The notes under the pieces were generated by a model. That model made no database searches and was not told the origin of the DNA. It saw only the letters and a list, made by a program, of their open reading frames with translations. Made by a program: the position numbers and the translations under genes. This document shows positions 1-64,000 of a stretch of 64,000 nucleotides of DNA, piece after piece (the first letter of the stretch is position 1; each line of letters starts with the position of its first letter). The DNA comes from Paenibacillus sp. UNC499MF (GTDB lineage Bacteria > Bacillota > Bacilli > Paenibacillales > NBRC-103111), in the NCBI RefSeq assembly GCF_900107975.1, contig NZ_FNVF01000001.1, forward strand, positions 604,323 through 668,322, read 5' to 3'.

Positions 1-215
1 ACCCGTCTTCTTCGCAGGTCATTTATCACAAGCTGGGTGAGCAGGTGAGCAAAATGGTCCAGTCCGGTCACCAGCCGGTTATTCTGGCTTCACCGACGAT
101 CCGTATGTATTTGCGCCAGCTTCTGGAGCGTACCATGCAGGACATTCCGGTTTTGTCTTACAGCGAGCTTGAACCGAGTGTAGAAATTCAAAGCATGGGA
201 GTTGTCAACTTGTGA
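1..215 (+). CDS. flhA: Flagellar export apparatus protein FlhA, C-terminal end (partial)
   Basis: Only the last 70 codons are in the window; the gene begins upstream. The readable frame ends in ...LSYSELEPSVEIQSMGVVNL, which is the typical end of FlhA. FlhA is the large membrane component of the flagellar type III export gate, and this part belongs to its cytosolic substrate-docking domain. The stop codon (213-215) overlaps the GTG start of flhF (212-214), so the two genes are translationally coupled, as expected for the fla/che operon. Identification rests on the tail sequence together with flhF and flhG directly downstream. Confidence 0.93.
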   Translation, partial: PSSSQVIYHKLGEQVSKMVQSGHQPVILASPTIRMYLRQLLERTMQDIPVLSYSELEPSVEIQSMGVVNL

Positions 216-2020
216 GAGTGAAACGTTACATTGTCGATTCAATGCCGGACGCTCTTCATAAAATCCGCACCGATCTCGGTAAGGATGCCGTTATTTTAAG
301 CACCAAAGAAGTAAAAACCGGCGGATTCCTGGGACTCTTCGGAAAAAAACGCATCGAAGTGATTGCGGCGCTGGAAGAGGGCCCGAACGGTTCAGGCAAA
401 AGCGGCCCGGAGGGCGGGGCTCAAGCCCGCCCTTCCTCCAAAGCGGCGGCCGCCGCAGCCGTAACGGCCGTTGCCAAAGCACGTCAGGAAGAGGAAGCGG
501 AGAAGGCGGCGGATCCGCCCCGTCCCAATAAAGAGCAGGAACTGAGGCAGAGAGAGTTTGCTGAACTGCTGCTCAGACAATCCGCCTTGCAAAATGAAAC
601 GGTTCCGGCTTACGGATCAGGAGAGAATACCGACCCCGCGGGATCGGGTCTTCTCAAGAAGCAGATCGAGGTGGAGGCAGAGACCGTCACGGGGATATCG
701 GGGGCTTCCGCCCCCGGCCAAATGCCTGGCGGCGCGAACGGAGCGGCAACGGGCCAACGTCCGGCTCCGGCTCAGCCATCCTCGCCTCAGGCTCCCGTAT
801 CCTTCGTCGGCCAGGGCGAACGCCCGGCCGACGCCCGGTCCGCGGCGCCGGCGAATGCGGGGCAGCCCGCAGGAGAGGAAGCGCTGCCCGTAATACCGCA
901 GCGCCCTCCGGCGGCTGCCGCAGCCGCTTACGCGCAGGCCCGGCCGGCTGCCGCAGACCAGCGGCAGAGCGCGCCGGCCCCGGCGGCGCCGCGGAGCCTG
1001 CCGCAGGCGGAGGCCGCGCCGTCCGCCGAAGCGCCGCAGACCGGCGGCTTCGCCGACGAGCAGGCCGAGGCGCTGCGCGCCGCACTGGCCGCCTCCCGCG
1101 CGGAGGCGGCTGCAGAAGCGGCCGCTGCGCAGAGCGCGGCCCGCGAGGACCTGATGCTGGCGGAGCTCCAGCATCTCAAGACCATGATGGCCGGCCTTGC
1201 CCGGCCATCCGCACAGCCCCAGCTGCCCCCCGTATGGGGGCGGCTGGAGGAGCATCTGCTGGCGCAGGAAGTGCAGCCGGACCTAGTCCGGCAGCTGATC
1301 GAAAGCGCCAGAAGAGATCTTGCCGCCTCGGCCGACGAGGCGGATGCGCGGCAGGCGGCGGAAGCGGTTCGCAAGCGGATGCTTGCATTGTTCCCGCCGC
1401 CGCAGGGCAAGCCGATCTCGGCGGACTCCAAGATCGTCCATATCGTCGGGCCGACCGGTGTCGGTAAGACGACGACGATCGCGAAGCTGGCGGCCGATCA
1501 GGTGCTGAAGCAGCGCCGCAAAGTCGGGCTGATCACTTCCGACACCTACCGGATAGCCGCGATCGAACAGCTTCGCACGTACGCGAATATTTTGGACGTT
1601 CCGGTGGAAGTGGTTTTTTCCCCGGCCGATCTGACGAGAGCGCTGCACAATTTGCGGGAGGCCGACGTAATCTTCATGGATACCGCCGGACGCAATTTCC
1701 GCAACGAGATGTACGTGTCCGAGCTTAATACACTGATCAGGCACCAGGGGCCGAGCGAAACGATTCTGGTGCTCAGCCTGACATCAAAATACAGCGATAT
1801 GAAAGCCATTACCGCTAACTTTTCCAAGTTTAAAGTAGATAAAGTCCTTTTTACTAAAATGGACGAAACGTATTCGTACGGCGCCATGCTGAATTTGCTG
1901 GATGAATTTCCGATCCGGCTTTCCTACGTGACGGACGGGCAAAACGTCCCCGATGACATCATGGTCGCGGACGAAAACCGGATTGTCGATGCGGTGCTGG
2001 AGGGTTACTCGTATGAGTGA
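212..2020 (+). CDS. flhF: Flagellar biosynthesis SRP-like GTPase FlhF
   Basis: SRP-family GTPase that helps place flagella at the membrane; its GTPase activity is stimulated by FlhG. The 602-residue product has a short N-terminal B domain (about 1-60, MRVKRYIVDSMPDALHKIRT...), a very long Ala/Pro/Gln-rich linker (about 60-320), then the NG domain. The P-loop GPTGVGKTTT is at 413-422 and the G3 motif DTAGR at 490-494, with TKMDE in G4. Other FlhF proteins I know are near 370-430 residues, so the linker accounts for most of the extra length; its DNA is locally very G+C-rich. The start is GTG overlapping the flhA stop. The end overlaps flhG by 8 nt. Confidence 0.95.
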   Translation: MRVKRYIVDSMPDALHKIRTDLGKDAVILSTKEVKTGGFLGLFGKKRIEVIAALEEGPNGSGKSGPEGGAQARPSSKAAAAAAVTAVAKARQEEEAEKAADPPRPNKEQELRQREFAELLLRQSALQNETVPAYGSGENTDPAGSGLLKKQIEVEAETVTGISGASAPGQMPGGANGAATGQRPAPAQPSSPQAPVSFVGQGERPADARSAAPANAGQPAGEEALPVIPQRPPAAAAAAYAQARPAAADQRQSAPAPAAPRSLPQAEAAPSAEAPQTGGFADEQAEALRAALAASRAEAAAEAAAAQSAAREDLMLAELQHLKTMMAGLARPSAQPQLPPVWGRLEEHLLAQEVQPDLVRQLIESARRDLAASADEADARQAAEAVRKRMLALFPPPQGKPISADSKIVHIVGPTGVGKTTTIAKLAADQVLKQRRKVGLITSDTYRIAAIEQLRTYANILDVPVEVVFSPADLTRALHNLREADVIFMDTAGRNFRNEMYVSELNTLIRHQGPSETILVLSLTSKYSDMKAITANFSKFKVDKVLFTKMDETYSYGAMLNLLDEFPIRLSYVTDGQNVPDDIMVADENRIVDAVLEGYSYE

Positions 2021-2909
2021 CCAAGCCCAGGAACTGCGTAATCTGATTCGTTTGAGGCATGAGAAAGATGCGCCGTCCCCGGGCGGCGCGCTGACCGGCG
2101 GGCCCGAGCGCAAGACGCGCATTATTACCGTTACAAGCGGCAAGGGCGGGGTAGGGAAATCGAATTTCACGTTAAATTTCGGACTCTGCCTGCAGGCCAG
2201 GGGATACAAGACGCTCATATTCGATGCCGACATCGGGTTTGCCAACATTGACGTGCTGATGGGGATTTCCTCTAAAGCCAACCTGCTTCATTTAATAAAA
2301 GGGGAAAAAACGATCGGCGAGCTCGTTCAGACAGGACCTAAAGGGCTGCAGTTTATCGCAGGGGGCTCAGGGCTTTACGATCTGGTGAGGCTGTCGGACT
2401 CCGAAGCGGATTCTTTTACCGAGCAGATCCAGGAACTTGGCGGCATGGCCGACTTTATTCTGTTCGATACGGGAGCCGGACTATCCAAGGAAACCCAGCG
2501 GTTCATTGCCGCCGCCCAGGAAACGCTCGTGGTTACGACGCCGGAGCCCACGTCCATTACGGACGCGTATGCGCTTATTAAAATGGTCCGCAGCGAAGAT
2601 CCCGGCGTAGCCTTCAAGCTCGTGGTGAATCGGGCCGCTCACGGCCGGGAGGCCAGAGAAACGGCCGAGAAGATCGCCATGGTGGCCCGCCGCTTTCTGT
2701 CCGTCGAGCTTCAGACACTGGGATTCGTTGAGGACGATCATCATGTATCGCGGGCCGTTAAGGAGCAGACACCTTTTACGATCGCTTATCCGAATTCTCC
2801 AGCCGCCAAAAGTATGAATGTCCTAGTCGACCAATTTCTGGGCCAGCAGCCCAAAGCGGATTCAACCGGCGGATTTAAAGGTTTCCTCAGCCGGCTGATC
2901 GGCCGCTAA
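2013..2909 (+). CDS. flhG: Flagellum number regulator FlhG (MinD/ParA-like ATPase)
   Basis: MinD-type ATPase (298 residues), also called YlxH, which with FlhF sets flagellar number and pattern. The deviant Walker A SGKGGVGKS sits at about 42-50, followed by DADIGFANIDVLMG and the switch motif FDTGAG. I place the start at ATG 2013, with GGAGG at 1999-2003; an in-frame ATG 60 nt upstream lacks a site and would lie deep in flhF. The first ~20 residues (MSDQAQELRNLIRLRHEK) resemble the short N-terminal DQA-type FlhF-activating helix known in this family. It overlaps flhF by 8 nt, so translation is coupled. Confidence 0.94.
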   Translation: MSDQAQELRNLIRLRHEKDAPSPGGALTGGPERKTRIITVTSGKGGVGKSNFTLNFGLCLQARGYKTLIFDADIGFANIDVLMGISSKANLLHLIKGEKTIGELVQTGPKGLQFIAGGSGLYDLVRLSDSEADSFTEQIQELGGMADFILFDTGAGLSKETQRFIAAAQETLVVTTPEPTSITDAYALIKMVRSEDPGVAFKLVVNRAAHGREARETAEKIAMVARRFLSVELQTLGFVEDDHHVSRAVKEQTPFTIAYPNSPAAKSMNVLVDQFLGQQPKADSTGGFKGFLSRLIGR

Positions 2910-2945
2910 TTTACTCACATCTAGAGCCAATTCAGGAGGGACCCT

Positions 2946-4112
2946 ATGGAGCCGTACCGTATTCTGGTAGTCGACGATTCGGTATTCATGAGGAAGATCA
3001 TTACGGATCTGATCGAAGAAGACCCCAATTTCCGTGTTGTAGCCGTCGCGAAGAACGGTGCGGAAGCCGTAGACAAAACAAAAGAGCTGAAACCGCACGC
3101 GGTTACGATGGATATTGAAATGCCCGAAATGAACGGGCTGGAAGCGCTCGAACGCATTATGGCCGCCACTCCGACGCCCGTCATTATGCTGAGTTCTCTG
3201 ACCATGTCGGGAGCGGCTGAAACGATCCGGGCGCTTGAACTCGGTGCGATCGACTTTATCCGGAAACCGTCGGGTTCGATTTCGCTGGATTTATTTAAGG
3301 TCAAGCAGCTTTTGCATGAAAAGCTAAGAATAGCGGTCAAAACCCGTATGCAGTACCAGCCGCCGATCGAACCGGCGAAACGGCCCGAGCGATTCGTTCA
3401 GCCGCCCGCTCCGTTCGTCAAGCCTTCGCCGGCAGCGGAGGTCCCTCGCAGGCCTGCCGCTTCGCCGCAAGAGGCGGGAAAGCCCGCAGGCGCTGCCGGC
3501 GCCGGCGGCTTGAGAGGCTTTCAGCATCTTGTGGCGATCGGCACGTCGACCGGAGGACCCAGAGCGCTGCAGAAAGTACTGAGCGGCCTGCCGGCGGATT
3601 TTCCGGCTCCGGTTCTTATCGTCCAGCATATGCCTCCGAATTTCACGAAGTCGCTGTCCCAGCGTCTGAACGACCAATGTGCCGTTCGGGTAGTGGAAGC
3701 GGAGGAAGCCCAGCTGCTCGAAGCCGGCACGGCTTATGTCGCTCCCGGCGGGCTGCATATGACCGTTGTCAGGGGCGACGACAAGAAGTACCGGATTTCT
3801 TTGAGCAAGAGCGAGCCGGTATCCGGACACCGTCCTTCCGTGGACAAGCTTTTTCAATCCCTGCTTCTTTTAAAGGAGCTGACCCGGCACGCCGTTATTA
3901 TGACAGGGATGGGCAGTGACGGAGCGAGAACGATCGGTGAACTAAGAAAGGACGGAGCGGCGACCACGATTGCCGAGTCCGAAGAGACTTGCGTCGTATA
4001 CGGTATGCCGCGAGTCGCGGTGGAGAACGGAGCCGCCATGTTTGTCCTTCCTCTGGGAGATATCGCTCCGAAGCTCGTCGAACGGGTGACGGATAAAAAC
4101 GGCAGCCGCTAA
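2946..4112 (+). CDS. cheB: Chemotaxis protein-glutamate methylesterase/deamidase CheB
   Basis: Response-regulator esterase that removes methyl groups from chemoreceptor glutamates (and deamidates glutamines) to allow adaptation. The receiver domain occupies about 1-120, with acidic pocket D10/D11 and phospho-acceptor D56 (TMDIEMP). A Pro/Ala-rich linker follows (about 125-190). The esterase domain carries the catalytic Ser in GTSTGG (S201), H228 in VQHMP and D325 in MGSDGA, so the triad is intact. Start ATG 2946 has AGGAGGG at 2934. At 388 residues it is a little longer than usual because of the linker. It follows flhG by 36 nt in the fla/che operon. Confidence 0.96.
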   Translation: MEPYRILVVDDSVFMRKIITDLIEEDPNFRVVAVAKNGAEAVDKTKELKPHAVTMDIEMPEMNGLEALERIMAATPTPVIMLSSLTMSGAAETIRALELGAIDFIRKPSGSISLDLFKVKQLLHEKLRIAVKTRMQYQPPIEPAKRPERFVQPPAPFVKPSPAAEVPRRPAASPQEAGKPAGAAGAGGLRGFQHLVAIGTSTGGPRALQKVLSGLPADFPAPVLIVQHMPPNFTKSLSQRLNDQCAVRVVEAEEAQLLEAGTAYVAPGGLHMTVVRGDDKKYRISLSKSEPVSGHRPSVDKLFQSLLLLKELTRHAVIMTGMGSDGARTIGELRKDGAATTIAESEETCVVYGMPRVAVENGAAMFVLPLGDIAPKLVERVTDKNGSR

Positions 4113-4148
4113 AGAAAGTACTCGTTAAATTGACGGAGGTGCAGTTCT

Positions 4149-6224
4149 GTGGAGTTGAACCAATATTTATCGATGTTCATCGACGAATCGAAAGAACATC
4201 TGCAGGCTCTTAATGACAACATGCTCAGCCTGGAAAACAGTCCCGACAACATAGATATCGTTCATAATATTTTCCGCTCGGCACACACACTTAAAGGCAT
4301 GTCCGCGACGATGGGCTTCGAAGACCTGGCGTCGCTGACTCACGAAATGGAAAACGTGCTGGACCTGGTACGGAATCTGAAGCTGAAAATGGACCCGTTC
4401 ATTTTCGATAGCCTTTTCCAAAGTTTGGACGCTCTTGAATCGATGGTTGAAGATATCGTTCAGGGCGGTACGGGTAAAGCCGATGTTACGGCGATTGTCG
4501 CGGCATTGAAATCCATAGTGAGCGGGGACTATCTCAAAACCGCTCCTTCCGCAGGGGGAAGCGCCGGTGCGCAGGGCCAGGAAGAGAGCGTTACCGCTTT
4601 GGACCAGTTCCAGCTCTCGGTGCTCCAGCAATCGATTGACGCCAGCATGCAGGTGTTTTACATCGAGGTTACCGTCCGGGAAGATTGCGTTCTGAAAGCG
4701 GCCCGCGCCTACATGGTGTTCGAGATTCTGGAGCGTTCCGGCGAAGTTATCAAAGCGACGCCTTCCGTTCAGGAAATCGAGCAGGAGAAATTCGACCGTA
4801 CTTTCTCCGTGTATTACATAGCCAACGTCGGGAAAGCCGATCTGGAGAAAGAAATTTCGAATGTCTCCGAAATCGAGCATGTCCAGATCATCGTACTCGA
4901 CCGCGAAACGCTGGACGAGATGACGGGCAGCGGAGCCGCGCAAGCGGAGGTCAAGGCCGGTGAAGCCCAGGCGGCCGCGGCGGCCGCACCCGCTCCAGCA
5001 GCGAGACCGGCGGCGGCCAAGGAAGCAGGCGGAGCGGCCAAACCGGCAGCGGCCGGGGGCGGCGCACCCGTAGGAACCCGTACGATCCGGGTAGATATCG
5101 AGCGCCTGGATTCCCTCATGAACCTGTTCAGCGAACTGCTGATCGACAGGGTCCGTCTGGAGCAGCTGGCAGGCGAAATCAAGCGCAATGAGCTGACGGA
5201 GACGGTCGAGCATATGGCACGCGTCAGCGGCGACTTGCAGAATATCGTTCTCAAGCTGCGGATGGTACCGGTCGACACGGTCTTTAACCGGTTCCCGCGT
5301 ATGATCCGGGATATCGCCAAGTCGCTGGACAAAAAAGTCGATCTCGTCATAACCGGCGCGGAAACCGAACTGGACCGCACCGTCATCGACGAAATCGGCG
5401 ATCCGCTCGTGCATTTGCTGCGCAACGCGGTTGACCACGGGCTTGAAACGGTGACCCAGCGTGTGCAGAAAGGCAAAAGCGAGAGCGGTACCGTCCATCT
5501 CCGCGCTTATCACAGCGGCAACAACGTCTTCATCGAGATCGAAGATAACGGGAACGGCATCAACCGCGAAAAAGTGCTTGCGACGGCGGTCAAGAAAGGC
5601 ATTGTCGCTCCGGAAATGGCGGACAAAATGAGCAATTCCGATATCGATCAGCTGCTCTTCGCATCCGGTTTCAGCACCGCGGACGTAATCTCGGATATTT
5701 CGGGCCGCGGCGTAGGCTTGGACGTGGTAAAGACGAAAATCCACTCGCTCGGCGGACATATTCATGTGGAATCCAATCCGGGCAGCGGTTCGATTTTCTC
5801 CATCAAGCTTCCGCTTACGCTCTCGATTATTTCGGCCATGCTGGTCAAAATCGGCAGCGAGAAATATGCGATCCCGCTTTCATCGATCGTGGAGACGGCT
5901 CTTATCCAGCAGACGCAGATCCGCTCGGTGCAGGGAAACCGCATGATCGATTTCAGAGGCAGCATGATTCCGCTCGTTTCGCTCAGCTCCGTTCTCGACA
6001 TTCCCGACTTCAGCGAGGCCGATGAAACGGAAACAGAGGTCGTGGTCGTGCGCAAAGGTGAGAAAATGGCCGCGCTTATGGTGGAAGAATTTATCGGCCA
6101 ACAGGAGATCGTCCTGAAAACATTGGGTAAATATTTTACAAAGCTGTTCGCGATTTCGGGAGCGACCATCCTCGGCGACGGTCAGGTCGCCTTGATTCTC
6201 GATACGAATGAACTCATTAAATAA
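4149..6224 (+). CDS. cheA: Chemotaxis histidine kinase CheA
   Basis: Soluble histidine kinase that reads receptor state and phosphorylates CheY and CheB. Domains in the 691 residues: HPt/P1 (about 1-105, phosphorylated H46 in FRSAHTLKG), CheY-binding P2 (about 150-255), an Ala-rich linker (about 260-300), P3 dimerisation helices, P4 kinase core with N box HLLRNAVDHGLE and nucleotide motifs DNGNG and GRGVGLDVVK, and a CheW-like P5 at the C-terminus. The start is GTG with GGAGGTG at 4135. It is flanked by cheB and cheW, so kinase, coupling protein and adaptation enzymes are co-transcribed. Confidence 0.97.
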   Translation: MELNQYLSMFIDESKEHLQALNDNMLSLENSPDNIDIVHNIFRSAHTLKGMSATMGFEDLASLTHEMENVLDLVRNLKLKMDPFIFDSLFQSLDALESMVEDIVQGGTGKADVTAIVAALKSIVSGDYLKTAPSAGGSAGAQGQEESVTALDQFQLSVLQQSIDASMQVFYIEVTVREDCVLKAARAYMVFEILERSGEVIKATPSVQEIEQEKFDRTFSVYYIANVGKADLEKEISNVSEIEHVQIIVLDRETLDEMTGSGAAQAEVKAGEAQAAAAAAPAPAARPAAAKEAGGAAKPAAAGGGAPVGTRTIRVDIERLDSLMNLFSELLIDRVRLEQLAGEIKRNELTETVEHMARVSGDLQNIVLKLRMVPVDTVFNRFPRMIRDIAKSLDKKVDLVITGAETELDRTVIDEIGDPLVHLLRNAVDHGLETVTQRVQKGKSESGTVHLRAYHSGNNVFIEIEDNGNGINREKVLATAVKKGIVAPEMADKMSNSDIDQLLFASGFSTADVISDISGRGVGLDVVKTKIHSLGGHIHVESNPGSGSIFSIKLPLTLSIISAMLVKIGSEKYAIPLSSIVETALIQQTQIRSVQGNRMIDFRGSMIPLVSLSSVLDIPDFSEADETETEVVVVRKGEKMAALMVEEFIGQQEIVLKTLGKYFTKLFAISGATILGDGQVALILDTNELIK

Positions 6225-6247
6225 ATCAGGCAGAGGAGGCCGTTCAA

Positions 6248-6709
6248 ATGGCTGAAGATAAAAAAATTATCGTATTTGCACTGGCACATGAGGAATACGG
6301 AGTAGAAGTGGATAAGGTCAAAACGATCGAACGGATGCTGCCGATGACCCGCGTTCCGAAAACGCCCGCTTTCGTCAAAGGTGTCATTAACCTCAGAGGA
6401 GTGGTTGTGCCGGTTATCGACCTTCGTTCCCGTTTTGGACTCCCGGAAACATCGTACTCCGACAATACGCGTGTCATCATCGTGGTCGTGAACGACCTTG
6501 AAGTCGGACTTATCGTCGATTCCGCTAACGACGTTATTGACCTGAACGAAGACAACATCGAGAATCCTCCCGAAGTTGTCGGCGGCATCAAGGCGAAATA
6601 TCTTCACGGCATTGCCAAAATCGGAGAAGACCGCCTCCTGGTCCTCATGAACCTGGAGCAGGTTTTGAACAGGGACGAAATCATCCAGCTGGAAAAGATC
6701 GAGGCCTAA
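6248..6709 (+). CDS. cheW: Chemotaxis coupling protein CheW
   Basis: A 153-residue single CheW domain that links CheA to chemoreceptor tips. Family features are visible: FALAHEEYGVEVDKVKTIE at the start, the RVPKTPAFVKGVINLRG segment and VVPVIDLRSRFGLP. There is no receiver domain, so it is CheW and not CheV. Start ATG 6248 follows AGAGGAGG at 6232-6239. It ends only 4 nt before the GTG of cheC. Confidence 0.96.
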   Translation: MAEDKKIIVFALAHEEYGVEVDKVKTIERMLPMTRVPKTPAFVKGVINLRGVVVPVIDLRSRFGLPETSYSDNTRVIIVVVNDLEVGLIVDSANDVIDLNEDNIENPPEVVGGIKAKYLHGIAKIGEDRLLVLMNLEQVLNRDEIIQLEKIEA

Positions 6710-6713
6710 GCAA

Positions 6714-7352
6714 GTGGACACGTTCAGGCAGTTGGCGGATTATCAATTGGATGTGCTCAAGGAAATCGGCAACATCGGTGCCGGTCATGCGGCCACTGCT
6801 CTGTCCACCCTGCTGGACAAGCCCGTGGATATGCTCGTTCCGAAAGTTATGGTTCTTCCTTTCGAGGAAATTCCGGAAATCGTTGGCGGAGCGGAAGAGG
6901 TCGTACTCGCTATTTTTCTGCGGGTAGTCGGAGATGCTCCGGGCAATATGTTTTTTATTCTGAATCTCGAATCCGCCAAACGGATGCTGTTTTCCCTGAT
7001 CGGGATGGAGCTTTCCGACAGCGGCGAGTATACGGAACTGGAAATTTCGGCATTAAACGAAATCGGCAACATCTTGGCGGGCTCGTATTTGTCCTCGCTG
7101 GCCGATTTTACACGGCTTTCTATGTCCCCGACCGTACCTTCCCTGGCCATTGATATGGCGGGTGCCATTTTAAGCTACGGATTGCTGCAGTTCGGGGAGA
7201 TGGGGGATCAGGCACTGCTGATCGACACGAAGTTTCTGGAAGGAAACGAAGAAGTGCAAGGCAACTTCTTTCTTATTCCGGACCCCGAATCGTTCGGGAA
7301 ATTATTTGCGGCACTAGGGGTAGAGGCACATGAATCAACAGACGATCATTAA
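6714..7352 (+). CDS. cheC: CheY-P phosphatase CheC
   Basis: CheC dephosphorylates CheY-P and binds the deamidase CheD, giving the third adaptation system of Bacillus-type chemotaxis. The 212-residue product has two E-x-x-N active-site helices, EIGN at about 17-20 and again at about 116-119, and both key Glu/Asn pairs are present, so both catalytic centres look intact. The start is GTG, four bases after the cheW stop, with only a weak Shine-Dalgarno site inside the cheW end (GAGG at 6701), which suggests translational coupling. It overlaps cheD by 23 nt. Confidence 0.95.
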   Translation: MDTFRQLADYQLDVLKEIGNIGAGHAATALSTLLDKPVDMLVPKVMVLPFEEIPEIVGGAEEVVLAIFLRVVGDAPGNMFFILNLESAKRMLFSLIGMELSDSGEYTELEISALNEIGNILAGSYLSSLADFTRLSMSPTVPSLAIDMAGAILSYGLLQFGEMGDQALLIDTKFLEGNEEVQGNFFLIPDPESFGKLFAALGVEAHESTDDH

Positions 7353-7824
7353 AGTCGGTATGGCGGATCTTAATGTCGGTATGCCGGGAGGCGTGCTTAA
7401 AACGACGGGACTCGGTTCCTGCGTCGGGCTTACCTTGTTCGATGGCTTTGCTAAAGTCGGCGGAATGGCGCACGTCATGCTGCCGACATCCGAAATCGCC
7501 CGGGAAGGCACCGTCAACATTGCGAAATATGCGGATACCGCCATTCCCGAATTGATCGACCGGATGACACGTCTTGGTGCCTCAATCAATCGGATGGAAG
7601 CGAAACTGGCAGGAGGAGCTCAAATGTTCGCTTTTGCCGGAGGGGGCGATACGATGCGAATTGGACCTCGTAATGTAGAGGCTTGCAAAGATATGCTGAT
7701 CAGATACAAGATTCGAGTCAAGGGTGAAGATACGGGCCAGAACTACGGAAGAACGATCGAACTTAATTGCGATACGGGCGTGCTGACGATTCGAAGCGTC
7801 CAGCACGGTCTAAAGGATTTATAG
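7330..7824 (+). CDS. cheD: Chemoreceptor glutamine deamidase CheD
   Basis: Deamidates selected receptor glutamines and is sequestered by CheC/CheY-P. The 164-residue sequence shows the family GLGSCVG motif with catalytic C31 and the conserved His H48 (GGMAHVMLP), followed by GGAQMF and the NVEACKDML region. The start overlaps the last 23 nt of cheC. Together with cheC it marks the Bacillus type of adaptation circuit rather than the enteric CheR/CheB/CheZ type. Confidence 0.95.
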   Translation: MNQQTIIKVGMADLNVGMPGGVLKTTGLGSCVGLTLFDGFAKVGGMAHVMLPTSEIAREGTVNIAKYADTAIPELIDRMTRLGASINRMEAKLAGGAQMFAFAGGGDTMRIGPRNVEACKDMLIRYKIRVKGEDTGQNYGRTIELNCDTGVLTIRSVQHGLKDL

Positions 7825-7826
7825 AG

Positions 7827-8243
7827 ATGGCGGGAACGATTCGCTGGAATTTTATAGTCGGTGCCGTCTCTTTCGTCCTCACGTTTCTCCTGTCGTTAGG
7901 CAGCAACGTCTGGTTGACCACGCTGCTGCGGAGCCTGTACAGTTTTGCCATTTTGTTTATAGTCACATTCGGTTTTCGCTTTATTATGGGCCTGCTCCTT
8001 TCCGCGGGCGGATCCGCCATAAATGAAACGGCAGCGGCCCCAGTAGAAGGGTCCGCTCCGAACAAGAATCTCGGCCAGCATCTCGATCTGACCACTCCCG
8101 ACGAAACCGTGCAGGAAGCGGCTGACGGAGCGGACAGGGAGGAAGCGGAATTCGCGCCGCTGCTGCCTACCAAGCTGGTTACCCGGAAGCAGCCTGACAC
8201 CGAGCAATCGGTCAGAGCCCTTCGTCAAATGTCTGAAGAATAA
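7827..8243 (+). CDS. Unknown two-helix membrane protein between cheD and sigD
   Basis: I do not recognise this 138-residue protein. It starts at ATG 7827 with AAAGGA at 7812-7817; an upstream in-frame ATG would lie inside cheD and lacks a site. Two hydrophobic stretches follow a short positive N-terminus: about 9-28 (FIVGAVSFVLTFLLSLG) and 33-57 (LLRSLYSFAILFIVTFGFRF). The rest is a polar, acidic tail rich in Ala and Glu. Spacing to cheD (2 nt) and sigD (15 nt) makes it part of the fla/che operon. In the B. subtilis order I know, cheD is followed directly by sigD, so this looks like a lineage-specific insertion; a role in motility is only inferred from position. Confidence 0.75.
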   Translation: MAGTIRWNFIVGAVSFVLTFLLSLGSNVWLTTLLRSLYSFAILFIVTFGFRFIMGLLLSAGGSAINETAAAPVEGSAPNKNLGQHLDLTTPDETVQEAADGADREEAEFAPLLPTKLVTRKQPDTEQSVRALRQMSEE

Positions 8244-8258
8244 GGACGGTGTACAGCC

Positions 8259-9041
8259 ATGATTGATAAAAAACCTAATCTGGCGCATTTCGATACGTGG
8301 AGACAGTGGAAGCAGGGCGGTTCCAGAGAAGCCAAGCAGACGCTGATTGAAACGTACCTGCCTCTTGTCGAATACGTATCGGGCCGTTTGGCGATTGGTC
8401 TCCCCAAGAACGTTTCCAAGGAAGATCTCGGAAGCTTCGGAATTATGGGCCTGATCGACGCCGTCGAGAAGTTTGACTACGAACGCGGTCTGCAGTTCGA
8501 AACTTACGCGTCCTGGCGTATACGCGGAGCCATTATCGACGGCCTCAGACAAGGGGATTGGGTTCCCCGTTCCGTGCGCGAGAAAGCCAAGAAGATCGAG
8601 GAAGCGTATCAGAAGCTGGAGCAGAAGTACCTTCGGACCGTAACGGATGAAGAGATCAGCGATTACCTCCAGGTTACGGAGGACGAGTTTCAGCATATGC
8701 TTCAGGAAATCGCCGTGACGTCCATATGTTCCATCGACGAACCGATTCGTGAAGAAGAATCCGAAACCCGGCTTTCGCTTCTGGTGGACGAGCGCGCTAA
8801 AAATCCGGAATTTACGGTAAACGAATTTTACCTCAAAGAAACTCTTGCACGGGCGATAGAAAAATTGACGGAGAAAGAGCGGATCGTCGTCTCCCTGTTT
8901 TATTTCGAAGAACTTTCCCTGAGCGAGATTGCGGAAGTGATGAGTTTGTCGCCTTCCCGTATTTCTCAGCTTCACTCCAAAGCCATGCTGCGCTTAAGAG
9001 GCGTTTTGAGTCGATATAAAGTTCAGTTGTTTGAAAAATAG
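8259..9041 (+). CDS. sigD: RNA polymerase sigma factor for flagellar/motility genes (SigD/FliA)
   Basis: Sigma-28 family factor of 260 residues directing late flagellar, chemotaxis and autolysin genes. Region 2 is seen as GSFGIMGLIDAVEKFDYERG then FETYASWRIRGAIIDGLRQ; region 3 includes DWVPRSVREKAKK; region 4 has the helix-turn-helix EELSLSEIAEVMSLSPSRISQ. The start ATG 8259 follows AAGGACGG at about 8243-8250. It lies in the same transcript as the che genes, so, as in B. subtilis, its level probably depends on read-through of this long operon. Confidence 0.95.
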   Translation: MIDKKPNLAHFDTWRQWKQGGSREAKQTLIETYLPLVEYVSGRLAIGLPKNVSKEDLGSFGIMGLIDAVEKFDYERGLQFETYASWRIRGAIIDGLRQGDWVPRSVREKAKKIEEAYQKLEQKYLRTVTDEEISDYLQVTEDEFQHMLQEIAVTSICSIDEPIREEESETRLSLLVDERAKNPEFTVNEFYLKETLARAIEKLTEKERIVVSLFYFEELSLSEIAEVMSLSPSRISQLHSKAMLRLRGVLSRYKVQLFEK

Positions 9042-9070
9042 AAGCTGCCGGGAAAGGTTGACGATACAGG

Positions 9071-10483
9071 ATGGAACGGATTTTGGAGTTGGACCAAATC
9101 ATTAGGATTTCCGTCACCGACGATAAGTTGACATCCTTACTGAAGTTTGCCGATGTCGGGGATGATTTTACGGTCACGTTTGACGAGCTTCAAGGATTGG
9201 CCAGAGCGAACAGCATCGTCCACGGACTCGATACGGAGGTGCTGCTCCGCATTGCGATAGATCCTCAGCCTTATCTGCTGGCCGAAACGGTGATCGCCCG
9301 GGGCACCCCTCCCGTTAACGGAACGGACGGGTACGTCCATTATTTGTACGGCCGCAACAACGATACGCATAAACCTGTCGAGACGGAAGACGGACGCGTC
9401 GATCTTAAAGAAGTATCCACCTTGAACAACATCAACAAAGGCCAGCTGATCGGCAAAAAAATTCCTCCGACTGAGGGAACGCCGGGCAAAGCCGTAACCG
9501 GAGAGCCGCTGCAGGCCCGCGCCGGCAAGGAAGCCAGATTCAAACTGGGGAAAAATGTAGTGACGGATGCCGAGGAGAACGCCATATATGCCGCCATCGA
9601 CGGGCTTGTTACCTATACGGACCGGAACAAGGTAAACGTGTTCCCCGTATACGAAGTGAACGGGGATGTGGATTACCGTACGGGGAACATCGATTTCGTC
9701 GGAACCGTCGTTATTCGCGGAAACGTAAGCCCGGGTTTCAAAATCAAAGCATCCGGGGATATCCGCATCGTGGGCGGTGTGGAAGCGGCCGAACTTGAAG
9801 CCAGCGGTTCCGTTGAGATTACTGCCGGAATCGTGGGCAGGAATAAAGCCGTAGTCCGGGCCGGGAAAAACGTGAAATCTTCTTTTATCCAGGATGCGAC
9901 GGTAGAAGCGGCGGAAACGATCACCGTTTCCCAAAGTATTCTTCATTCGACCATCCGGGCGGGTAAAACCGTCGCTTGCAACGGGCCTAAAGGGCTGATC
10001 GTTGGCGGAACCGTCCAGGCGGGCGAGAAAGTGATCGCCAGAACGATCGGAAATTCCCTCTCCAATGCGACTGCTATCGAGGTGGGAGTGCTGCCGGAGC
10101 TTCGCAATGAATTGATTCAGCTTCGTTCCCAGCTCAAAGTGCTTGCGGATAACCAGTCCAAGACGGACAAAGCCCTTATTTTGCTGGACCAGCTGGCAGC
10201 GTCCGGCCAGCTCGGACCGGACAAAGTAGCGCTGCGAATTAAGCTGAATCATACAAAGCGGCAGGCGGGAGAAGAACAGCGCGAGCTTCGCGAGCGGATT
10301 TTCGAAATGGAGAAGTCGCTTGAAGATAGCGACCGTTCCAGCGTGGAAGTGATCTCTACCGTTTACGGAGGAGCCAAGATCGTGATCGGCCGCTACACGA
10401 AATTCATCAAAGATCCGATGAGTCATGTCGTGTTCCAGCTTGTTGCAGGCGATATCGGTCACAGTGCCTATATGCCAAAGTAA
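9071..10483 (+). CDS. DUF342 / FapA-like protein
   Basis: A 470-residue protein of the DUF342 (FapA) family. The centre (about 125-330) has the characteristic right-handed beta-helix-like repeats, seen as GNVSPGFKIKASGDIRIVGG and VRAGKNVKSSFIQDATVEA. A coiled-coil segment follows (about 345-425, rich in Leu, Arg, Glu, Gln), then a short C-terminal domain. Proteins of this family often lie beside flagellar genes in Firmicutes and Vibrio, and some are called flagellar assembly protein A. Its exact role here is not known to me. It sits 29 nt after sigD in the same orientation. Confidence 0.85.
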   Translation: MERILELDQIIRISVTDDKLTSLLKFADVGDDFTVTFDELQGLARANSIVHGLDTEVLLRIAIDPQPYLLAETVIARGTPPVNGTDGYVHYLYGRNNDTHKPVETEDGRVDLKEVSTLNNINKGQLIGKKIPPTEGTPGKAVTGEPLQARAGKEARFKLGKNVVTDAEENAIYAAIDGLVTYTDRNKVNVFPVYEVNGDVDYRTGNIDFVGTVVIRGNVSPGFKIKASGDIRIVGGVEAAELEASGSVEITAGIVGRNKAVVRAGKNVKSSFIQDATVEAAETITVSQSILHSTIRAGKTVACNGPKGLIVGGTVQAGEKVIARTIGNSLSNATAIEVGVLPELRNELIQLRSQLKVLADNQSKTDKALILLDQLAASGQLGPDKVALRIKLNHTKRQAGEEQRELRERIFEMEKSLEDSDRSSVEVISTVYGGAKIVIGRYTKFIKDPMSHVVFQLVAGDIGHSAYMPK

Positions 10484-10534
10484 AAGCTCCTTGGCGAAGT
10501 CAATTACCAGCGATAATGACGAGGTGGAACTTCT

Positions 10535-10855
10535 ATGGATATGAAACCGGTCGATTTGCAGTTCGCGGTTCACAAGAATGATCAGGCCGGCATCCGGCAG
10601 CAGCAGCTGAACCACAAGCCCGAGATGGATCAGGTGCTGTTGGGATCGGAAAATGAGAAGGCCGCCGAACATAACCGGAAAGCCAGCGAGAAAATCGGAG
10701 AGAGCGAAGAGGCTCAAATCCGCAAAGAGGGCAGGCAGAACGGCGGTCAAGGCGGACGGGGACGGCAGCAGAAGAAAGGGGCTGCTCCTCAAGAAACGGA
10801 GCCCCCTATGGCGGTTCATCCGTTTAAAGGCTCGCATATCGATTTGAGTCTGTAA
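10535..10855 (+). CDS. Small hydrophilic protein, unknown function
   Basis: A 106-residue charged, Gln/Gly/Lys/Arg-rich product without membrane segments, starting MDMKPVDLQFAVHKNDQAG and ending HPFKGSHIDLSL. The middle (about 40-85) is low in complexity and likely disordered. Start ATG 10535 has GAGGTGG at 10520-10526. The conserved-looking ends (KPVDLQ... and ...GSHIDL) around a variable centre suggest a real gene. It lies between the DUF342 gene and the SwrB-like gene at the end of the motility operon, so a flagella-related role is possible but only positional. Confidence 0.7.
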   Translation: MDMKPVDLQFAVHKNDQAGIRQQQLNHKPEMDQVLLGSENEKAAEHNRKASEKIGESEEAQIRKEGRQNGGQGGRGRQQKKGAAPQETEPPMAVHPFKGSHIDLSL

Positions 10856-10885
10856 GGAAGATTGGAAAGTACAGGTGATGTTAAA

Positions 10886-11536
10886 ATGGATCCTTGGCAG
10901 ATGATTGTTCTTCTCGGCCTCGTTATTGTGGTGTTTGCGGGACTGATTCCCCGCTCGGCCGCAAAAAAAGGCGGGCAGGCGCCTTCGGCCCAGCTTGTGA
11001 ATGAGCTGGAAGAGAGCATGGCTCACTTCGCATCCGATCTGGAGCAGCAGAACCAGGCGCTCATCGACCTGTTCAAAGAGACGCAGAGAGAGCACAAGCT
11101 CGAAGTCGCCAAATTGACCGCCAGGCTCGAAGTGCTGGAGCGTCGCAGCGCGGAAGGAAGCGGTGCGGTGATGCGGGAGGGCCGTGACACCGGACCGGCG
11201 TTCTTCCCGCAGGACGGTCCCCGGAGCACGGAACCGCACGTCTACACGGGCCCTGCCGTGCAAACGCACGGATCCGCGCCGGCAAAGCCCCTCCCTTCGG
11301 AGAACGGGGAGCTCCGGACCGCCGAAGCCTCCGATGCCGTGCCTGCTCAGCCGCAGAATGCTCTCCGGCCGGAGCAGGAGCTGTCCGTGCGTGCCCGGTA
11401 CGCGGCTCTCTTCGAGCTGCACGATCAGGGAAGATCCACGGAGCAGATCGCCAAACAGCTCGGGATGAACAAAGGGGAAGTCATGCTGATCAAGCAGCTG
11501 GCTAAACGGGAGGGACATTCCGATGAAAGCAAATAA
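10886..11536 (+). CDS. SwrB/DUF6115-like membrane-anchored protein
   Basis: A 216-residue product with one N-terminal membrane helix (MDPWQMIVLLGLVIVVFAGL), a coiled coil (about 40-85, LVNELEESMAHFASDLEQQN...), a low-complexity Pro/Ala/Gly stretch, and a C-terminal helix-turn-helix-like segment (ELHDQGRSTEQIAKQLGMNK). This architecture and the position between sigD and rpsB match B. subtilis SwrB (YlxL), which promotes activation of the flagellar export apparatus. Sequence identity looks low, so I give no symbol. I prefer ATG 10886 (AGGTGAT upstream) over the in-frame TTG 10862, whose Shine-Dalgarno site is too close. Confidence 0.65.
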   Translation: MDPWQMIVLLGLVIVVFAGLIPRSAAKKGGQAPSAQLVNELEESMAHFASDLEQQNQALIDLFKETQREHKLEVAKLTARLEVLERRSAEGSGAVMREGRDTGPAFFPQDGPRSTEPHVYTGPAVQTHGSAPAKPLPSENGELRTAEASDAVPAQPQNALRPEQELSVRARYAALFELHDQGRSTEQIAKQLGMNKGEVMLIKQLAKREGHSDESK

Positions 11537-12035
11537 AACGCTGCTGGTTGGAATCGGTATCGGGATGATCGCGGGCTCGGCGCTTCTTCAGCTGATGCTG
11601 TCGGCTGCCCGTCCCGTTCAGCCTTTGTCGCAAAATTCGGCCGTTTCCATTGAACAGATGGATATGAACAAGCTGAAAACCGAAGCGGGGAAGTATTATC
11701 AGGTTTTTGACAAAAACCAGCCCGTCTTCACGAAAGAGCAGCATGAACAGGAACTGCAGAAACAGCTGGAGGCGGAGAAAGCGAAAGCGTCATCCGTTCA
11801 GCCTAGTCCTTCGGCGCAGCCGCAAATAACCGCCGTCTACATTGCTCCCGGAATGAGATCCAGCCAGGTGGCCAAGATCGTTTTCGTCAGCGGATTAGTC
11901 GAGAGCCAGGAACAGTTCGAGCAGGCGATGGCGGCTAAGGCGGCGACCGGCAAGATCAAGTCGGGCGTTCATAAATTTACAGGCAAACCGGCGCTGGACG
12001 AGATCATTCAGAATCTGACCAGTAAACCCGAATAA
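11523..12035 (+). CDS. Membrane-anchored YceG/MltG-like N-terminal domain protein (no catalytic domain)
   Basis: A 170-residue protein with an N-terminal membrane anchor (TLLVGIGIGMIAGSALLQLM), an extracellular Gln/Glu/Ala-rich stalk and a C-terminal stretch YIAPGMRSSQVAKIVFVSG, which resembles the LysM-like part of MltG/YceG lytic transglycosylases (IPEG-x-x-x-QIA pattern). The catalytic YceG domain with its Glu is absent, so it is unlikely to cut peptidoglycan itself. The gene overlaps the upstream SwrB-like gene by 14 nt and ends where the operon terminator begins. A link to the cell wall around the flagellum is a guess. Confidence 0.65.
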   Translation: MKANKTLLVGIGIGMIAGSALLQLMLSAARPVQPLSQNSAVSIEQMDMNKLKTEAGKYYQVFDKNQPVFTKEQHEQELQKQLEAEKAKASSVQPSPSAQPQITAVYIAPGMRSSQVAKIVFVSGLVESQEQFEQAMAAKAATGKIKSGVHKFTGKPALDEIIQNLTSKPE

Positions 12036-12075
12036 AAATGAGGCTCTTGCATCGCGCGAGGGTCTTATTTTGCGT
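12035..12075 (+). terminator. Rho-independent terminator of the fla/che operon
   Basis: The arms 12035-12050 and 12056-12071 pair along all 16 positions if G-U pairs are allowed, around a 5-nt loop (ATCGC); the 3' arm ends in TTATTTT. The stem starts at the last base of the MltG-like gene. It separates the motility operon from rpsB. Confidence 0.8.
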
Positions 12076-12155
12076 TCGGAAGGGAATAATGATAACGCCC
12101 GGTCAGTGTCTTTTTGCCGATTAAAAATCTTGCCGAAAGTTGTCTTCAAACGCTG

Positions 12156-12185
12156 TTGCATCCCGCATGCGACTTATGGTATAGT
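12156..12185 (+). promoter_or_regulatory. Sigma-A type promoter for rpsB
   Basis: TTGCAT (12156-12161) and TATAGT (12180-12185) are separated by 18 bp. It lies after the operon terminator and about 140 bp before the rpsB start, giving room for the folded leader. Confidence 0.6.
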
Positions 12186-12189
12186 TATT

Positions 12190-12310
12190 GACGGTGTTAA
12201 AAACACACGACAGTTAATTCGTATAACGGTGCTTGTCCGGGCCTTGCGCACGGCGAGTTTTATACGAAGATGCGGCTGTCGGAGGAGCATTACACTAAAA
12301 CCATTTTATT
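12190..12310 (+). promoter_or_regulatory. Structured leader of rpsB, candidate S2 autoregulatory element
   Basis: Nested inverted repeats are plain: CGACAG (12208-12213) with CTGTCG (12276-12281), and TTCGTATAA (12218-12226) with TTATACGAA (12260-12268), a perfect 9-bp stem. A G+C-rich apical region (12227-12259) can fold further. The element ends about 30 nt before the rpsB Shine-Dalgarno site and has no T run, so control of translation or stability fits better than simple termination. Binding by S2 is inferred from position and from known ribosomal-protein leaders. Confidence 0.55.
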
Positions 12311-12326
12311 GAGGAGGTGTGTGAGG

Positions 12327-13025
12327 ATGGCAGTAATTTCCATGAAGCAGCTTCTAGAAGCTGGGGTACACTTCGGTCACCAAACCCGTCGTTGGAACCC
12401 GAAAATGGACAAATACATCTTCACTGAAAGAAACGGCATTTACATTATCGATCTACAAAAAACGGTTAAAAAGGTTGAGGAAGCTTACAACTTCGTTAAA
12501 TCGGTCTCCGCTGAGAACGGTACGATCATGTTCGTAGGCACCAAAAAACAAGCTCAAGATTCCGTTAAAGAAGAAGCGGAACGTTGCGGCATGTTCTACA
12601 TCAACCAACGCTGGCTCGGCGGCACGCTGACCAACTTCCAAACGATTCAAAAGCGTATCAACCGTCTTAAAGAGCTTGAAAAAATGGAGCAGGACGGCAC
12701 GTTCGAGCTTCTTCCTAAGAAAGAAGTTATCATCCTGAACAAGGAAAAAGATCGCCTCGATAAATTCCTCGGCGGCATCAAAGGCATGAAAGGCCTGCCT
12801 AGCGCCCTGTTCATCATTGATCCACGCAAAGAGCGTATTGCGGTTGCAGAAGCTCGCAAACTTGGTATCCCAATCGTGGGTATCGTTGACACGAACTGCG
12901 ATCCGGACGAAATCGACTATGTTATCCCAGGTAATGACGACGCGATCCGCGCTGTTAAATTGCTGACCGGTAAAATGGCTGATGCCGTGATCGAAGCTAA
13001 CCAAGGCGAACAAACAACGGCTTAA
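12327..13025 (+). CDS. rpsB: Ribosomal protein uS2
   Basis: Small-subunit protein S2 (232 residues), needed late in 30S assembly. The start [27 protein letters not shown] and the segment [18 protein letters not shown] are diagnostic, as are [19 protein letters not shown] and [23 protein letters not shown] 12327 is preceded by GAGGAGGTG at 12311-12319; an earlier in-frame ATG (12270) would lie inside the leader hairpin and is rejected. tsf follows after an intercistronic terminator, the usual rpsB-tsf pair. Confidence 0.97.
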
Positions 13026-13049
13026 TCGACATAAACGAACGTAACAGGA

Positions 13050-13096
13050 AAAGGGTGGTCTGAAGGCACTTAAGCCTATCACCGCCCTTTTTTTAA
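13050..13096 (+). terminator. Intercistronic terminator/attenuator between rpsB and tsf
   Basis: AAAGGGTGGT (13050-13059) pairs with ACCGCCCTTT (13081-13090), 10 bp with one U-G pair, followed by a T run to 13094. The loop holds a small GGC/GCC stem. I see no clear promoter between it and tsf, so partial read-through would make it an attenuator that lowers tsf relative to rpsB. Confidence 0.7.
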
Positions 13097-13126
13097 AATA
13101 CTTACACTCTTAGGGAGGTCCCTATT

Positions 13127-13783
13127 ATGGCAGTAACAGCAGCAATGGTAAAAGAATTGCGTGAAAAAACAGGCGCAGGCATGCTAGATTGCAAAAAAGC
13201 GCTGGACGAAGCACAAGGCGATCTGACGAAAGCAAGCGAAATTCTTCGCGAGAAAGGTCTTGCCGCTGCCGCTAACAAAGCGGGCCGCGTAGCTACCGAA
13301 GGCGTTGTAGAATCTTACATCCATGCCGGCGGACGTATCGGCGTTCTCGTCGAAGTTAACTGCGAAACGGACTTCGTCGCCAAAACGGACAACTTCCGTG
13401 ATTTCGTAAAAGGTATCGCGATGCAAATTGCCGCTGCGAACCCTTCCTACGTACGTCGTGAAGAAGTTCCGACTGAAGAGCTTGATAAAGAAAAAGAAAT
13501 TCTTCGCAATCAGGCGCTGAACGAAGGCAAACCTGCTCACATCGTGGACAAAATGGTTGAAGGCCGCATCAGCAAATACTACGAAGAAATTTGTCTGATG
13601 GAACAATCCTACATCAAAGATCCTGACAAAACGGTATCCGTCCTGCTGAACGAAATGATCAGCACGATCGGCGAGAACATCTCCATCCGCCGCTTTGCAC
13701 GCTTTGAGCTGGGTGAAGGTCTTGAGAAGAAAGTCGACAACTTCGTTGAAGAAGTAATGGCACAAGCTAAAGGCAACGCCTAA
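13127..13783 (+). CDS. tsf: Elongation factor Ts (short form)
   Basis: Guanine nucleotide exchange factor for EF-Tu. The N-terminal UBA-like domain ([21 protein letters not shown]) and the core EF-Tu contact motif [13 protein letters not shown] are present. At 218 residues it is much shorter than E. coli or B. subtilis EF-Ts (about 283-293) and appears to carry a single, reduced core subdomain, comparable with the short Thermus form. The reading frame is clean and ends naturally, so I take the length as real. AGGGAGGTCC lies before ATG 13127. Confidence 0.95.
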
Positions 13784-13803
13784 TACCGAACGGACCGAAA
13801 GCG

Positions 13804-13828
13804 GGAACACATTGTGTTCCTTCTTTTA
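13804..13828 (+). terminator. Weak hairpin after tsf
   Basis: GGAACAC (13804-13810) and GTGTTCC (13814-13820) form a 7-bp stem with a 3-nt loop, followed by TTCTTTTA. It could be a weak terminator or a processing site between tsf and pyrH. I see no good promoter after it. Confidence 0.45.
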
Positions 13829-13855
13829 TAAACAGAAACGGTACAAGAAAGATAG

Positions 13856-14617
<762 letters not shown>

Positions 14618-14621
14618 TCGT

Positions 14622-15176
14622 ATGCCGCAATCGATTAAAAAGAATGCAGAAGAGCGGATGAGCAAGGCTATCGACGCACTCAAGCGCGATCTGGCCACTC
14701 TGCGTGCAGGCCGCGCAAACCCTGCGCTGCTGGATAAAATCCAAGTGGAATACTATGGCGCGTTGACTCCGGTCAACCAGCTGGCTAACATCTCCACACC
14801 GGATTCCCGCACGCTGATCATTCAGCCGTGGGATAAAAGCTCCATGGGAGCCATCGAGAAAGCCATCCTTAAGTCCGAGCTGGGCTTGACTCCGGCAAAC
14901 GACGGTACGGTGATTCGTCTGGTCATCCCGCCGCTTACGGAAGAACGCCGCAGCGATCTGGTCAAGCTGACCCGTAAATACGGGGAAGAGGCTAAAGTCG
15001 CCATCCGTAATATCCGCCGCGATGCCAACGACGACATCAAGAAGCAGGAGAAAAACGGCATTTCGGAAGACGAGTCTCGTCGTCACCAAGACGATATTCA
15101 GAAATTTACGGACAAATTCACGGCTGAAGTCGAGAAGGTCCTGACAGGTAAAGAAAAAGAAATTATGGAAGTGTAA
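14622..15176 (+). CDS. frr: Ribosome recycling factor
   Basis: RRF (184 residues) splits post-termination ribosomes with EF-G. The sequence [34 protein letters not shown] and [16 protein letters not shown] is diagnostic, with [11 protein letters not shown] in the last helix. ATG 14622 is preceded by AAAGGGAGTG. Length is typical for the family (about 185). Confidence 0.97.
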
Positions 15177-15188
15177 ACGGCTATCGTC

Positions 15189-15216
15189 GCCCCCTGAAAT
15201 ACCGGGGGCTTTTCAT
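15189..15216 (+). terminator. Terminator after frr
   Basis: GCCCCC (15189-15194) pairs with GGGGGC (15204-15209), followed by TTTTCATCTTT. The short but G+C-only stem next to T residues suggests an intrinsic terminator closing pyrH-frr, possibly leaky into uppS. Confidence 0.6.
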
Positions 15217-15239
15217 CTTTCCATAGTGGGGGAAAAGAG

Positions 15240-16010
15240 ATGTTCAATCAACTGAAAAAATGGCTTGGAAACGAGTCTGCACAGGACGAGAAGTCTCCCC
15301 ATTTGGAGTTGGACAACGTTCCGTCTCATATTGCCATTATTATGGACGGAAACGGACGCTGGGCGAAACAGCGCGGACTTCCCCGTGTGGCCGGTCATCA
15401 TTCCGGTATGAAGAATGTTAAGAAAATCACCATTGCAGCCGACAGCATCGGAGTCAAGGTGCTGACGATGTATGCATTTTCCACGGAAAACTGGAAGCGG
15501 CCCAAAGAGGAAGTCGAATTCCTCATGAAGCTGCCCCAGGAATTCTTTCCTCTGGAGATCGAAGAACTGATCGAGCGGAATGTGCGTATCCGCATGACCG
15601 GCTGGAAAGAAAGCCTGCCGGATTACACATTGAATGCCATTGAGGATGCCATCGAGCGTACAAAGAATAACACAGGCCTCATTTTAAACTTTGCTCTAAA
15701 TTACGGTGGCCGCAAAGAACTGCTCGCCGGCGTTCAGGATGTGCTGAAGGATGTTCGGGAAGGTAAACTTCGCCCGGAAGAGTTGTCGGAGGAAACGTTT
15801 TCTTCGTATATGCTCACTTCCGGACTACCCGACCCCGACTTGCTGATCCGGACGAGCGGAGAGCTGAGGCTTAGCAATTTTCTGCTGTGGCAGCTCGCAT
15901 ATACCGAATTATGGTTTACGGAAGCTTACTGGCCTGAATTCTCGGAAGAGCATTTTTACCGGGCCGTTGCCGAATACCAACGACGGGCAAGACGATACGG
16001 AGGCTTGTAA
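15240..16010 (+). CDS. uppS: Undecaprenyl pyrophosphate synthase (isoprenyl transferase)
   Basis: cis-Prenyltransferase making the C55 lipid carrier for peptidoglycan and wall polymers. The 256-residue protein has HIAIIMDGNGRWAKQRGLPR with the catalytic Asp, GHHSGMKNVKKI, TMYAFSTENWKRP and the C-terminal DLLIRTSGELRLSNFLLWQ. The order uppS-cdsA-dxr-rseP groups isoprenoid and lipid precursor synthesis. ATG 15240 follows GGGGGAAAAGAG. Confidence 0.96.
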   Translation: MFNQLKKWLGNESAQDEKSPHLELDNVPSHIAIIMDGNGRWAKQRGLPRVAGHHSGMKNVKKITIAADSIGVKVLTMYAFSTENWKRPKEEVEFLMKLPQEFFPLEIEELIERNVRIRMTGWKESLPDYTLNAIEDAIERTKNNTGLILNFALNYGGRKELLAGVQDVLKDVREGKLRPEELSEETFSSYMLTSGLPDPDLLIRTSGELRLSNFLLWQLAYTELWFTEAYWPEFSEEHFYRAVAEYQRRARRYGGL

Positions 16011-16034
16011 GCACCGGTTTGGAGGAATGAAGCG

Positions 16035-16832
16035 TTGAAGCAGAGAATTCTGACGGGAGCGATAGCCGGAGCCGGATTTCTTGGCCTGCTGGCTGTCGGC
16101 GGCAACTGGTTTGCCGCCCTTATCGTACTTATGGCCATAATCGGCTTTGATGAGTATGTGCGAATGAACAAGTTAAAAGACCACCGGATCACATGGCTGG
16201 TCGGCATGATCGCTTTGATTCTGCTTACCCTTCCATGGGAGATGCACCGGTTTACCTACGAGCTTAATGAGGTCGGCCTGATCTGGGGAGCCGCCTTCGT
16301 CTTGATGGCCGCTACGGTCTTGTCCAAAAACAAAATCACGATCGACATGGTGTCGCTACTTTTTCTAGGAGTTGTGTACATAGGTGTCGGATTTCACTAT
16401 ATGATCATGACGCGGTGGATACCCGAGCATGGTTTGTTTTGGACCTTCCTTATTTTTGTCTGTATTTGGGCGACGGATTCCGGCGCGTATTTTGTCGGAT
16501 CGAAATTCGGCAAACATTTGCTGTGGCCGGTAATCAGCCCGAAAAAGTCGGTTGAGGGAGCGCTCGGCGGAGTGCTGATCGCTATCGTAGCGGGGTTGTG
16601 TTTTTCCCTGGCCCGTCCGGAGCTCCTGTCACCTGCACGTGCTGTGCTGATCGGAGTCGTTATTGCCGTGTCGGGACAATTGGGCGACCTTATCCAATCC
16701 GCCTACAAGCGGGTGAAAGGAATTAAGGATACGGGGACTATCCTGCCGGGTCATGGCGGTATCCTCGACCGCGTGGACAGCTGGCTTATCGTTTTTCCGC
16801 TTGTCCACTGGCTTGCCCTGATTCCTTCCTGA
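16035..16832 (+). CDS. cdsA: Phosphatidate cytidylyltransferase
   Basis: Integral membrane enzyme (265 residues, about 7-8 hydrophobic segments) making CDP-diacylglycerol from phosphatidate and CTP. The CDS signature at the C-terminus is clear: KRVKGIKDTGTILPGHGGIL followed by DRVDS, together with SPKKSVEGALGG. The start is TTG 16035 with GGAGGAATGAAG upstream. Its product feeds PgsA, encoded near 60.6 kb in this window. Confidence 0.95.
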   Translation: MKQRILTGAIAGAGFLGLLAVGGNWFAALIVLMAIIGFDEYVRMNKLKDHRITWLVGMIALILLTLPWEMHRFTYELNEVGLIWGAAFVLMAATVLSKNKITIDMVSLLFLGVVYIGVGFHYMIMTRWIPEHGLFWTFLIFVCIWATDSGAYFVGSKFGKHLLWPVISPKKSVEGALGGVLIAIVAGLCFSLARPELLSPARAVLIGVVIAVSGQLGDLIQSAYKRVKGIKDTGTILPGHGGILDRVDSWLIVFPLVHWLALIPS

Positions 16833-16889
16833 AACCGTGTATCCGTCCATCAGACAGAACAGGCCCAGGCTCAACCAACGGGGGAGATT

Positions 16890-18035
16890 ATGAATAAACG
16901 AATAGCAATACTTGGTTCCACCGGATCGATCGGGACACAGACGCTTGATGTGATCGCCCATCATCCGGATCGATTCACGGTTGAAGCTCTTGCCGGCGGC
17001 CATAACGTGGAGCTTCTGGCCGAGCAAATCCGCAGGTTCAAGCCGAAATTGGCTTCGGTCGCCACTCCGGAACTGGCGGACAGGTTATCCGCTCTTATAC
17101 CCGATGGTACGCGGATTATGTACGGTGAAGAGGGGCTTCTGGAAACCGCAGCCGGAACCGACGCGGATCTGGTCGTGACGGCTGTAGTCGGCAACCAGGG
17201 GCTGGAGCCGACGATCGCCGCGATTGAAGCGGGCAAAACGATCGGCCTGGCAAATAAAGAGCCGCTTGTAAGCGCGGGGCATCTGGTAACGGAAGCCGCA
17301 AGACGCAACGGCGTACGGCTGCTGCCTATCGACAGCGAACACTCTGCGATTTTCCAGTGTCTGAACGGCGAACGCCGGGAAGAGGTAAGGAAAATCACCA
17401 TTACGGCTTCCGGCGGTTCTTTCCGGGATCGTACCCGGCAGGAGCTGGAAGGCGTCACCGTGGAGCAGGCGTTGAACCACCCGAACTGGTCCATGGGCGC
17501 GAAGATTACGATCGACTCGGCCACCATGGTCAACAAAGGGCTGGAAGTCATGGAAGCCCACTGGCTTTTTGACCTGCCTTACGATCAGATCGGTGTGCTT
17601 CTGCATCCGGAGAGCATCATTCACTCTTATGTCGAGTTCAAGGACAGCAGCATCATAGCCCAGCTCGGAAATCCAGACATGCGCGTGCCGATCCAGTATG
17701 CGCTGTCCTATCCGAACCGGCTCCTGTCCCCGGCCAAATCCCTGGACCTTGCGGAAATTGCCACGCTGAATTTCCGTCCCATGGATTTTGACCGGTTCCC
17801 GTGCCTTCGCATGGCTTACGAAAGCGGCCGGACCGGAGGCACGGCACCGACCGTGTTTAATGCGGCCAACGAACAAGCCGTAGCGAAATTTTTGCGGGGA
17901 GAGATTCCTTTTCTCCGTATTGAAACGATTATAGAAGAATGTCTGCGAAGGCATTCGGTGTTGAGCAATCCGCAGATCGGCGATATTTTGGAAGCCGACC
18001 GGTGGGCGCGTGAAACCGCGTCTCTGCTCGGCTGA
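16890..18035 (+). CDS. dxr: 1-deoxy-D-xylulose 5-phosphate reductoisomerase
   Basis: Second enzyme of the MEP isoprenoid pathway (also ispC), converting DXP to MEP with NADPH. The 381-residue product shows [14 protein letters not shown] (NADPH loop), [23 protein letters not shown] (metal site) and [23 protein letters not shown] 16890 follows ACGGGGGAG. Its product ultimately supplies the isoprenoid substrate of UppS in the same cluster. Confidence 0.97.
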
Positions 18036-18051
18036 ACCTCTATAAAGGGTG

Positions 18052-18091
18052 AACCGGCCGCTCTGGAAATTTTCCGGACGGCCGGTTTTTT
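18052..18091 (+). terminator. Strong terminator after dxr
   Basis: AACCGGCCG (18052-18060) pairs with CGGCCGGTT (18079-18087), and the interior TCTGGAA/TTCCGGA continues the helix to a tiny loop; six T residues follow. It marks the end of the uppS-cdsA-dxr unit. Confidence 0.85.
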
Positions 18092-18137
18092 AGTCTATGA
18101 GCCCCCTGTTCCCGCGTATACTGACGTAGGCGATTGC

Positions 18138-18167
18138 TTGTATTAGTCCGCTCAATAATGGTACATT
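18138..18167 (+). promoter_or_regulatory. Possible weak promoter for rseP
   Basis: TTGTAT (18138-18143) and TACATT (18162-18167) with 18-bp spacing lie just after the dxr terminator and about 70 bp before rseP. The match is poor; I list it because the terminator implies a new start here. Confidence 0.3.
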
Positions 18168-18234
18168 AGGAACATACGTAAGCATAAACGAGACGGCTTT
18201 CAGGAGAGAAAGCGCCGGAGGAGGAAGATGCGGG

Positions 18235-19485
18235 TTGGGAAGCATTGAGACAGGACTGAAAATCGTCCTTATGTTCTTCGTCCTCGTCACGATTCATGAG
18301 TGGGGACATTTTTATTTTGCGAAACGGGCCGGAATTTTGGTGCGGGAATTCGCTATCGGGTTCGGACCAAAATTATTTTCATATAAAAAGGGCGAAACTC
18401 GTTACACATTGAGATTGCTTCCGTTCGGCGGCTACGTCCGCATGGCGGGAGAGGATCCGGAAATCGTACAAGTCCAGGACGGACAGACGATTGCCGTGAA
18501 GTTAAACAAGGACAATCAAGTGACCAAGCTTTATTTGGATCAGCTTGATCAGCGGGCGAACGTCATCCAAGGCACCGTACAACAGATCGACCTGGAGAAA
18601 GATCTGTTTGTAAAGCTTGAAGTGGGAGACGAGCAGGTCCGTTACCCCGTTCAGCCGGATGCCCTCATGGTTACCCGCGGCGTGGAAACGCAGATTGCAC
18701 CGCTTGACCGGCAGTTCGGCAGCAAAACGGTGGGACAGCGGTTCTTGTCAATTCTGATGGGGCCGGTTATGAACTTTTTGCTGGCCGCGGTTCTGTTTCT
18801 CACTCTCGTTATTATGCAGGGAGTTCCGACGAACGTTAAAGTCGACAAGCTGGAGCCCGGCCGCCCTTCCGAGAAAGCGGGGCTAATGGCCGGGGACGTC
18901 ATCGTGTCCGTAAACCAGGAGACAATCGGCGACAGCCGCGAGAAGTTTATGAAGGCGGTCGGTTCCTCGCCCAACCAGAAAATGAACTGGGTAATCCAGC
19001 GGGGCGGCGTCGAGAAAAAAATCGAAATTACTCCCGATGAGAACGGCAAGGTCGGTGTATATATTACGGGAGATAAGCGTTCGGCTTCCTTCGGGGAAAC
19101 CATGAAGGGTACCTACGACTATGTGTCTACCTCTACGGTTGGAATCCTGGACGGATTTAAGAAGCTCGTGCTGGGCCAGTTCAAAATGGACGATCTCGGC
19201 GGTCCGGTACGGATTGTGCAGGTAACGGGAGAATTCGCCAGCCACGGCAGCGAATCGTACATTTACTGGGTGGCGCTGCTAAGCCTGTATCTGGGGCTGT
19301 TTAACCTGCTGCCGTTTCCCGCGCTGGACGGAAGCCGGCTCGTATTTCTTGCCATCGAAGCGGTCCGCGGCAAGCCGGTCGATCCCAACCGCGAAAGCAT
19401 GGTCCACTTTATCGGTTTTGCCATGCTCATGCTCTTGATGGTCGCCGTGACCTACAACGATATTTTACGTTTAATTAAAAGCTAA
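18235..19485 (+). CDS. rseP: Site-2 intramembrane zinc metalloprotease RseP/RasP
   Basis: M50 protease that cuts anti-sigma factors and signal-peptide remnants within the membrane. The 416-residue product has the zinc motif HEWGH in the first membrane helix (TIHEWGHFYFAKR), a PDZ domain (about 195-285, with KLEPGRPSEKAGLMAGDVI) and the third-motif NLLPFPALDGSRL near the C-terminus. The start is TTG 18235 with GGAGGAGGAAG at 18218-18228; the ATG at 18228 is out of frame. The locus dxr-rseP-proS-polC matches other Bacilli. Confidence 0.94.
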   Translation: MGSIETGLKIVLMFFVLVTIHEWGHFYFAKRAGILVREFAIGFGPKLFSYKKGETRYTLRLLPFGGYVRMAGEDPEIVQVQDGQTIAVKLNKDNQVTKLYLDQLDQRANVIQGTVQQIDLEKDLFVKLEVGDEQVRYPVQPDALMVTRGVETQIAPLDRQFGSKTVGQRFLSILMGPVMNFLLAAVLFLTLVIMQGVPTNVKVDKLEPGRPSEKAGLMAGDVIVSVNQETIGDSREKFMKAVGSSPNQKMNWVIQRGGVEKKIEITPDENGKVGVYITGDKRSASFGETMKGTYDYVSTSTVGILDGFKKLVLGQFKMDDLGGPVRIVQVTGEFASHGSESYIYWVALLSLYLGLFNLLPFPALDGSRLVFLAIEAVRGKPVDPNRESMVHFIGFAMLMLLMVAVTYNDILRLIKS

Positions 19486-19531
19486 TCTGTATTATGATAG
19501 AGAAATGTAACCGTTAGGTGAAACGATGCCT

Positions 19532-19575
19532 GTCCGCCCGCCGGGTGAACCTTGCGTTCGCCCCGCCGGACGGAC
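19532..19575 (+). repeat. Stem-loop upstream of proS
   Basis: GGGTGAAC (19543-19550) pairs with GTTCGCCC (19556-19563) around a CTTGC loop, with an outer GTCCG/CGGAC pair. No T run follows, so it is not a standard terminator. It is far too small for a T-box riboswitch. A possible TATGAT at 19493 has only a weak -35. Confidence 0.45.
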
Positions 19576-19593
19576 TTCCGTAGGAGGATCCGT

Positions 19594-21042
19594 ATGTCCA
19601 AAGATAAACAATTTGTCCGGGAAATTACGCCGCAGGGCGAAGATTTCTCCCAGTGGTACATTGATGTCATCAAAAAAGCCGACCTTATGAGCTATTCCCC
19701 GGTTCGCGGGTGCATGGTTTTCAAGCCGGACGGCTACGAAATTTGGGAAAACATCCAGCGCGAGCTGGACAAGCGTTTCAAGGAAACGGGGCACCGCAAC
19801 GCTTACTTCCCGCTGTTTATCCCGGAGAGCTTTTTCCAGAAGGAGAAAGAACATGTGGAAGGCTTCAATCCCGAGCTTCCATGGGTAACCGAAGCGGGCG
19901 GCGAGAAGCTTGAAGAGCGTCTGGCCATCCGTCCGACTTCCGAGACGATGATCGGACATATGTACGCGGAATGGATCAATTCCTACCGTGACCTGCCGCT
20001 CCTTATCAACCAGTGGGCGAACGTGGTCCGCTGGGAGAAACGTACCCTGCCGTTCCTTCGTACGACGGAATTTTTGTGGCAGGAAGGGCATACCGCTCAC
20101 GAAGACGAAGAAGACGCGCGCCGCGAAACGATGCAAATGCTGGAGATTTACAGAGATTTCGCTGAAAATTTCCTTGCCATGCCTGTTATCATCGGCCAGA
20201 AAACACCTTCCGAGAAGTTTGCCGGTGCGGTGGATACGTTCTCGATCGAAGCCATGATGAAAGACGGCAAAGCGGTACAAGCGGGTACTTCGCATTATCT
20301 CGGCACGAATTTTGCGGTTGCCTTCGACATTAAATATTTGAACCGGGAAAATCAGCACCAGTTTGCGCATACCACTTCCTGGGGAGTGAGCACACGTCTG
20401 ATCGGCGCGACGATCATGGCGCACGGGGATGACCGCGGACTTGCTCTGCCGCCTAAAGTCGCTCCTACACAAGTGATCATGATCCCGATCGGTCCTCCTA
20501 AAACGAGAGAGCAGGTTGTGGCCCGTACGGATGAATTGTTTGCGGAATTAAAGCAGGCGGGTGTCCGGGTAAGAGTGGACGACCGTGCGGACCTGAGTCC
20601 GGGCTGGAAATTCAACGAATACGAAATGCGCGGAGTTCCGATCCGCGTCGAATTGGGACCGCGCGATATGGAGAACGGCCAGATCGTTCTCGTTTCCCGG
20701 ATTACCGGAGAGAAGAAAATCGTCCAGCAGGCCAACTTCGTTCAGGAAGTTCAGCAGCTTTTGGAAGAGATACACCAGGAGATGTTCAACCGTGCGAAGC
20801 AGCACCTCGAGGAGCATTTGATCGCGGTAGACACGCTGGATGAATTCAAACAATACTTGGAAACGAACCGCGGGTTTGCGCTTGCAGGCTGGTGCGGTTC
20901 GGAAGCTTGTGAAGCCCAGGTCAAAGAAGAGGCGGGAGCAACGAGCCGTAACATTCCGTTTGCGCCGCGGGAATCGAAAGAAACCTGTCTGGTTTGCGGA
21001 GATAAAGCCAAGCACACCGTCGTTTTCGGTAAATCTTATTAA
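19594..21042 (+). CDS. proS: Prolyl-tRNA synthetase, archaeal/eukaryote-like type
   Basis: Class II synthetase charging tRNA-Pro (482 residues). Motif 2 region RWEKRTLPFLRTTEFLWQEG and motif 3 around SWGVSTRLIGATIMAHGDDR are visible. There is no insertion (editing) domain between motifs 2 and 3; instead there is a C-terminal zinc-type extension with C434, C439, C465 and C468, and the protein ends in Tyr (GKSY). This is the archaeal/eukaryotic-like architecture, unlike the roughly 565-residue bacterial type found at the rseP-proS-polC position in B. subtilis. ATG 19594 has AGGAGG at 19583; the upstream in-frame ATG lies in the hairpin. Confidence 0.95.
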   Translation: MSKDKQFVREITPQGEDFSQWYIDVIKKADLMSYSPVRGCMVFKPDGYEIWENIQRELDKRFKETGHRNAYFPLFIPESFFQKEKEHVEGFNPELPWVTEAGGEKLEERLAIRPTSETMIGHMYAEWINSYRDLPLLINQWANVVRWEKRTLPFLRTTEFLWQEGHTAHEDEEDARRETMQMLEIYRDFAENFLAMPVIIGQKTPSEKFAGAVDTFSIEAMMKDGKAVQAGTSHYLGTNFAVAFDIKYLNRENQHQFAHTTSWGVSTRLIGATIMAHGDDRGLALPPKVAPTQVIMIPIGPPKTREQVVARTDELFAELKQAGVRVRVDDRADLSPGWKFNEYEMRGVPIRVELGPRDMENGQIVLVSRITGEKKIVQQANFVQEVQQLLEEIHQEMFNRAKQHLEEHLIAVDTLDEFKQYLETNRGFALAGWCGSEACEAQVKEEAGATSRNIPFAPRESKETCLVCGDKAKHTVVFGKSY

Positions 21043-21056
21043 GCACGATTACAATG

Positions 21057-21100
21057 AAGGGCAAACGAGATTACTTTCTCTCTTTGTCCTTTTCTTTTTC
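21057..21100 (+). terminator. Terminator after proS
   Basis: AAGGGCAAA (21057-21065) pairs with TTTGTCCTT (21083-21091), with a further GAGA/TCTC pair inside an imperfect stem, followed by a T-rich tract (TTCTTTTTC). It closes rseP-proS before polC. Confidence 0.6.
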
Positions 21101-21159
21101 CGGCCGGATGAGAGCAAGGCGGCAAACGGAGCAAGCCGGAAGCTTGGGGGAGGGAAGAC

Positions 21160-24100
21160 ATGAGTCATACACCGGATAAAAGGCAGCGGTTCGAGCTTCT
21201 GATGAAGCAGGCGGACATATCGCACGAGATGTCGACGGTTCATTTTGCGGACGGTTATATCGACAAAGTAGAGATCAGCCGGAAAAACCGGGAGTGGACC
21301 TTCCACCTGGTGAAGCAGGAGATGGTTCCGCAGGACGTGTACCGGTCTTTCTGCCGGAACGTTCAAGAGAAATTCGCTCATATCGCCAAAACGCGATTTG
21401 TCATACACATGGAGAAAGCCGATCCAAGCAGGCTCGTGGAAGAATACTGGAGCCTCTTTCTGGAGTGGGTTCAGCGTGAAGCCGTCACGGTAAACGGATG
21501 GCTCAGCAAAGCCAAAACCGAAGTGCATGGAAATCAGCTGACGTTAATTTTGCTGGATCAGATCGGTTTTGAACTCGCGAAGAAAAAGAACATGGATAGC
21601 TGGGTTAAGTCCTTTTTCCAGGATTATTTTAAAACCGAGTTTACCGTAAAGTATGCGCTCAGCGAGAAAAGCACCGAGGAATTCGAAAAGTTTGCGCAGC
21701 AGATCGTCGAAGAAGAGAAGCTTGTTACACAGGAGATTATGCAGTCGATTGAACAGGAACTGCAAGCGTCGGCTATTCCCGATGCGGATGTCCGGCTGAT
21801 GGTCGGCTACGATATCAAAGACACGCCTGTGCCGATCCAGGACATTACGGAAGAGGAGAAGAAGGTTACCATTCAGGGGGCCGTCTTCAACCTGGAAGTG
21901 AAAGAGCTGCGCAACGGCAGCACCCTTTATTCGTTTAACGTTACCGACTACACCGATTCCCTTATGCTGAAATCGTTCGGGAAGACGAAGGAAGACGTGC
22001 GCATTCTCAATCTGCTCTCCAACGGCACCTGGATCCGGGCGCGCGGACGTGTGGAATACGACCGTTTCATGATGGTGCCCGAGCTGGTGATGATCCCTTC
22101 GGATATCAACGAAGTTCTGCCTCCCAAAGGAAGAATGGATGATGCCGAAGAAAAACGCGTGGAATTCCATCTTCATACGACGATGAGTACGATGGACGGT
22201 ATTACGCCGGTCGATCAGTACATCAAGACGGCTGCAAAATGGGGCCACAAAGCGATCGCGATCACGGATCACAGCGGTGTGCAGAGCTACCCGGATGCGA
22301 ACAAGGCGGGCAAGAAAAACGGCATCAAAGTGATTTACGGCGTAGAAGCGAATGTGGTCAACGATTCCGTACCGATCGTCCTCAACCCGATTGATGCGGA
22401 TTTGAAGCAGGCCACTTATGTCGTTTTTGATATCGAGACGACGGGTCTGTCCGTCCTGAATAATAAAATTATCGAGATTGCCGGGGTAAAGGTACAGGAA
22501 GGCAAAGAAATCGGCCGTTATTCTACGTTTATCCAGCCGCATGAGAAAATTCCTTATCATATCCAGCAGCTCACGAATATTACCGACGAAATGGTCAAAG
22601 GTGCACCGGAGCTCGCTGACGAGCTTCCCAAGTTTATCGAATTTATCGGCGATTCCATACTTGTCGCTCATAACGCACGGTTCGATATCGGCTTTATTCA
22701 GGCCAACCTGAAACGATTGGGCCATCCGCAGATGACGAATCCGGTGCTGGATACGCTGGAAATGGCCAGGCTGCTGTTTCCTTCCATGAAAAATCACAGG
22801 CTGAATACGTTATCCGACAAATTTAAAGTGAGCCTGGAAAATCATCACAGGGCGATTGACGATACGATTGCGCTCGGACATGTGCTCCAGCATTTGATCA
22901 ATGAAGCCTATGACCGGAATATTACGAATCTCGGACGTATGAATGATTTTGTGGGAAAAGACTTGTCGAATCAGCGGCCTTTTCACTGCTGTATTTATGC
23001 GACGAATGCGGTCGGAAAGAAAAATCTGTTCAAACTGATTTCCATTTCCCACACGGAATACTTCAATAAAGTGGCGACCATTCCGAAAAGCAGGCTCATC
23101 GAGCTGAGAGAAGGGCTGCTTATTGCTTCGGGCTGCGAGAAAGGCGAGTTTTTCGAAACGGTTCTTAACAAATCGCAGGAAGAGGCCGAGCAGGTTGCCG
23201 AGTTTTACGACGTTCTGGAAATCCAGCCTGTCAGCTACAACATGCATCTGGTGGATAAAGGGCTGGTCGGCAGCCGCGCGGATCTCGAAGACGCCGTGAA
23301 GCGGATTGTCGCCATCGGTGCCAAACAGGGCAAGCCCGTTATCGCGACGGGGAATGTCCATTACCTGGAGCCGCGGGACAAAATCGCACGCGACATTACG
23401 ATCAATGGCATTACCGGCTTCAGTCCCCTCAAGGATATGAAAAAACCGGACGCTCATTTCCGCACGACGCGCGAAATGCTGGAAGAATTCCGCTTCCTCG
23501 GTCAGGAGAAAGCCCATGAAGTCGTAGTGCGCAACACGAACGACCTGGCCGACCGCTTTGAGGAAATCGAGCTGTTTCCGACCAAGCTGTTTACGCCGAT
23601 CATTGAAGGAGCGGACGACGAAATCCGCGACAAATGCTATGACACGGCCCGGCAGATTTACGGGGACGAAATTCCCGAGATCGTTGTGCAGCGGCTTGAA
23701 AAAGAACTGGTGCCGATCATCAAATACGGATTTTCGGCCAACTATCTGATTTCGGAACGGCTCGTTAAGAAGTCGAACGAAGACGGTTATCTCGTCGGTT
23801 CCCGGGGATCGGTCGGCTCTTCCGTAGTCGCCACGTTCCTCGGTATTTCCGAAGTTAACCCGCTCCCGCCGCATTACATTTGCCGCTCGTGCAAATTCAG
23901 CGAATGGTTTACGGACGGCAGCATTCCGAGCGGGTTCGACCTGCCGGATAAGACCTGTCCAACCTGCGGAGACAAGCTTAAAGGCGAAGGCCAGGATATC
24001 CCGTTCGAAACGTTCCTTGGTTTTAAAGGGGACAAGGTTCCCGATATCGACTTGAACTTTTCGGGGGAATACCAGCCAGTCGCTCATAACTATACGAAGG

Positions 24101-25464
24101 TGCTTTTCGGGGAAAAAAGCGTGTTCCGGGCAGGCACCATCGGTACGATTGCGGATAAAACAGCCTTCGGTTATGTGAAAAAGTATGAAGAAGGCCAGGG
24201 CAAAAAATGGCGGAACGCCGAAATTGTAAGGCTGGCCTCGGGTTGTACCGGCGTCAAGCGAAGCACCGGACAGCATCCCGGCGGTATCGTAGTCGTGCCG
24301 GATTATATGGAAGTGGACGACATCACTCCCGTTCAATTTCCGGCTGACGATAAGAATTCCGAGTGGAAAACGACGCATTTCGACTATCACGCGTTTGACG
24401 CCAACCTGCTCAAGCTCGATATTCTCGGGCACGACGATCCGACCATGATGCGGATGCTTCAGGATTTGACAGGGATTGATCCGACGACGATTCCGATGAA
24501 CGATCCTAAAGTCATGAGCATTTTTCACTCTACGGATGCGCTCGGAGTTCCGCCTGAGAAGATCAGGACGCCTGTCGCCACCTATGGAGTACCTGAGATG
24601 GGAACGAAGTTCGTCCGGCAGATGCTTCAGGAAACGCATCCGAGCAGCTTTGCCGATCTGCTGCAAATATCCGGACTTTCCCACGGAACCGGCGTTTGGC
24701 TGGGCAATGCGCAGGAACTGATTAAGAAGGGAATTTGCAACATTAAGACCGTAATCGGCTGCCGGGACGATATTATGCTCTATCTCATTTATAAAGCCGG
24801 CATGGATGCGGGCCTCGCCTTCAAAATCACGGAAAGCGTACGTAAAGGGAAAGGCCTTACCGATGAGTGGAAGGAAGACATGAAGAAGCATAATGTGCCG
24901 GCCTGGTACATTGAATCCTGCGAACGGATCGAGTATATGTTCCCGAAAGCCCACGCCGCCGCTTACGTTATTTCCGCGGTGCGTACGGCCTTCTTCAAGG
25001 TCTACCATCCGATCGCGTATTATGCGACCTATTTTACGGTCCGTGCGGAGGATTTTGATCTCGAACTGCTCTGCCAGGGTTATGATGCGATCATGAAAAA
25101 GCTCATCGAAATCGAAGACAAAGGATTTCAGGCGCTCCCGAAGGAAAAAGCGATGATTTCTATTCTTGAGATGGCTCTGGAAATGACCGCCCGCGGTTTC
25201 AGCTTCAAGCCCATCGACTTATACCGCTCCGACGCCACGAAGTTTATTATTGACGGGGATTCGCTCATTCCGCCGTTCTCGGCCGTACCGGGAATCGGGG
25301 AGAATGCCGCCCGCAACATTGCCGCTTCCAAGGAAAGCGGGGACTTTCTTTCGATCGAAGATTTCCAGAACCGTTCGAAGGCTTCGAAGACGGTCGTCGA
25401 GCTGTTGAACGGGATGGGCTGCTTCCGGGGATTGCCCGAATCGAATCAGTTGTCCTTGTTTTAA
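21160..25464 (+). CDS. polC: DNA polymerase III alpha subunit, PolC type
   Basis: Replicative polymerase of low-G+C Gram-positives with built-in proofreading (1434 residues). Order of domains: N-terminal region, OB fold, PHP domain split by the exonuclease (EFHLH at 335-339), 3'-5' exonuclease (DIETTGL at 424-430), second PHP part (ATGNVHYL), a zinc finger (C908, C911, C933, C936) specific to PolC, the palm with catalytic D962 and D964 in PDIDLNF, and C-terminal helix-hairpin-helix (AVPGIGENAARNI). ATG 21160 has GGGGGAGGGAAG. Ends with NQLSLF, a beta-clamp-binding type tail. Confidence 0.98.
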   Translation: MSHTPDKRQRFELLMKQADISHEMSTVHFADGYIDKVEISRKNREWTFHLVKQEMVPQDVYRSFCRNVQEKFAHIAKTRFVIHMEKADPSRLVEEYWSLFLEWVQREAVTVNGWLSKAKTEVHGNQLTLILLDQIGFELAKKKNMDSWVKSFFQDYFKTEFTVKYALSEKSTEEFEKFAQQIVEEEKLVTQEIMQSIEQELQASAIPDADVRLMVGYDIKDTPVPIQDITEEEKKVTIQGAVFNLEVKELRNGSTLYSFNVTDYTDSLMLKSFGKTKEDVRILNLLSNGTWIRARGRVEYDRFMMVPELVMIPSDINEVLPPKGRMDDAEEKRVEFHLHTTMSTMDGITPVDQYIKTAAKWGHKAIAITDHSGVQSYPDANKAGKKNGIKVIYGVEANVVNDSVPIVLNPIDADLKQATYVVFDIETTGLSVLNNKIIEIAGVKVQEGKEIGRYSTFIQPHEKIPYHIQQLTNITDEMVKGAPELADELPKFIEFIGDSILVAHNARFDIGFIQANLKRLGHPQMTNPVLDTLEMARLLFPSMKNHRLNTLSDKFKVSLENHHRAIDDTIALGHVLQHLINEAYDRNITNLGRMNDFVGKDLSNQRPFHCCIYATNAVGKKNLFKLISISHTEYFNKVATIPKSRLIELREGLLIASGCEKGEFFETVLNKSQEEAEQVAEFYDVLEIQPVSYNMHLVDKGLVGSRADLEDAVKRIVAIGAKQGKPVIATGNVHYLEPRDKIARDITINGITGFSPLKDMKKPDAHFRTTREMLEEFRFLGQEKAHEVVVRNTNDLADRFEEIELFPTKLFTPIIEGADDEIRDKCYDTARQIYGDEIPEIVVQRLEKELVPIIKYGFSANYLISERLVKKSNEDGYLVGSRGSVGSSVVATFLGISEVNPLPPHYICRSCKFSEWFTDGSIPSGFDLPDKTCPTCGDKLKGEGQDIPFETFLGFKGDKVPDIDLNFSGEYQPVAHNYTKVLFGEKSVFRAGTIGTIADKTAFGYVKKYEEGQGKKWRNAEIVRLASGCTGVKRSTGQHPGGIVVVPDYMEVDDITPVQFPADDKNSEWKTTHFDYHAFDANLLKLDILGHDDPTMMRMLQDLTGIDPTTIPMNDPKVMSIFHSTDALGVPPEKIRTPVATYGVPEMGTKFVRQMLQETHPSSFADLLQISGLSHGTGVWLGNAQELIKKGICNIKTVIGCRDDIMLYLIYKAGMDAGLAFKITESVRKGKGLTDEWKEDMKKHNVPAWYIESCERIEYMFPKAHAAAYVISAVRTAFFKVYHPIAYYATYFTVRAEDFDLELLCQGYDAIMKKLIEIEDKGFQALPKEKAMISILEMALEMTARGFSFKPIDLYRSDATKFIIDGDSLIPPFSAVPGIGENAARNIAASKESGDFLSIEDFQNRSKASKTVVELLNGMGCFRGLPESNQLSLF

Positions 25465-25510
25465 AAGGCGCGGAGCGTTTTGTGACAAGGTGAGTAAGTT
25501 TTTCTTACTA

Positions 25511-25540
25511 TTGTCAACCTTTAGACGGTTATGGTATAAT
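25511..25540 (+). promoter_or_regulatory. Sigma-A promoter for the rimP-nusA-infB operon
   Basis: TTGTCA (25511-25516) and a perfect TATAAT (25535-25540) are spaced by 18 bp. It lies 47 bp after polC and 127 bp before rimP. A small AGTAAG/CTTACT hairpin (about 25493-25508) precedes it. Confidence 0.75.
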
Positions 25541-25569
25541 TTTTCTTGGCAATAATGAGGATATCGACT

Positions 25570-25631
25570 GTGAACCGGAGAGTGGGGAAACCCACTCTTT
25601 ACATTTTGCTAAGACTTTTTGGCAGGTTCAC
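25570..25631 (+). promoter_or_regulatory. Folded 5' leader of rimP
   Basis: An outer pair GTGAACC (25570-25576) with GGTTCAC (25625-25631) encloses a perfect 8-bp hairpin AGAGTGGG/CCCACTCT (25579-25586, 25591-25598) capped by a GAAA tetraloop. The remaining single-stranded part is T/A-rich (25599-25624). This is much more structure than a plain leader needs. It may regulate the operon, perhaps through NusA or a ribosomal component; nothing in the sequence says which. Confidence 0.55.
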
Positions 25632-25666
25632 CGGGAAGGTCATACAGGAGGGTAGAGAGAAAACCT

Positions 25667-26125
25667 ATGAATTCACCAATTAAATCCGTCGTAGAAGATA
25701 TGCTGCTGGATTATTTGAACGAGCAAGGCTTTGAGCTGGTCGACATCGAATACGTCAAGGAAGGAAGCAACTGGTTTCTCCGTGTATTCGTAGACAAAGA
25801 AGGCGGCATCGACATCGACGATTGCGGCCGCATCAGCGAATTCTTAAGCTCGAAGCTTGATGAGAACGATCCGATTCCGACGGCTTATTTCCTGGAAGTC
25901 TCTTCACCGGGTGCCGAGAGGCCGCTTAAGAAACCGGAAGACATTAAGAAGGCTGTTGGCAAACATGTATTTGTAACTACATACGAGCCAATTGACAATA
26001 GCAAGGAATTCGAAGGTGAGCTTCTGTCGTTTGACGGCGAGGAGCTTGTTGTGCAAACCCCGAAGAAACGCAGCGCCATTCCATACAGCAAAGTGGCCAG
26101 CGCGAGGCTTGCCATCGTATTCTGA
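25667..26125 (+). CDS. rimP: Ribosome maturation factor RimP
   Basis: 30S assembly factor of 152 residues (YlxS family). The N-terminal domain reads [20 protein letters not shown] and [20 protein letters not shown], and [14 protein letters not shown] marks the linker to the C-terminal SH3-like domain. ATG 25667 has AGGAGGG at 25647-25653. It is the first gene of a nine-gene translation operon, as in other Firmicutes. Confidence 0.95.
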
Positions 26126-26173
26126 CGCGGTTATCCGCGTCTGCGAACCATTGAAAGGGGGAACTCGGTTCAA

Positions 26174-27271
26174 ATGAACATGGATTTTATCGAAGCGTTG
26201 GCTGAAATCGAAAGAGAGAAAGGCATTTCCAAGGACTTGCTGATTGATGCGATTGAAGCCGCGATGATTTCCAGCTATAAACGCAACTTTAACACAGCGC
26301 AGAACGTGCGCGTGGATATTAATCGGCAAACCGGCACCATCCGCGTCTACGCACGCAAAACCGTCGTGGAGGATGTGCTGGACCCGAGGCTGGAAATCAC
26401 GCTGCATGCTGCGCGGGAAATCAACCAGAATTATACGATGGACGATATTGTAGAGATCGAGGTTACACCGCGCGACTTCGGACGCATTGCGGCACAGACC
26501 GCCAAGCAGGTTGTGACGCAGCGTATCCGCGAAGCCGAGCGTGGACTTATTTACAATGCTTTTATCGAGAAAGAAGAAGATATCGTTACGGGAATCGTGC
26601 AGCGTCAGGATCAGCGCCATTATTATATCGATCTTGGCAAGGTGGAAGCCGTTCTGCCTCTGACCGAGGTAATGCCTAACGAGAAATTCAAACAGGGCGA
26701 GCGCGTCAAAGCGTACATTACCAAAGTGGAGAACACGACAAAAGGTCCCCAGATCATTTTGTCCCGTACACATCCGGGGCTTCTCAAGCGCCTTTTCGAG
26801 CTGGAAGTGCCAGAAATCTACGAAGGCGTCGTAGAAATCAAGTCCGTTGCGAGGGAAGCCGGCTTCCGTTCCAAAATTGCCGTGCATTCCCGCAATACCG
26901 AGGTGGATCCCGTCGGTTCCTGCGTAGGTCCGAAAGGACTCCGTGTCCAGACGATCGTCGGCGAACTGCGCGGCGAGAAGATCGACATCGTGCGCTGGAT
27001 GGAGAGCGTGGAAGAGTACGTCGCTAACGCGCTCAGCCCTTCGAAGGTGCTTGAAGTCAACGTGTTCGAGAACGAGAAGATGGCCCGCGTCATCGTTCCG
27101 GATTATCAGCTTTCGCTGGCAATCGGAATCAAGGGGCAGAACGCGCGTTTGGCCGCCAAGCTTACCGGGTGGAAAATCGACATCAAGAGCGAGGCGCAGG
27201 CGGAGCAGGAATACGGCCGTCCGAGAACGCAGATCGAGGAAATGCATCAAGATTCCGTCAGCTTTGACTGA
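26174..27271 (+). CDS. nusA: Transcription termination/antitermination factor NusA
   Basis: RNA polymerase-associated elongation factor acting in pausing, termination and rRNA transcription. The 365-residue protein has the N-terminal polymerase-binding domain (1-125), an S1 domain (about 135-200), and two KH domains (with GPKGLRVQTI and GIKGQNARLAAKLTGWKID). It lacks the two C-terminal acidic repeats of E. coli NusA, as usual for Firmicutes. ATG 26174 follows AAAGGGGG (26153-26160). Confidence 0.97.
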   Translation: MNMDFIEALAEIEREKGISKDLLIDAIEAAMISSYKRNFNTAQNVRVDINRQTGTIRVYARKTVVEDVLDPRLEITLHAAREINQNYTMDDIVEIEVTPRDFGRIAAQTAKQVVTQRIREAERGLIYNAFIEKEEDIVTGIVQRQDQRHYYIDLGKVEAVLPLTEVMPNEKFKQGERVKAYITKVENTTKGPQIILSRTHPGLLKRLFELEVPEIYEGVVEIKSVAREAGFRSKIAVHSRNTEVDPVGSCVGPKGLRVQTIVGELRGEKIDIVRWMESVEEYVANALSPSKVLEVNVFENEKMARVIVPDYQLSLAIGIKGQNARLAAKLTGWKIDIKSEAQAEQEYGRPRTQIEEMHQDSVSFD

Positions 27272-27297
27272 CGCCGGCGGGGCGAGGTGAGGATGAC

Positions 27298-27609
27298 GTG
27301 AAACAGCGGAAAATACCTTTGCGCAAATGCGTGGCCTGCCAGGAAATGATGCCGAAGAAGGAATTGATTCGGGTCGTTCGTACCCCTGAAGGGGAGATCC
27401 AAATCGATCTGAAGGGCAAAAAGTCGGGCAGAGGCGCTTATTTGTGCGGTAAAGTGGCTTGCTTCAGGCTTGCCAAAAAATCCAAAGCGCTGGACCGTGC
27501 GTTGAAGCAAGCGGTGGGCGCTCCCATTTACGATCAGCTTGAACAGGATTTTATCCAGGTGGAAGAAGAATTCCACGCGGGCAAAGATGGGATGGACGAT
27601 GACGAATAA
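27298..27609 (+). CDS. ylxR: YlxR-family RNA-binding protein
   Basis: A 103-residue protein of the YlxR (DUF448) family, with the signature RKCVACQEMMPKKELIRVVR and GRGAYLCGKVACF. Four Cys residues are arranged as in the family fold. Members are thought to bind nucleic acid; RNase P-related and regulatory roles have been proposed. The start is GTG 27298 with GAGGTGAGGA upstream. It overlaps ylxQ by 11 nt. Confidence 0.92.
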   Translation: MKQRKIPLRKCVACQEMMPKKELIRVVRTPEGEIQIDLKGKKSGRGAYLCGKVACFRLAKKSKALDRALKQAVGAPIYDQLEQDFIQVEEEFHAGKDGMDDDE

Positions 27610-27901
27610 AAATTATTTTTCAAACTTAGGTCTCGCCATGAGGGCAGGCAAACTTGTTACCGGAGAAGAGAGCGTGCTGAAAGCTATCCGCTCCGGTGAT
27701 GCGAAGCTTGTCATTCTGGCGGAAGATGCGGCTGACAATACAAGCAAGAAGTTTCAGGACAAATGCCGTTCATACGACGTACCTTTGCTGGTCCTGGGCA
27801 ACCGTGAGGAACTTGGTTCCAGCATAGGGAAGGAAGCTCGAGTCACGATTGCCGTCGTCGACGACGGCTTCGCCCGGATGCTGAAAAAGTATCGGGTATA
27901 A
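27599..27901 (+). CDS. ylxQ: L7Ae-family ribosomal-like protein YlxQ
   Basis: A 100-residue L7Ae/L30e-fold protein. LGLAMRAGKLVTGEESVLKAI and KLVILAEDAADNTSKKF are typical; homologues bind kink-turn RNA. ATG 27599 overlaps the ylxR end and has GGGATGG at about 27588; an in-frame ATG at 27587 is possible but less well placed. Position between ylxR and infB is conserved in Bacilli. Confidence 0.92.
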   Translation: MTNKNYFSNLGLAMRAGKLVTGEESVLKAIRSGDAKLVILAEDAADNTSKKFQDKCRSYDVPLLVLGNREELGSSIGKEARVTIAVVDDGFARMLKKYRV

Positions 27902-27902
27902 C

Positions 27903-27912
27903 CTCCGGAGGT
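27903..27912 (+). promoter_or_regulatory. Palindromic ribosome binding site of infB
   Basis: The Shine-Dalgarno sequence GGAGG lies in a perfect palindrome, CCTCCGGAGG. It decides the infB start: TTG 27921 is 9 nt away, while ATG 27915 is only 3 nt away. As RNA the palindrome could pair between two mRNAs or with other sites, but it has no loop for a simple hairpin. Confidence 0.45.
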
Positions 27913-27920
27913 GAATGGGT

Positions 27921-30668
27921 TTGACAAATAAACAAGATCCTAAGGATAAACTTCGGGTTTATGAATATGCCAAATCTTTGAATATGAGCAGCAAGGAAAT
28001 TATAACGATCCTGAAGCGTTTGAATATACCCGTCAACAACCACATGAGCGTGATGGAAAACAATGCGGTCAGCAGCGTAGAAAAGTTTTTCCGTGACATT
28101 AAAGCGAATGCGGCTGCCAAACGGGCAGGGTCAGATGGAGGTAACGTGAGTCCAAATTCAAATCAACCCAAACAAGACAAACAGTCCAACCCCAAAGCAG
28201 AGGTAAGCGCTAAGCAGCCTGTGCAGCAAGCGGGGTCCGAGCAAGCGAAGAAAGAGGAGCGTCCGGCTGCGGAAGCACGTCCGCAAGGCTCCCAGGATAA
28301 CCGTGCACCGCGTCCGAGCGGAGACGGAAGAACGGGCGCGCCTCGCGGCGATCGTCCGCAAGGCCAAGGCGCACCGCGCAGCGGCGGCCAAGGCGGCGGA
28401 CAGCGTCCGCAAGGCGGACAGGGCGGATACAACCGCGGGCCGCAAAGCGGCGGTCAAGGCCGTCCGCAGGGCGGTCAGCGTCCGCAAGGCCAAGGCGGCG
28501 GCGCTCCACGGAGCGGCGGTCAAGGCGGCGGCGGACAGCGTCCGTCGGGCGGACAGGGCGGCGGTTTCAACCGCGGACCTCAAGGCGGCAGCGGCGGTCA
28601 GCGCCCTCAGGGCGGCGGCGGTCAAGGCGGCGGCCAAAACCGCGGCGGATCTGCCGGTGCCGGCGCAAGACCGGGCCAGGCGCCTCGCAGAACGGATGGA
28701 CGTCCGGCTACGGGTACGGATGCGGGCCGCAGCGGTCAGCGTACGGGCGACAACAGACAAGGCAGCCGCGACGACCGCAGCAAATCCAGCCGTTACGACG
28801 ACGGACGCGGCGGACGCGGCGGTTCAGGCAACCGTGGCGGCAACAACCGCGGCGGGCGCAATAACGGGCGCGGACGCGGTCATGAGCCGATGGTTAAGAA
28901 AGAGAAGATCGATAACACACCGAAGAAAATTATTGTGCGCGGCGCAATGACGGTCGGTGAACTTGCGAAACTTCTTCACAAGGACGTTTCCGAAGTTATC
29001 AAGAAGCTCTTGTTCCTCGGCGTAATGGCGACCATCAACCAGGAACTCGACCTGGATACGATTCAACTCGTAGCCGGGGAATACAATGTCGAAGTGGATC
29101 TGAAAATCCGCGTCGAAGACGACCGTTTCGAGCTGGAAGAAGAAGTGGACGATGAGGCGGATCTGAAAGAACGTCCTCCGGTCGTTACCATTATGGGTCA
29201 CGTTGACCACGGTAAAACAACCCTTCTTGACGCGATCCGTCATACTAGCGTGACGGAAGGCGAAGCGGGCGGAATTACCCAGCATATCGGTGCCTACCAG
29301 GTTGAAGCGAACGGGAAGAAAATCACGTTCCTGGATACCCCGGGCCATGAAGCCTTCACGACTATGCGTGCACGCGGCGCTCAGGTGACCGACATCACGA
29401 TTATCGTGGTAGCGGCGGATGACGGCGTTATGCCGCAAACCGTCGAGGCGATTGCCCACGCGAAAGCGGCAGGCGTGCCGATTATCGTGGCGGTTAACAA
29501 AATCGATAAGCCGGAAGCCAATGTGGAGAAAATCAAACAAGCTCTTACCGAGTATGAACTCGTACCGGAAGAGTGGGGCGGCGACACGATCTTCTGCGAA
29601 GTTTCGGCCAAACAGCGGATCGGTCTGGAAAACCTGCTTGAAATGATTCTTCTCGTGGCTGAGGTTCAGGAATATAAAGCAAATCCGGATAAGCGCGCCA
29701 GAGGTACGGTTATCGAAGCGGAGCTGGATAAAGGACGCGGTCCTGTAGCCCGTATTCTCGTACAGCACGGTACGCTTAAAGTCGGCGACAGCTTTGTTGC
29801 GGGCGTATGTTTCGGGCGTGTCCGCGCAATGGTAAATGATAAGGGCAAACGTCTCAAAGAAGCGGGTCCTTCGACTCCGGTTGAAATTACCGGTCTTACG
29901 GAGGTTCCACAGGCGGGAGATCCGCTGCTTGCCTTCGAAGACGAGCGCAAAGCGCGTGATATTGCCGACAAGCGTTCAATCACACTCCGCCAGTCCGAGC
30001 TTACGGCGAATTCCCGCGTTACGCTGGATGACCTGTATAAGCACATCAAAGACGGTGAAATTAAAGATCTGAACGTGATCATCAAAGCGGACGTTCAAGG
30101 GTCTCTTGAAGCGCTGCGCGGCTCCCTCGAGAAAATCGAAGTGGAAGGGGTACGCGTGAAGATGATTCACACGGGCGTAGGCGCCATCACCGAATCCGAT
30201 ATCATTCTGGCATCGGCTTCCAACGCCATTATTATCGGCTTCAACGTTCGTCCGGAGCCTGCCGCACAAGTAACGGCGGATCAGGAAAAAGTAGACATTC
30301 GTCTGCACCGGATCATCTACAATGTGATTGAAGAAATCGAACAAGCCATGAAGGGTATGCTCGATCCGATTTTCAAAGAAAACATTATCGGTCATGCGGA
30401 AGTCCGCAACACCTTCAAAATTACGGGCGTGGGCACCATTGCGGGTTGTATGGTTACCTCCGGCAAAATCGCGCGTAACGCGGAAGTTCGTCTGCTTCGC
30501 AGCAACATCGTAGTCTACGAAGGTAAAGTGGACGCGCTGAAACGCTTCAAAGACGACGCCAAAGAAGTGGCGCAAGGCTATGAGTGCGGTATTTCCCTTG
30601 AAAAATACAATGATATTAAAGAAGGGGACATCATCGAAGCCTTCGTCATGGAAACAGTAGAGAGGTGA
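27921..30668 (+). CDS. infB: Translation initiation factor IF-2
   Basis: GTPase that brings initiator tRNA to the ribosome. The 915-residue product starts with an IF2 N-terminal helix bundle ([20 protein letters not shown]), then a long repetitive Gly/Gln/Arg/Pro-rich linker (about 60-325), a second IF2_N ([17 protein letters not shown]), the G domain with GHVDHGKT (426-433), DTPGHEAF (from 472) and NKID (526-529), and C-terminal domains II-IV. The linker is longer and more repetitive than that of B. subtilis IF2 (total 716). I prefer TTG 27921 over ATG 27915 because of Shine-Dalgarno spacing. A possible second start lies at 28146. Confidence 0.97.
28137..28148 (+). promoter_or_regulatory. 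Possible internal translation start within infB
   Basis: GGAGG (28137-28141) precedes an in-frame GTG (28146-28148, codon 76), which would yield a shorter IF2 beginning [10 protein letters not shown], right after the N-terminal helix bundle. B. subtilis and E. coli make shorter IF2 forms from internal starts. The 4-nt spacing is short, so use is uncertain. Confidence 0.4.
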
Positions 30669-30674
30669 TCAGCT

Positions 30675-31031
30675 ATGGCTAGAGTTCGTGTAGGCAGAGT
30701 GGGGGAGCAGGTCAAGAAAGAGATCAGCCAAATTTTGCAGAGCGAAATTAAAGACCCCCGCATCGGATTTCTTACGGTAACCGGGGTTGACGTAACGAAT
30801 GATCTGTCTCAGGCCAAAGTTTATCTCAGTGTGCTTGGTACGGATGAGCAAAAGGAAGGAACTTTGAAAGCCTTAAGCAGTGCGAGCGGGTATATCCGTT
30901 CCGAGCTGGGCAAAAGAATCCGACTGCGCAAAGTACCCGAGCTTATCTTTAAATTCGACACATCGATTGATTACGGAAGCCGGATCGAAAGTCTGCTTCA
31001 TGATCTTAACGATGGGAAATCCGCTGAATGA
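30675..31031 (+). CDS. rbfA: Ribosome-binding factor A
   Basis: 30S maturation factor (118 residues) with a type II KH fold: [46 protein letters not shown] and the [10 protein letters not shown] end. The Shine-Dalgarno site (AGAGAGGTGA) overlaps the infB stop. Its last codons overlap the next gene by 4 nt (ATGA), typical of coupled translation. Confidence 0.96.
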
Positions 31032-32041
31032 CGGCGGGCCAGTTTACAGGCGGCGGCGCCTCCGGCAGCTATTTGGAGCAGTTGGAGGCGGCAAAGCAAT
31101 TCATGCACGATCATAATGATTTCCTGGTGGTATCCCATGTCCAGCCGGACGGGGATGCCATTTCCTCTACTTTAGCCGTTGCGTGGCTGCTTGACCGGAT
31201 GGGAAAGCGCTATACGCTTGCCAATGAAGGGGATATACCGGGAAAATTCAGCAGACTCTGGGGGTTTGACGGCATTCTGACATTGTCCCAGCTGCCCGAT
31301 CACTCGTCCTACGATACGATCATAAGTGTGGATTGCGCCGATTTTGCAAGGATCGGACGGGTGAGTGAGAAATTTACCCCCGATGCCAAGCTGCTTAATA
31401 TCGATCATCATGCGACAAACGACCGTTTTGGGAGTCGTTCCGTCATACAGGCTTCCGCCGCTGCAACCGTTGAAATCATTTATGATTTATCCAGGCACCT
31501 TGAAATGGAAGCGGACATCGATTTCGGAACCTGTATTTACACGGGACTGCTGACCGACACGGGCGGTTTCCGGTATTCCAGCACGACGCCCAAAGTGATG
31601 AAAACGGCGGCGGACCTTCTGGAATGGGGAGTAAAAGGATCGGAACTCGCCGAAGCTTTCCTGGAGCGAATGACCTTTCAGCAGATCCGAATTCTTCAGC
31701 GGGGGCTCGCTACGCTTGATTTCCATAAAAATGGGCGTATTTCGACGATTGCGGTATCTACCGAAGTCATCGATGCGACGGGCGCCACCAACGAAGATAT
31801 GGACGGGCTGGTCAATTACGCGCGCAATGTCGAGGGAGTTGAAGTCGGACTCTTGTTTAAACAAAGAAATGAATCGACGGTTAAGGTGAGTCTGCGCTCC
31901 GCGGGAGCGGTAGATGTGGCTCAGATCGCGCAGTCGTTCGGAGGCGGAGGTCATGTCCGCGCCGCGGGCTGTACGATTAACGGCTCCATTGAGGAAGCCA
32001 TCCGACGGGTTGTAGAGGAAGTAGGGAATAAACTGCCATGA
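31028..32041 (+). CDS. nrnA: Bifunctional oligoribonuclease / pAp phosphatase NrnA (DHH family)
   Basis: DHH-DHHA1 phosphoesterase (337 residues) that degrades nanoRNA and pAp. The metal residues are seen in [12 protein letters not shown] (H37, D41, D43), in VDCADF and in the DHH motif [12 protein letters not shown]; the DHHA1 domain has [12 protein letters not shown]. Start ATG 31028 overlaps the rbfA stop and the stop overlaps truB by 4 nt, so rbfA-nrnA-truB are tightly coupled. B. subtilis NrnA is encoded elsewhere (ytqI), but a DHH protein at this site is common in Firmicutes. Confidence 0.93.
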
Positions 32042-32973
32042 CGATAGAAGGAATACTTCCAATCCTCAAGCCAAAGGGAATGACTTCCCACGACGTGGTA
32101 GCGAAAGCGCGCCGTTTTCTTGGGATTAAGCGGATCGGTCATACCGGTACGCTTGATCCTGAGGTTACCGGCGTGCTGCCGCTTTGTATCGGCCGTGCAA
32201 CCCGCATGGTCGAGTACATCCAGGAGCTGCCGAAGCAGTATGAGGCAGCCGTGGTTTTTGGATTGGCTACGGATACCGAAGATCTGAGCGGAAACGTGCT
32301 GGAAGAAATTCCGCACGTTCAGCTTGCGGAGGATAAGGTGCGTTCCGTCATCCAGTCGTTCGTCGGGGAAATCAGTCAGGTTCCCCCGATGTACTCGGCG
32401 GTGAAAGTCGACGGGAAGCGGCTCTACGAACTGGCGAGAGCGGGCGTGGAAGTCGAGCGCAAAGCGCGCAATGTCACCATTTACGAGATTGAGCTGCTTG
32501 AGCTGGATTTGAACCGGAATCATCCGGAAGTCCGCTTCCGTGTACTCTGCTCCAAAGGCACCTATATCCGCACCTTATGTGTGGATATAGGGAAAGCCTT
32601 GGGGGTACCGGCGGCGATGAAAGAGCTGGTCCGCACTTCCACGGGACGGATCGGGCTGGAACAATGTGTGGCGCTGGAAGACCTCCCTCGTTTGCGCGAG
32701 GAAGGCCTTCTGGATACAAAGATCATTCAGGCGGACCGGGCGGTCGACTATTTGCCGTCTCTCGTCCTGAATGAGCAGTTGTCCGTTTTTGCCCTGCAGG
32801 GACGCAAAGTCAGGCTCCAACAGCCGCCCGTCCTTCAGGATAGCGACGACAGCGAGGCAGGGGTGGAGCAGACGGGAATCATACGTGTATATGATCCCCA
32901 TCAGCGGTTTATCGGTCTTTTCTCCTGGAATGAGGCCGAAGGACATCTTGCCCCGATCAAGGTTTTTAATTAG
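32038..32973 (+). CDS. truB: tRNA pseudouridine-55 synthase
   Basis: Makes pseudouridine 55 in the T loop of tRNAs. The 311-residue protein has catalytic D40 in GHTGTLDPEVTGVLPLCIGRA, GEISQVPPMYSAVKVDGKRL, and the C-terminal PUA-like part. Start ATG 32038 overlaps nrnA (ATGA). ribF follows, as in many bacteria. Confidence 0.96.
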   Translation: MTIEGILPILKPKGMTSHDVVAKARRFLGIKRIGHTGTLDPEVTGVLPLCIGRATRMVEYIQELPKQYEAAVVFGLATDTEDLSGNVLEEIPHVQLAEDKVRSVIQSFVGEISQVPPMYSAVKVDGKRLYELARAGVEVERKARNVTIYEIELLELDLNRNHPEVRFRVLCSKGTYIRTLCVDIGKALGVPAAMKELVRTSTGRIGLEQCVALEDLPRLREEGLLDTKIIQADRAVDYLPSLVLNEQLSVFALQGRKVRLQQPPVLQDSDDSEAGVEQTGIIRVYDPHQRFIGLFSWNEAEGHLAPIKVFN

Positions 32974-33076
32974 GATGTAAGTAAGCCGGCTCGCTGCTCT
33001 GATGAGCTTCGGCCGGAATCTTTTTAACCCCTGGCGGTATAAAGCGGTTCAAGGAATAGTAGGTGAACTCGTACCC

Positions 33077-34021
33077 ATGCAAACCATTTATTTGTCTTAT
33101 CCCATCGAAAATGCGGAGCTTCTTCCGCTTGCCGGTAAAAAGGTCATCGCCATCGGCGATTTCGACGGTGTGCATCTCGGACACCGTGAAGTTATCCAGC
33201 GCGCTGTCGAAAATGCCCGCGAGCTGGGAGTCCCCGCCGCGATCATGACGTTCGATCCGCATCCGCGGGAGCTGCTCGGCCAGGAGAAGTATGCGCGGCT
33301 TTTGACGCCGACCTCCTACAAGATGGAGCTCTTCGAAAAGCTGGGCGTCGACTGCACGTACGTGCTCAAGTTCGATACGGCGCTCATGCAGGCTTCTCCG
33401 CAGCAGTTTGTCGATCGTGTCCTGGAGGCGCTCGGCGTTGAAACCGTCGTAGTCGGATTCGACTTTACGTTCGGCTACAAAGGCCGGGGCACGCCGGACA
33501 CGCTCTGCGAGTTGGGCCATGGCCGCTTTGCGGTGGAGGTGATCCGCCCGTACCGGATGAACGGCGCAAAGGTCAGCTCCACGGCGATCCGCGAGGCACT
33601 GCTTAGCGGCCGTCCGCCGGCGGCTTTCGAGCTGCTCGGCCGTGGCTACGGAATACGCGGTGTCGTCGTGTCCGGCGATAAGCGCGGCCGTCAGCTCGGT
33701 TTTCCTACGGCGAATCTGCAGATGTCCGAGAACTTTCTCGTGCCCGCTTCCGGCGTTTACGCCGTGCGTGCTTTTGTGGGAGGAAGCTGGTACCGGGCCG
33801 TTATGAACATCGGCACGAAGCCGACCTTCCACAGCGGAGAAGTCATGTCGCTCGAAGTGCATCTCCTGGACTTTGACCAGGATATTTACGGCAGCACCGT
33901 ATTTGTCGAATTTGTCGATTACTTGCGCCCCGAGCGCAAGTTCAACGGCATCGATGAGCTGATAACCCAGCTCAGAAGAGACGTAGCGACGGCTGAAACG
34001 AAGTTTGCGCAGATTCTGTAG
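33077..34021 (+). CDS. ribF: Bifunctional riboflavin kinase / FAD synthetase
   Basis: Converts riboflavin to FMN and FMN to FAD. The N-terminal adenylyltransferase has GDFDGVHLGH (27-36) and ITFDPHPRELL-like MTFDPHPREL, then FDFTFGYKGRG and STAIREALLSG; the kinase domain has GDKRGRQLGFPTANL. At 314 residues it is normal length from ATG 33077. The upstream Shine-Dalgarno site is only fair (AGGTG near 33060). A longer in-frame reading from 33002 adds 25 residues without family similarity and is rejected. I see no FMN riboswitch. It is the last gene of the rimP operon. Confidence 0.95.
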   Translation: MQTIYLSYPIENAELLPLAGKKVIAIGDFDGVHLGHREVIQRAVENARELGVPAAIMTFDPHPRELLGQEKYARLLTPTSYKMELFEKLGVDCTYVLKFDTALMQASPQQFVDRVLEALGVETVVVGFDFTFGYKGRGTPDTLCELGHGRFAVEVIRPYRMNGAKVSSTAIREALLSGRPPAAFELLGRGYGIRGVVVSGDKRGRQLGFPTANLQMSENFLVPASGVYAVRAFVGGSWYRAVMNIGTKPTFHSGEVMSLEVHLLDFDQDIYGSTVFVEFVDYLRPERKFNGIDELITQLRRDVATAETKFAQIL

Positions 34022-34031
34022 GCGTTGGCAT

Positions 34032-34060
34032 TTACTTCTGTCCATCATGTATGCTATACT
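34032..34060 (+). promoter_or_regulatory. Probable promoter for rpsO
   Basis: TTACTT (34032-34037) and TATACT (34055-34060) are spaced by 17 bp, 115 bp before the rpsO start. The -35 is imperfect. Position just after ribF supports a new transcript. Confidence 0.5.
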
Positions 34061-34063
34061 GAT

Positions 34064-34150
34064 TTACGTTGCTTCGGCGTTGCCGTAAGCTTCAATTACG
34101 AACCTTGGCGCGGAGCCGCGCTTCACCGACGCACTCTGGGCCACAGGCGA
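34064..34150 (+). promoter_or_regulatory. Structured leader of rpsO, candidate S15 binding site
   Basis: Two hairpins can form: TTACG (34064-34068) with CGTAA (34084-34088) enclosing a TTCG-capped G-C pair, and GCGCGG with CCGCGC (about 34109-34122) with a very short loop. S15 autoregulates through several unrelated leader types in different bacteria; that this one binds S15 is inferred from position only. Confidence 0.45.
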
Positions 34151-34174
34151 TTATATGAATAGGAGGTGATTGGG

Positions 34175-34444
34175 ATGGCATTAACTCAAGAGCGTAAACA
34201 GGAACTGATTCAAACGCACAAAACGCATGAAAGCGATACGGGATCTCCCGAAGTGCAAATTGCTATCCTGACGGAGAACATCGTAAACCTTACGAGCCAT
34301 TTCCGTACACACAAGAAAGACCATCATTCCCGTCGCGGACTTCTTAAAATGGTCGGTCAACGTCGTAAGCTGTTGGCATACCTTAAGAACAAAGACGTTA
34401 AACGCTACAGTGCTTTGATTGAAAAGCTCGGTCTGCGTAGATAA
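34175..34444 (+). CDS. rpsO: Ribosomal protein uS15
   Basis: Small-subunit primary-binding protein S15 (89 residues). [60 protein letters not shown] are diagnostic. ATG 34175 has AGGAGGTG at 34161-34168; the upstream in-frame GTG is part of that Shine-Dalgarno site. rpsO-pnp is the common bacterial order. Confidence 0.97.
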
Positions 34445-34457
34445 AATCCGCATTCAG

Positions 34458-34526
34458 AAAGCAACCCTGCTGTTCTCTGTGGTGGGCTCCGAGCCGAGCT
34501 TCCGCAGCGGCTCCGGGTTGCTTTTT
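34458..34526 (+). terminator. Terminator after rpsO
   Basis: AAAGCAACCC (34458-34467) pairs with GGGTTGCTTT (34515-34524), followed by T residues. The 47-nt interior contains further self-complementary G+C-rich sequence (GAGCC/GGCTC). It separates rpsO from pnp, possibly incompletely. Confidence 0.75.
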
Positions 34527-34690
34527 GTGTATTTTAAATCGTTGCAAAGAAGGAAATACTGTACATACGCAGAATAATTAATGGGGTGCAGGAGGCGCAA
34601 GTTCCCGCACATCCTGCCGTTTTCTCCCAACCGGAACCATTTTGCGCGGTATAGTTCGATTTCCGCGTGTTTTGAGATAAAATTAGGAGG
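34527..34690 (+). promoter_or_regulatory. pnp upstream region with two hairpins
   Basis: Between the rpsO terminator and pnp I see two inverted repeats: GCAGGA (34588-34593) with TCCTGC (34612-34617), and CGCGG (34645-34649) with CCGCG (34663-34667). No convincing promoter pair is visible (TTGCAA at about 34541 lacks a good -10). pnp leaders are autoregulated after RNase cleavage in E. coli; a similar role here is only a guess. Confidence 0.4.
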
Positions 34691-34696
34691 TTTAGT

Positions 34697-36802
34697 ATGG
34701 AAAAACGTGTGCAAATGGACCTGGCCGGACGTCCGCTTATTCTTGAAACCGGCCGTTTAGCCAAGCAAGCCAACGGCGCGGTACTTGCCCGCTATGGCGA
34801 TACAGTTGTGCTCTGCACCGTGACCGCTTCCAGCGAGCCGAAGGATCTTGATTTCTTCCCGCTGACGGTCAACTATGAAGAGCGCTTATATGCCGCAGGG
34901 AAAATTCCGGGCGGGTTTATCAAAAGAGAAGGACGTCCGAGCGAGAAAGCGATTCTCTCCAGCCGTCTGACCGACCGTCCGATCCGTCCTCTGTTTCCGG
35001 AAGGATTCCGTAACGACGTACAGATCGTCGCAGTCGTCATGAGCGTGGATCAGGAATGTCCGCCGGAAATTACGGCCATGATCGGTGTATCCGCCGCTTT
35101 GTCCATCTCCGACGTGCCGTTCAGCGGTCCTGTGGGAGGCGTCATTGTAGGCCGTATTGACGGTAACTTCGTCGTGAACCCGACTCCGGCGCAGGAAGAC
35201 AAGAGCGACGTTCATCTCGTTGTGGCAGGTACCAAGGATGCCATTATGATGGTAGAAGCAGGCGCTGACGAAGTACCGGAAGACGTTATGCTGGAAGCGA
35301 TTATGTTCGGGCATGACGAGATCAAGAAAGTAATCGCCCTTCAGGAGCAGCTCGTTGCCGAAGCCGGCGTTCCTAAAATGGAAGTGAAGCTGCATACGGT
35401 AGACGGCGGCATCAACTCGGCCGTTCGCGAGTTTGCCGAAGCCCGTCTCGTTGAAGCGATCAAGGTTCAAGAGAAGCATGCGCGCCAGGAAGCGATTGAC
35501 GCGGTCAACGCGGATGCCGTTGCTCATTTTACCGCGGTGTATGAAGAAACGCCGGAGAAGATGAAAGACGTCAAGGAAGTGCTTCACGATATCGTGAAAG
35601 ACGAAGTCCGCCGCCTCATCACCCATGATAAGGTAAGACCGGATGGACGCGCACTTGATGAAATCCGTCCGATCGACGTGGACATTAACCTGCTGCCGCG
35701 TACGCACGGTTCCGGACTGTTTACACGCGGACAAACGCAAGCGTTGAGCGTATGTACGCTCGGAGCGCTCGGTGACGTGCAGATCCTCGACGGTTTGGAT
35801 CTCGAAGAAACCAAACGCTTTATGCACCACTACAATTTCCCGCCGTTCAGCGTAGGGGAAGCAAGACCGCTTCGTCCGCCGGGACGCCGCGAAATCGGAC
35901 ATGGCGCTCTCGGAGAACGCGCGCTTTCGTACGTGATTCCAAGCGAAGCCGAGTTCCCGTATACGATCCGTCTCGTTTCGGAAGTTCTGGAATCCAACGG
36001 TTCGAGCTCCCAGGCAAGCATTTGCGCTTCCACGCTGGCTATGATGGATGCAGGGGTTCCGATCAAAGCTCCGGTTGCGGGTATTGCCATGGGTCTTATC
36101 AAAGAAGGAGAACATTTCTCCATTCTGACGGATATTCAGGGGATGGAAGATCATCTCGGAGATATGGACTTTAAAGTGGCCGGTACGTCCAAAGGGGTTA
36201 CCGCACTTCAAATGGACATTAAGATTGACGGAATCAATCGCGACATTTTGAAGCAGGCGCTGGATCAAGCCAAGGCGGGCCGCACCTTTATCATGAATAA
36301 AATGCTGGAGCGTATCTCGGAACCTAAGAAAGAACTTTCCGCATATGCGCCTAAAATTGTCGTAATGCAGATCAATCCGGACAAGATCCGCGACGTGATC
36401 GGAGCGGGCGGCAAAATCATTAACAAAATTATTGAAGAAACCGGCGTTAAGATTGATATCGAGCAGGACGGCAAAGTCTTTATCGCTTCGTCCAATGCGG
36501 AGATGAACGAGCGTGCCAAGCAGATTATCGAAGGCATCGTACGCGACGTCGTTGTCGGCGAAACTTACCTCGGTACGGTAAAACGCGTGGAGAAGTTCGG
36601 AGCTTTCGTAGAAGTGCTGCCGGGTAAAGAAGGACTCGTCCACATTTCCCAGCTGTCTACCGAACGGGTTGCCAAAGTGGAAGATGTCGTTAAGGTCGGC
36701 GATACGATTACCGTTAAAGTCACGGAAATCGACAATCAAGGACGCGTTAACCTGTCCCGCAAAGCAACGCTCGTGAACAGCGAAGTTTCCACTCAATCCT
36801 AA
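34697..36802 (+). CDS. pnp: Polynucleotide phosphorylase (PNPase)
   Basis: Phosphorolytic 3'-5' exoribonuclease (701 residues). Two RNase PH domains (about 1-220 and 310-540, the second with [17 protein letters not shown] and [14 protein letters not shown]), a helical linker, a KH domain ([20 protein letters not shown]) and a C-terminal S1 domain ([20 protein letters not shown]). All catalytic segments appear intact. Start ATG 34697 follows AGGAGG. It lies in the same window as an RNase J-type enzyme, another main RNA decay factor. Confidence 0.98.
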
Positions 36803-36825
36803 TAACCGAATCGCACCAAACATAC

Positions 36826-36856
36826 AAAGAGCCAGATCTTTCTGTCTCTTTTTTGC
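36826..36856 (+). terminator. Terminator after pnp
   Basis: AAAGAG-C-CAG (36826-36835) pairs with CTG-T-CTCTTT (36842-36851) with one mismatch, followed by a T run. Confidence 0.7.
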
Positions 36857-36899
36857 ATTGTTTAACCGGATTTTCACGTATAGGGCCGTATCGTCCAAG

Positions 36900-36928
36900 T
36901 CATAACCCTGTCCGGCTTTGCATAAACT
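36900..36928 (+). promoter_or_regulatory. Candidate sigma-E (mother-cell) promoter for ylxY
   Basis: TCATAAC (36900-36906), 14 bp spacing, CATAAACT (36921-36928). Compared with the B. subtilis sigma-E pattern (kmATATT, 14 bp, CATACAnT) there are two mismatches in the -35 and one in the -10. It lies 34 bp before the ylxY start. Confidence 0.4.
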
Positions 36929-36961
36929 CTGACATAATCTTTACGGAGGAGTCGGAATCTC

Positions 36962-38023
36962 ATGCAAACAAAGAAGCTGGTGCTGCTTGGCTGTGTAACG
37001 GCCGGGTGTACGTGGGTGCTGCTGCAAAGCGAAAGTGTTCATACCTTCGTGGCGGGAATCCGGGAGGGAAAACAGTCCTCCATGACGATACAGACAAAGC
37101 TTTCCAATGATGCGGCGGAACCTCCAGGTGACGATAAGACCGCACAACCGGCAGAGGACGCTTTGCTCGTACGGATCCGGGAAGAAGCGAAAAGTCTGTA
37201 CGTTGCCCCCATCGATGCGAAAGTGGACAGAGTTTGGAAAGCGGTCCCGGGCTATAACGGTCTCGAAGTCGATATCGACAAGACCTACGAGGCAGCCAGG
37301 AAGAATGGGGCGGGAGACAAACTGCCTTTTGTCATGAAGCAAATTCCGCCCAAGGTTAACTTAAGCGACCTTCCGCCGGAGCCTATCTACAAAGGGAACC
37401 CCAAAAAGCCGATGGTTTCTTTTATGATTAATGTCGCTTGGGGGGAAGAGTTTCTTCCGTCCATACTGGAGACGCTTCGCAAAGAAAATGTAAAAGCTAC
37501 CTTCTTTTTCGACGGAAGCTGGCTGAAGAAGCATATGGACATTGCCAAACAAATCCAGAATGAGGGACACGAATTGTCCAATCATGCTTATTCGCACAAG
37601 AATATGAGTACGCTCAACCGCTCCAAGGCTTATGAGGAAATTGTGAAAACCGAGGAGCTTCTTAAAAAGGAACTCGGTGTCACCAATGTCCTTTTCGCTC
37701 CTCCCTCGGGAGACTTTGACGCGGAAACGGTAAAAATAGCCGCAGAGCTTAAGTTGAAAACCGTCATGTGGACACTGGACACCGTGGACTGGAAAAACCC
37801 GGGGGCCCCCGCGATTCTTGTCAAAGTCCGCAAAAATATAGAGCCCGGCACGCTCATTCTGATGCATCCGACCCAGTCTTCCAGCGCCGCGCTTCCCGAA
37901 ATGATTTCGATTATCAAAAGCAGGGGGCTGCAGCCGGGCACGGTAAGCGAAACGCTGTCACCGCAGCGGATATCGGCTCCCGCTCAGGGAACGGGCAAGG
38001 GTGACGAAAAGCGGTCAGGTTGA
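36962..38023 (+). CDS. ylxY: YlxY-family polysaccharide deacetylase-like protein
   Basis: A 353-residue membrane-anchored or secreted protein: N-terminal hydrophobic segment (LVLLGCVTAGCTWVLL), a stalk, and a NodB-type deacetylase domain (about 148-330). The first NodB motif, normally TFDDG with the catalytic and metal Asp residues, reads FMINVAWGEE (154-163), so both Asp residues are missing; the H-x-x-x-H of motif 2 is kept (H208, H212), and MWTLDTVDW and LILMHPT correspond to later motifs. This suggests an inactive or altered enzyme, as in other YlxY proteins as far as I recall. ATG 36962 has GGAGGAG. Locus pnp-ylxY-mlpA matches B. subtilis. Confidence 0.88.
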   Translation: MQTKKLVLLGCVTAGCTWVLLQSESVHTFVAGIREGKQSSMTIQTKLSNDAAEPPGDDKTAQPAEDALLVRIREEAKSLYVAPIDAKVDRVWKAVPGYNGLEVDIDKTYEAARKNGAGDKLPFVMKQIPPKVNLSDLPPEPIYKGNPKKPMVSFMINVAWGEEFLPSILETLRKENVKATFFFDGSWLKKHMDIAKQIQNEGHELSNHAYSHKNMSTLNRSKAYEEIVKTEELLKKELGVTNVLFAPPSGDFDAETVKIAAELKLKTVMWTLDTVDWKNPGAPAILVKVRKNIEPGTLILMHPTQSSSAALPEMISIIKSRGLQPGTVSETLSPQRISAPAQGTGKGDEKRSG

Positions 38024-38048
38024 GTCACTTCGACATTTTTGTTAAAAT
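38020..38048 (+). promoter_or_regulatory. Sigma-A promoter for mlpA-dut
   Basis: TTGAGT (38020-38025) and TAAAAT (38043-38048), 17-bp spacing. The -35 overlaps the ylxY stop codon. mlpA starts about 65 bp downstream. Confidence 0.55.
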
Positions 38049-38113
38049 CAAAGTTGAACCTAAGGGCTCCTAAGCGGACCCGATTGTGCGTACATTTGAG
38101 GAGGAACAGCTTG

Positions 38114-39370
38114 GTGAACAAAACCCATTTAAATAACGGGCTCAGAGTCGTGACGGAGAAAATTCCGACCTGCCGTTCGGTAGCGATCGGAATCTGGGTG
38201 AAAACCGGTTCCCGGAACGAAACTCAGCTGAATAACGGAATTTCCCATTTTATCGAACATATGCTCTTTAAAGGCACAGAGCGCCACAGCGCCAAAGACA
38301 TCGCGGAAGTGTTCGACGGAATCGGCGGAAATGTAAATGCTTTCACATCCAAAGAATATACATGTTATTACGCCAAGGTGCTCGATGAACATCTGAGCAT
38401 TGCGGTAGATATTTTATCCGATATGTTTTTTAATTCCGTCTTTAATGAAGAAGAGCTGGAGAAAGAAAAGAACGTCATTTTCGAAGAAATCGCCATGTAT
38501 GAAGATACTCCCGACGATCTGGTTCACGATCTCGTGGCAAAAGCCGCCTACGGAAGCCATCCGCTGGGGTATACCATTTTGGGCACGCAGGCGCACTTGT
38601 CCGGCATGAAGCCGAACGATCTGCGGGCTTATATGAAAGAATGCTACACCATCGAGAATACCGTGATTGCCGTAGCTGGTAACATAGACGACAGCGTGTT
38701 CGGGCTACTGGAGAAGCATTTCGGTCATTTCGACGTTTCGGGTATGCAGCAGAACCAGGAAGAGCCCGCGTTTATGAGCGAGCGGGTTTTCCAGGCCAAG
38801 ACGACGGAACAGAATCATATCTGCCTGTCGCTGCCGGGTCTTTCCCTTCGTGAAGAAAACCTTTATCCGATGGTGCTGCTCAACAATGCGATCGGCGGGG
38901 GGATGAGCTCCAGATTGTTCCAGGAAATCCGTGAGAAGCGGGGACTGGCCTACTCGGTGTATTCGTATCATTCTTCCCATATCGACAACGGGGTATTTAC
39001 GATCTATACGGGAACGGCTCCGAAACAAACGGAGGAAGTTCTGAAAGTGACGATCGAAATGCTCAGTGAAATCGCGGAGAAAGGCATGACGGATGCGGAA
39101 CTGAGAAAAGGCAAGGAACAGCTGAAAGGCAGCCTGATCCTTAGTTTGGAAAGCACGAACAGCCGGATGAACCGGATCGGCAAGAACGAGCTGATGACCG
39201 GAAGACATTACACGCTCGACGAAATGATCAACCGGATCGAAAGCGTTGAGATGGAGCATATCCACGCCTTGACCCGCAAGCTGTTCTCCAAGCCATTCGC
39301 CATTGCGATGGTCGGCAGCCGCGACGAGGCATTGCAGTCAATCAGAGGAGATGAGCTTCTTGGAAAATAA
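38114..39370 (+). CDS. mlpA: M16 zinc peptidase MlpA (YmxG)
   Basis: Processing-peptidase-like M16 protease (418 residues). The inverted zinc motif HFIEH is at 45-49, the third ligand lies in FEEIAMYED, and [12 protein letters not shown] marks the C-terminal half. I choose GTG 38114 with GAGGAGG at 38098-38104; TTG 38111 just before it is an alternative, while the reading from 38039 adds sequence unlike the family. In B. subtilis MlpA affects protease gene expression. The end overlaps dut by 11 nt. Confidence 0.92.
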
Positions 39371-39839
39371 CCCGACAGCATTCCCCGTCCGCATTAAGCG
39401 CCTGCCCGGCAGCGAAGGTTTACCGCTGCCGGAGAAAATGTCCGCCGCTGCAAGCGGCTTCGATCTGCATGCGGCGAATATCGAACCCCTGGATCTGGCG
39501 CCCGGCGAACGGGCGCTCGTACCGACGGGGTTCGCGCTGGCGATGCCCGTGGAGCTTGAGGCCCAGATCCGCCCCCGGAGCGGACTGGCCTACAAGCAGG
39601 GCATCACCACACTGAATTCGCCGGGCACGATCGATGCGGACTACCGCGGCGAAGTCAAAGTGCTCCTGATCAATCACGGTCAGGAGACATTCACGATCCG
39701 CCGCGGCGAAAGAATCGCGCAGATGGTATTCCAGCTTGTGCCGGCCGTCTTATTGACGGAAGTGGACGAGCTGGATGACACGACGCGCGGCTCCGGAGGT
39801 TTCGGCCATACGGGATTAACGACCGAAACCCGTCAATAG
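39360..39839 (+). CDS. dut: dUTP diphosphatase
   Basis: Trimeric dUTPase (159 residues) that hydrolyses dUTP to dUMP, keeping uracil out of DNA and feeding dTMP synthesis. All five motifs are present: [35 protein letters not shown] and the C-terminal [11 protein letters not shown] choose TTG 39360 because AGAGGAG (39344-39350) is 9 nt away; ATG 39351 is immediately next to that site. It overlaps mlpA by 11 nt and ends before a strong terminator. Confidence 0.95.
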
Positions 39840-39990
39840 CCGCTTTCCTGCCGGAATACAGGCAGTAATAAAGACGGCAGCGGCCGGCCGGCGTTCCATC
39901 GCTGGCTGGACAGGTCCCCCAGTTGGCGGGCCGGACATGCTTCATTCCGCATTGTTCCCCAGCCCTTCGGGGATGGATTAAATGCAGGGA

Positions 39991-40029
39991 GGCCTCTTCT
40001 CAGTCCGAAGCTGAGAAGAGGTCTTTTTT
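39991..40029 (+). terminator. Strong terminator in the dut-dpaA gap
   Basis: GGCCTCTTCTCAG (39991-40003) pairs with CTGAGAAGAGGTC (40011-40023), 13 bp with one G-U, a 7-nt loop and six T residues. It isolates the sporulation unit dpaAB from the mlpA-dut transcript. Confidence 0.9.
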
Positions 40030-40101
40030 GCGTCCGCCAAAGATATGCCTTTGAGAAAGAGGGCTGAAGCCGCAATGTACGGACGCCCGGCAAGCGGCTG
40101 T

Positions 40102-40130
40102 CACCCTTGGGTAGGCGTCGGCATACTGTA
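40102..40130 (+). promoter_or_regulatory. Candidate sigma-K (mother-cell) promoter for dpaAB
   Basis: CACC (40102-40105), then 15 bp, then GCATACTGTA (40121-40130), fitting the sigma-K pattern mACm ... gCATAnnnTA within one base of spacing. The -10 (CATACTGT) also resembles sigma-E. The B. subtilis spoVF operon is sigma-K dependent, which supports the reading. Confidence 0.6.
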
Positions 40131-40172
40131 TGTTATGAAGACGGATGTACGTAAGGGAGGAACGGAAACAGT

Positions 40173-41072
40173 ATGCTCACCGGAGCGGAAGTGGTTTTTA
40201 TCGGCGGCGATGCCCGTCAGCTTGAAGTGATCGATAAGCTGATCGAGCTGGATGCGTCCGTGACTTTAATCGGATTTGATAATCTGCAGAAGCCGTTCGG
40301 CGGAGCGGCGGGTAAGCAGCTTTCACCCGAAGCGCTGGAGAAAGCCGATGCGCTCGTTTTGCCGGTTGTGGGAACGGATGAACAAGGGCGTGTGGAAGGG
40401 ATTTTTTCCGGCAGCGAACTGACGCTTACGGCGGAACTGCTCGGCGCTCTCCCTAAACATGCCGTGATTTATACGGGCATGGCAAAGCCATACTTGAAGC
40501 AGCTTTGCGCGGCGCAGGGCCTGAGACTGGTCGAGCTTCTCGAGCGGGACGACGTAGCGATTTACAATTCGATTCCGACGGCGGAAGGCGCTTTGATGAT
40601 CGCCATTCAGAATACGGACATTACGATTCACGGCTCGCAATCGATGGTTTTGGGGTTCGGAAGAACCGGTTTGACGATGGCTCGCACCCTTCAGGGATTG
40701 GGAGCAAAAGTGAAGGTCGGAGTGCGAAAACCGGAGCATTTTGCCAGGGCTTTGGAGATGGGTTTTACGCCGTTTTATACCCGCGAACTCTATCAGGAAG
40801 TGGGGAATATTGACTTGCTTTTTAACACAATTCCGACTATGATAGTCACAGCGCAAATAATAACGAATATCCCGCATCGCGCGGTATTAATCGACCTAGC
40901 TTCCAAGCCGGGCGGAATGGATTTCCGCTTTGCCGAGAAGAGGGGGATTAAGGCGATGCTCGCTCCAGGCCTACCCGGGATCGTCGCACCCAAAACAGCT
41001 GGTCGGATTTTGGCGAATACGCTGAGTCAGTTGATGGTGGAAGACATCAGGAATGGGAGTGATCCGGAATGA
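40173..41072 (+). CDS. dpaA: Dipicolinate synthase subunit A
   Basis: Rossmann-fold subunit (299 residues) of the enzyme making dipicolinic acid for the spore core. Features are VVFIGGDARQLEVIDKL at the start and the nucleotide-binding segment VLGFGRTGLTMARTLQGLGA. ATG 40173 has AAGGGAGGAA upstream. It overlaps dpaB by 4 nt (ATGA), so the two subunits are coupled. Its substrate comes from DapA, encoded 3 kb downstream. Confidence 0.95.
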   Translation: MLTGAEVVFIGGDARQLEVIDKLIELDASVTLIGFDNLQKPFGGAAGKQLSPEALEKADALVLPVVGTDEQGRVEGIFSGSELTLTAELLGALPKHAVIYTGMAKPYLKQLCAAQGLRLVELLERDDVAIYNSIPTAEGALMIAIQNTDITIHGSQSMVLGFGRTGLTMARTLQGLGAKVKVGVRKPEHFARALEMGFTPFYTRELYQEVGNIDLLFNTIPTMIVTAQIITNIPHRAVLIDLASKPGGMDFRFAEKRGIKAMLAPGLPGIVAPKTAGRILANTLSQLMVEDIRNGSDPE

Positions 41073-41665
41073 ACTGGAACGGGATAACGGTAGGGTTTGC
41101 GTTGACGGGCTCTCACTGCACCTTGGAAGAGATTATGCCGCAGATTCAAAGATTCATAGATGCAGGCGCCGCGGTTGTGCCGATCGTCTCTCAATCCGTT
41201 TTGACGACGGATACGAGATTCGGGAACGCCGTGGATTGGCAGAAGCAGCTTAAAGATATGACCGGCAGCGATCCCATCGCAACGATTGTCGAAGCGGAAC
41301 CGCTCGGTCCATCCAAGAAGCTCGATGTCATGGTGATCGCCCCCTGCACGGGCAACACGACCAGCAAGCTCGCGAATGCAATGACGGAAAGTCCTGTCCT
41401 AATGGCCGCTAAAGCACAGATGCGCAACCAGCGTCCGCTTGTACTGGCCATTTCTACTAATGACGGGCTCGGACTGAATTCCGCGAATATTGCGAAGCTG
41501 CTCGTTACGAAGAACATTTATTTTGTCCCGTTCGGCCAGGATGCGCCGGAAGCGAAGCCGAATTCGCTTGTCGCCAGAATGGATTTGATTTTGGAGGCGT
41601 GCGAAGCGGCCCTGAGCGGCAAACAGCTCCAGCCGATGATTATTGAGCGATTTCAATATTCTTAA
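41069..41665 (+). CDS. dpaB: Dipicolinate synthase subunit B
   Basis: Flavoprotein-family subunit (198 residues): ITVGFALTGSHCTLEEIMPQ, the phosphate-binding APCTGNTTSKLANAMTESPV and LVLAISTNDGLGLNSANIAKL. It pairs with DpaA to oxidise dihydrodipicolinate-type product to dipicolinate in the mother cell. The start overlaps the dpaA stop. Confidence 0.95.
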   Translation: MNWNGITVGFALTGSHCTLEEIMPQIQRFIDAGAAVVPIVSQSVLTTDTRFGNAVDWQKQLKDMTGSDPIATIVEAEPLGPSKKLDVMVIAPCTGNTTSKLANAMTESPVLMAAKAQMRNQRPLVLAISTNDGLGLNSANIAKLLVTKNIYFVPFGQDAPEAKPNSLVARMDLILEACEAALSGKQLQPMIIERFQYS

Positions 41666-41700
41666 TCATAGATCATTTAAATAATGGGGGAGCAAACGAC

Positions 41701-42738
41701 ATGTCTAATGAAAAAACTTTTAACGTAGCAGTAGTCGGCGCAACCGGCGCCGTCGGAGAACAAATTATCCGCTTACTCGATGAACGCAATTTCCCCATTA
41801 AGGAATTAAAATTTCTTTCGTCCCCGCGCTCCGCGGGTACGAAAATTCGTTTCAAAGACAGAGAGATCACGGTGGAAGCGGCAACGCCGGACAGCTTTAA
41901 AGGAGTAGACATCGCGCTGTTCAGCGCGGGCGGCGATGTCAGCAAAGAACTCGCTCCGATTGCTGCCGCAGGCGGTACGATTTGTATCGACAACACAAAC
42001 GCTTTCCGCATGGATCCCGAAACACCGCTTGTCGTGCCGGAAGTCAACATTGACGAGGTACAGAAGCACAAAGGCATCATCGCCAATCCTAACTGCTCCA
42101 CGATTCAAATGGTGGCTGCCCTGAAACCTCTCTATGACCGTTTCGGCATCTCCAAAATTATCGTATCTACATACCAAGCCGTGTCCGGAGCAGGCAGCAA
42201 AGCGATTGATGAGATGCTTCGCCAGTCCCGTGAAGCGCTGGCAGGCAACCCGGTGAACCCGGACATTTTGCCGGTCGGTTCCCTTCCCGTTAAACATCAG
42301 ATCGCATTCAACGCGATTCCGCAGATCGATAAGTTTCTGGATAACGGGTTTACAAATGAAGAAATGAAGATGATCAATGAAACGAAAAAGATCATGAACG
42401 ACGAATCCCTTGAAGTTACGGCAACCTGCGTACGGATTCCCGTCGTATACGGTCACTCGGAATCGGTTTACGTGGAATTGAAAGAAGACTTCGAGCTTGA
42501 AGAAGTACGCAGCCTTCTTGCGGACGCGCCGGGCATCGTGCTCGTTGACAACCCGCAGGAACAGCAGTACCCGCTGGCAACCGAAGCGGCCGGGAAACTG
42601 GAAACGTTCGTGGGGCGTGTACGCCGGGATCTTTACAACAAGCGTGCGCTTAACCTGTGGATCGTATCCGACAACCTGCTCAAGGGCGCTGCCTGGAATG
42701 CGGTACAGATCGCGGAACATTTTGCACAGAACAAGTAA
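41701..42738 (+). CDS. asd: Aspartate-semialdehyde dehydrogenase
   Basis: Second enzyme of the aspartate pathway (345 residues). NADP-binding GATGAVGEQIIRLL, catalytic C132 in NPNCSTIQMV, and QAVSGAGSKAIDEM identify it. ATG 41701 follows GGGGGAG. With dapG and dapA it provides lysine, diaminopimelate and dipicolinate precursors. Confidence 0.97.
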   Translation: MSNEKTFNVAVVGATGAVGEQIIRLLDERNFPIKELKFLSSPRSAGTKIRFKDREITVEAATPDSFKGVDIALFSAGGDVSKELAPIAAAGGTICIDNTNAFRMDPETPLVVPEVNIDEVQKHKGIIANPNCSTIQMVAALKPLYDRFGISKIIVSTYQAVSGAGSKAIDEMLRQSREALAGNPVNPDILPVGSLPVKHQIAFNAIPQIDKFLDNGFTNEEMKMINETKKIMNDESLEVTATCVRIPVVYGHSESVYVELKEDFELEEVRSLLADAPGIVLVDNPQEQQYPLATEAAGKLETFVGRVRRDLYNKRALNLWIVSDNLLKGAAWNAVQIAEHFAQNK

Positions 42739-42745
42739 ACTCACA

Positions 42746-42777
42746 CAATCGGCATCGTCATCAGACGGTGCCGATTG
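42746..42777 (+). repeat. Stem-loop without T run after asd
   Basis: CAATCGGCATCGTC (42746-42759) pairs with GACGGTGCCGATTG (42764-42777), 14 bp with one U-G, 4-nt loop ATCA. No T run follows (CTCGCATC), so it probably serves mRNA stability or processing between asd and dapG, not simple termination. Confidence 0.65.
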
Positions 42778-42832
42778 CTCGCATCATGATTAAACTAGGG
42801 CAAGATAAGCGAATAGGAAAAGAGGGAAGGAC

Positions 42833-44050
42833 ATGCGTATTCGGGTTCAAAAGTTTGGCGGCACTTCCCTGTCCACGCCTGAAGCCAGAAAACATGTGCT
42901 GGAACATATCCAGGCTGCGCGCAGCGAGGGTTGTCAGCTTGTCGTGGTGGTATCTGCGATGGGGCGGCAGGGAGAGCCTTATGCAACCGACACTCTGCTC
43001 GGTTTGATCCGGCAGAATGGCGACCAGCTTCCTTCAAGGGAGAGGGATTTGTTGATGTGTTGCGGAGAATGGATTTCCGCAGCGAATTTGTGCAGTCTGA
43101 TCCAAGCGGAAGGCATTCCGGCCGTCGTTCTGACTGGCGGGCAGGCGGGGATCGAAACGAATGACGCCTACGGTAACGCACAGATTGTTTCGGTTCAGCC
43201 GAAGCGGATTATGGAGCACCTGGACCGGGGTGAGGTTGTAATTGTCGCCGGGTTTCAGGGACAGACGGCTGATCATGAGTTTACGACGCTCGGACGCGGA
43301 GGAAGCGACACGTCCGCTACCGCAATCGGCGGGGCGCTTAAAGCCGAAGTCGTGGACATTTTTACCGACGTCAACGGGATTTTGACGGCGGATCCGCGCA
43401 TCGTTGAAGACGCCAGGCCTTTAACGCGTGTAAGTTACGCGGAAATTTGCAACATGGCTCATAACGGGGCCAAAGTGATTCATCCCCGCGCGGTGGAAGT
43501 GGCGATGCAGGCCAACGTTCCGGTCCGCGTGCGTTCGACTTTCTCCAAGGAGGAAGGCACGCTCGTGACCAATCCCGACTCCTTGTACGGAGCGGAGAAA
43601 CGGGTCGAAGACCGCCACGTGACGGGAATCGCCCATTTCGGCAATATTACACAAATTCAAGTGCCTGCTGCGGAAGGCCAGTACGATCTTCAGCTTCAGG
43701 TGTTCAAAACGATGGCGCAGCACAGCATCAGCGTCGATTTTATTAACGTAAATCCTTCGGGAGTCGTTTATACGGTTTTTGATCACGTGGCGGAAAAAGC
43801 GCTTGAGCTGCTGCGCGGGCTCGGCTATAAACCCACTTCACTGAGTGGATGCGCTAAAGTGTCCGTAATCGGAGGCGGCATGAACGGTGTTCCGGGCGTT
43901 ATGGCGAAGATCGTTGAGGCGCTTACGGAAGAGAACATCCGGATTCTGCAGTCCGCGGACTCCAACACGACCATCTGGTGCCTGGTACACGGGGAAGATA
44001 TGGTTAGCGCGGTAAGGGCACTTCATAAATCGTTCCAACTGCACAAATAG
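42833..44050 (+). CDS. dapG: Aspartokinase I (DapG)
   Basis: Phosphorylates aspartate, opening the pathway to lysine, diaminopimelate and threonine. The kinase domain has VQKFGGTSLSTPEA, GGQAGIETND and LGRGGSDTSATAIG; the C-terminus (about 265-405) carries tandem ACT domains for feedback control. At 405 residues it matches B. subtilis DapG, the diaminopimelate-sensitive isoenzyme, and the asd-dapG-dapA order agrees. Start ATG 42833 follows GGGAAGG. Confidence 0.95.
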   Translation: MRIRVQKFGGTSLSTPEARKHVLEHIQAARSEGCQLVVVVSAMGRQGEPYATDTLLGLIRQNGDQLPSRERDLLMCCGEWISAANLCSLIQAEGIPAVVLTGGQAGIETNDAYGNAQIVSVQPKRIMEHLDRGEVVIVAGFQGQTADHEFTTLGRGGSDTSATAIGGALKAEVVDIFTDVNGILTADPRIVEDARPLTRVSYAEICNMAHNGAKVIHPRAVEVAMQANVPVRVRSTFSKEEGTLVTNPDSLYGAEKRVEDRHVTGIAHFGNITQIQVPAAEGQYDLQLQVFKTMAQHSISVDFINVNPSGVVYTVFDHVAEKALELLRGLGYKPTSLSGCAKVSVIGGGMNGVPGVMAKIVEALTEENIRILQSADSNTTIWCLVHGEDMVSAVRALHKSFQLHK

Positions 44051-44079
44051 GCAAAAAGCATACGTAGGAGGCGGGAATT

Positions 44080-44940
44080 TTGGACTTCGGAAGAGTAATT
44101 ACAGCAATGGTAACTCCCTTAAACGAACAGCTCGAAATCGATTGGGATCAGGTGGGCCCCCTGGTCGATTACCTGATTGACGAGCAGGGCAGCGAAGGGC
44201 TGGTCGTTTGCGGAACGACCGGCGAATCGCCGACCTTGACGGACGAAGAGAAGCTGAAGCTGATCGAAGCCGTCGTCAAGCATGCGAACGGACGATGCAA
44301 GGTTATTGCGGGAACCGGCAGCAACAACACGCATCACTCAATCGAGTTATCACGGGAAGCGGCCAAGCTGGGCGTCGATGCGATTCTGCTCGTCGCTCCT
44401 TACTATAACAAGCCCAGCCAGGAAGGCTTGTATCAGCATTTCAAAGCCGTCGCCGAAGCCGTCGATGTGCCGATTATCCTGTACAACGTTCCTGGCCGCT
44501 CCATTGTCAACATTGATGCGGATACGACGATCAGGCTCTCCCACGTGCCGAACATCGTGGCTACCAAAGACTGCGCCGGTACCGATCAGCTAACGATCGT
44601 TGCCGCAGGAGCGGCCGAGGGCTTTACGGTATACAGCGGTGACGACAGCATGACGCTTCCCGCGCTGGCCGTCGGCTGTCACGGTATAATCAGCGTAGCG
44701 AGCCACGTTGTCGGCAAAGAAATGCGAGAGCTAGTTGAAGCGTATACATCCGGCGATGTTAAGCGTGCGGCTCAGCTCAACGCGAAGCTGCTGCCGGTGT
44801 TTAGCGGTTTATTCTGCGCTCCGAGTCCCGCTCCGGTCAAATATGCTCTTCAATTGAAAGGGGTGGAGACGGGCAGCGTCCGTTTGCCTCTAATCGATTT
44901 GAGCGAGCGGGAGCAGGCTTTCGTGGCTTCTCTGTTTTAA
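44080..44940 (+). CDS. dapA: 4-hydroxy-tetrahydrodipicolinate synthase
   Basis: Condenses aspartate semialdehyde with pyruvate. The 286-residue TIM barrel has GTTGESPTL, Y135 (LYNVPGR) and Schiff-base Lys K163 (ATKDCAGT). The start is TTG 44080 with GGAGGCGGG upstream. The product is shared by lysine synthesis, peptidoglycan synthesis and, through DpaAB, spore dipicolinate. Confidence 0.97.
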   Translation: MDFGRVITAMVTPLNEQLEIDWDQVGPLVDYLIDEQGSEGLVVCGTTGESPTLTDEEKLKLIEAVVKHANGRCKVIAGTGSNNTHHSIELSREAAKLGVDAILLVAPYYNKPSQEGLYQHFKAVAEAVDVPIILYNVPGRSIVNIDADTTIRLSHVPNIVATKDCAGTDQLTIVAAGAAEGFTVYSGDDSMTLPALAVGCHGIISVASHVVGKEMRELVEAYTSGDVKRAAQLNAKLLPVFSGLFCAPSPAPVKYALQLKGVETGSVRLPLIDLSEREQAFVASLF

Positions 44941-44967
44941 ATGAATTGTAAAAATTTCTTTATTACG

Positions 44968-44994
44968 ACCGGTGCCGGATGGCATCGGTTTTGT
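44968..44994 (+). terminator. Terminator after dapA
   Basis: ACCGGTGCC (44968-44976) pairs with GGCATCGGT (44981-44989) around GGAT, followed by TTTTG. It closes the asd-dapG-dapA unit. Confidence 0.75.
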
Positions 44995-45031
44995 CATTTT
45001 AGGAGAGACTACAAATCATATACGCACCAAC

Positions 45032-45061
45032 TTGTAATCGGGTAGATCTTTCCTGTATAAT
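45032..45061 (+). promoter_or_regulatory. Sigma-A promoter for the RNase J gene
   Basis: TTGTAA (45032-45037) and a perfect TATAAT (45056-45061), 18-bp spacing, about 70 bp before the start codon. Confidence 0.7.
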
Positions 45062-45129
45062 GGTGGCAAGTGACTGGTTCGGTTTCATTATAAAAATCGT
45101 CGTCAAATGAATTCAAGGAGGTTACTTTT

Positions 45130-46806
45130 TTGTCTAAGAAAAATAATGATAAAGTTCTGATTTTTGCCCTTGGCGGCGTGGGCGAAATCGGTAAAAATAT
45201 GTATGTGGTGCAGTATGCGAATGATATTGTGGTTATCGACAGCGGTTTGAAGTTTCCTGAAGAAGATATGCTGGGAATCGACATTGTCATTCCGGATATC
45301 AACTACCTGCTCGAGAATAAGGACAAGGTCCGCGGCATTTTGCTGACTCACGGCCATGAAGACCATATCGGAGGCTTGCCTTACGTACTTCGGCACTTGA
45401 ATGTGCCTGTTTACGGTACGCGGCTTACCCTCGGTCTTGTCGAGAACAAGCTGAGAGAAGCGAATCTGCTTGGCGAAACCAAGCGGATTCTGATCAATGC
45501 GGATTCCGAGCTTAATTTGGGAACGATTACAGCCACGTTCTTCAAAACCAACCACAGCATTCCGGATTCCGTCGGGGTTGCTCTTGAAACTCCCGAAGGA
45601 GTCATCGTGCACACCGGAGACTTTAAATTCGACCAGACACCGGTTAATGATCAATATGCTGACCTGCACCGGATGGCCGAAATCGGACAGAAAGGGGTAC
45701 TGGCCCTTCTTTCCGACAGCACCAATGCCGAGAAACCCGGATTCACGGGTTCTGAGAAAAGCGTCGGCGTTACTATCGAGGAAGTATTCCGCAAAGCCAA
45801 GCAGCGCGTAGTTATCGCGACTTTCGCTTCGAACATTCACCGTGTTCAGCAGGTAATCGACGCGGCTGAGGCTACCCGCCGTAAAGTTACGGTAATCGGT
45901 CGGAGTATGGTTAACGTGGTGTCGATCGCTTCGGAACTCGGATATCTTCGCGTTCCGGACGGCATGCTGATTGAACCTGAAGAAGTAAACCGCATGGCGG
46001 CCGACCGCGTGGTCGTTCTCTGTACGGGCAGCCAAGGGGAGCCGATGTCGGCTTTGACCCGTATGGCTCGCTCCACTCATCGTAAAGTGGACATTCTTCC
46101 AGGCGATACGGTAATCATTGCAGCTACTCCTATTCCGGGTAACGAGCGCTATGTCGGCCGTACGGTAGACGAACTGTTCCGCTTGGGTGCGGACGTCATC
46201 TACGGACCGGGTTCCAAGACGGGCGTACACGTTTCCGGACACGGAAGCCAGGAAGAGCTTAAGCTCATGCTGAACCTCATGAAACCGAAATATTTCATTC
46301 CGATTCACGGGGAATACCGCATGCTTCGTCTTCATGGTCAACTTGCCGAATCCGTCGGAGTTGCCCAGGAAGATATTTTCATTCTGGATAACGGGGACAC
46401 CGTTGAAATCCAGGGTGGAGTAGCTCGTAAAGGTGCAAGAATTCAGGCAGGCAACATTTTGATCGATGGACTGGGTGTCGGAGATGTAGGTAACATCGTC
46501 CTGCGCGACAGAAAGCTTCTTTCCCAAGACGGCATTCTGGTCGTTGTCGTGACATTAAGCAAACAGGATGGGACCATTCTTTCCGGTCCGGACATCATTT
46601 CCCGCGGCTTTGTATATGTCCGCGAATCCGAAGGTTTATTGGACGAAGCGAACCGTATCGTGACGAGTACGCTGAATAAGTTAATGAATGATAACGTAAA
46701 TGAATGGGCGTCTTTAAAAACACATGTGAAAGACGCGCTTGGACGATTTTTATATGAACAAACCAGAAGAAGACCAATGATTCTTCCGATCATCATGGAA
46801 GTTTAG
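45130..46806 (+). CDS. rnjB: Ribonuclease J (J2-type by locus, intact active site)
   Basis: Metallo-beta-lactamase/beta-CASP nuclease (558 residues) acting in 5'-end mRNA decay and processing. The metal motif is complete, HGHEDH with H74, H76, D78 and H79, and later GDFKFD, SDSTNAEKPG and SGHGSQEELKLML follow. The C-terminal domain ends RRPMILPIIMEV. Locus dapA-rnj-tepA and segments such as GNILIDGLGVGDVGNIVLRD fit J2 (YmfA), but B. subtilis J2 has, as I recall, a degenerate HGHDEN motif, so this copy may be more active. The start is TTG 45130 with AAGGAGG upstream. Confidence 0.9.
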   Translation: MSKKNNDKVLIFALGGVGEIGKNMYVVQYANDIVVIDSGLKFPEEDMLGIDIVIPDINYLLENKDKVRGILLTHGHEDHIGGLPYVLRHLNVPVYGTRLTLGLVENKLREANLLGETKRILINADSELNLGTITATFFKTNHSIPDSVGVALETPEGVIVHTGDFKFDQTPVNDQYADLHRMAEIGQKGVLALLSDSTNAEKPGFTGSEKSVGVTIEEVFRKAKQRVVIATFASNIHRVQQVIDAAEATRRKVTVIGRSMVNVVSIASELGYLRVPDGMLIEPEEVNRMAADRVVVLCTGSQGEPMSALTRMARSTHRKVDILPGDTVIIAATPIPGNERYVGRTVDELFRLGADVIYGPGSKTGVHVSGHGSQEELKLMLNLMKPKYFIPIHGEYRMLRLHGQLAESVGVAQEDIFILDNGDTVEIQGGVARKGARIQAGNILIDGLGVGDVGNIVLRDRKLLSQDGILVVVVTLSKQDGTILSGPDIISRGFVYVRESEGLLDEANRIVTSTLNKLMNDNVNEWASLKTHVKDALGRFLYEQTRRRPMILPIIMEV

Positions 46807-46842
46807 TCTCTCAAACTAGTCACTTAACCCAACCGAAACCAA

Positions 46843-46873
46843 AGCTCTCTCCATTTGCGGAGAGGGCTTTTTT
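46843..46873 (+). terminator. Terminator after the RNase J gene
   Basis: AGCTCTCTCC (46843-46852) pairs with GGAGAGGGCT (46859-46868), 10 bp with one U-G, followed by six T residues. Confidence 0.85.
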
Positions 46874-46974
46874 AAATGGTCCCGCACTCTATTCACCGCG
46901 GCCTGAGAACGTGTGAATAAAGTGATGGCGTTCCTGCCTACACTAACTCCGATGATCAATTAGGAGGAATAGCC

Positions 46975-48183
46975 ATGGGATACGATAATCGATATAAAGG
47001 ACAACAGAATAGACCTCCCTACACGGGAGCGGGTCTATCTCCGGACCGCTATGCAGGAAGGAACGAATATACCTCCCAGCAAGCGAATGCGGGTACATCT
47101 GGGAGCAGCAGCCCGCTCCACAGAGGAAACGGATACGGCGGACAACAGAGCGCTGGACAGAGTTCTTCCGCTGAAGCAGGACATATGTACTCTGCCTACT
47201 CGGGCGGACCTCAAAGAGGCTCCTATGGGCAGGTGAATGCCACTTCCTATAACCAGGCACCGACGTACGGCTTCAGACAAAACGAAACCTCCGGAACAGG
47301 GGAAGAAGAGATTAACGATGCCGAACGTGTGACGCTGCAGCAGGTTCATTTCGAAGAGTTCGGAGAGGGTGCTCCTGTGCTTAGAGCCGATTCTTCTCTT
47401 ACAAGCGACTACAGCCCGCGTCCTCAGGCGCCTTTTCCCGGTCCCGCCCCTTTTAACGAGCCGCCTTCTTTCCGAAACGAAGAGCAGCCGACAGAGGAGC
47501 AGAGGAAGCTGGCGGCGGTTGAGACTATCCAGCAGCTTGGGCAGATCAATACGCCGGCCGGTGAGTCTAACATCTACTGCATGAGCATTATCGGTCAAGT
47601 GGAAGGGCATATCGTTCTGCCGCCGCAAAACAAAACGACTAAATACGAACACTTGATTCCTCAGCTCGTGGCAGCCGAACAAAATCCGAAAATCGAGGGC
47701 ATCCTCGTTATTTTGAACACGGTTGGCGGCGATGTGGAAGCGGGGCTTGCCATTGCCGAGATGCTTGCAACGATTTCGAAACCTACCGTTACTCTTGTAC
47801 TGGGCGGCGGGCATAGCATCGGTGTTCCGATCGCGGTCAGCTCAAACCGTTCCTTTATCGCGGAAACGGCTACCATGACGATTCATCCGATCCGCCTGAC
47901 AGGACTTGTCATCGGTGTTCTTCAGACGTTTGAATATTTGGAGAAAATGCAGGAAAGGGTAACCCGTTTTGTCACGAAGCATTCCAAAATTTCCGAAGAA
48001 CAGTTCAAGGAGCTTATGTTCAAAACAGGTGAGCTGACAAGAGATATCGGAACCACGGTTATCGGTCAGGATGCCGTTAAATACGGATTGATCGACGAAG
48101 TGGGAGGAATCGGCCAGGCTATCGCCGAACTGAACCGGAGAATCGAGGAACGGAGAGCTTCCCGGGGAGGCGGCACGGCATGA
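46975..48183 (+). CDS. tepA: ClpP-like serine protease TepA with a long disordered N-terminus
   Basis: Translocation-enhancing protein of the ClpP/crotonase fold. The C-terminal half (about 185-402) matches TepA: nucleophile S281 in [13 protein letters not shown]304 in MTIHPIRL and [15 protein letters not shown]. The first ~185 residues are an unusual extension; residues 1-110 are rich in Tyr, Gly, Gln, Ser and Asn ([21 protein letters not shown]), the next part is Pro/Phe-rich. TepA proteins I know are about 240 residues. ATG 46975 has GGAGG 8 nt upstream, and the frame is open throughout, so the extension is probably translated. It overlaps ylzJ by 4 nt. Confidence 0.88.
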
Positions 48184-48410
48184 CCCATTACACGATACTG
48201 CCGGATGAGGTCGTCTACGAAGGCTGGGACGAATTCGAGCCCCGCTTCCGGGACGTTGAAATCAGCGGAATCCTCATGCAGGTGGAAGCTGTCGACGAGA
48301 GCCGCGTGCGGATCGTGCGTCTGTACAGCCCGGAGCCAAAACATTACTTAAATCCGCTTTTTACGCCAGGAAGTCTGATTAATTACGTGCCCGGACCGCA
48401 GGGGATCTAG
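48180..48410 (+). CDS. ylzJ: YlzJ-like protein
   Basis: A 76-residue protein of the YlzJ-like family: [19 protein letters not shown] at the start and [19 protein letters not shown] at the end. Function unknown. Its start overlaps the tepA stop (ATGA) and it precedes spoIIIE, the same order as in B. subtilis (tepA-ylzJ-spoIIIE). Confidence 0.85.
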
Positions 48411-48446
48411 GCACTGCCGCCCGTGTTCCGCCTACCGAAACTGTGG

Positions 48447-48452
48447 TATAAT
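48447..48452 (+). promoter_or_regulatory. Likely -10 element before spoIIIE
   Basis: A perfect TATAAT lies 23 bp before the GTG start. The best -35 (TTCCGC at 48426-48431, 16 bp) is poor, so the promoter is uncertain. Confidence 0.35.
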
Positions 48453-48474
48453 GATTTATCGGAGGTGGAATAGA

Positions 48475-51069
48475 GTGGCAAAACGCCGTAAGAAAAGCAA
48501 GACGGTCAAAACTAATCTCATGTTTGAGCTGTACGGTATTTTAATCCTGATTTTCTCGGTCATTGCGCTGGCCAGGGAAGGTCATGTGGGACGTTCGTTT
48601 CATTACGTTTGCCGCTTTTTCATCGGTACGTGGGATTTTCTGATCCCGCTGATCTGCATATACATAGCACTGCATGTTATGGTGAAGCGTTCCTGGCCCT
48701 CACGATGGACAACCCGTAAAACCGGGGTTTTGTTAATTGTGACGGGTCTTCTTGTCATGAATCATATTAATTTATTCCAAGCTCTTTTTCCAAAAGGCGA
48801 CTATCAAGCTACAACGGTCTTGTCGGTAACATGGGAAGCTTTGAAGCAGGGTCTGCAGCCCGCCAACGGAAAAATTCTTCTGAACGATGTGGGGGGAGGG
48901 ATGATCGGAGCGATCATCTACAGCGTACTGTATTTTCTATTCGACGACATGGGTGCGCGTCTCGTGCAGTTCGCCTTATTTGCGATCGGGCTCATTCTGG
49001 TTACAAACTTGTCTTACGTGGAAGCCGTGCAGAAGCTGCGCGCGCGCGGGAATCGTTTTTTTACCTTGCTGGAAAAGAAATTCCAGAGCATGCAGCGCGG
49101 AAAGGCCAAATCCTCCCCGGCTGCCAAAACAAAAGGGAAGGCCGCCGTTTCCGCAAGCAAAAGCGAACGAACCTACAAAGAGCCTGACTTTCCTTATGAC
49201 GACGAATTCGACGAGGAAGTATACCGGCCGGACCCGAAGAGGAAAAAACCTCGTTTCCTCCAGCTTTTAAAGCAGCCCGGCCGTCAGCAGGATGACGATT
49301 TCGATGAGGACGACTTGGCTGTATCCGATGCCGGCAGCGTTCATCCCGAAGAGAAGGTCGTCTACAAAGTCGATTCGCCTCTGAATCCCGCTTCGCTGGA
49401 TATGAACGATGATCCTCAGGCCGACCGGGAGTTTTCCACCGTTTTCCGGGACTTTCAAGAGCAGGTGCAGAAGGAAGAAAAAATCGTCCCTTCCGCTCCG
49501 GTGCCGGGAGGCGTGACAGGCCCGGCTGCGGCCGTGGGATCGAAAGCGTCTACGTCTGCTAACGCAGAGCAGATTCCGGCCGATGAGCCGCTTGAAGCTC
49601 TGGAAGATCTTCAACTTGGTGATGCCGCCGTGCCGCCGATTCTCCCGCCTTACGACCTGCCGTCTTTGACGCTTCTTTCGAAGCCCGCGGCCGGCAAAGG
49701 CTCCGAGATGGCGGATTACAAAGCCAACGCCCGCAAGCTTGAAGCGACGCTGGAAAGCTTCGGCGTACGTGCCAAGGTGCTGGAAGTCGTGCGCGGGCCT
49801 GCGGTAACCCGGTATGAAATTCAGCCGGACGTAGGGGTGAAGGTAAGCCGGATCGTCAGCTTGACGGATGATATCGCGCTCGCCCTGGCTGCCAAAGACA
49901 TCCGGATGGAAGCGCCGATTCCCGGCAAATCCGCGATCGGCATCGAAGTGCCGAACTCGGAGGTATCCGTCGTTACGATGCGCGAGGTAATGGAGACATC
50001 CGCCTTCCAGGAAGCGAGTTCCAGATTGTCCGTAACCCTGGGCAGGGACATTTCCGGACAGCCGATTGTCGGCAATCTGGCGAAGATGCCCCATCTGCTC
50101 GTCGCGGGCGCTACGGGCTCGGGTAAATCCGTCTGTATTAACGGGATTATTACGAGTATTCTTTACAAAGCGAAGCCCAACGAAGTCAAGTTTCTGATGG
50201 TCGACCCTAAGATGGTCGAGCTCAATGTTTATAACGGTATTCCGCATCTTATGGCGCCTGTCGTCACCGATCCGAGAAGGGCATCTCTTGCCCTGAAAAA
50301 GGTCGTCGTTGAAATGGAGAAGCGGTACGAGCTGTTCTCCAAGAGCGGTACGCGGAATATTGAAGGCTACAATGCCATGCTGATCGAGAACGGTACGGAA
50401 GCTCCCCTTCCGTACATCGTCGTCATCGTGGACGAGCTGGCCGATCTGATGATGGTGGCTGCCAACGATGTGGAGGATGCCATCTGCCGGCTTGCCCAGA
50501 TGGCGCGTGCCGCCGGCATTCATCTCATCATTGCGACTCAGCGTCCGTCCGTGGATGTCATCACCGGCGTTATTAAAGCGAATATTCCTTCGCGGATCGC
50601 CTTCGGGGTATCTTCCCAGGTCGACTCGCGGACGATTTTGGACATGGTGGGAGCCGAGAAGCTTCTCGGCCGGGGCGATATGCTTTACTTGCCTGTCGGA
50701 GCGTCCAAGCCCGTTCGTGTTCAGGGCGCTTTCCTTTCCGATCAGGAGGTCGAGACGGTGGTCAATTTCGTCCGGACCCAGCAGGAAGCGAATTACCGGG
50801 AAGATATGGTGCCGCAGGTGGAAGAGCAGCCGGAACAGCAGGACGAATTCGGCGACGAGCTTTACGACCAGGCCGTGCAGATCGTTATCGAAGCCAAGCA
50901 GGCTTCGGCGTCCCTGCTCCAGAGACGGATGCGCATCGGCTATGCGCGCGCGGGACGGCTCATCGATTCCATGGAATCGAATGGAATCGTCGGGCCGCAT
51001 GAAGGAAGCAAGCCGCGTGAAGTGCTTATTTCCATGGAGCAGTTCCAGCACAATCGGATGAGTTCCTGA
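48475..51069 (+). CDS. spoIIIE: DNA translocase SpoIIIE/FtsK
   Basis: Membrane-anchored double-stranded DNA pump (864 residues) that clears chromosome from septa and moves DNA into the forespore. N-terminal part has about four membrane helices (1-190), then an acidic/Pro linker, the FtsK motor with Walker A GATGSGKS (545-552) and Walker [13 protein letters not shown], and the DNA-reading gamma winged helix at the end ([20 protein letters not shown]). GTG 48475 has GGAGGTGG; an earlier in-frame start at 48451 lacks a site. I call it SpoIIIE from locus (tepA-ylzJ-spoIIIE); a second FtsK/SftA may exist elsewhere. Confidence 0.94.
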
Positions 51070-51082
51070 TTCAAGTTTTAAG

Positions 51083-51116
51083 AACGCCCTGCCGGGTTTG
51101 CGGCAGGGCGTTTTTG
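51083..51116 (+). terminator. Strong terminator after spoIIIE
   Basis: AACGCCCTGCCG (51083-51094) pairs perfectly with CGGCAGGGCGTT (51101-51112), 12 bp with a 6-nt loop, then T residues. Confidence 0.92.
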
Positions 51117-51118
51117 GT

Positions 51119-51148
51119 GCATAGAACGTTTCCTCCTTTCTCATAATA
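51119..51148 (+). promoter_or_regulatory. Sigma-G (forespore) promoter for sleB
   Basis: GCATA (51119-51123), exactly 18 bp, CATAATA (51142-51148). This fits the B. subtilis sigma-G consensus GHATR-N18-CATWHTA at every defined position. It begins 3 nt after the spoIIIE terminator and 46 bp before the sleB start. Confidence 0.75.
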
Positions 51149-51193
51149 ATCACTAACAGCCAGTCATCATGAGAGAAAGGTTGATAATGGAGC

Positions 51194-52006
51194 ATGAATA
51201 AACGCATGAACAAACGATTGATCGCCATCACGGTTTGCGTCGTATTTACGCTGTTTGCCGCGCTGCAGATTAAACAAAACTTCACGACTGAAGCTACCTT
51301 CAGCAAAAATCTCATCAGTTATGGAGCCAAAGGCTCCGATGTCAACGAACTGCAGGGAAGACTCAAGTTTCTCGGATTTTACACGGGTAAGGTAGACGGC
51401 GATTACGGCTGGAGAACTCTCCGGTCCGTCAAATGGTTTCAAAGCGAGTTCGGCTTGAAAGTGGACGGCCATGTAGGCCCCAAAACGAAGCTTAAGCTGT
51501 GGGAAGCCACGAAGAGCTGGAAGCCGACGGCGGCTGAAGCCGGTAATGCGGGCAATACGGGCAATGCGGCAGGCACGGCCAATCAGGGGAATCAAGGCGG
51601 CGGTACGGCCGCTTCCGGTTCGAATCTGACGCCGACGACGCACAAAGGATTTTCCAAATCCGACCTCGATCTGATGGCCAACGCCGTTTACGGCGAATCT
51701 CGCGGCGAGCCCTACATCGGTCAGGTGGCCGTTGCGGCGGTCATTCTGAACCGCGTGGATTCGGCGAGCTTCCCCAACACCGTGTCCGGCGTGATTTTCC
51801 AGCCCGGCGCTTTTACCGCTGTAGCGGACGGCCAAATCTGGCTTACGCCGAATGAGAACGCCAAAAAAGCAGTCCGGGACGCTATCAACGGCATGGACCC
51901 TACCGGCGGCTGCGAATATTATTTTAACCCCGAAACGGCCACGTCCAAGTGGATTTGGACACGTCCGCAGGTGAAAACGATCGGCAAGCATATTTTCTGC
52001 AAATAA
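51194..52006 (+). CDS. sleB: Spore cortex-lytic enzyme SleB
   Basis: Germination-specific lytic transglycosylase for spore cortex peptidoglycan (270 residues). N-terminal signal/anchor (LIAITVCVVFTLFAAL), a peptidoglycan-binding domain (about 40-105, SDVNELQGRLKFLGFYTGKV), a Gly/Asn/Thr-rich linker (about 110-150), and the SleB/CwlJ hydrolase domain with the catalytic Glu in NAVYGESRGEPYIGQVAVA. The Shine-Dalgarno site is weak (AAAGG, 13 nt away); ATG 51206 is an alternative start. ypeB, the usual partner of sleB, is not next to it. The sigma-G promoter fits forespore expression. Confidence 0.92.
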   Translation: MNKRMNKRLIAITVCVVFTLFAALQIKQNFTTEATFSKNLISYGAKGSDVNELQGRLKFLGFYTGKVDGDYGWRTLRSVKWFQSEFGLKVDGHVGPKTKLKLWEATKSWKPTAAEAGNAGNTGNAAGTANQGNQGGGTAASGSNLTPTTHKGFSKSDLDLMANAVYGESRGEPYIGQVAVAAVILNRVDSASFPNTVSGVIFQPGAFTAVADGQIWLTPNENAKKAVRDAINGMDPTGGCEYYFNPETATSKWIWTRPQVKTIGKHIFCK

Positions 52007-52024
52007 GCTGAACTGAACAGAACG

Positions 52025-52062
52025 ACAGAGGAAGTGACCGCTCGGTTGCTTCTTCTGTTTAT
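52025..52062 (+). terminator. Terminator after sleB
   Basis: The arms 52025-52039 and 52044-52058 pair over 15 bp with several G-U pairs around a GCTC loop. Only a short T tract (TTTA) follows, so efficiency is uncertain. Confidence 0.6.
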
Positions 52063-52075
52063 GAAGGAATATAAT
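52046..52075 (+). promoter_or_regulatory. Possible promoter for the ymfF-ymfH-ymfI unit
   Basis: TTGCTT (52046-52051) and TATAAT (52070-52075), 18-bp spacing. The -35 is poor and lies within the sleB terminator stem. Confidence 0.4.
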
Positions 52076-52141
52076 GGGTATAGCCATTTGAAGAACCGAA
52101 TAGTTTAGACCCAAGACGGTTGTGAAGGGAGAACGACAGCA

Positions 52142-53428
52142 TTGAGCACTCAACAGTTTGAACGGAGTACACTGCGACAGATCCGGCTGCATGTGCTGCC
52201 AACGGACCGCTATAAAACATTCGCCATTTCCGCTTACATAGGACGTCCCCTTTCCGAGGAAGACGTGACGCAAACGGCTTTGGTCCCTTTTGTTCTTAGA
52301 AGAGGAACGGAGAGCTATCCCGATACGAAGCAGTTCCGCGAGCATCTCGATGATCTCTACGGAGCCGGCTTCGGTTTTGATATTTACAAGCGCGGAGATT
52401 ACCAGATCGTTCAATTCCGCATGGATGTGATTAACGACCGGTTCGTGTCTTCCCCGGAATCTCTTTTGGAGAAAGCCCTCTCGTTTCTGGGCGAAGCCAT
52501 TACGAAGCCCGCGGCCGAAGGAGACGCTTTTCTTTCCAACTATGTGGATTCCGAGAAGGAAACGCTGCGCAAGCGGATCGAATCGATCATTAACGATAAA
52601 ATCCGCTTCGCCGCCGAACGCTGCATTGCCGAAATGTGCAAAGGGGAGCCGTACCGGCTGCATCCGCTGGGGGAGCTGAAGGATATTCCCGCTTCCACGC
52701 CGGAATCTCTTTTTGCCTATTTCAAAAAATGGCTGGCGGAAGCGCCCATCGACCTGTATGTAGTCGGCAACACCACCCTCCAGGAAGTCGAGAACATCGT
52801 GAGCCGTTCTTTCCGGCTGGAAAGGGAAGAGAATCCCCGCTACACGCGTACCGCGCCTCAGCGCCGGACAGGGGAGACCAACGTTGTCGTGGAACGGTTC
52901 CCCGTCACGCAGGGCAAGCTGAACATGGGGCTGCGCACACCGATTACGTACGGAGACGACGCGTATCCCGCCGCGCTTATGTATAACGGCATTCTGGGCG
53001 GCTATCCGCATTCCAAGCTGTTCTTGAACGTGCGCGAAAGAGCGAGTCTCGCTTATTACGCTTCTTCCCGTCTTGACGGGCACAAAGGCATTCTGACGAT
53101 CCAATCGGGGATCGAGATGCAGAATTATGAGAAAGCGGTTGATATTATCCGCAAGCAGCTGGAAGACATGAGAACCGGCTTTATCAGCGATATCGAGCTC
53201 AGCCAGACAAGAGCGATGATAGCCAATCAGCTGCGGGAAATGCAGGATTCCGCCTTCGAGCAGATCGCGTTTGATTTCAATGCCGTCCTGTCGGGCAAAG
53301 AGCGCACGGCTCAAGAGCTGATCGACGGAGTGACGAACACAAGCATCGCAGAGATTCAGCAGGCGGCCGAGGGAGTATTCCTGGACACCATCTATTTCTT
53401 GAGGGATGAAAAGGAGGAAGCCAAGTGA
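52142..53428 (+). CDS. ymfF: M16-like peptidase partner YmfF (zinc motif absent)
   Basis: M16-family protein of 428 residues lacking the H-x-x-E-H zinc motif; the corresponding N-terminal region reads LVPFVLRRGTESYPDTKQF. The C-terminal LNVRERASLAYYASSRLDG is the typical substrate-binding R/Y region. This is what the inactive partner of a heterodimeric M16 enzyme looks like, with YmfH next door as the active subunit. TTG 52142 has AAGGGAG about 9 nt upstream. The end overlaps ymfH by 4 nt, supporting equal production. Confidence 0.88.
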   Translation: MSTQQFERSTLRQIRLHVLPTDRYKTFAISAYIGRPLSEEDVTQTALVPFVLRRGTESYPDTKQFREHLDDLYGAGFGFDIYKRGDYQIVQFRMDVINDRFVSSPESLLEKALSFLGEAITKPAAEGDAFLSNYVDSEKETLRKRIESIINDKIRFAAERCIAEMCKGEPYRLHPLGELKDIPASTPESLFAYFKKWLAEAPIDLYVVGNTTLQEVENIVSRSFRLEREENPRYTRTAPQRRTGETNVVVERFPVTQGKLNMGLRTPITYGDDAYPAALMYNGILGGYPHSKLFLNVRERASLAYYASSRLDGHKGILTIQSGIEMQNYEKAVDIIRKQLEDMRTGFISDIELSQTRAMIANQLREMQDSAFEQIAFDFNAVLSGKERTAQELIDGVTNTSIAEIQQAAEGVFLDTIYFLRDEKEEAK

Positions 53429-54711
53429 ACGTCATTCCCTATCCTCACTTAAACGAAACCTTGTATGAAGAAAAGCTTCCGAACGGCCTTCACGTGTATG
53501 TGCTGCCCAAGGAAGGCTTCCAAAAAACGTATGCGACGTTTTCCACCCGCTACGGGTCGATCGATAACCATTTTCAAGTGGAAGGCGGGCCTGAAATCCG
53601 CGTACCGGACGGAATCGCCCATTTTTTGGAGCATAAAATGTTCGAGGAGCCTACCGGCGACGTTTTCGCCACATTCGCATCCCGCGGAGCTTCCGCAAAC
53701 GCGTTTACGAGCTTCGAGAGAACGGTCTATCTTTTCTCGGCTACGGGCCAGATAATGGAGAATATCACCACCCTGATCGATTTTGTCCAGAATCCGTATT
53801 TCACCGAAGAAAATGTGGAGAAGGAAAAGGGCATCATCGGGCAGGAAATCAACATGTACCGCGACAATCCCGACTGGAGGGCTTATTACGGCCTGATCGA
53901 AGCCTTGTACAGCAAACACCCGGTCCGGATCGACATCGCGGGCACCATCCCGTCCATTACGGAAATCACGAAGGATATGCTGTACGACTGCTACCACACG
54001 TTCTACCACCCGAGCAATATGACGGTCTTTATCGCGGGCGGGGTAAATCCCGAGGAAGTGATCTCCCATATCCGGGCCAATCAGGCGGCCAAAACGTTCA
54101 AGCCCCAGGGCGAGATCCGCAGATTTTTCGAGACCGAGCCGGAAGCTGTAGAGACGGAGCGTAAGGAGACGGTTTTGCCGGTATCTCTGCCTAAATGCCT
54201 GTTTGGTTTTAAAGAAAAAGCTCTCCGTGAAGAAGGAGACGCGATCCTCAAAAGAGAGCTCACAACGAAACTGGTACTGGAAGTCCTGCTGGGCGCAAGC
54301 TCCCCGATCTACCAGAAGCTGTATAACGAAGGGCTTATTTCGGACAGCTTCAGCCATGAATATAATTCGTCTCCGGAGTATGCGTTTTCCGCGATGGGCG
54401 GGGATACGAAAGATCCGGATCTGCTGCTGAGCCGAATCCGTGAAGAGCTGGACCGCGCGAAAGCGGAAGGGCTGGACGAAGAAGCTTTCGAACGGAGCCG
54501 CAGAAAAAAAATCGGCGGATTCCTGCGGATGCTTAATTCTCCCGAGGCTATCACGAATGAGTTCACACGGTATCTGTTCAAAGGCGCCGATATGTTTAAC
54601 ATTTTGAAAGTTTACGAATCCATCACCAAGGAAGAGGCGGAGTCGAGACTCCGCGAACACTTTGACTGGAGCCGCTTTGCCGTTTCGCTCGTGCGAAGCG
54701 AGCGTCCGTGA
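53425..54711 (+). CDS. ymfH: M16 zinc peptidase YmfH
   Basis: Active-type M16 protease (428 residues): HFLEH at 66-70, FEEPTGDVFATFASRGASAN after it, and the third ligand in EKGIIGQEINMYRDNP. Substrates are unknown. GTG 53425 overlaps the ymfF stop (GTGA) and the stop overlaps ymfI the same way. Probably forms a catalytic/non-catalytic pair with YmfF, by analogy with other bacterial M16B pairs. Confidence 0.92.
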   Translation: MNVIPYPHLNETLYEEKLPNGLHVYVLPKEGFQKTYATFSTRYGSIDNHFQVEGGPEIRVPDGIAHFLEHKMFEEPTGDVFATFASRGASANAFTSFERTVYLFSATGQIMENITTLIDFVQNPYFTEENVEKEKGIIGQEINMYRDNPDWRAYYGLIEALYSKHPVRIDIAGTIPSITEITKDMLYDCYHTFYHPSNMTVFIAGGVNPEEVISHIRANQAAKTFKPQGEIRRFFETEPEAVETERKETVLPVSLPKCLFGFKEKALREEGDAILKRELTTKLVLEVLLGASSPIYQKLYNEGLISDSFSHEYNSSPEYAFSAMGGDTKDPDLLLSRIREELDRAKAEGLDEEAFERSRRKKIGGFLRMLNSPEAITNEFTRYLFKGADMFNILKVYESITKEEAESRLREHFDWSRFAVSLVRSERP

Positions 54712-55463
54712 CGGAGCTCCGGCCGTTTACCGAGCAGACGGTCCTCGTAACGGGCGGCAGCCGCGGAATCGGAGCGGCCGTCGCCGAACGGTTTGCCAAG
54801 CTGGGCATGAACGTGGTGATCCATTATCTGCAGTCCCATGAATCCGCGAATGAAGTGGCCCGCCGCTGTATGAATCATGGGGCCAAAGTCATGACGGTAT
54901 GCGCGGATCTGAATTCCAGGGAACAGATTGTGGCCATGCGCGACAAAATGGAGCAGCGCGGATTTATGCCGGATGTGCTGGTCAATAACGCCGGAATTTC
55001 CCATTACGGACTCCTTTCCGACGTGACGGAAGAAGATTGGGACCGTGTTATGGACATTAACCTGAAGGGAACCTTTCTGTGCAGCCAGCTCTTTATGGAA
55101 CGGATGATTTCCCGGAAATACGGTCGGATTATTAACGTATCCTCCATCTGGGGGATTTCGGGCGCATCCTGCGAGGTTATTTATTCCACGGCAAAAGGCG
55201 GCATCAACGCGTTTACGAAAGCGTTGGCAAAGGAGCTCGCCCCTTCGGGTGTCACCGTAAACGCGGTTGCGCCGGGAGCGGTCGATACCGATATGATGTC
55301 CGGCTTCGACCACGCGGAGAAAGAAGCGATTGCAAGCGAAATACCCGCCGGCCGTTTCGCGGCGCCAGACGAAATCGCCTCGCTGGTGTATTTCCTGGCT
55401 CTGCCGGAGTCCGGCTACATTACCGGCCAGATTATCAGCCCCAACGGCGGCTGGCTGACATAA
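54708..55463 (+). CDS. ymfI: Short-chain dehydrogenase/reductase YmfI
   Basis: Classical SDR (251 residues) resembling FabG-type 3-oxoacyl-ACP reductases: TGGSRGIG (15-22), NNAGISHYG, catalytic Ser in NVSSIWG, and Y-x-x-x-K as YSTAKGG. Substrate cannot be read from sequence. GTG 54708 overlaps the ymfH stop by 4 nt. Order ymfF-ymfH-ymfI is as in B. subtilis. Confidence 0.9.
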   Translation: MTELRPFTEQTVLVTGGSRGIGAAVAERFAKLGMNVVIHYLQSHESANEVARRCMNHGAKVMTVCADLNSREQIVAMRDKMEQRGFMPDVLVNNAGISHYGLLSDVTEEDWDRVMDINLKGTFLCSQLFMERMISRKYGRIINVSSIWGISGASCEVIYSTAKGGINAFTKALAKELAPSGVTVNAVAPGAVDTDMMSGFDHAEKEAIASEIPAGRFAAPDEIASLVYFLALPESGYITGQIISPNGGWLT

Positions 55464-55578
55464 GCGGTATTCCCTTAATTACCAAGGGTTCGAGCGGCCT
55501 CGCGGGAATATTAGATTGTCCGGATGCAGATATTACAGGTGTTCCTCTCATCCTAACAATCCAAAGGAGGCCCGACCC

Positions 55579-55830
55579 ATGTCTACGGTACTTACAGTGT
55601 TTGACAGATGGAAAGAATTTTTGGCTGAACGGGTGGACCAAGCCGAGAGAGCAGGCTTGAACGACGAGAAGATCTCCAAGCTTGCTTTCCAGATCGGTGA
55701 GTTTCTGGCCGATAAAGTGGATCCGGAAAACCGCGAAGAGCGCGTGCTCAAAGAACTCTGGGACGCAGGTGACGAGAACGAGCGCAAGGTTATGGCGCGT
55801 TTAATGGTCAAACTGGTGAATAAAGAGTAG
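55579..55830 (+). CDS. ymfJ: DUF3243 protein YmfJ
   Basis: An 83-residue helical protein of the DUF3243 family: VFDRWKEFLAERVDQAERAG and FQIGEFLADKVDPENREERV. Function unknown. ATG 55579 has AAAGGAGG 10 nt upstream. The 115-bp space before it carries small inverted repeats (CCCTT/AAGGG at 55482-55498) that may end the previous unit. Confidence 0.88.
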   Translation: MSTVLTVFDRWKEFLAERVDQAERAGLNDEKISKLAFQIGEFLADKVDPENREERVLKELWDAGDENERKVMARLMVKLVNKE

Positions 55831-55848
55831 AATAGATGATGTACATGC

Positions 55849-55878
55849 GAAAAGCCCCACTTCACTGCGGGGCTTTTC
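55849..55878 (+). terminator. Terminator after ymfJ
   Basis: GAAAAGCCCC (55849-55858) pairs with GGGGCTTTTC (55869-55878), a 10-bp perfect stem with the T run inside the 3' arm; being A/T-rich at its base it may work in both directions. Confidence 0.75.
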
Positions 55879-55909
55879 CATGCCATCATTTCACGAAAGG
55901 ATCGGTATC

Positions 55910-56776
55910 ATGAGTTTCTCGCGGGCAAAAGTTGCAATTTTCCTGCCAGTCATCACGGTTATGCTTTCTTCATGCGGGACTCGCGGGCTTCCGACGATCA
56001 CCGAACAGCAGCTGGCGTCCAAGCATTCGGTTCTGGTCGTAACGGCCCCGGATGTGGCGCCCGAAACGAAAACGAGCGTTGCGGCGGCACTCGCCAAATG
56101 GAGAAGCGGCAGCGGTCTCACTTCGGAATGGAAACAGGACGCGGCCTTTGACAGTGCCCTGGCCAAACAGCTGGATTCGAAACGCTATGATTATGTCGTT
56201 GTAATCGGCAGCAGTCTTGCACCCCAAGCCTCGGCTGAGGCGGTCAGGCTTAAGGATCAGAAATTCGTCCTGCTTGCGGATCGTATGGAAGATCCCGGGA
56301 TGCAGGCGGAGAAAACGGCCCCGCCCAACACCGTTCTTCGCGGCGTGGATCATGCGATGATCGAACAGGCGATGAGCGGCTGGGTCAAAGAGCAGGCGGA
56401 CAAAAGAAAGTCCATCGAATGGGTGACAAAAACTTCGGTTCCCATACCCTCAGGTTTATCCCCTTCCGGCTTATCCGGTCACACCGTAAACACGGACAGC
56501 AGTCCCGAATGGTTCGAGCAGCTGAAAAAGCAGGCCGCCGACCATCGTTCAAGCTGGATCATCCAGTACACCGCTCTTCAGAAAACGGATCAGCAGAAAA
56601 TCAAATCGCTGGGGATTTCCGTCGTGCCGCTGGACCAATCTTTTGCCGTAGTAGTGAATTGGGAAGCCGTTATGGCCAAAGAGCAGAACAGGATGATTCA
56701 AGGGGATTGGAAGCCGGGTATACAGACCTATTCTGCGGAAGAAATGAAACAATTCGAATTTCTAAAAAAGTCGTAG
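55910..56776 (+). CDS. Predicted lipoprotein, unknown function
   Basis: A 288-residue protein with a lipoprotein signal peptide: positive N-terminus, hydrophobic stretch VAIFLPVITVMLSSC with lipobox LSSC. The mature part has alternating strands and helices (SVLVVTAPDVAPETKTSVAA, DYVVVIGSSLAP, KFVLLADRM) that vaguely recall the periplasmic BMP/Med fold, but I cannot assign a family. ATG 55910 has AAAGGAT upstream; an in-frame ATG at 55880 would lie in the terminator. It is an addition relative to the ymfJ-ymfK order in B. subtilis. Confidence 0.75.
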   Translation: MSFSRAKVAIFLPVITVMLSSCGTRGLPTITEQQLASKHSVLVVTAPDVAPETKTSVAAALAKWRSGSGLTSEWKQDAAFDSALAKQLDSKRYDYVVVIGSSLAPQASAEAVRLKDQKFVLLADRMEDPGMQAEKTAPPNTVLRGVDHAMIEQAMSGWVKEQADKRKSIEWVTKTSVPIPSGLSPSGLSGHTVNTDSSPEWFEQLKKQAADHRSSWIIQYTALQKTDQQKIKSLGISVVPLDQSFAVVVNWEAVMAKEQNRMIQGDWKPGIQTYSAEEMKQFEFLKKS

Positions 56777-56787
56777 TTACAAAGAAG

Positions 56788-56817
56788 TTGGCAGGACTTT
56801 GTCAAACGTTGTAGAAT
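56788..56817 (+). promoter_or_regulatory. Promoter for ymfK
   Basis: TTGGCA (56788-56793) and TAGAAT (56812-56817), 18-bp spacing, 51 bp before the ymfK start. Confidence 0.55.
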
Positions 56818-56868
56818 AATAACTTCGGAATGTCTAATTCGTGCCATGGCAAATGAGGTGCTTACGTT

Positions 56869-57633
56869 TTGGAAATTAAAGAATGGTACATGGAATACCG
56901 AATACATAAGAACCGTCCGGGTCTTCTGGGGGATATCGCTTCTCTCATGGGGATGCTCGATATTAATATTGTGACGATCAACGGGGTGGAGGACCGCACA
57001 CGCGGAATGCTGCTTCAAACCAATGATGATGAAAAAATCGAGTTAATGGGTAAAATGTTAAAAAAGGTGGATAATATCACCATAACCGCCTTTAGAACCC
57101 CCAAACTGGTTGATATTCTTGCCGTCAGACACGGCCGGTACATAGAACGCGACTCCGACGACCGGAAAACGTTCCGTTTCACAAGAGACGAACTCGGACT
57201 TCTGGTCGATTTTCTGGGTGAAGTATTCAAACGCGAGGGCAATCAGGTGATCGGGCTTCGCGGAATGCCGCGTGTAGGCAAAACCGAATCCATCATTGCG
57301 GGCAGCGTCTGCTCGAACAAACGCTGGACGTTCGTATCGTCCACCTTATTGAGGCAGACCGTGCGCAGCCAGCTTTCCGAGGATGAAATATCCTTGAACA
57401 ACGTTTTTATCATTGACGGAATCGTTTCCACCATCCGGTCCAATGAGAAACACTTCTCGCTGCTTCAGGAGATCATGGCGATGCCTTCTACCAAAGTAAT
57501 CGAGCATCCGGATATTTTTATTAAAGAATCCCACTATACGTACAACGATTTCAATTACATCATCGAGCTGCGCAACAGCCCCGACGAAGAGATCAACTAT
57601 GACAGCTTTACGTACAACACAGAACCATTTTGA
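56869..57633 (+). CDS. ymfK: DUF3388 protein YmfK (ACT-like plus P-loop-like)
   Basis: A 254-residue protein with an N-terminal ACT-like part (EYRIHKNRPGLLGDIASLMG, about 8-75) and a C-terminal half carrying a Walker A-like segment GMPRVGKT (132-139) and a possible Walker B strand NNVFIIDGIVS. Family function is unknown. The start is TTG 56869 with GAGGTG at 56855-56860. It precedes rodZ as in Bacilli. Confidence 0.88.
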   Translation: MEIKEWYMEYRIHKNRPGLLGDIASLMGMLDINIVTINGVEDRTRGMLLQTNDDEKIELMGKMLKKVDNITITAFRTPKLVDILAVRHGRYIERDSDDRKTFRFTRDELGLLVDFLGEVFKREGNQVIGLRGMPRVGKTESIIAGSVCSNKRWTFVSSTLLRQTVRSQLSEDEISLNNVFIIDGIVSTIRSNEKHFSLLQEIMAMPSTKVIEHPDIFIKESHYTYNDFNYIIELRNSPDEEINYDSFTYNTEPF

Positions 57634-57686
57634 GGTTTTGCTCGTCTATAAGGGGAAGGACCCACTGAATTTACGGAGGTGAGAAC

Positions 57687-58574
57687 ATGTCGGAACTCGG
57701 TCAGCGATTGAAGCAGGCCCGATTGGAAAAGAGAATGTCTCTTGAGGATCTACAGGAAGTTACGAAAATCAGAACCAGATACCTCGAAGCAATTGAAGAG
57801 GAAAATTATAAAGTTTTGCCCGGCAGTTTTTATGTGAGGGCTTTTATCAAAAGCTATGCGGAAGCGGTCGGTCTCGATCCGAACGAAGTTCTGAACATGT
57901 ATCAGGGCACGGTTCCGGCTGCTCCGCCGGAGCCTACGGTCGAGACGATCCGCACACCGCGCCGTAGTTCAGCGAGAAGCACGGACAGACTCAGCAAATG
58001 GGCGTCCACCATTATGGTCGTTTCGTTCGTGCTGTTGATTGCGGCCATCGTGTACTATTTCGTCGTGATGAACAACAAGGGCGACAGCTCGGGCGCGATT
58101 AATGAGCCCAACAGGCTGACGGATACGGCGGACCCCAACGCGACGGCCGCTCCGAGTCCTGCTCCGGGCAACGGAGGGAATACGGCGTCCACAAATTCGC
58201 CGGCTCCTACACCGACGCCCAGCGCGACCCCTACGCCGACTCCGACGCCGCCTGCAGGCGCTTTGACGCTTGTGAACAGCAGCGGCAGCCTGGACAATTA
58301 CACGGCGGTCGGCGGTAAGCTCGACATTACCGTGACGGCGGCAGGGACACAGTGCTGGTACAGAGTCGACAGTTTCCCGAACAGCAACAAGAAGATGGAG
58401 AAGCAGGGGACTCTGAAGCAGGGTGAAACGGAGACGTTCTCTCTGACGACTACCGCGCAGATTCGCGTAGGCGCGGCCAACGCCGCCAAAATCACCGTAA
58501 ACGGGCAGGAGATCAACGTCGGAGACGCCTCCAACCCTAAAAATATTAAAATTACGCTGCAGCCGCAGCCTTAA
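57687..58574 (+). CDS. rodZ: RodZ-like helix-turn-helix membrane protein (YmfM)
   Basis: Cell-shape protein linking MreB to the membrane. The 295 residues comprise an N-terminal HTH_25 domain (MSELGQRLKQARLEKRMSLE, YLEAIEEENYKVLPG), a short linker, one membrane helix (about 105-128, TIMVVSFVLLIAAIVYYFVV), a Pro/Thr/Ser-rich extracellular linker (about 150-190, with repeated PTP) and a C-terminal DUF4115 domain. ATG 57687 follows CGGAGGTGAG. Confidence 0.92.
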   Translation: MSELGQRLKQARLEKRMSLEDLQEVTKIRTRYLEAIEEENYKVLPGSFYVRAFIKSYAEAVGLDPNEVLNMYQGTVPAAPPEPTVETIRTPRRSSARSTDRLSKWASTIMVVSFVLLIAAIVYYFVVMNNKGDSSGAINEPNRLTDTADPNATAAPSPAPGNGGNTASTNSPAPTPTPSATPTPTPTPPAGALTLVNSSGSLDNYTAVGGKLDITVTAAGTQCWYRVDSFPNSNKKMEKQGTLKQGETETFSLTTTAQIRVGAANAAKITVNGQEINVGDASNPKNIKITLQPQP

Positions 58575-58617
58575 TAACGGATTACCGTACTAAAACTCAG
58601 GAGAGGACGAAGCCCAA

Positions 58618-59109
58618 ATGAGTTCGGAAAGCTCTTTCGATATCGTATCCAAGCTGGATATGCAGGAATTGAACAACGCGATTACGCAGGCCAAGAGAGA
58701 AATCGAAACCCGTTTCGATTTTAAGGGCAGCAAAAGCGAGATCACTTTGGAAAAAGAAGAACTCGTTCTTCTTTCGGACGACGATTTTAAGCTTCAAAAC
58801 GTGATCGACATTCTTCATGCCAAGATGGCCAAACGGGGCATTGCCCTCAAAAATCTCGAATACGGCAAAATCGAGTCGGCTTCCCTGGGAACGGTCCGCC
58901 AGCGCGTTAAGCTGAAACAAGGGATCGAAGCGGATATCGCCAAAAAAATTAACATCATGATCCGGGATTCCAAGCTCAAGGTGAAGAGCCAGATTCAGGG
59001 AGATTCTATTCGTGTGACCGGCAAAAGCAGAGACGATTTGCAGAAAGTGATTCAAATGCTGAAAGGCGCCGACCTTCCTATCGATCTGCAGTTTGACAAT
59101 TTCAGATAA
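58618..59109 (+). CDS. YajQ-family nucleotide-binding protein (UPF0234)
   Basis: A 163-residue YajQ family protein: [35 protein letters not shown] and the two ferredoxin-like halves with [20 protein letters not shown]. Some members bind nucleotides including cyclic di-GMP; whether this one does cannot be read here. ATG 58618 has AGGAGAGGA. In B. subtilis I know of no YajQ at this spot. Confidence 0.9.
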
Positions 59110-59119
59110 ACAAAGGCAG

Positions 59120-59172
59120 CCCTCCGGTGTCCCGGTTTTTCCGCGGATATCGGAGGGTTTCCCTATTTTGAC
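59120..59172 (+). terminator. Terminator after the yajQ-like gene
   Basis: CCCTCCG (59120-59126) pairs with CGGAGGG (59151-59157), and the interior continues as a nearly complete stem to a T5 loop. The downstream T tract is broken (TTTCCCTATTTT), so strength is uncertain. Confidence 0.6.
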
Positions 59173-59197
59173 ACTCGGATTAGCGATGTATTATACT
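59168..59197 (+). promoter_or_regulatory. Promoter for rimO
   Basis: A perfect TTGACA (59168-59173) with TATACT (59192-59197), 18-bp spacing, 40 bp before the rimO start. Confidence 0.75.
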
Positions 59198-59236
59198 TGT
59201 AATGATGGCTTTGCTACGATGTTTGGAGGTTTCAGC

Positions 59237-60565
59237 ATGACGGAAAAGGTTAGAGTAGTAACGCTTGGATGTGAGAAAAACTTGGTGGACTCCGAGATCA
59301 TGTCCGGACTCGTCGATCAGCGGGGGTACAGCGTGGTCGAGAAGAACGAAGAAGCCACCGTGATCATTGTAAATACGTGCGGATTTATCGATGCCGCCAA
59401 GGAAGAATCGGTTAATACCATTCTGGATATGGCCGATTTGAAAAGAACCGGCAAGTTGAAAGCGCTAATTGTTTCGGGGTGTCTGACACAGAGGTACAAA
59501 GAAGAACTGATGAAAGAACTGCCTGAGATTGACGGGATTGTAGGAACGGGCGATTTTCACAATATCAATGCCATTATTGACGAAGCCTTGAAAGGGAAGA
59601 AGCCGGTCTACGTCGGGAATCCGGTGTTTAACTATGAGCAAGCGCTTCCGCGCAAGGTCTCCACTCCCCGCTATACCGCTTACGTCAAAATCGCGGAAGG
59701 CTGCGATAATGCCTGCACGTTCTGCTCCATTCCGATTATGAGGGGGAAGTTCCGCAGCCGTTCGATGGAATCCGTCCTTTCGGAAGCACGGTTACTGGCC
59801 TCGCAAGGAGTCAAGGAGGTCAGCCTTATCGCCCAGGATTCCACCAATTACGGAACGGATCTGTACGACAAGTTCATGCTTCCCGAACTGCTTAACCGGG
59901 TGAGCGAAGTGGAAGGAATCGAATGGGTAAGGCTGCATTACGCCTATCCGGGCTTTTTTACGGATGAGCTGATCGAAATGATGGCAGCCAATCCGAAGAT
60001 TTGCAAATACATAGACATGCCGCTTCAGCACAGCTCCGACGCCATCCTTAAACGGATGAGACGTCCCGGAAGAGAGAAAGACGCCCGGGAACTTATTCTC
60101 AAAATCCGTAAAAGAATGCCGGATGCGGCTCTGCGGACTTCACTTATCGTCGGGTTTCCCGGCGAAACGGAAGAAGATTTCGAACATCTGGTGCAGTTCG
60201 TGAAAGATGTCCAGTTCGACCGGCTCGGGGTTTTTACGTATTCCATGGAGGAAGACACACCCGCGTCCCGTCTTCCCGGACAAGTGCCGGACGACGTAAA
60301 AGAATACCGCGCGGCCGCTCTGATGGAGCTCCAGCGCGAAATATCCAATCGGCGCGGAGGCCGCAGGCTCGGCGAAGAGGTGGATGTGCTTATCGAACGT
60401 TATGACGGCCGTAACGACGTGTATATCGGCCGTTCCCAATACGATGCGCCGGAAATCGACGGGGAAGTTTTTGTAACCGGCAAGAATATCGGAATAGGCG
60501 GCGTTGTAAAAGTGCGGGTTACCCACTCCTTTGAATTCGACCTCTCCGGGGAGGTTATCGCATAA
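59237..60565 (+). CDS. rimO: Ribosomal protein uS12 methylthiotransferase RimO
   Basis: Radical-SAM enzyme (442 residues) adding a methylthio group to an Asp of S12. N-terminal UPF0004 domain with three Cys ligands (TLGCEKNLVDSE, NTCGFIDAA, VSGCLTQRY), the radical-SAM CxxxCxxC in EGCDNACTFCSIP, and a C-terminal TRAM domain. LGCEKNLVDSE favours RimO over MiaB. ATG 59237 has TTTGGAGG; reading further upstream from 59093 would run through the terminator and promoter. Its stop shares one base with the pgsA start. Confidence 0.94.
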   Translation: MTEKVRVVTLGCEKNLVDSEIMSGLVDQRGYSVVEKNEEATVIIVNTCGFIDAAKEESVNTILDMADLKRTGKLKALIVSGCLTQRYKEELMKELPEIDGIVGTGDFHNINAIIDEALKGKKPVYVGNPVFNYEQALPRKVSTPRYTAYVKIAEGCDNACTFCSIPIMRGKFRSRSMESVLSEARLLASQGVKEVSLIAQDSTNYGTDLYDKFMLPELLNRVSEVEGIEWVRLHYAYPGFFTDELIEMMAANPKICKYIDMPLQHSSDAILKRMRRPGREKDARELILKIRKRMPDAALRTSLIVGFPGETEEDFEHLVQFVKDVQFDRLGVFTYSMEEDTPASRLPGQVPDDVKEYRAAALMELQREISNRRGGRRLGEEVDVLIERYDGRNDVYIGRSQYDAPEIDGEVFVTGKNIGIGGVVKVRVTHSFEFDLSGEVIA

Positions 60566-61152
60566 TGAATTTAGCCAACAAAATTACACTTGCCAGGATA
60601 TTCCTGGTCCCGATTATTATGTTTTTCCTGCTTGTGAATATCCAGTTTCCGCATATCAAGATTCAGACGTTCTCCATCACGTACAACCAGATTATCGCGG
60701 CGCTCATTTTCATCATCGCGGCGAGTACCGACAGTCTGGACGGGTACATCGCCCGCAAGAGAAAGCTCGTTACGAATCTCGGTAAACTGCTGGATCCGCT
60801 GGCCGATAAGCTGCTTGTAACCGCCGTACTGGTGTCCCTTGTCGAGATGGACAAACTGGGCGCATGGATCGTGATCGTCATCATCAGCCGCGAATGGGCC
60901 GTTACCGGGCTGAGGCAGATCGCGCTTCTGGAGGGGGCTGTTATTCAAGCGAGCAAATGGGGTAAAGCTAAAACAGCGGCACAAATCACGGCGATTATCG
61001 CGCTGCTCATCAACAATTTCCCGTTCGCTTTTATCAACGTCCCGTTCGATTTGATCGCAAGCTGGATTGCCGCGATCATTACGGTATACTCCGGGCTCGA
61101 TTACTTCATTAAAAATAAGCATGTTATCGATTTTTCCGAGAAAACACAGTAG
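60565..61152 (+). CDS. pgsA: CDP-diacylglycerol-glycerol-3-phosphate phosphatidyltransferase
   Basis: Membrane enzyme (195 residues, about four to five hydrophobic segments) making phosphatidylglycerol phosphate. The CDP-alcohol phosphotransferase motif is complete: D59-G60, A63-R64, G73, D77 and D81. It uses CDP-diacylglycerol made by CdsA. ATG 60565 overlaps the last base of rimO. The stop codon lies in the loop of its own terminator. Confidence 0.96.
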   Translation: MNLANKITLARIFLVPIIMFFLLVNIQFPHIKIQTFSITYNQIIAALIFIIAASTDSLDGYIARKRKLVTNLGKLLDPLADKLLVTAVLVSLVEMDKLGAWIVIVIISREWAVTGLRQIALLEGAVIQASKWGKAKTAAQITAIIALLINNFPFAFINVPFDLIASWIAAIITVYSGLDYFIKNKHVIDFSEKTQ

Positions 61153-61170
61153 ATACTGTGTTTTCTTCGT
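61139..61170 (+). terminator. Terminator overlapping the end of pgsA
   Basis: AGAAAACACAG (61139-61149) pairs perfectly with CTGTGTTTTCT (61156-61166) with the pgsA stop TAG in the loop. The T-rich tract is inside the 3' arm, so termination may depend on ribosomes leaving the stop codon. Confidence 0.65.
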
Positions 61171-61181
61171 CTCCGGGAACA

Positions 61182-61380
61182 AGCCGCGGTAAAGGGTTGA
61201 TGGGGACGGAATACAGTCCGGATGTTAACGCCGCCCTGCAATGAACGGGGCCCGGGCTGTCCACGGGACAAGCGGACGGAAACGGACGAGCCGGCAGATT
61301 CGGCGTTTATCATTTCACGGGCGAAGCGGGGACATAGGTTTTTTCCGCTAATGGAAGCTGGCAATACTGGAAGTTCACAT
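61182..61380 (+). pseudogene. Possible decayed coding remnant between pgsA and cinA
   Basis: One frame reads SRGKGLMGTEYSPDVNAALQ, stop (61242), then further protein-like text with RFGVYHFTGEAGT, stop (61332), then VFSANGSWQYWKFT, stop. The pieces lie in a single frame and look protein-like (aromatic, Gly and Thr pattern), which suggests a gene disabled by point mutations. I cannot name a family, and chance is not excluded. Confidence 0.3.
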
Positions 61381-61416
61381 GAAAGCATCTCACATAGATG
61401 AAAGGGGATCTACAGC

Positions 61417-62670
61417 ATGAAAGCAGAATTGATTGCCGTCGGAACAGAGCTTCTGCTGGGGCAGATTTTAAATACGAACGCTCAGTATTTGGCGCAGGAG
61501 TGTGCGATACTGGGCATCGATCTGTATTTCCAGACCGTCGTAGGCGACAACCCCGCCCGCATCCGGGAAGCTCTGGAACAGGCCGGCAAGCGGGCCGATC
61601 TGGTTATTACGACGGGAGGACTCGGCCCGACTCTGGACGATCTGACGAAGGACGTGTTGGCCGACATGACCGGCCGCCGCCTTTATATGGACGAGATTTC
61701 GATGGCCAAAATCCGCGAACTGTTCGATTCGCAAGGGCTGCATATGGTCGAGAGCAATTCCAGGCAAGCGAATATGATCGAAGGGGCGGAGCCCCTTCCG
61801 AACGACACGGGACTGGCCGTCGGGCTGGGCCTGGATCACGAGGGGACCCGGTACCTGCTTCTTCCCGGCCCGCCGAAAGAAATGAAGCCGATGTTCGAGC
61901 GTTATGCCAAGGACTGGCTGAGCGGCCTGATGACCGACGAGATGCCTTTGTACTCGAAGATGCTCAAATTTGCCGGGATAGGAGAGTCCTCCCTGGAACA
62001 CAAGCTGTTCGATCTCATCGAGAAACAGACCGATCCGACCATCGCTCCTTATGCCAAGGAGGGAGAGGTAACGATCCGTCTGGCGACGAAGGCGCACACG
62101 GAAGAAGAAGCTCTCCGCAAGATGGAACAGGTCGAGCGGGAAATCCGCAGCCGCGTAGGGGAGCATTTGTATGCGGAAGAGGACATCCCGATCGAGGAAG
62201 CGGTGCTCGCCATACTTCAATCAAGGAATCAGACGCTGACGACGGCCGAGAGCTGTTCCGGCGGACTCCTGAGTGATTTGATCACGTCTATCCCGGGGCG
62301 TTCCTCCGTGTTTCTGGGCGGAGTCGTCTCGTACTCCAACGAAATGAAGCACAGTATGCTCGGCGTTCCCGTAGAAATGCTCGAAGGCGAGGATGCTCCC
62401 GGAGCGGTCAGCGCCGAAACGGCCGAAGCGATGGTGCGGGGCCTGCTGGAGCGCACGAATGCGGATTATGCCGTATCCGTAACGGGAGTTGCCGGTCCGA
62501 CTACCTCGGAAGGCAAACCGATCGGGCTGGTCTATGTCGGAGTCGGCTGCAGGGACGGAGATATTCACGTTCAGAAGCTCCAGCTTCCCGGACTGCGGGA
62601 GACGATCAAGATGCGCGCGGCCAAAACGGCGCTGCACCAGCTTTGGAAACTTGTAAAGGCGGACGGCTAA
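61417..62670 (+). CDS. cinA: CinA: nicotinamide-nucleotide amidase / competence-damage protein
   Basis: A 417-residue two-domain protein: an N-terminal MoaB/MoeA-like COG1058 domain (AELIAVGTELLLGQILNTNA, TTGGLGPTLDDLTKDV, LLPGPPKEMKPMF) and a C-terminal CinA amidase domain (TTAESCSGGLLSDLI, VVSYSNEMKHSMLGV, VTGVAGPTTSEGKPIGLVYV). Such proteins act in pyridine nucleotide recycling and, in naturally competent species, are expressed with recA. ATG 61417 has AAAGGGGAT. recA lies 287 bp downstream. Confidence 0.95.
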   Translation: MKAELIAVGTELLLGQILNTNAQYLAQECAILGIDLYFQTVVGDNPARIREALEQAGKRADLVITTGGLGPTLDDLTKDVLADMTGRRLYMDEISMAKIRELFDSQGLHMVESNSRQANMIEGAEPLPNDTGLAVGLGLDHEGTRYLLLPGPPKEMKPMFERYAKDWLSGLMTDEMPLYSKMLKFAGIGESSLEHKLFDLIEKQTDPTIAPYAKEGEVTIRLATKAHTEEEALRKMEQVEREIRSRVGEHLYAEEDIPIEEAVLAILQSRNQTLTTAESCSGGLLSDLITSIPGRSSVFLGGVVSYSNEMKHSMLGVPVEMLEGEDAPGAVSAETAEAMVRGLLERTNADYAVSVTGVAGPTTSEGKPIGLVYVGVGCRDGDIHVQKLQLPGLRETIKMRAAKTALHQLWKLVKADG

Positions 62671-62683
62671 CCGGCGTTTTTTG

Positions 62684-62712
62684 TTGAAAAACCGCAGCTT
62701 TTAAGGTATAAT
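62684..62712 (+). promoter_or_regulatory. Sigma-A type promoter between cinA and recA, facing a terminator
   Basis: TTGAAA (62684-62689), exactly 17 bp, TATAAT (62707-62712). The expected start near 62719 lies only about 13 nt before the intrinsic terminator at 62732-62775, so the promoter would make a transcript of about 50 nt unless termination is relieved. Confidence 0.6.
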
Positions 62713-62731
62713 AAAAGTATGTTAACGGAAG

Positions 62732-62775
62732 AACCGTAGCGAAGAATTTGTCTTTGCTGCGGTTTTTATTTTTTG
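62732..62775 (+). terminator. Intrinsic terminator between cinA and recA
   Basis: A 14-bp stem (62732-62745 with 62751-62764, two G-U pairs) with loop ATTTG, followed by TTTATTTTTT. It would end cinA transcription and any RNA from the promoter at 62684. Confidence 0.88.
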
Positions 62776-62874
62776 CCGCGCAAGGACCGAAAGGAGCGCC
62801 GTTTCCTTTAGATTAGGAAAGCTTTCTGCCGTAATTGCTTACCGGATGAGGATAAAGAGCCGTCACAAAAAAAA

Positions 62875-62888
62875 CGAATGTATGTTCG
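62875..62888 (+). promoter_or_regulatory. LexA/DinR operator (SOS box) of recA
   Basis: CGAATGTATGTTCG matches the Gram-positive SOS box CGAAC-N4-GTTCG at all but one position. It lies 9 bp upstream of the recA -35, a place where a bound LexA would block polymerase. Confidence 0.85.
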
Positions 62889-62897
62889 AAAAAACAC

Positions 62898-62926
62898 TTG
62901 GCAACGGGTGAAAAAGAAGGTATGAT
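62898..62926 (+). promoter_or_regulatory. recA promoter
   Basis: TTGGCA (62898-62903) and TATGAT (62921-62926), 17-bp spacing, 31 bp before the recA start codon. Confidence 0.75.
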
Positions 62927-62957
62927 ATACCTATAACAGTTAAAGGAAGTGAGTGTA

Positions 62958-64000
62958 TTGTCAGATCGTCGTGCCGCATTAGAAATGGCATTGCGCCAAA
63001 TTGAGAAGCAGTTTGGCAAGGGTTCGATCATGAAACTCGGAGAATCAACACACATGCAGGTGGAGACCATCCCCAGTGGTTCCCTTGCTTTGGATATAGC
63101 ACTTGGAACCGGAGGCTTTCCTCGCGGTAGAATTGTCGAAATCTATGGACCGGAATCTTCCGGTAAAACAACGGTCGCTCTTCACGCGATCGCGGAAGTG
63201 CAAAAGTCCGGCGGACAAGCCGCTTTTATCGATGCGGAACATGCTCTTGATCCGCTTTATGCGAGCAAGCTCGGAATCAACATTGACGAATTGCTGCTTT
63301 CCCAGCCGGACACAGGCGAGCAAGCGCTTGAAATCGCGGAAGCCCTCGTACGCAGTGGCGCGGTTGATATCATCGTTATCGACTCCGTTGCCGCTCTCGT
63401 TCCGAAGGCGGAAATCGAAGGCGAGATGGGGGATTCCCACGTCGGTCTGCAGGCCCGTCTGATGTCGCAGGCGCTGCGTAAACTTTCCGGTGCCATCAAC
63501 AAATCGAAGGTTATTGCCATCTTTATTAACCAATTGCGTGAGAAAGTCGGCGTTATGTTCGGTAACCCTGAAACGACACCGGGAGGCCGTGCTTTGAAAT
63601 TCTATTCGACCGTCCGTTTGGATGTTCGCCGTGTTGAAACGATCAAGCAGGGCAACGATATGGTCGGTAACCGTACCCGTGTCAAGGTCGTGAAAAACAA
63701 AGTTGCGCCTCCGTTCAAACAGGCCGATGTTGACATTATGTACGGCGAAGGCATCTCCCGTGAAGGCAGCATCATCGATATCGGAACGGAACTGGATATC
63801 GTGAACAAGAGCGGCGCCTGGTATTCCTATAACGGCGATCGTCTCGGCCAGGGACGCGAGAACTCCAAGCAATTCCTCAAGGAAAACAAGGAAATTGCCG
63901 ATATCATTGAGCAAAAAATCCGGGAAGCGAGCAATCTCACGAATGTGGTTCCTCCGGCAGGCGTAGATGTAGACGATCCGGACGAAGAATTGGCACTCTT
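62958..64000 (+). CDS. recA: Recombinase RecA (truncated by the window end)
   Basis: DNA strand-exchange protein and SOS co-protease. The first 347 codons are in the window. Walker [10 protein letters not shown] is at 64-72, [20 protein letters not shown] and [20 protein letters not shown] (L2 loop) follow, and the C-terminal acidic tail is beginning ([11 protein letters not shown]) at the edge. The start is TTG 62958 with GGAAGTG about 62945. A LexA box and a sigma-A promoter precede it, so SOS induction is expected. The only incompleteness is the window boundary. Confidence 0.98.

Follow-up and report, generated by a model that had tools for sequence, protein, structure and literature searches.

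Several bacterial attenuators rely on mutually exclusive RNA structures: at the RAT sites of BglG, SacY and LicT, and at ANTAR targets, the terminator cannot form while a small hairpin is held by a protein. Competence-linked, LexA-independent supply of RecA is also known, mediated by ComK in Bacillus subtilis and by the cinA-recA late operon in Streptococcus pneumoniae. In the dfn and mln leaders of Bacillus velezensis, LoaP reads a UNCG-type leader hairpin (PMC12691694). Antitermination by conAn governs Gram-positive conjugation operons in plasmids of the pLS20 type (PMC8955417), and tad genes are needed for DNA uptake in Micrococcus luteus and Liberibacter (PMC4322843, PMC8513845). Here, we analyzed a stretch of 64,000 nucleotides from Paenibacillus sp. 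UNC499MF (the window) that carries, between cinA and recA, an element that we consider likely to be a promoter-proximal, trans-controlled transcription attenuator and a member of a dispersed family associated with DNA transfer genes.

The original prediction of a near-consensus sigma-A promoter aimed at a terminator upstream of recA was confirmed, and the promoter is kept in relatives. The region contains the following features.

61417 to 62670, + strand: cinA, the upstream gene, an open reading frame of 417 aa with orthologs at 55 to 98% identity in the family, which we take to encode CinA from knowledge of the family and from the recA neighbourhood
62684 to 62712, + strand: sigma-A promoter of the attenuator, TTGAAA-17-TATAAT, with the -35 box at 62684 to 62689 and the -10 box at 62707 to 62712 (11 of 12 consensus positions)
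62719 to 62774, + strand: predicted terminated leader RNA of 50 to 56 nt, with a presumed start 7 nt past the -10 box
62725 to 62737, + strand: competing (putative antiterminator) hairpin ACGG-AAGAA-CCGT, identified from covariation in homologous leaders and from stem-changed variants
62729 to 62767, + strand: intrinsic terminator stem-loop of 17 bp with a 5-nt loop, overlapping the competing hairpin, identified from its fold and from helix covariation
62768 to 62774, + strand: terminator U-tract, ATTTTTT after the stem, read from the sequence
62875 to 62888, + strand: LexA-box-like operator of recA, CGAATGTATGTTCG, read from the sequence and kept in almost every relative, where it lies after the element and before recA
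62898 to 62926, + strand: promoter of recA itself, TTGGCA-17-TATGAT
62958 to 63998, + strand: recA, with a likely TTG start, ending no more than 2 bases before the end of the window and having RecA matches in relatives

The predicted order of promoter and terminator thus stood and the distances did not, the gap between the -10 box and the stem being 16 nt instead of 13 and the stem 17 bp instead of 14. The ACGG-AAGAA-CCGT hairpin, the LexA box and the promoter of recA itself had been missed. The start of recA lies ~190 nt beyond the element, and the gene has this promoter in addition. The terminator folded with an energy of -23.9 kcal/mol (z = -6.5), none of the shuffled sequences being as stable, and no other strong terminator-like site was seen in the 6 kb scanned. 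Its helix was 93% paired across the homologous sequences, a value matched by none of 500 shuffles. Two further candidates were rejected: AAAAACCGCAGC (62689 to 62700), which overlaps the promoter and is the exact reverse complement of the terminator 3' arm (62757 to 62768), is altered in the two closest relatives, and the start of a short leaderless reading frame (ATG at 62719, MLTEEP) is not kept in relatives.

Conservation was assessed by locating the cinA-recA interval via CinA relatives in 104 genomes of the family and reading the intergenic regions. The promoter, GGAAG[A/C]ACCG and the terminator were present in nearly all of them, and an alignment of 69 distinct sequences showed that GGA.G.ACCG is invariant, including the GG located outside the terminator stem. 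A covariance model matched 382 of the 392 genomes of the order Paenibacillales, the position at recA being checked for sampled loci that included other families. Direct inspection of recA in 20 Paenibacillales genomes, the majority of which the model had matched weakly or not at all, revealed the element in 17 and a point change, CAGAAGAACC, in one; it was absent at recA in two families, f3 and f11, each represented by one of the 20 genomes. The element was also absent from the four outgroup recA leaders inspected, and the four class-wide matches considered as recA elements outside the order were rejected: three were generic terminators, and the fourth matched in part and lay away from recA. 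Promoter, hairpin and terminator thus occur together in the cinA-recA interval throughout the order, which answers the check on related genomes proposed with the original prediction for promoter and terminator. The exception is the spacing to recA, which varies from 154 to ~400 nt among relatives.

A promoter with at least 9 of 12 consensus positions was in place in 95% of 83 recA-linked elements versus 7.7% of shuffled sequences. No other copy in the family has a promoter as strong or as well conserved as the recA copy. This feature, together with a recA-copy leader of only a few nucleotides and the variable distance to recA (above), would suit a trans-acting small RNA: a ~50-nt hairpin RNA, made in abundance, would act at other targets, perhaps as a decoy titrating a hairpin-binding factor, and serve no purpose for recA. 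In the sampled core, however, every copy is found close in front of recA and oriented like the gene, and elsewhere the module directly precedes the start codon of operons, where read-through would be its natural function. We consider a small RNA of this kind unlikely.

The attenuator reading is suggested by the small hairpin, whose 3' strand is the 5' arm of the terminator, so that the two structures are mutually exclusive. Its 5' strand (62725 to 62728) lies outside the terminator, is dispensable for termination and covaries with its partner in homologous leaders. Covariation was weak in the recA set alone, because the pairs hardly vary there. Among 147 distinct non-recA leaders, pair 2 was kept in 134 (shuffle mean, 96.6; maximum, 106; 2,000 shuffles) and pair 3 in 80 (shuffle mean, 54.5; maximum, 71), whereas pairs 4 to 6 were at chance level in comparison to shuffles. 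Pair 1 also exceeded the shuffles, most leaders having been gathered with patterns that fix this pair. Judged from these alignments, the family hairpin is a 4- to 5-bp stem closed by an AAG[C/A]A loop, NNCGG-AAG[C/A]A-CCGNN. The loop was found in 223 of 231 non-duplicate leaders of recA and other genes; since its AAG is also paired to the U-tract when the terminator forms, conservation of the loop is partly confounded and alone is no proof of recognition. Three leaders (L253, L329 and L399) have changed stems, AGTGG/CCACT, GTGG/CCAC and AAGGG/CCCTT, and keep the AAGCA loop. At L253, hairpin and terminator stand apart. A CsrA site (ACGGA) was considered and not favoured, as the GG/CC pairing covaries.

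An ordinary cinA terminator, accompanied by a fortuitous or insulating promoter and a small hairpin that is a by-product of the terminator sequence preferences of the clade, would account for the position of the element directly after cinA and for the fact that AAGCACCG-stem terminators are common in the order. This explanation appears very improbable in view of the conserved promoter, the covariation outside the terminator, the leader position and the excess of the upstream strand: CGG directly preceded 43 of 100 distinct AAGCACCG..CGGTGCTT terminators of the order versus 1.6 expected, and 41 of these 43 also paired at the fourth and fifth positions. In a set of 30 loci with automatic open reading frame calls, the CGG-type terminators mostly preceded a co-oriented gene, and the gene following the other terminators was convergent in 17 of 23 cases. 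Matched terminators lacking the CGG strand were mostly located at the 3' ends of genes.

The median fold energy was -4.8 kcal/mol for the small hairpin versus -29.6 kcal/mol for the terminator. With a weak small hairpin and a strong terminator, termination is the expected default and read-through would need a trans-acting factor stabilizing the hairpin. The sign of the regulation, antitermination, is deduced from the geometry of the two overlapping structures. As the sequence cannot give the sign of the effect, the hairpin might instead be the target of an RNA-acting repressor, through which termination would be promoted or the leader degraded. We hold this to be quite unlikely, since the hairpin takes a strand needed by the terminator, so that holding it should favour read-through, and the terminator is already very stable unaided.

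Copies located away from recA were found with the covariance model and by pattern matching. They lie in the leaders of genes for CpaE/TadZ-like ATPases that open tad pilus operons, of comEA, of conjugation genes and of others. Two such copies are present in the genome of the window, one (C21:443544) before a gene that joins a Ser/Thr kinase to a CpaE-like domain and one (C17:55304) in the leader of a tad gene cluster. A scan of named genomes yielded at least 120 loci. Among the 120 matches listed, tadZ/CpaE was the downstream gene in 85, a conjugation coupling ATPase in 3 and a VirB2 pilin in 2, and 17 had no assignment. In operons led by the element, genes of the TadA and TadB/C types come after tadZ. 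Of the comEA loci examined, ~10 had the motif and many did not, including that of the window's genome; among the loci reached by the model and pattern matches, the com genes met behind the element were some comEA and no others. The element is carried by recA, some comEA genes and tad operons. A promoter with at least 9 of 12 consensus positions preceded only 35% of the non-recA leaders.

The original prediction had offered two outcomes, a stable RNA of about 50 nt or an attenuated second start for recA. The latter is the better of the two, as the same promoter, hairpin and terminator occur in the true 5' leaders of tad, comEA and conjugation genes; attenuation probably yields the ~50-nt RNA by default. 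At the level of sequence, the promoter, the terminator, the competing hairpin, their conservation and the sharing of the leader with other operons are established. The near-palindromic form of CGGAAG[N]ACCG as DNA would suit a signal read at the DNA level, for instance a site for uptake or protein binding that falls in terminators by coincidence. Such a signal is, in our opinion, highly improbable: CGGAAGNACCG has only 56 copies in this genome versus 37 for the reversed control, far below the numbers of uptake sequences, and the orientation of strand and promoter is fixed.

Other genes were also met behind the element. Genes for PD-(D/E)XK (Rpn-type) nucleases carry it at six loci, where a TATAAT-like box follows the terminator, a misfit with the leader logic. 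Two families lacking a convincing Pfam match recur, at three and five loci, and one of the two has a signal-peptide-like start. In metagenomic phage contigs (L499 to L537), CGGAAGAACCG..CGGTTCTTTTT terminators without the fourth stem pair precede one recurring type of gene, and another group of the viral-contig matches lies inside a coding frame. The phage CGGAAGAACCG terminators were rejected as family members, since the fourth pair is not kept.

The Alkalihalophilus plasmid pBpOF4-01 was scanned whole for the hairpin. It contained exactly six sites, all six followed by a terminator and a gene. The genes encode VirB2, the first protein of an operon opening with a relative of an S1-domain family, a coupling protein, a tad product, a G5/3D-domain protein and, at the sixth site, an EAL-domain region. 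At least four of the six leaders precede conjugation or tad genes.

Searches for the regulator covered several types of candidates. Of 13 element-carrying genomes, 11, including those of the window and of the pBpOF4-01 host, had a single NusG and no second one of the LoaP/RfaH type, and a NusG paralog is therefore unlikely to be the general regulator. No regulator gene was a common neighbour of the tad operons, whose upstream neighbours vary, and a search for a protein common to pBpOF4-01 and the named loci surfaced only tad, type IV secretion system and general genes. Related genes lie behind the element in Paenibacillus abyssi (L335) and in pBpOF4-01 (L411), the P. abyssi protein having an S1 RNA-binding domain. 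This S1-domain protein, with its relative in pBpOF4-01, is a possible candidate for the regulator.

Rfam gave no credible match in the window at gathering or relaxed thresholds, and the tad, comEA and conjugation leaders tested matched no family except a tRNA. We found no paper describing the element among open-licence PMC papers. The remark in the original prediction that neither outcome is an expected part of recA control was thus fair, in so far as neither an Rfam family nor a paper among open-licence PMC papers corresponded to the element.

In the mechanism that we propose, RNA polymerase would start at ~62719, and the small hairpin ACGG-AAGAA-CCGT would form first. By default, the longer terminator helix would capture the shared middle strand and transcription would stop after ~50 nt. 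A trans-acting factor, most likely an RNA-binding protein, would hold the small hairpin via its AAG[C/A]A loop and thereby block the terminator, and the polymerase would then read into recA, bypassing the LexA-controlled promoter of that gene. LexA bound downstream could block this read-through. The same factor would turn on the other leaders that contain the hairpin, including those of tad/Flp pilus, some comEA and conjugation operons, and RecA would thereby be supplied alongside the machinery for DNA uptake and transfer. We infer antitermination, a protein factor, independence from LexA and a role in transformation; the last is plausible for tad in Paenibacillales from the gene set, and the need for tad genes in DNA uptake by other bacteria makes a circuit shared by tad, comEA and recA plausible.

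More tentatively, and with slightly more doubt than belief, we propose that horizontal gene transfer in Bacillales is coordinated by a hairpin-dependent antitermination of a class not described before, which would act via an RNA-binding factor, one signal controlling recA, competence and Tad-pilus operons of the chromosome together with conjugation operons of plasmids. If so, these loci would form a testable DNA transfer regulon for Paenibacillales, in which the control of competence is poorly known, and would include a LexA-independent route to recA. The proposal predicts an RNA-binding antiterminator, whose targets could be found by a simple sequence rule. It would also suggest that the uptake genes of the host and a conjugative plasmid from another genus share one RNA signal.

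The locus displays the arrangement of an attenuator, namely, a promoter followed by a leader terminator before a co-oriented gene, and an alternative, mutually exclusive hairpin. Its supply of RecA would be LexA independent and competence linked, as in the control of recA by ComK and in S. pneumoniae, although these systems act at transcription initiation and the Paenibacillales element is a leader terminator. The logic of mutually exclusive antiterminator and terminator recalls the BglG/SacY/LicT and ANTAR attenuators. By eye, the element is one 4- to 5-bp stem with a pentaloop; neither two ANTAR hexaloop hairpins nor a ~30-nt RAT hairpin with internal loops was seen on such inspection. The M. 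luteus and Liberibacter tad papers do not describe this leader element (PMC4322843, PMC8513845). With LoaP, the element would share the control of operon read-through in Bacillales by a small 5' leader hairpin and a terminator (PMC12691694), but LoaP reads a UNCG-type hairpin that is separate from the terminator, whereas the AAG[C/A]A hairpin described here overlaps it, and no UNCG loop was present in the 231 non-duplicate leaders. With conAn, it shares the antitermination, here proposed, of conjugation operons. The conAn system, consisting of the protein ConAn1 and the RNA conAn2, acts from one operon start on many downstream terminators (PMC8955417), whereas in the family described here each leader terminator has its own overlapping ~15-nt hairpin, and the copies are scattered among unlinked loci of chromosomes and plasmids.
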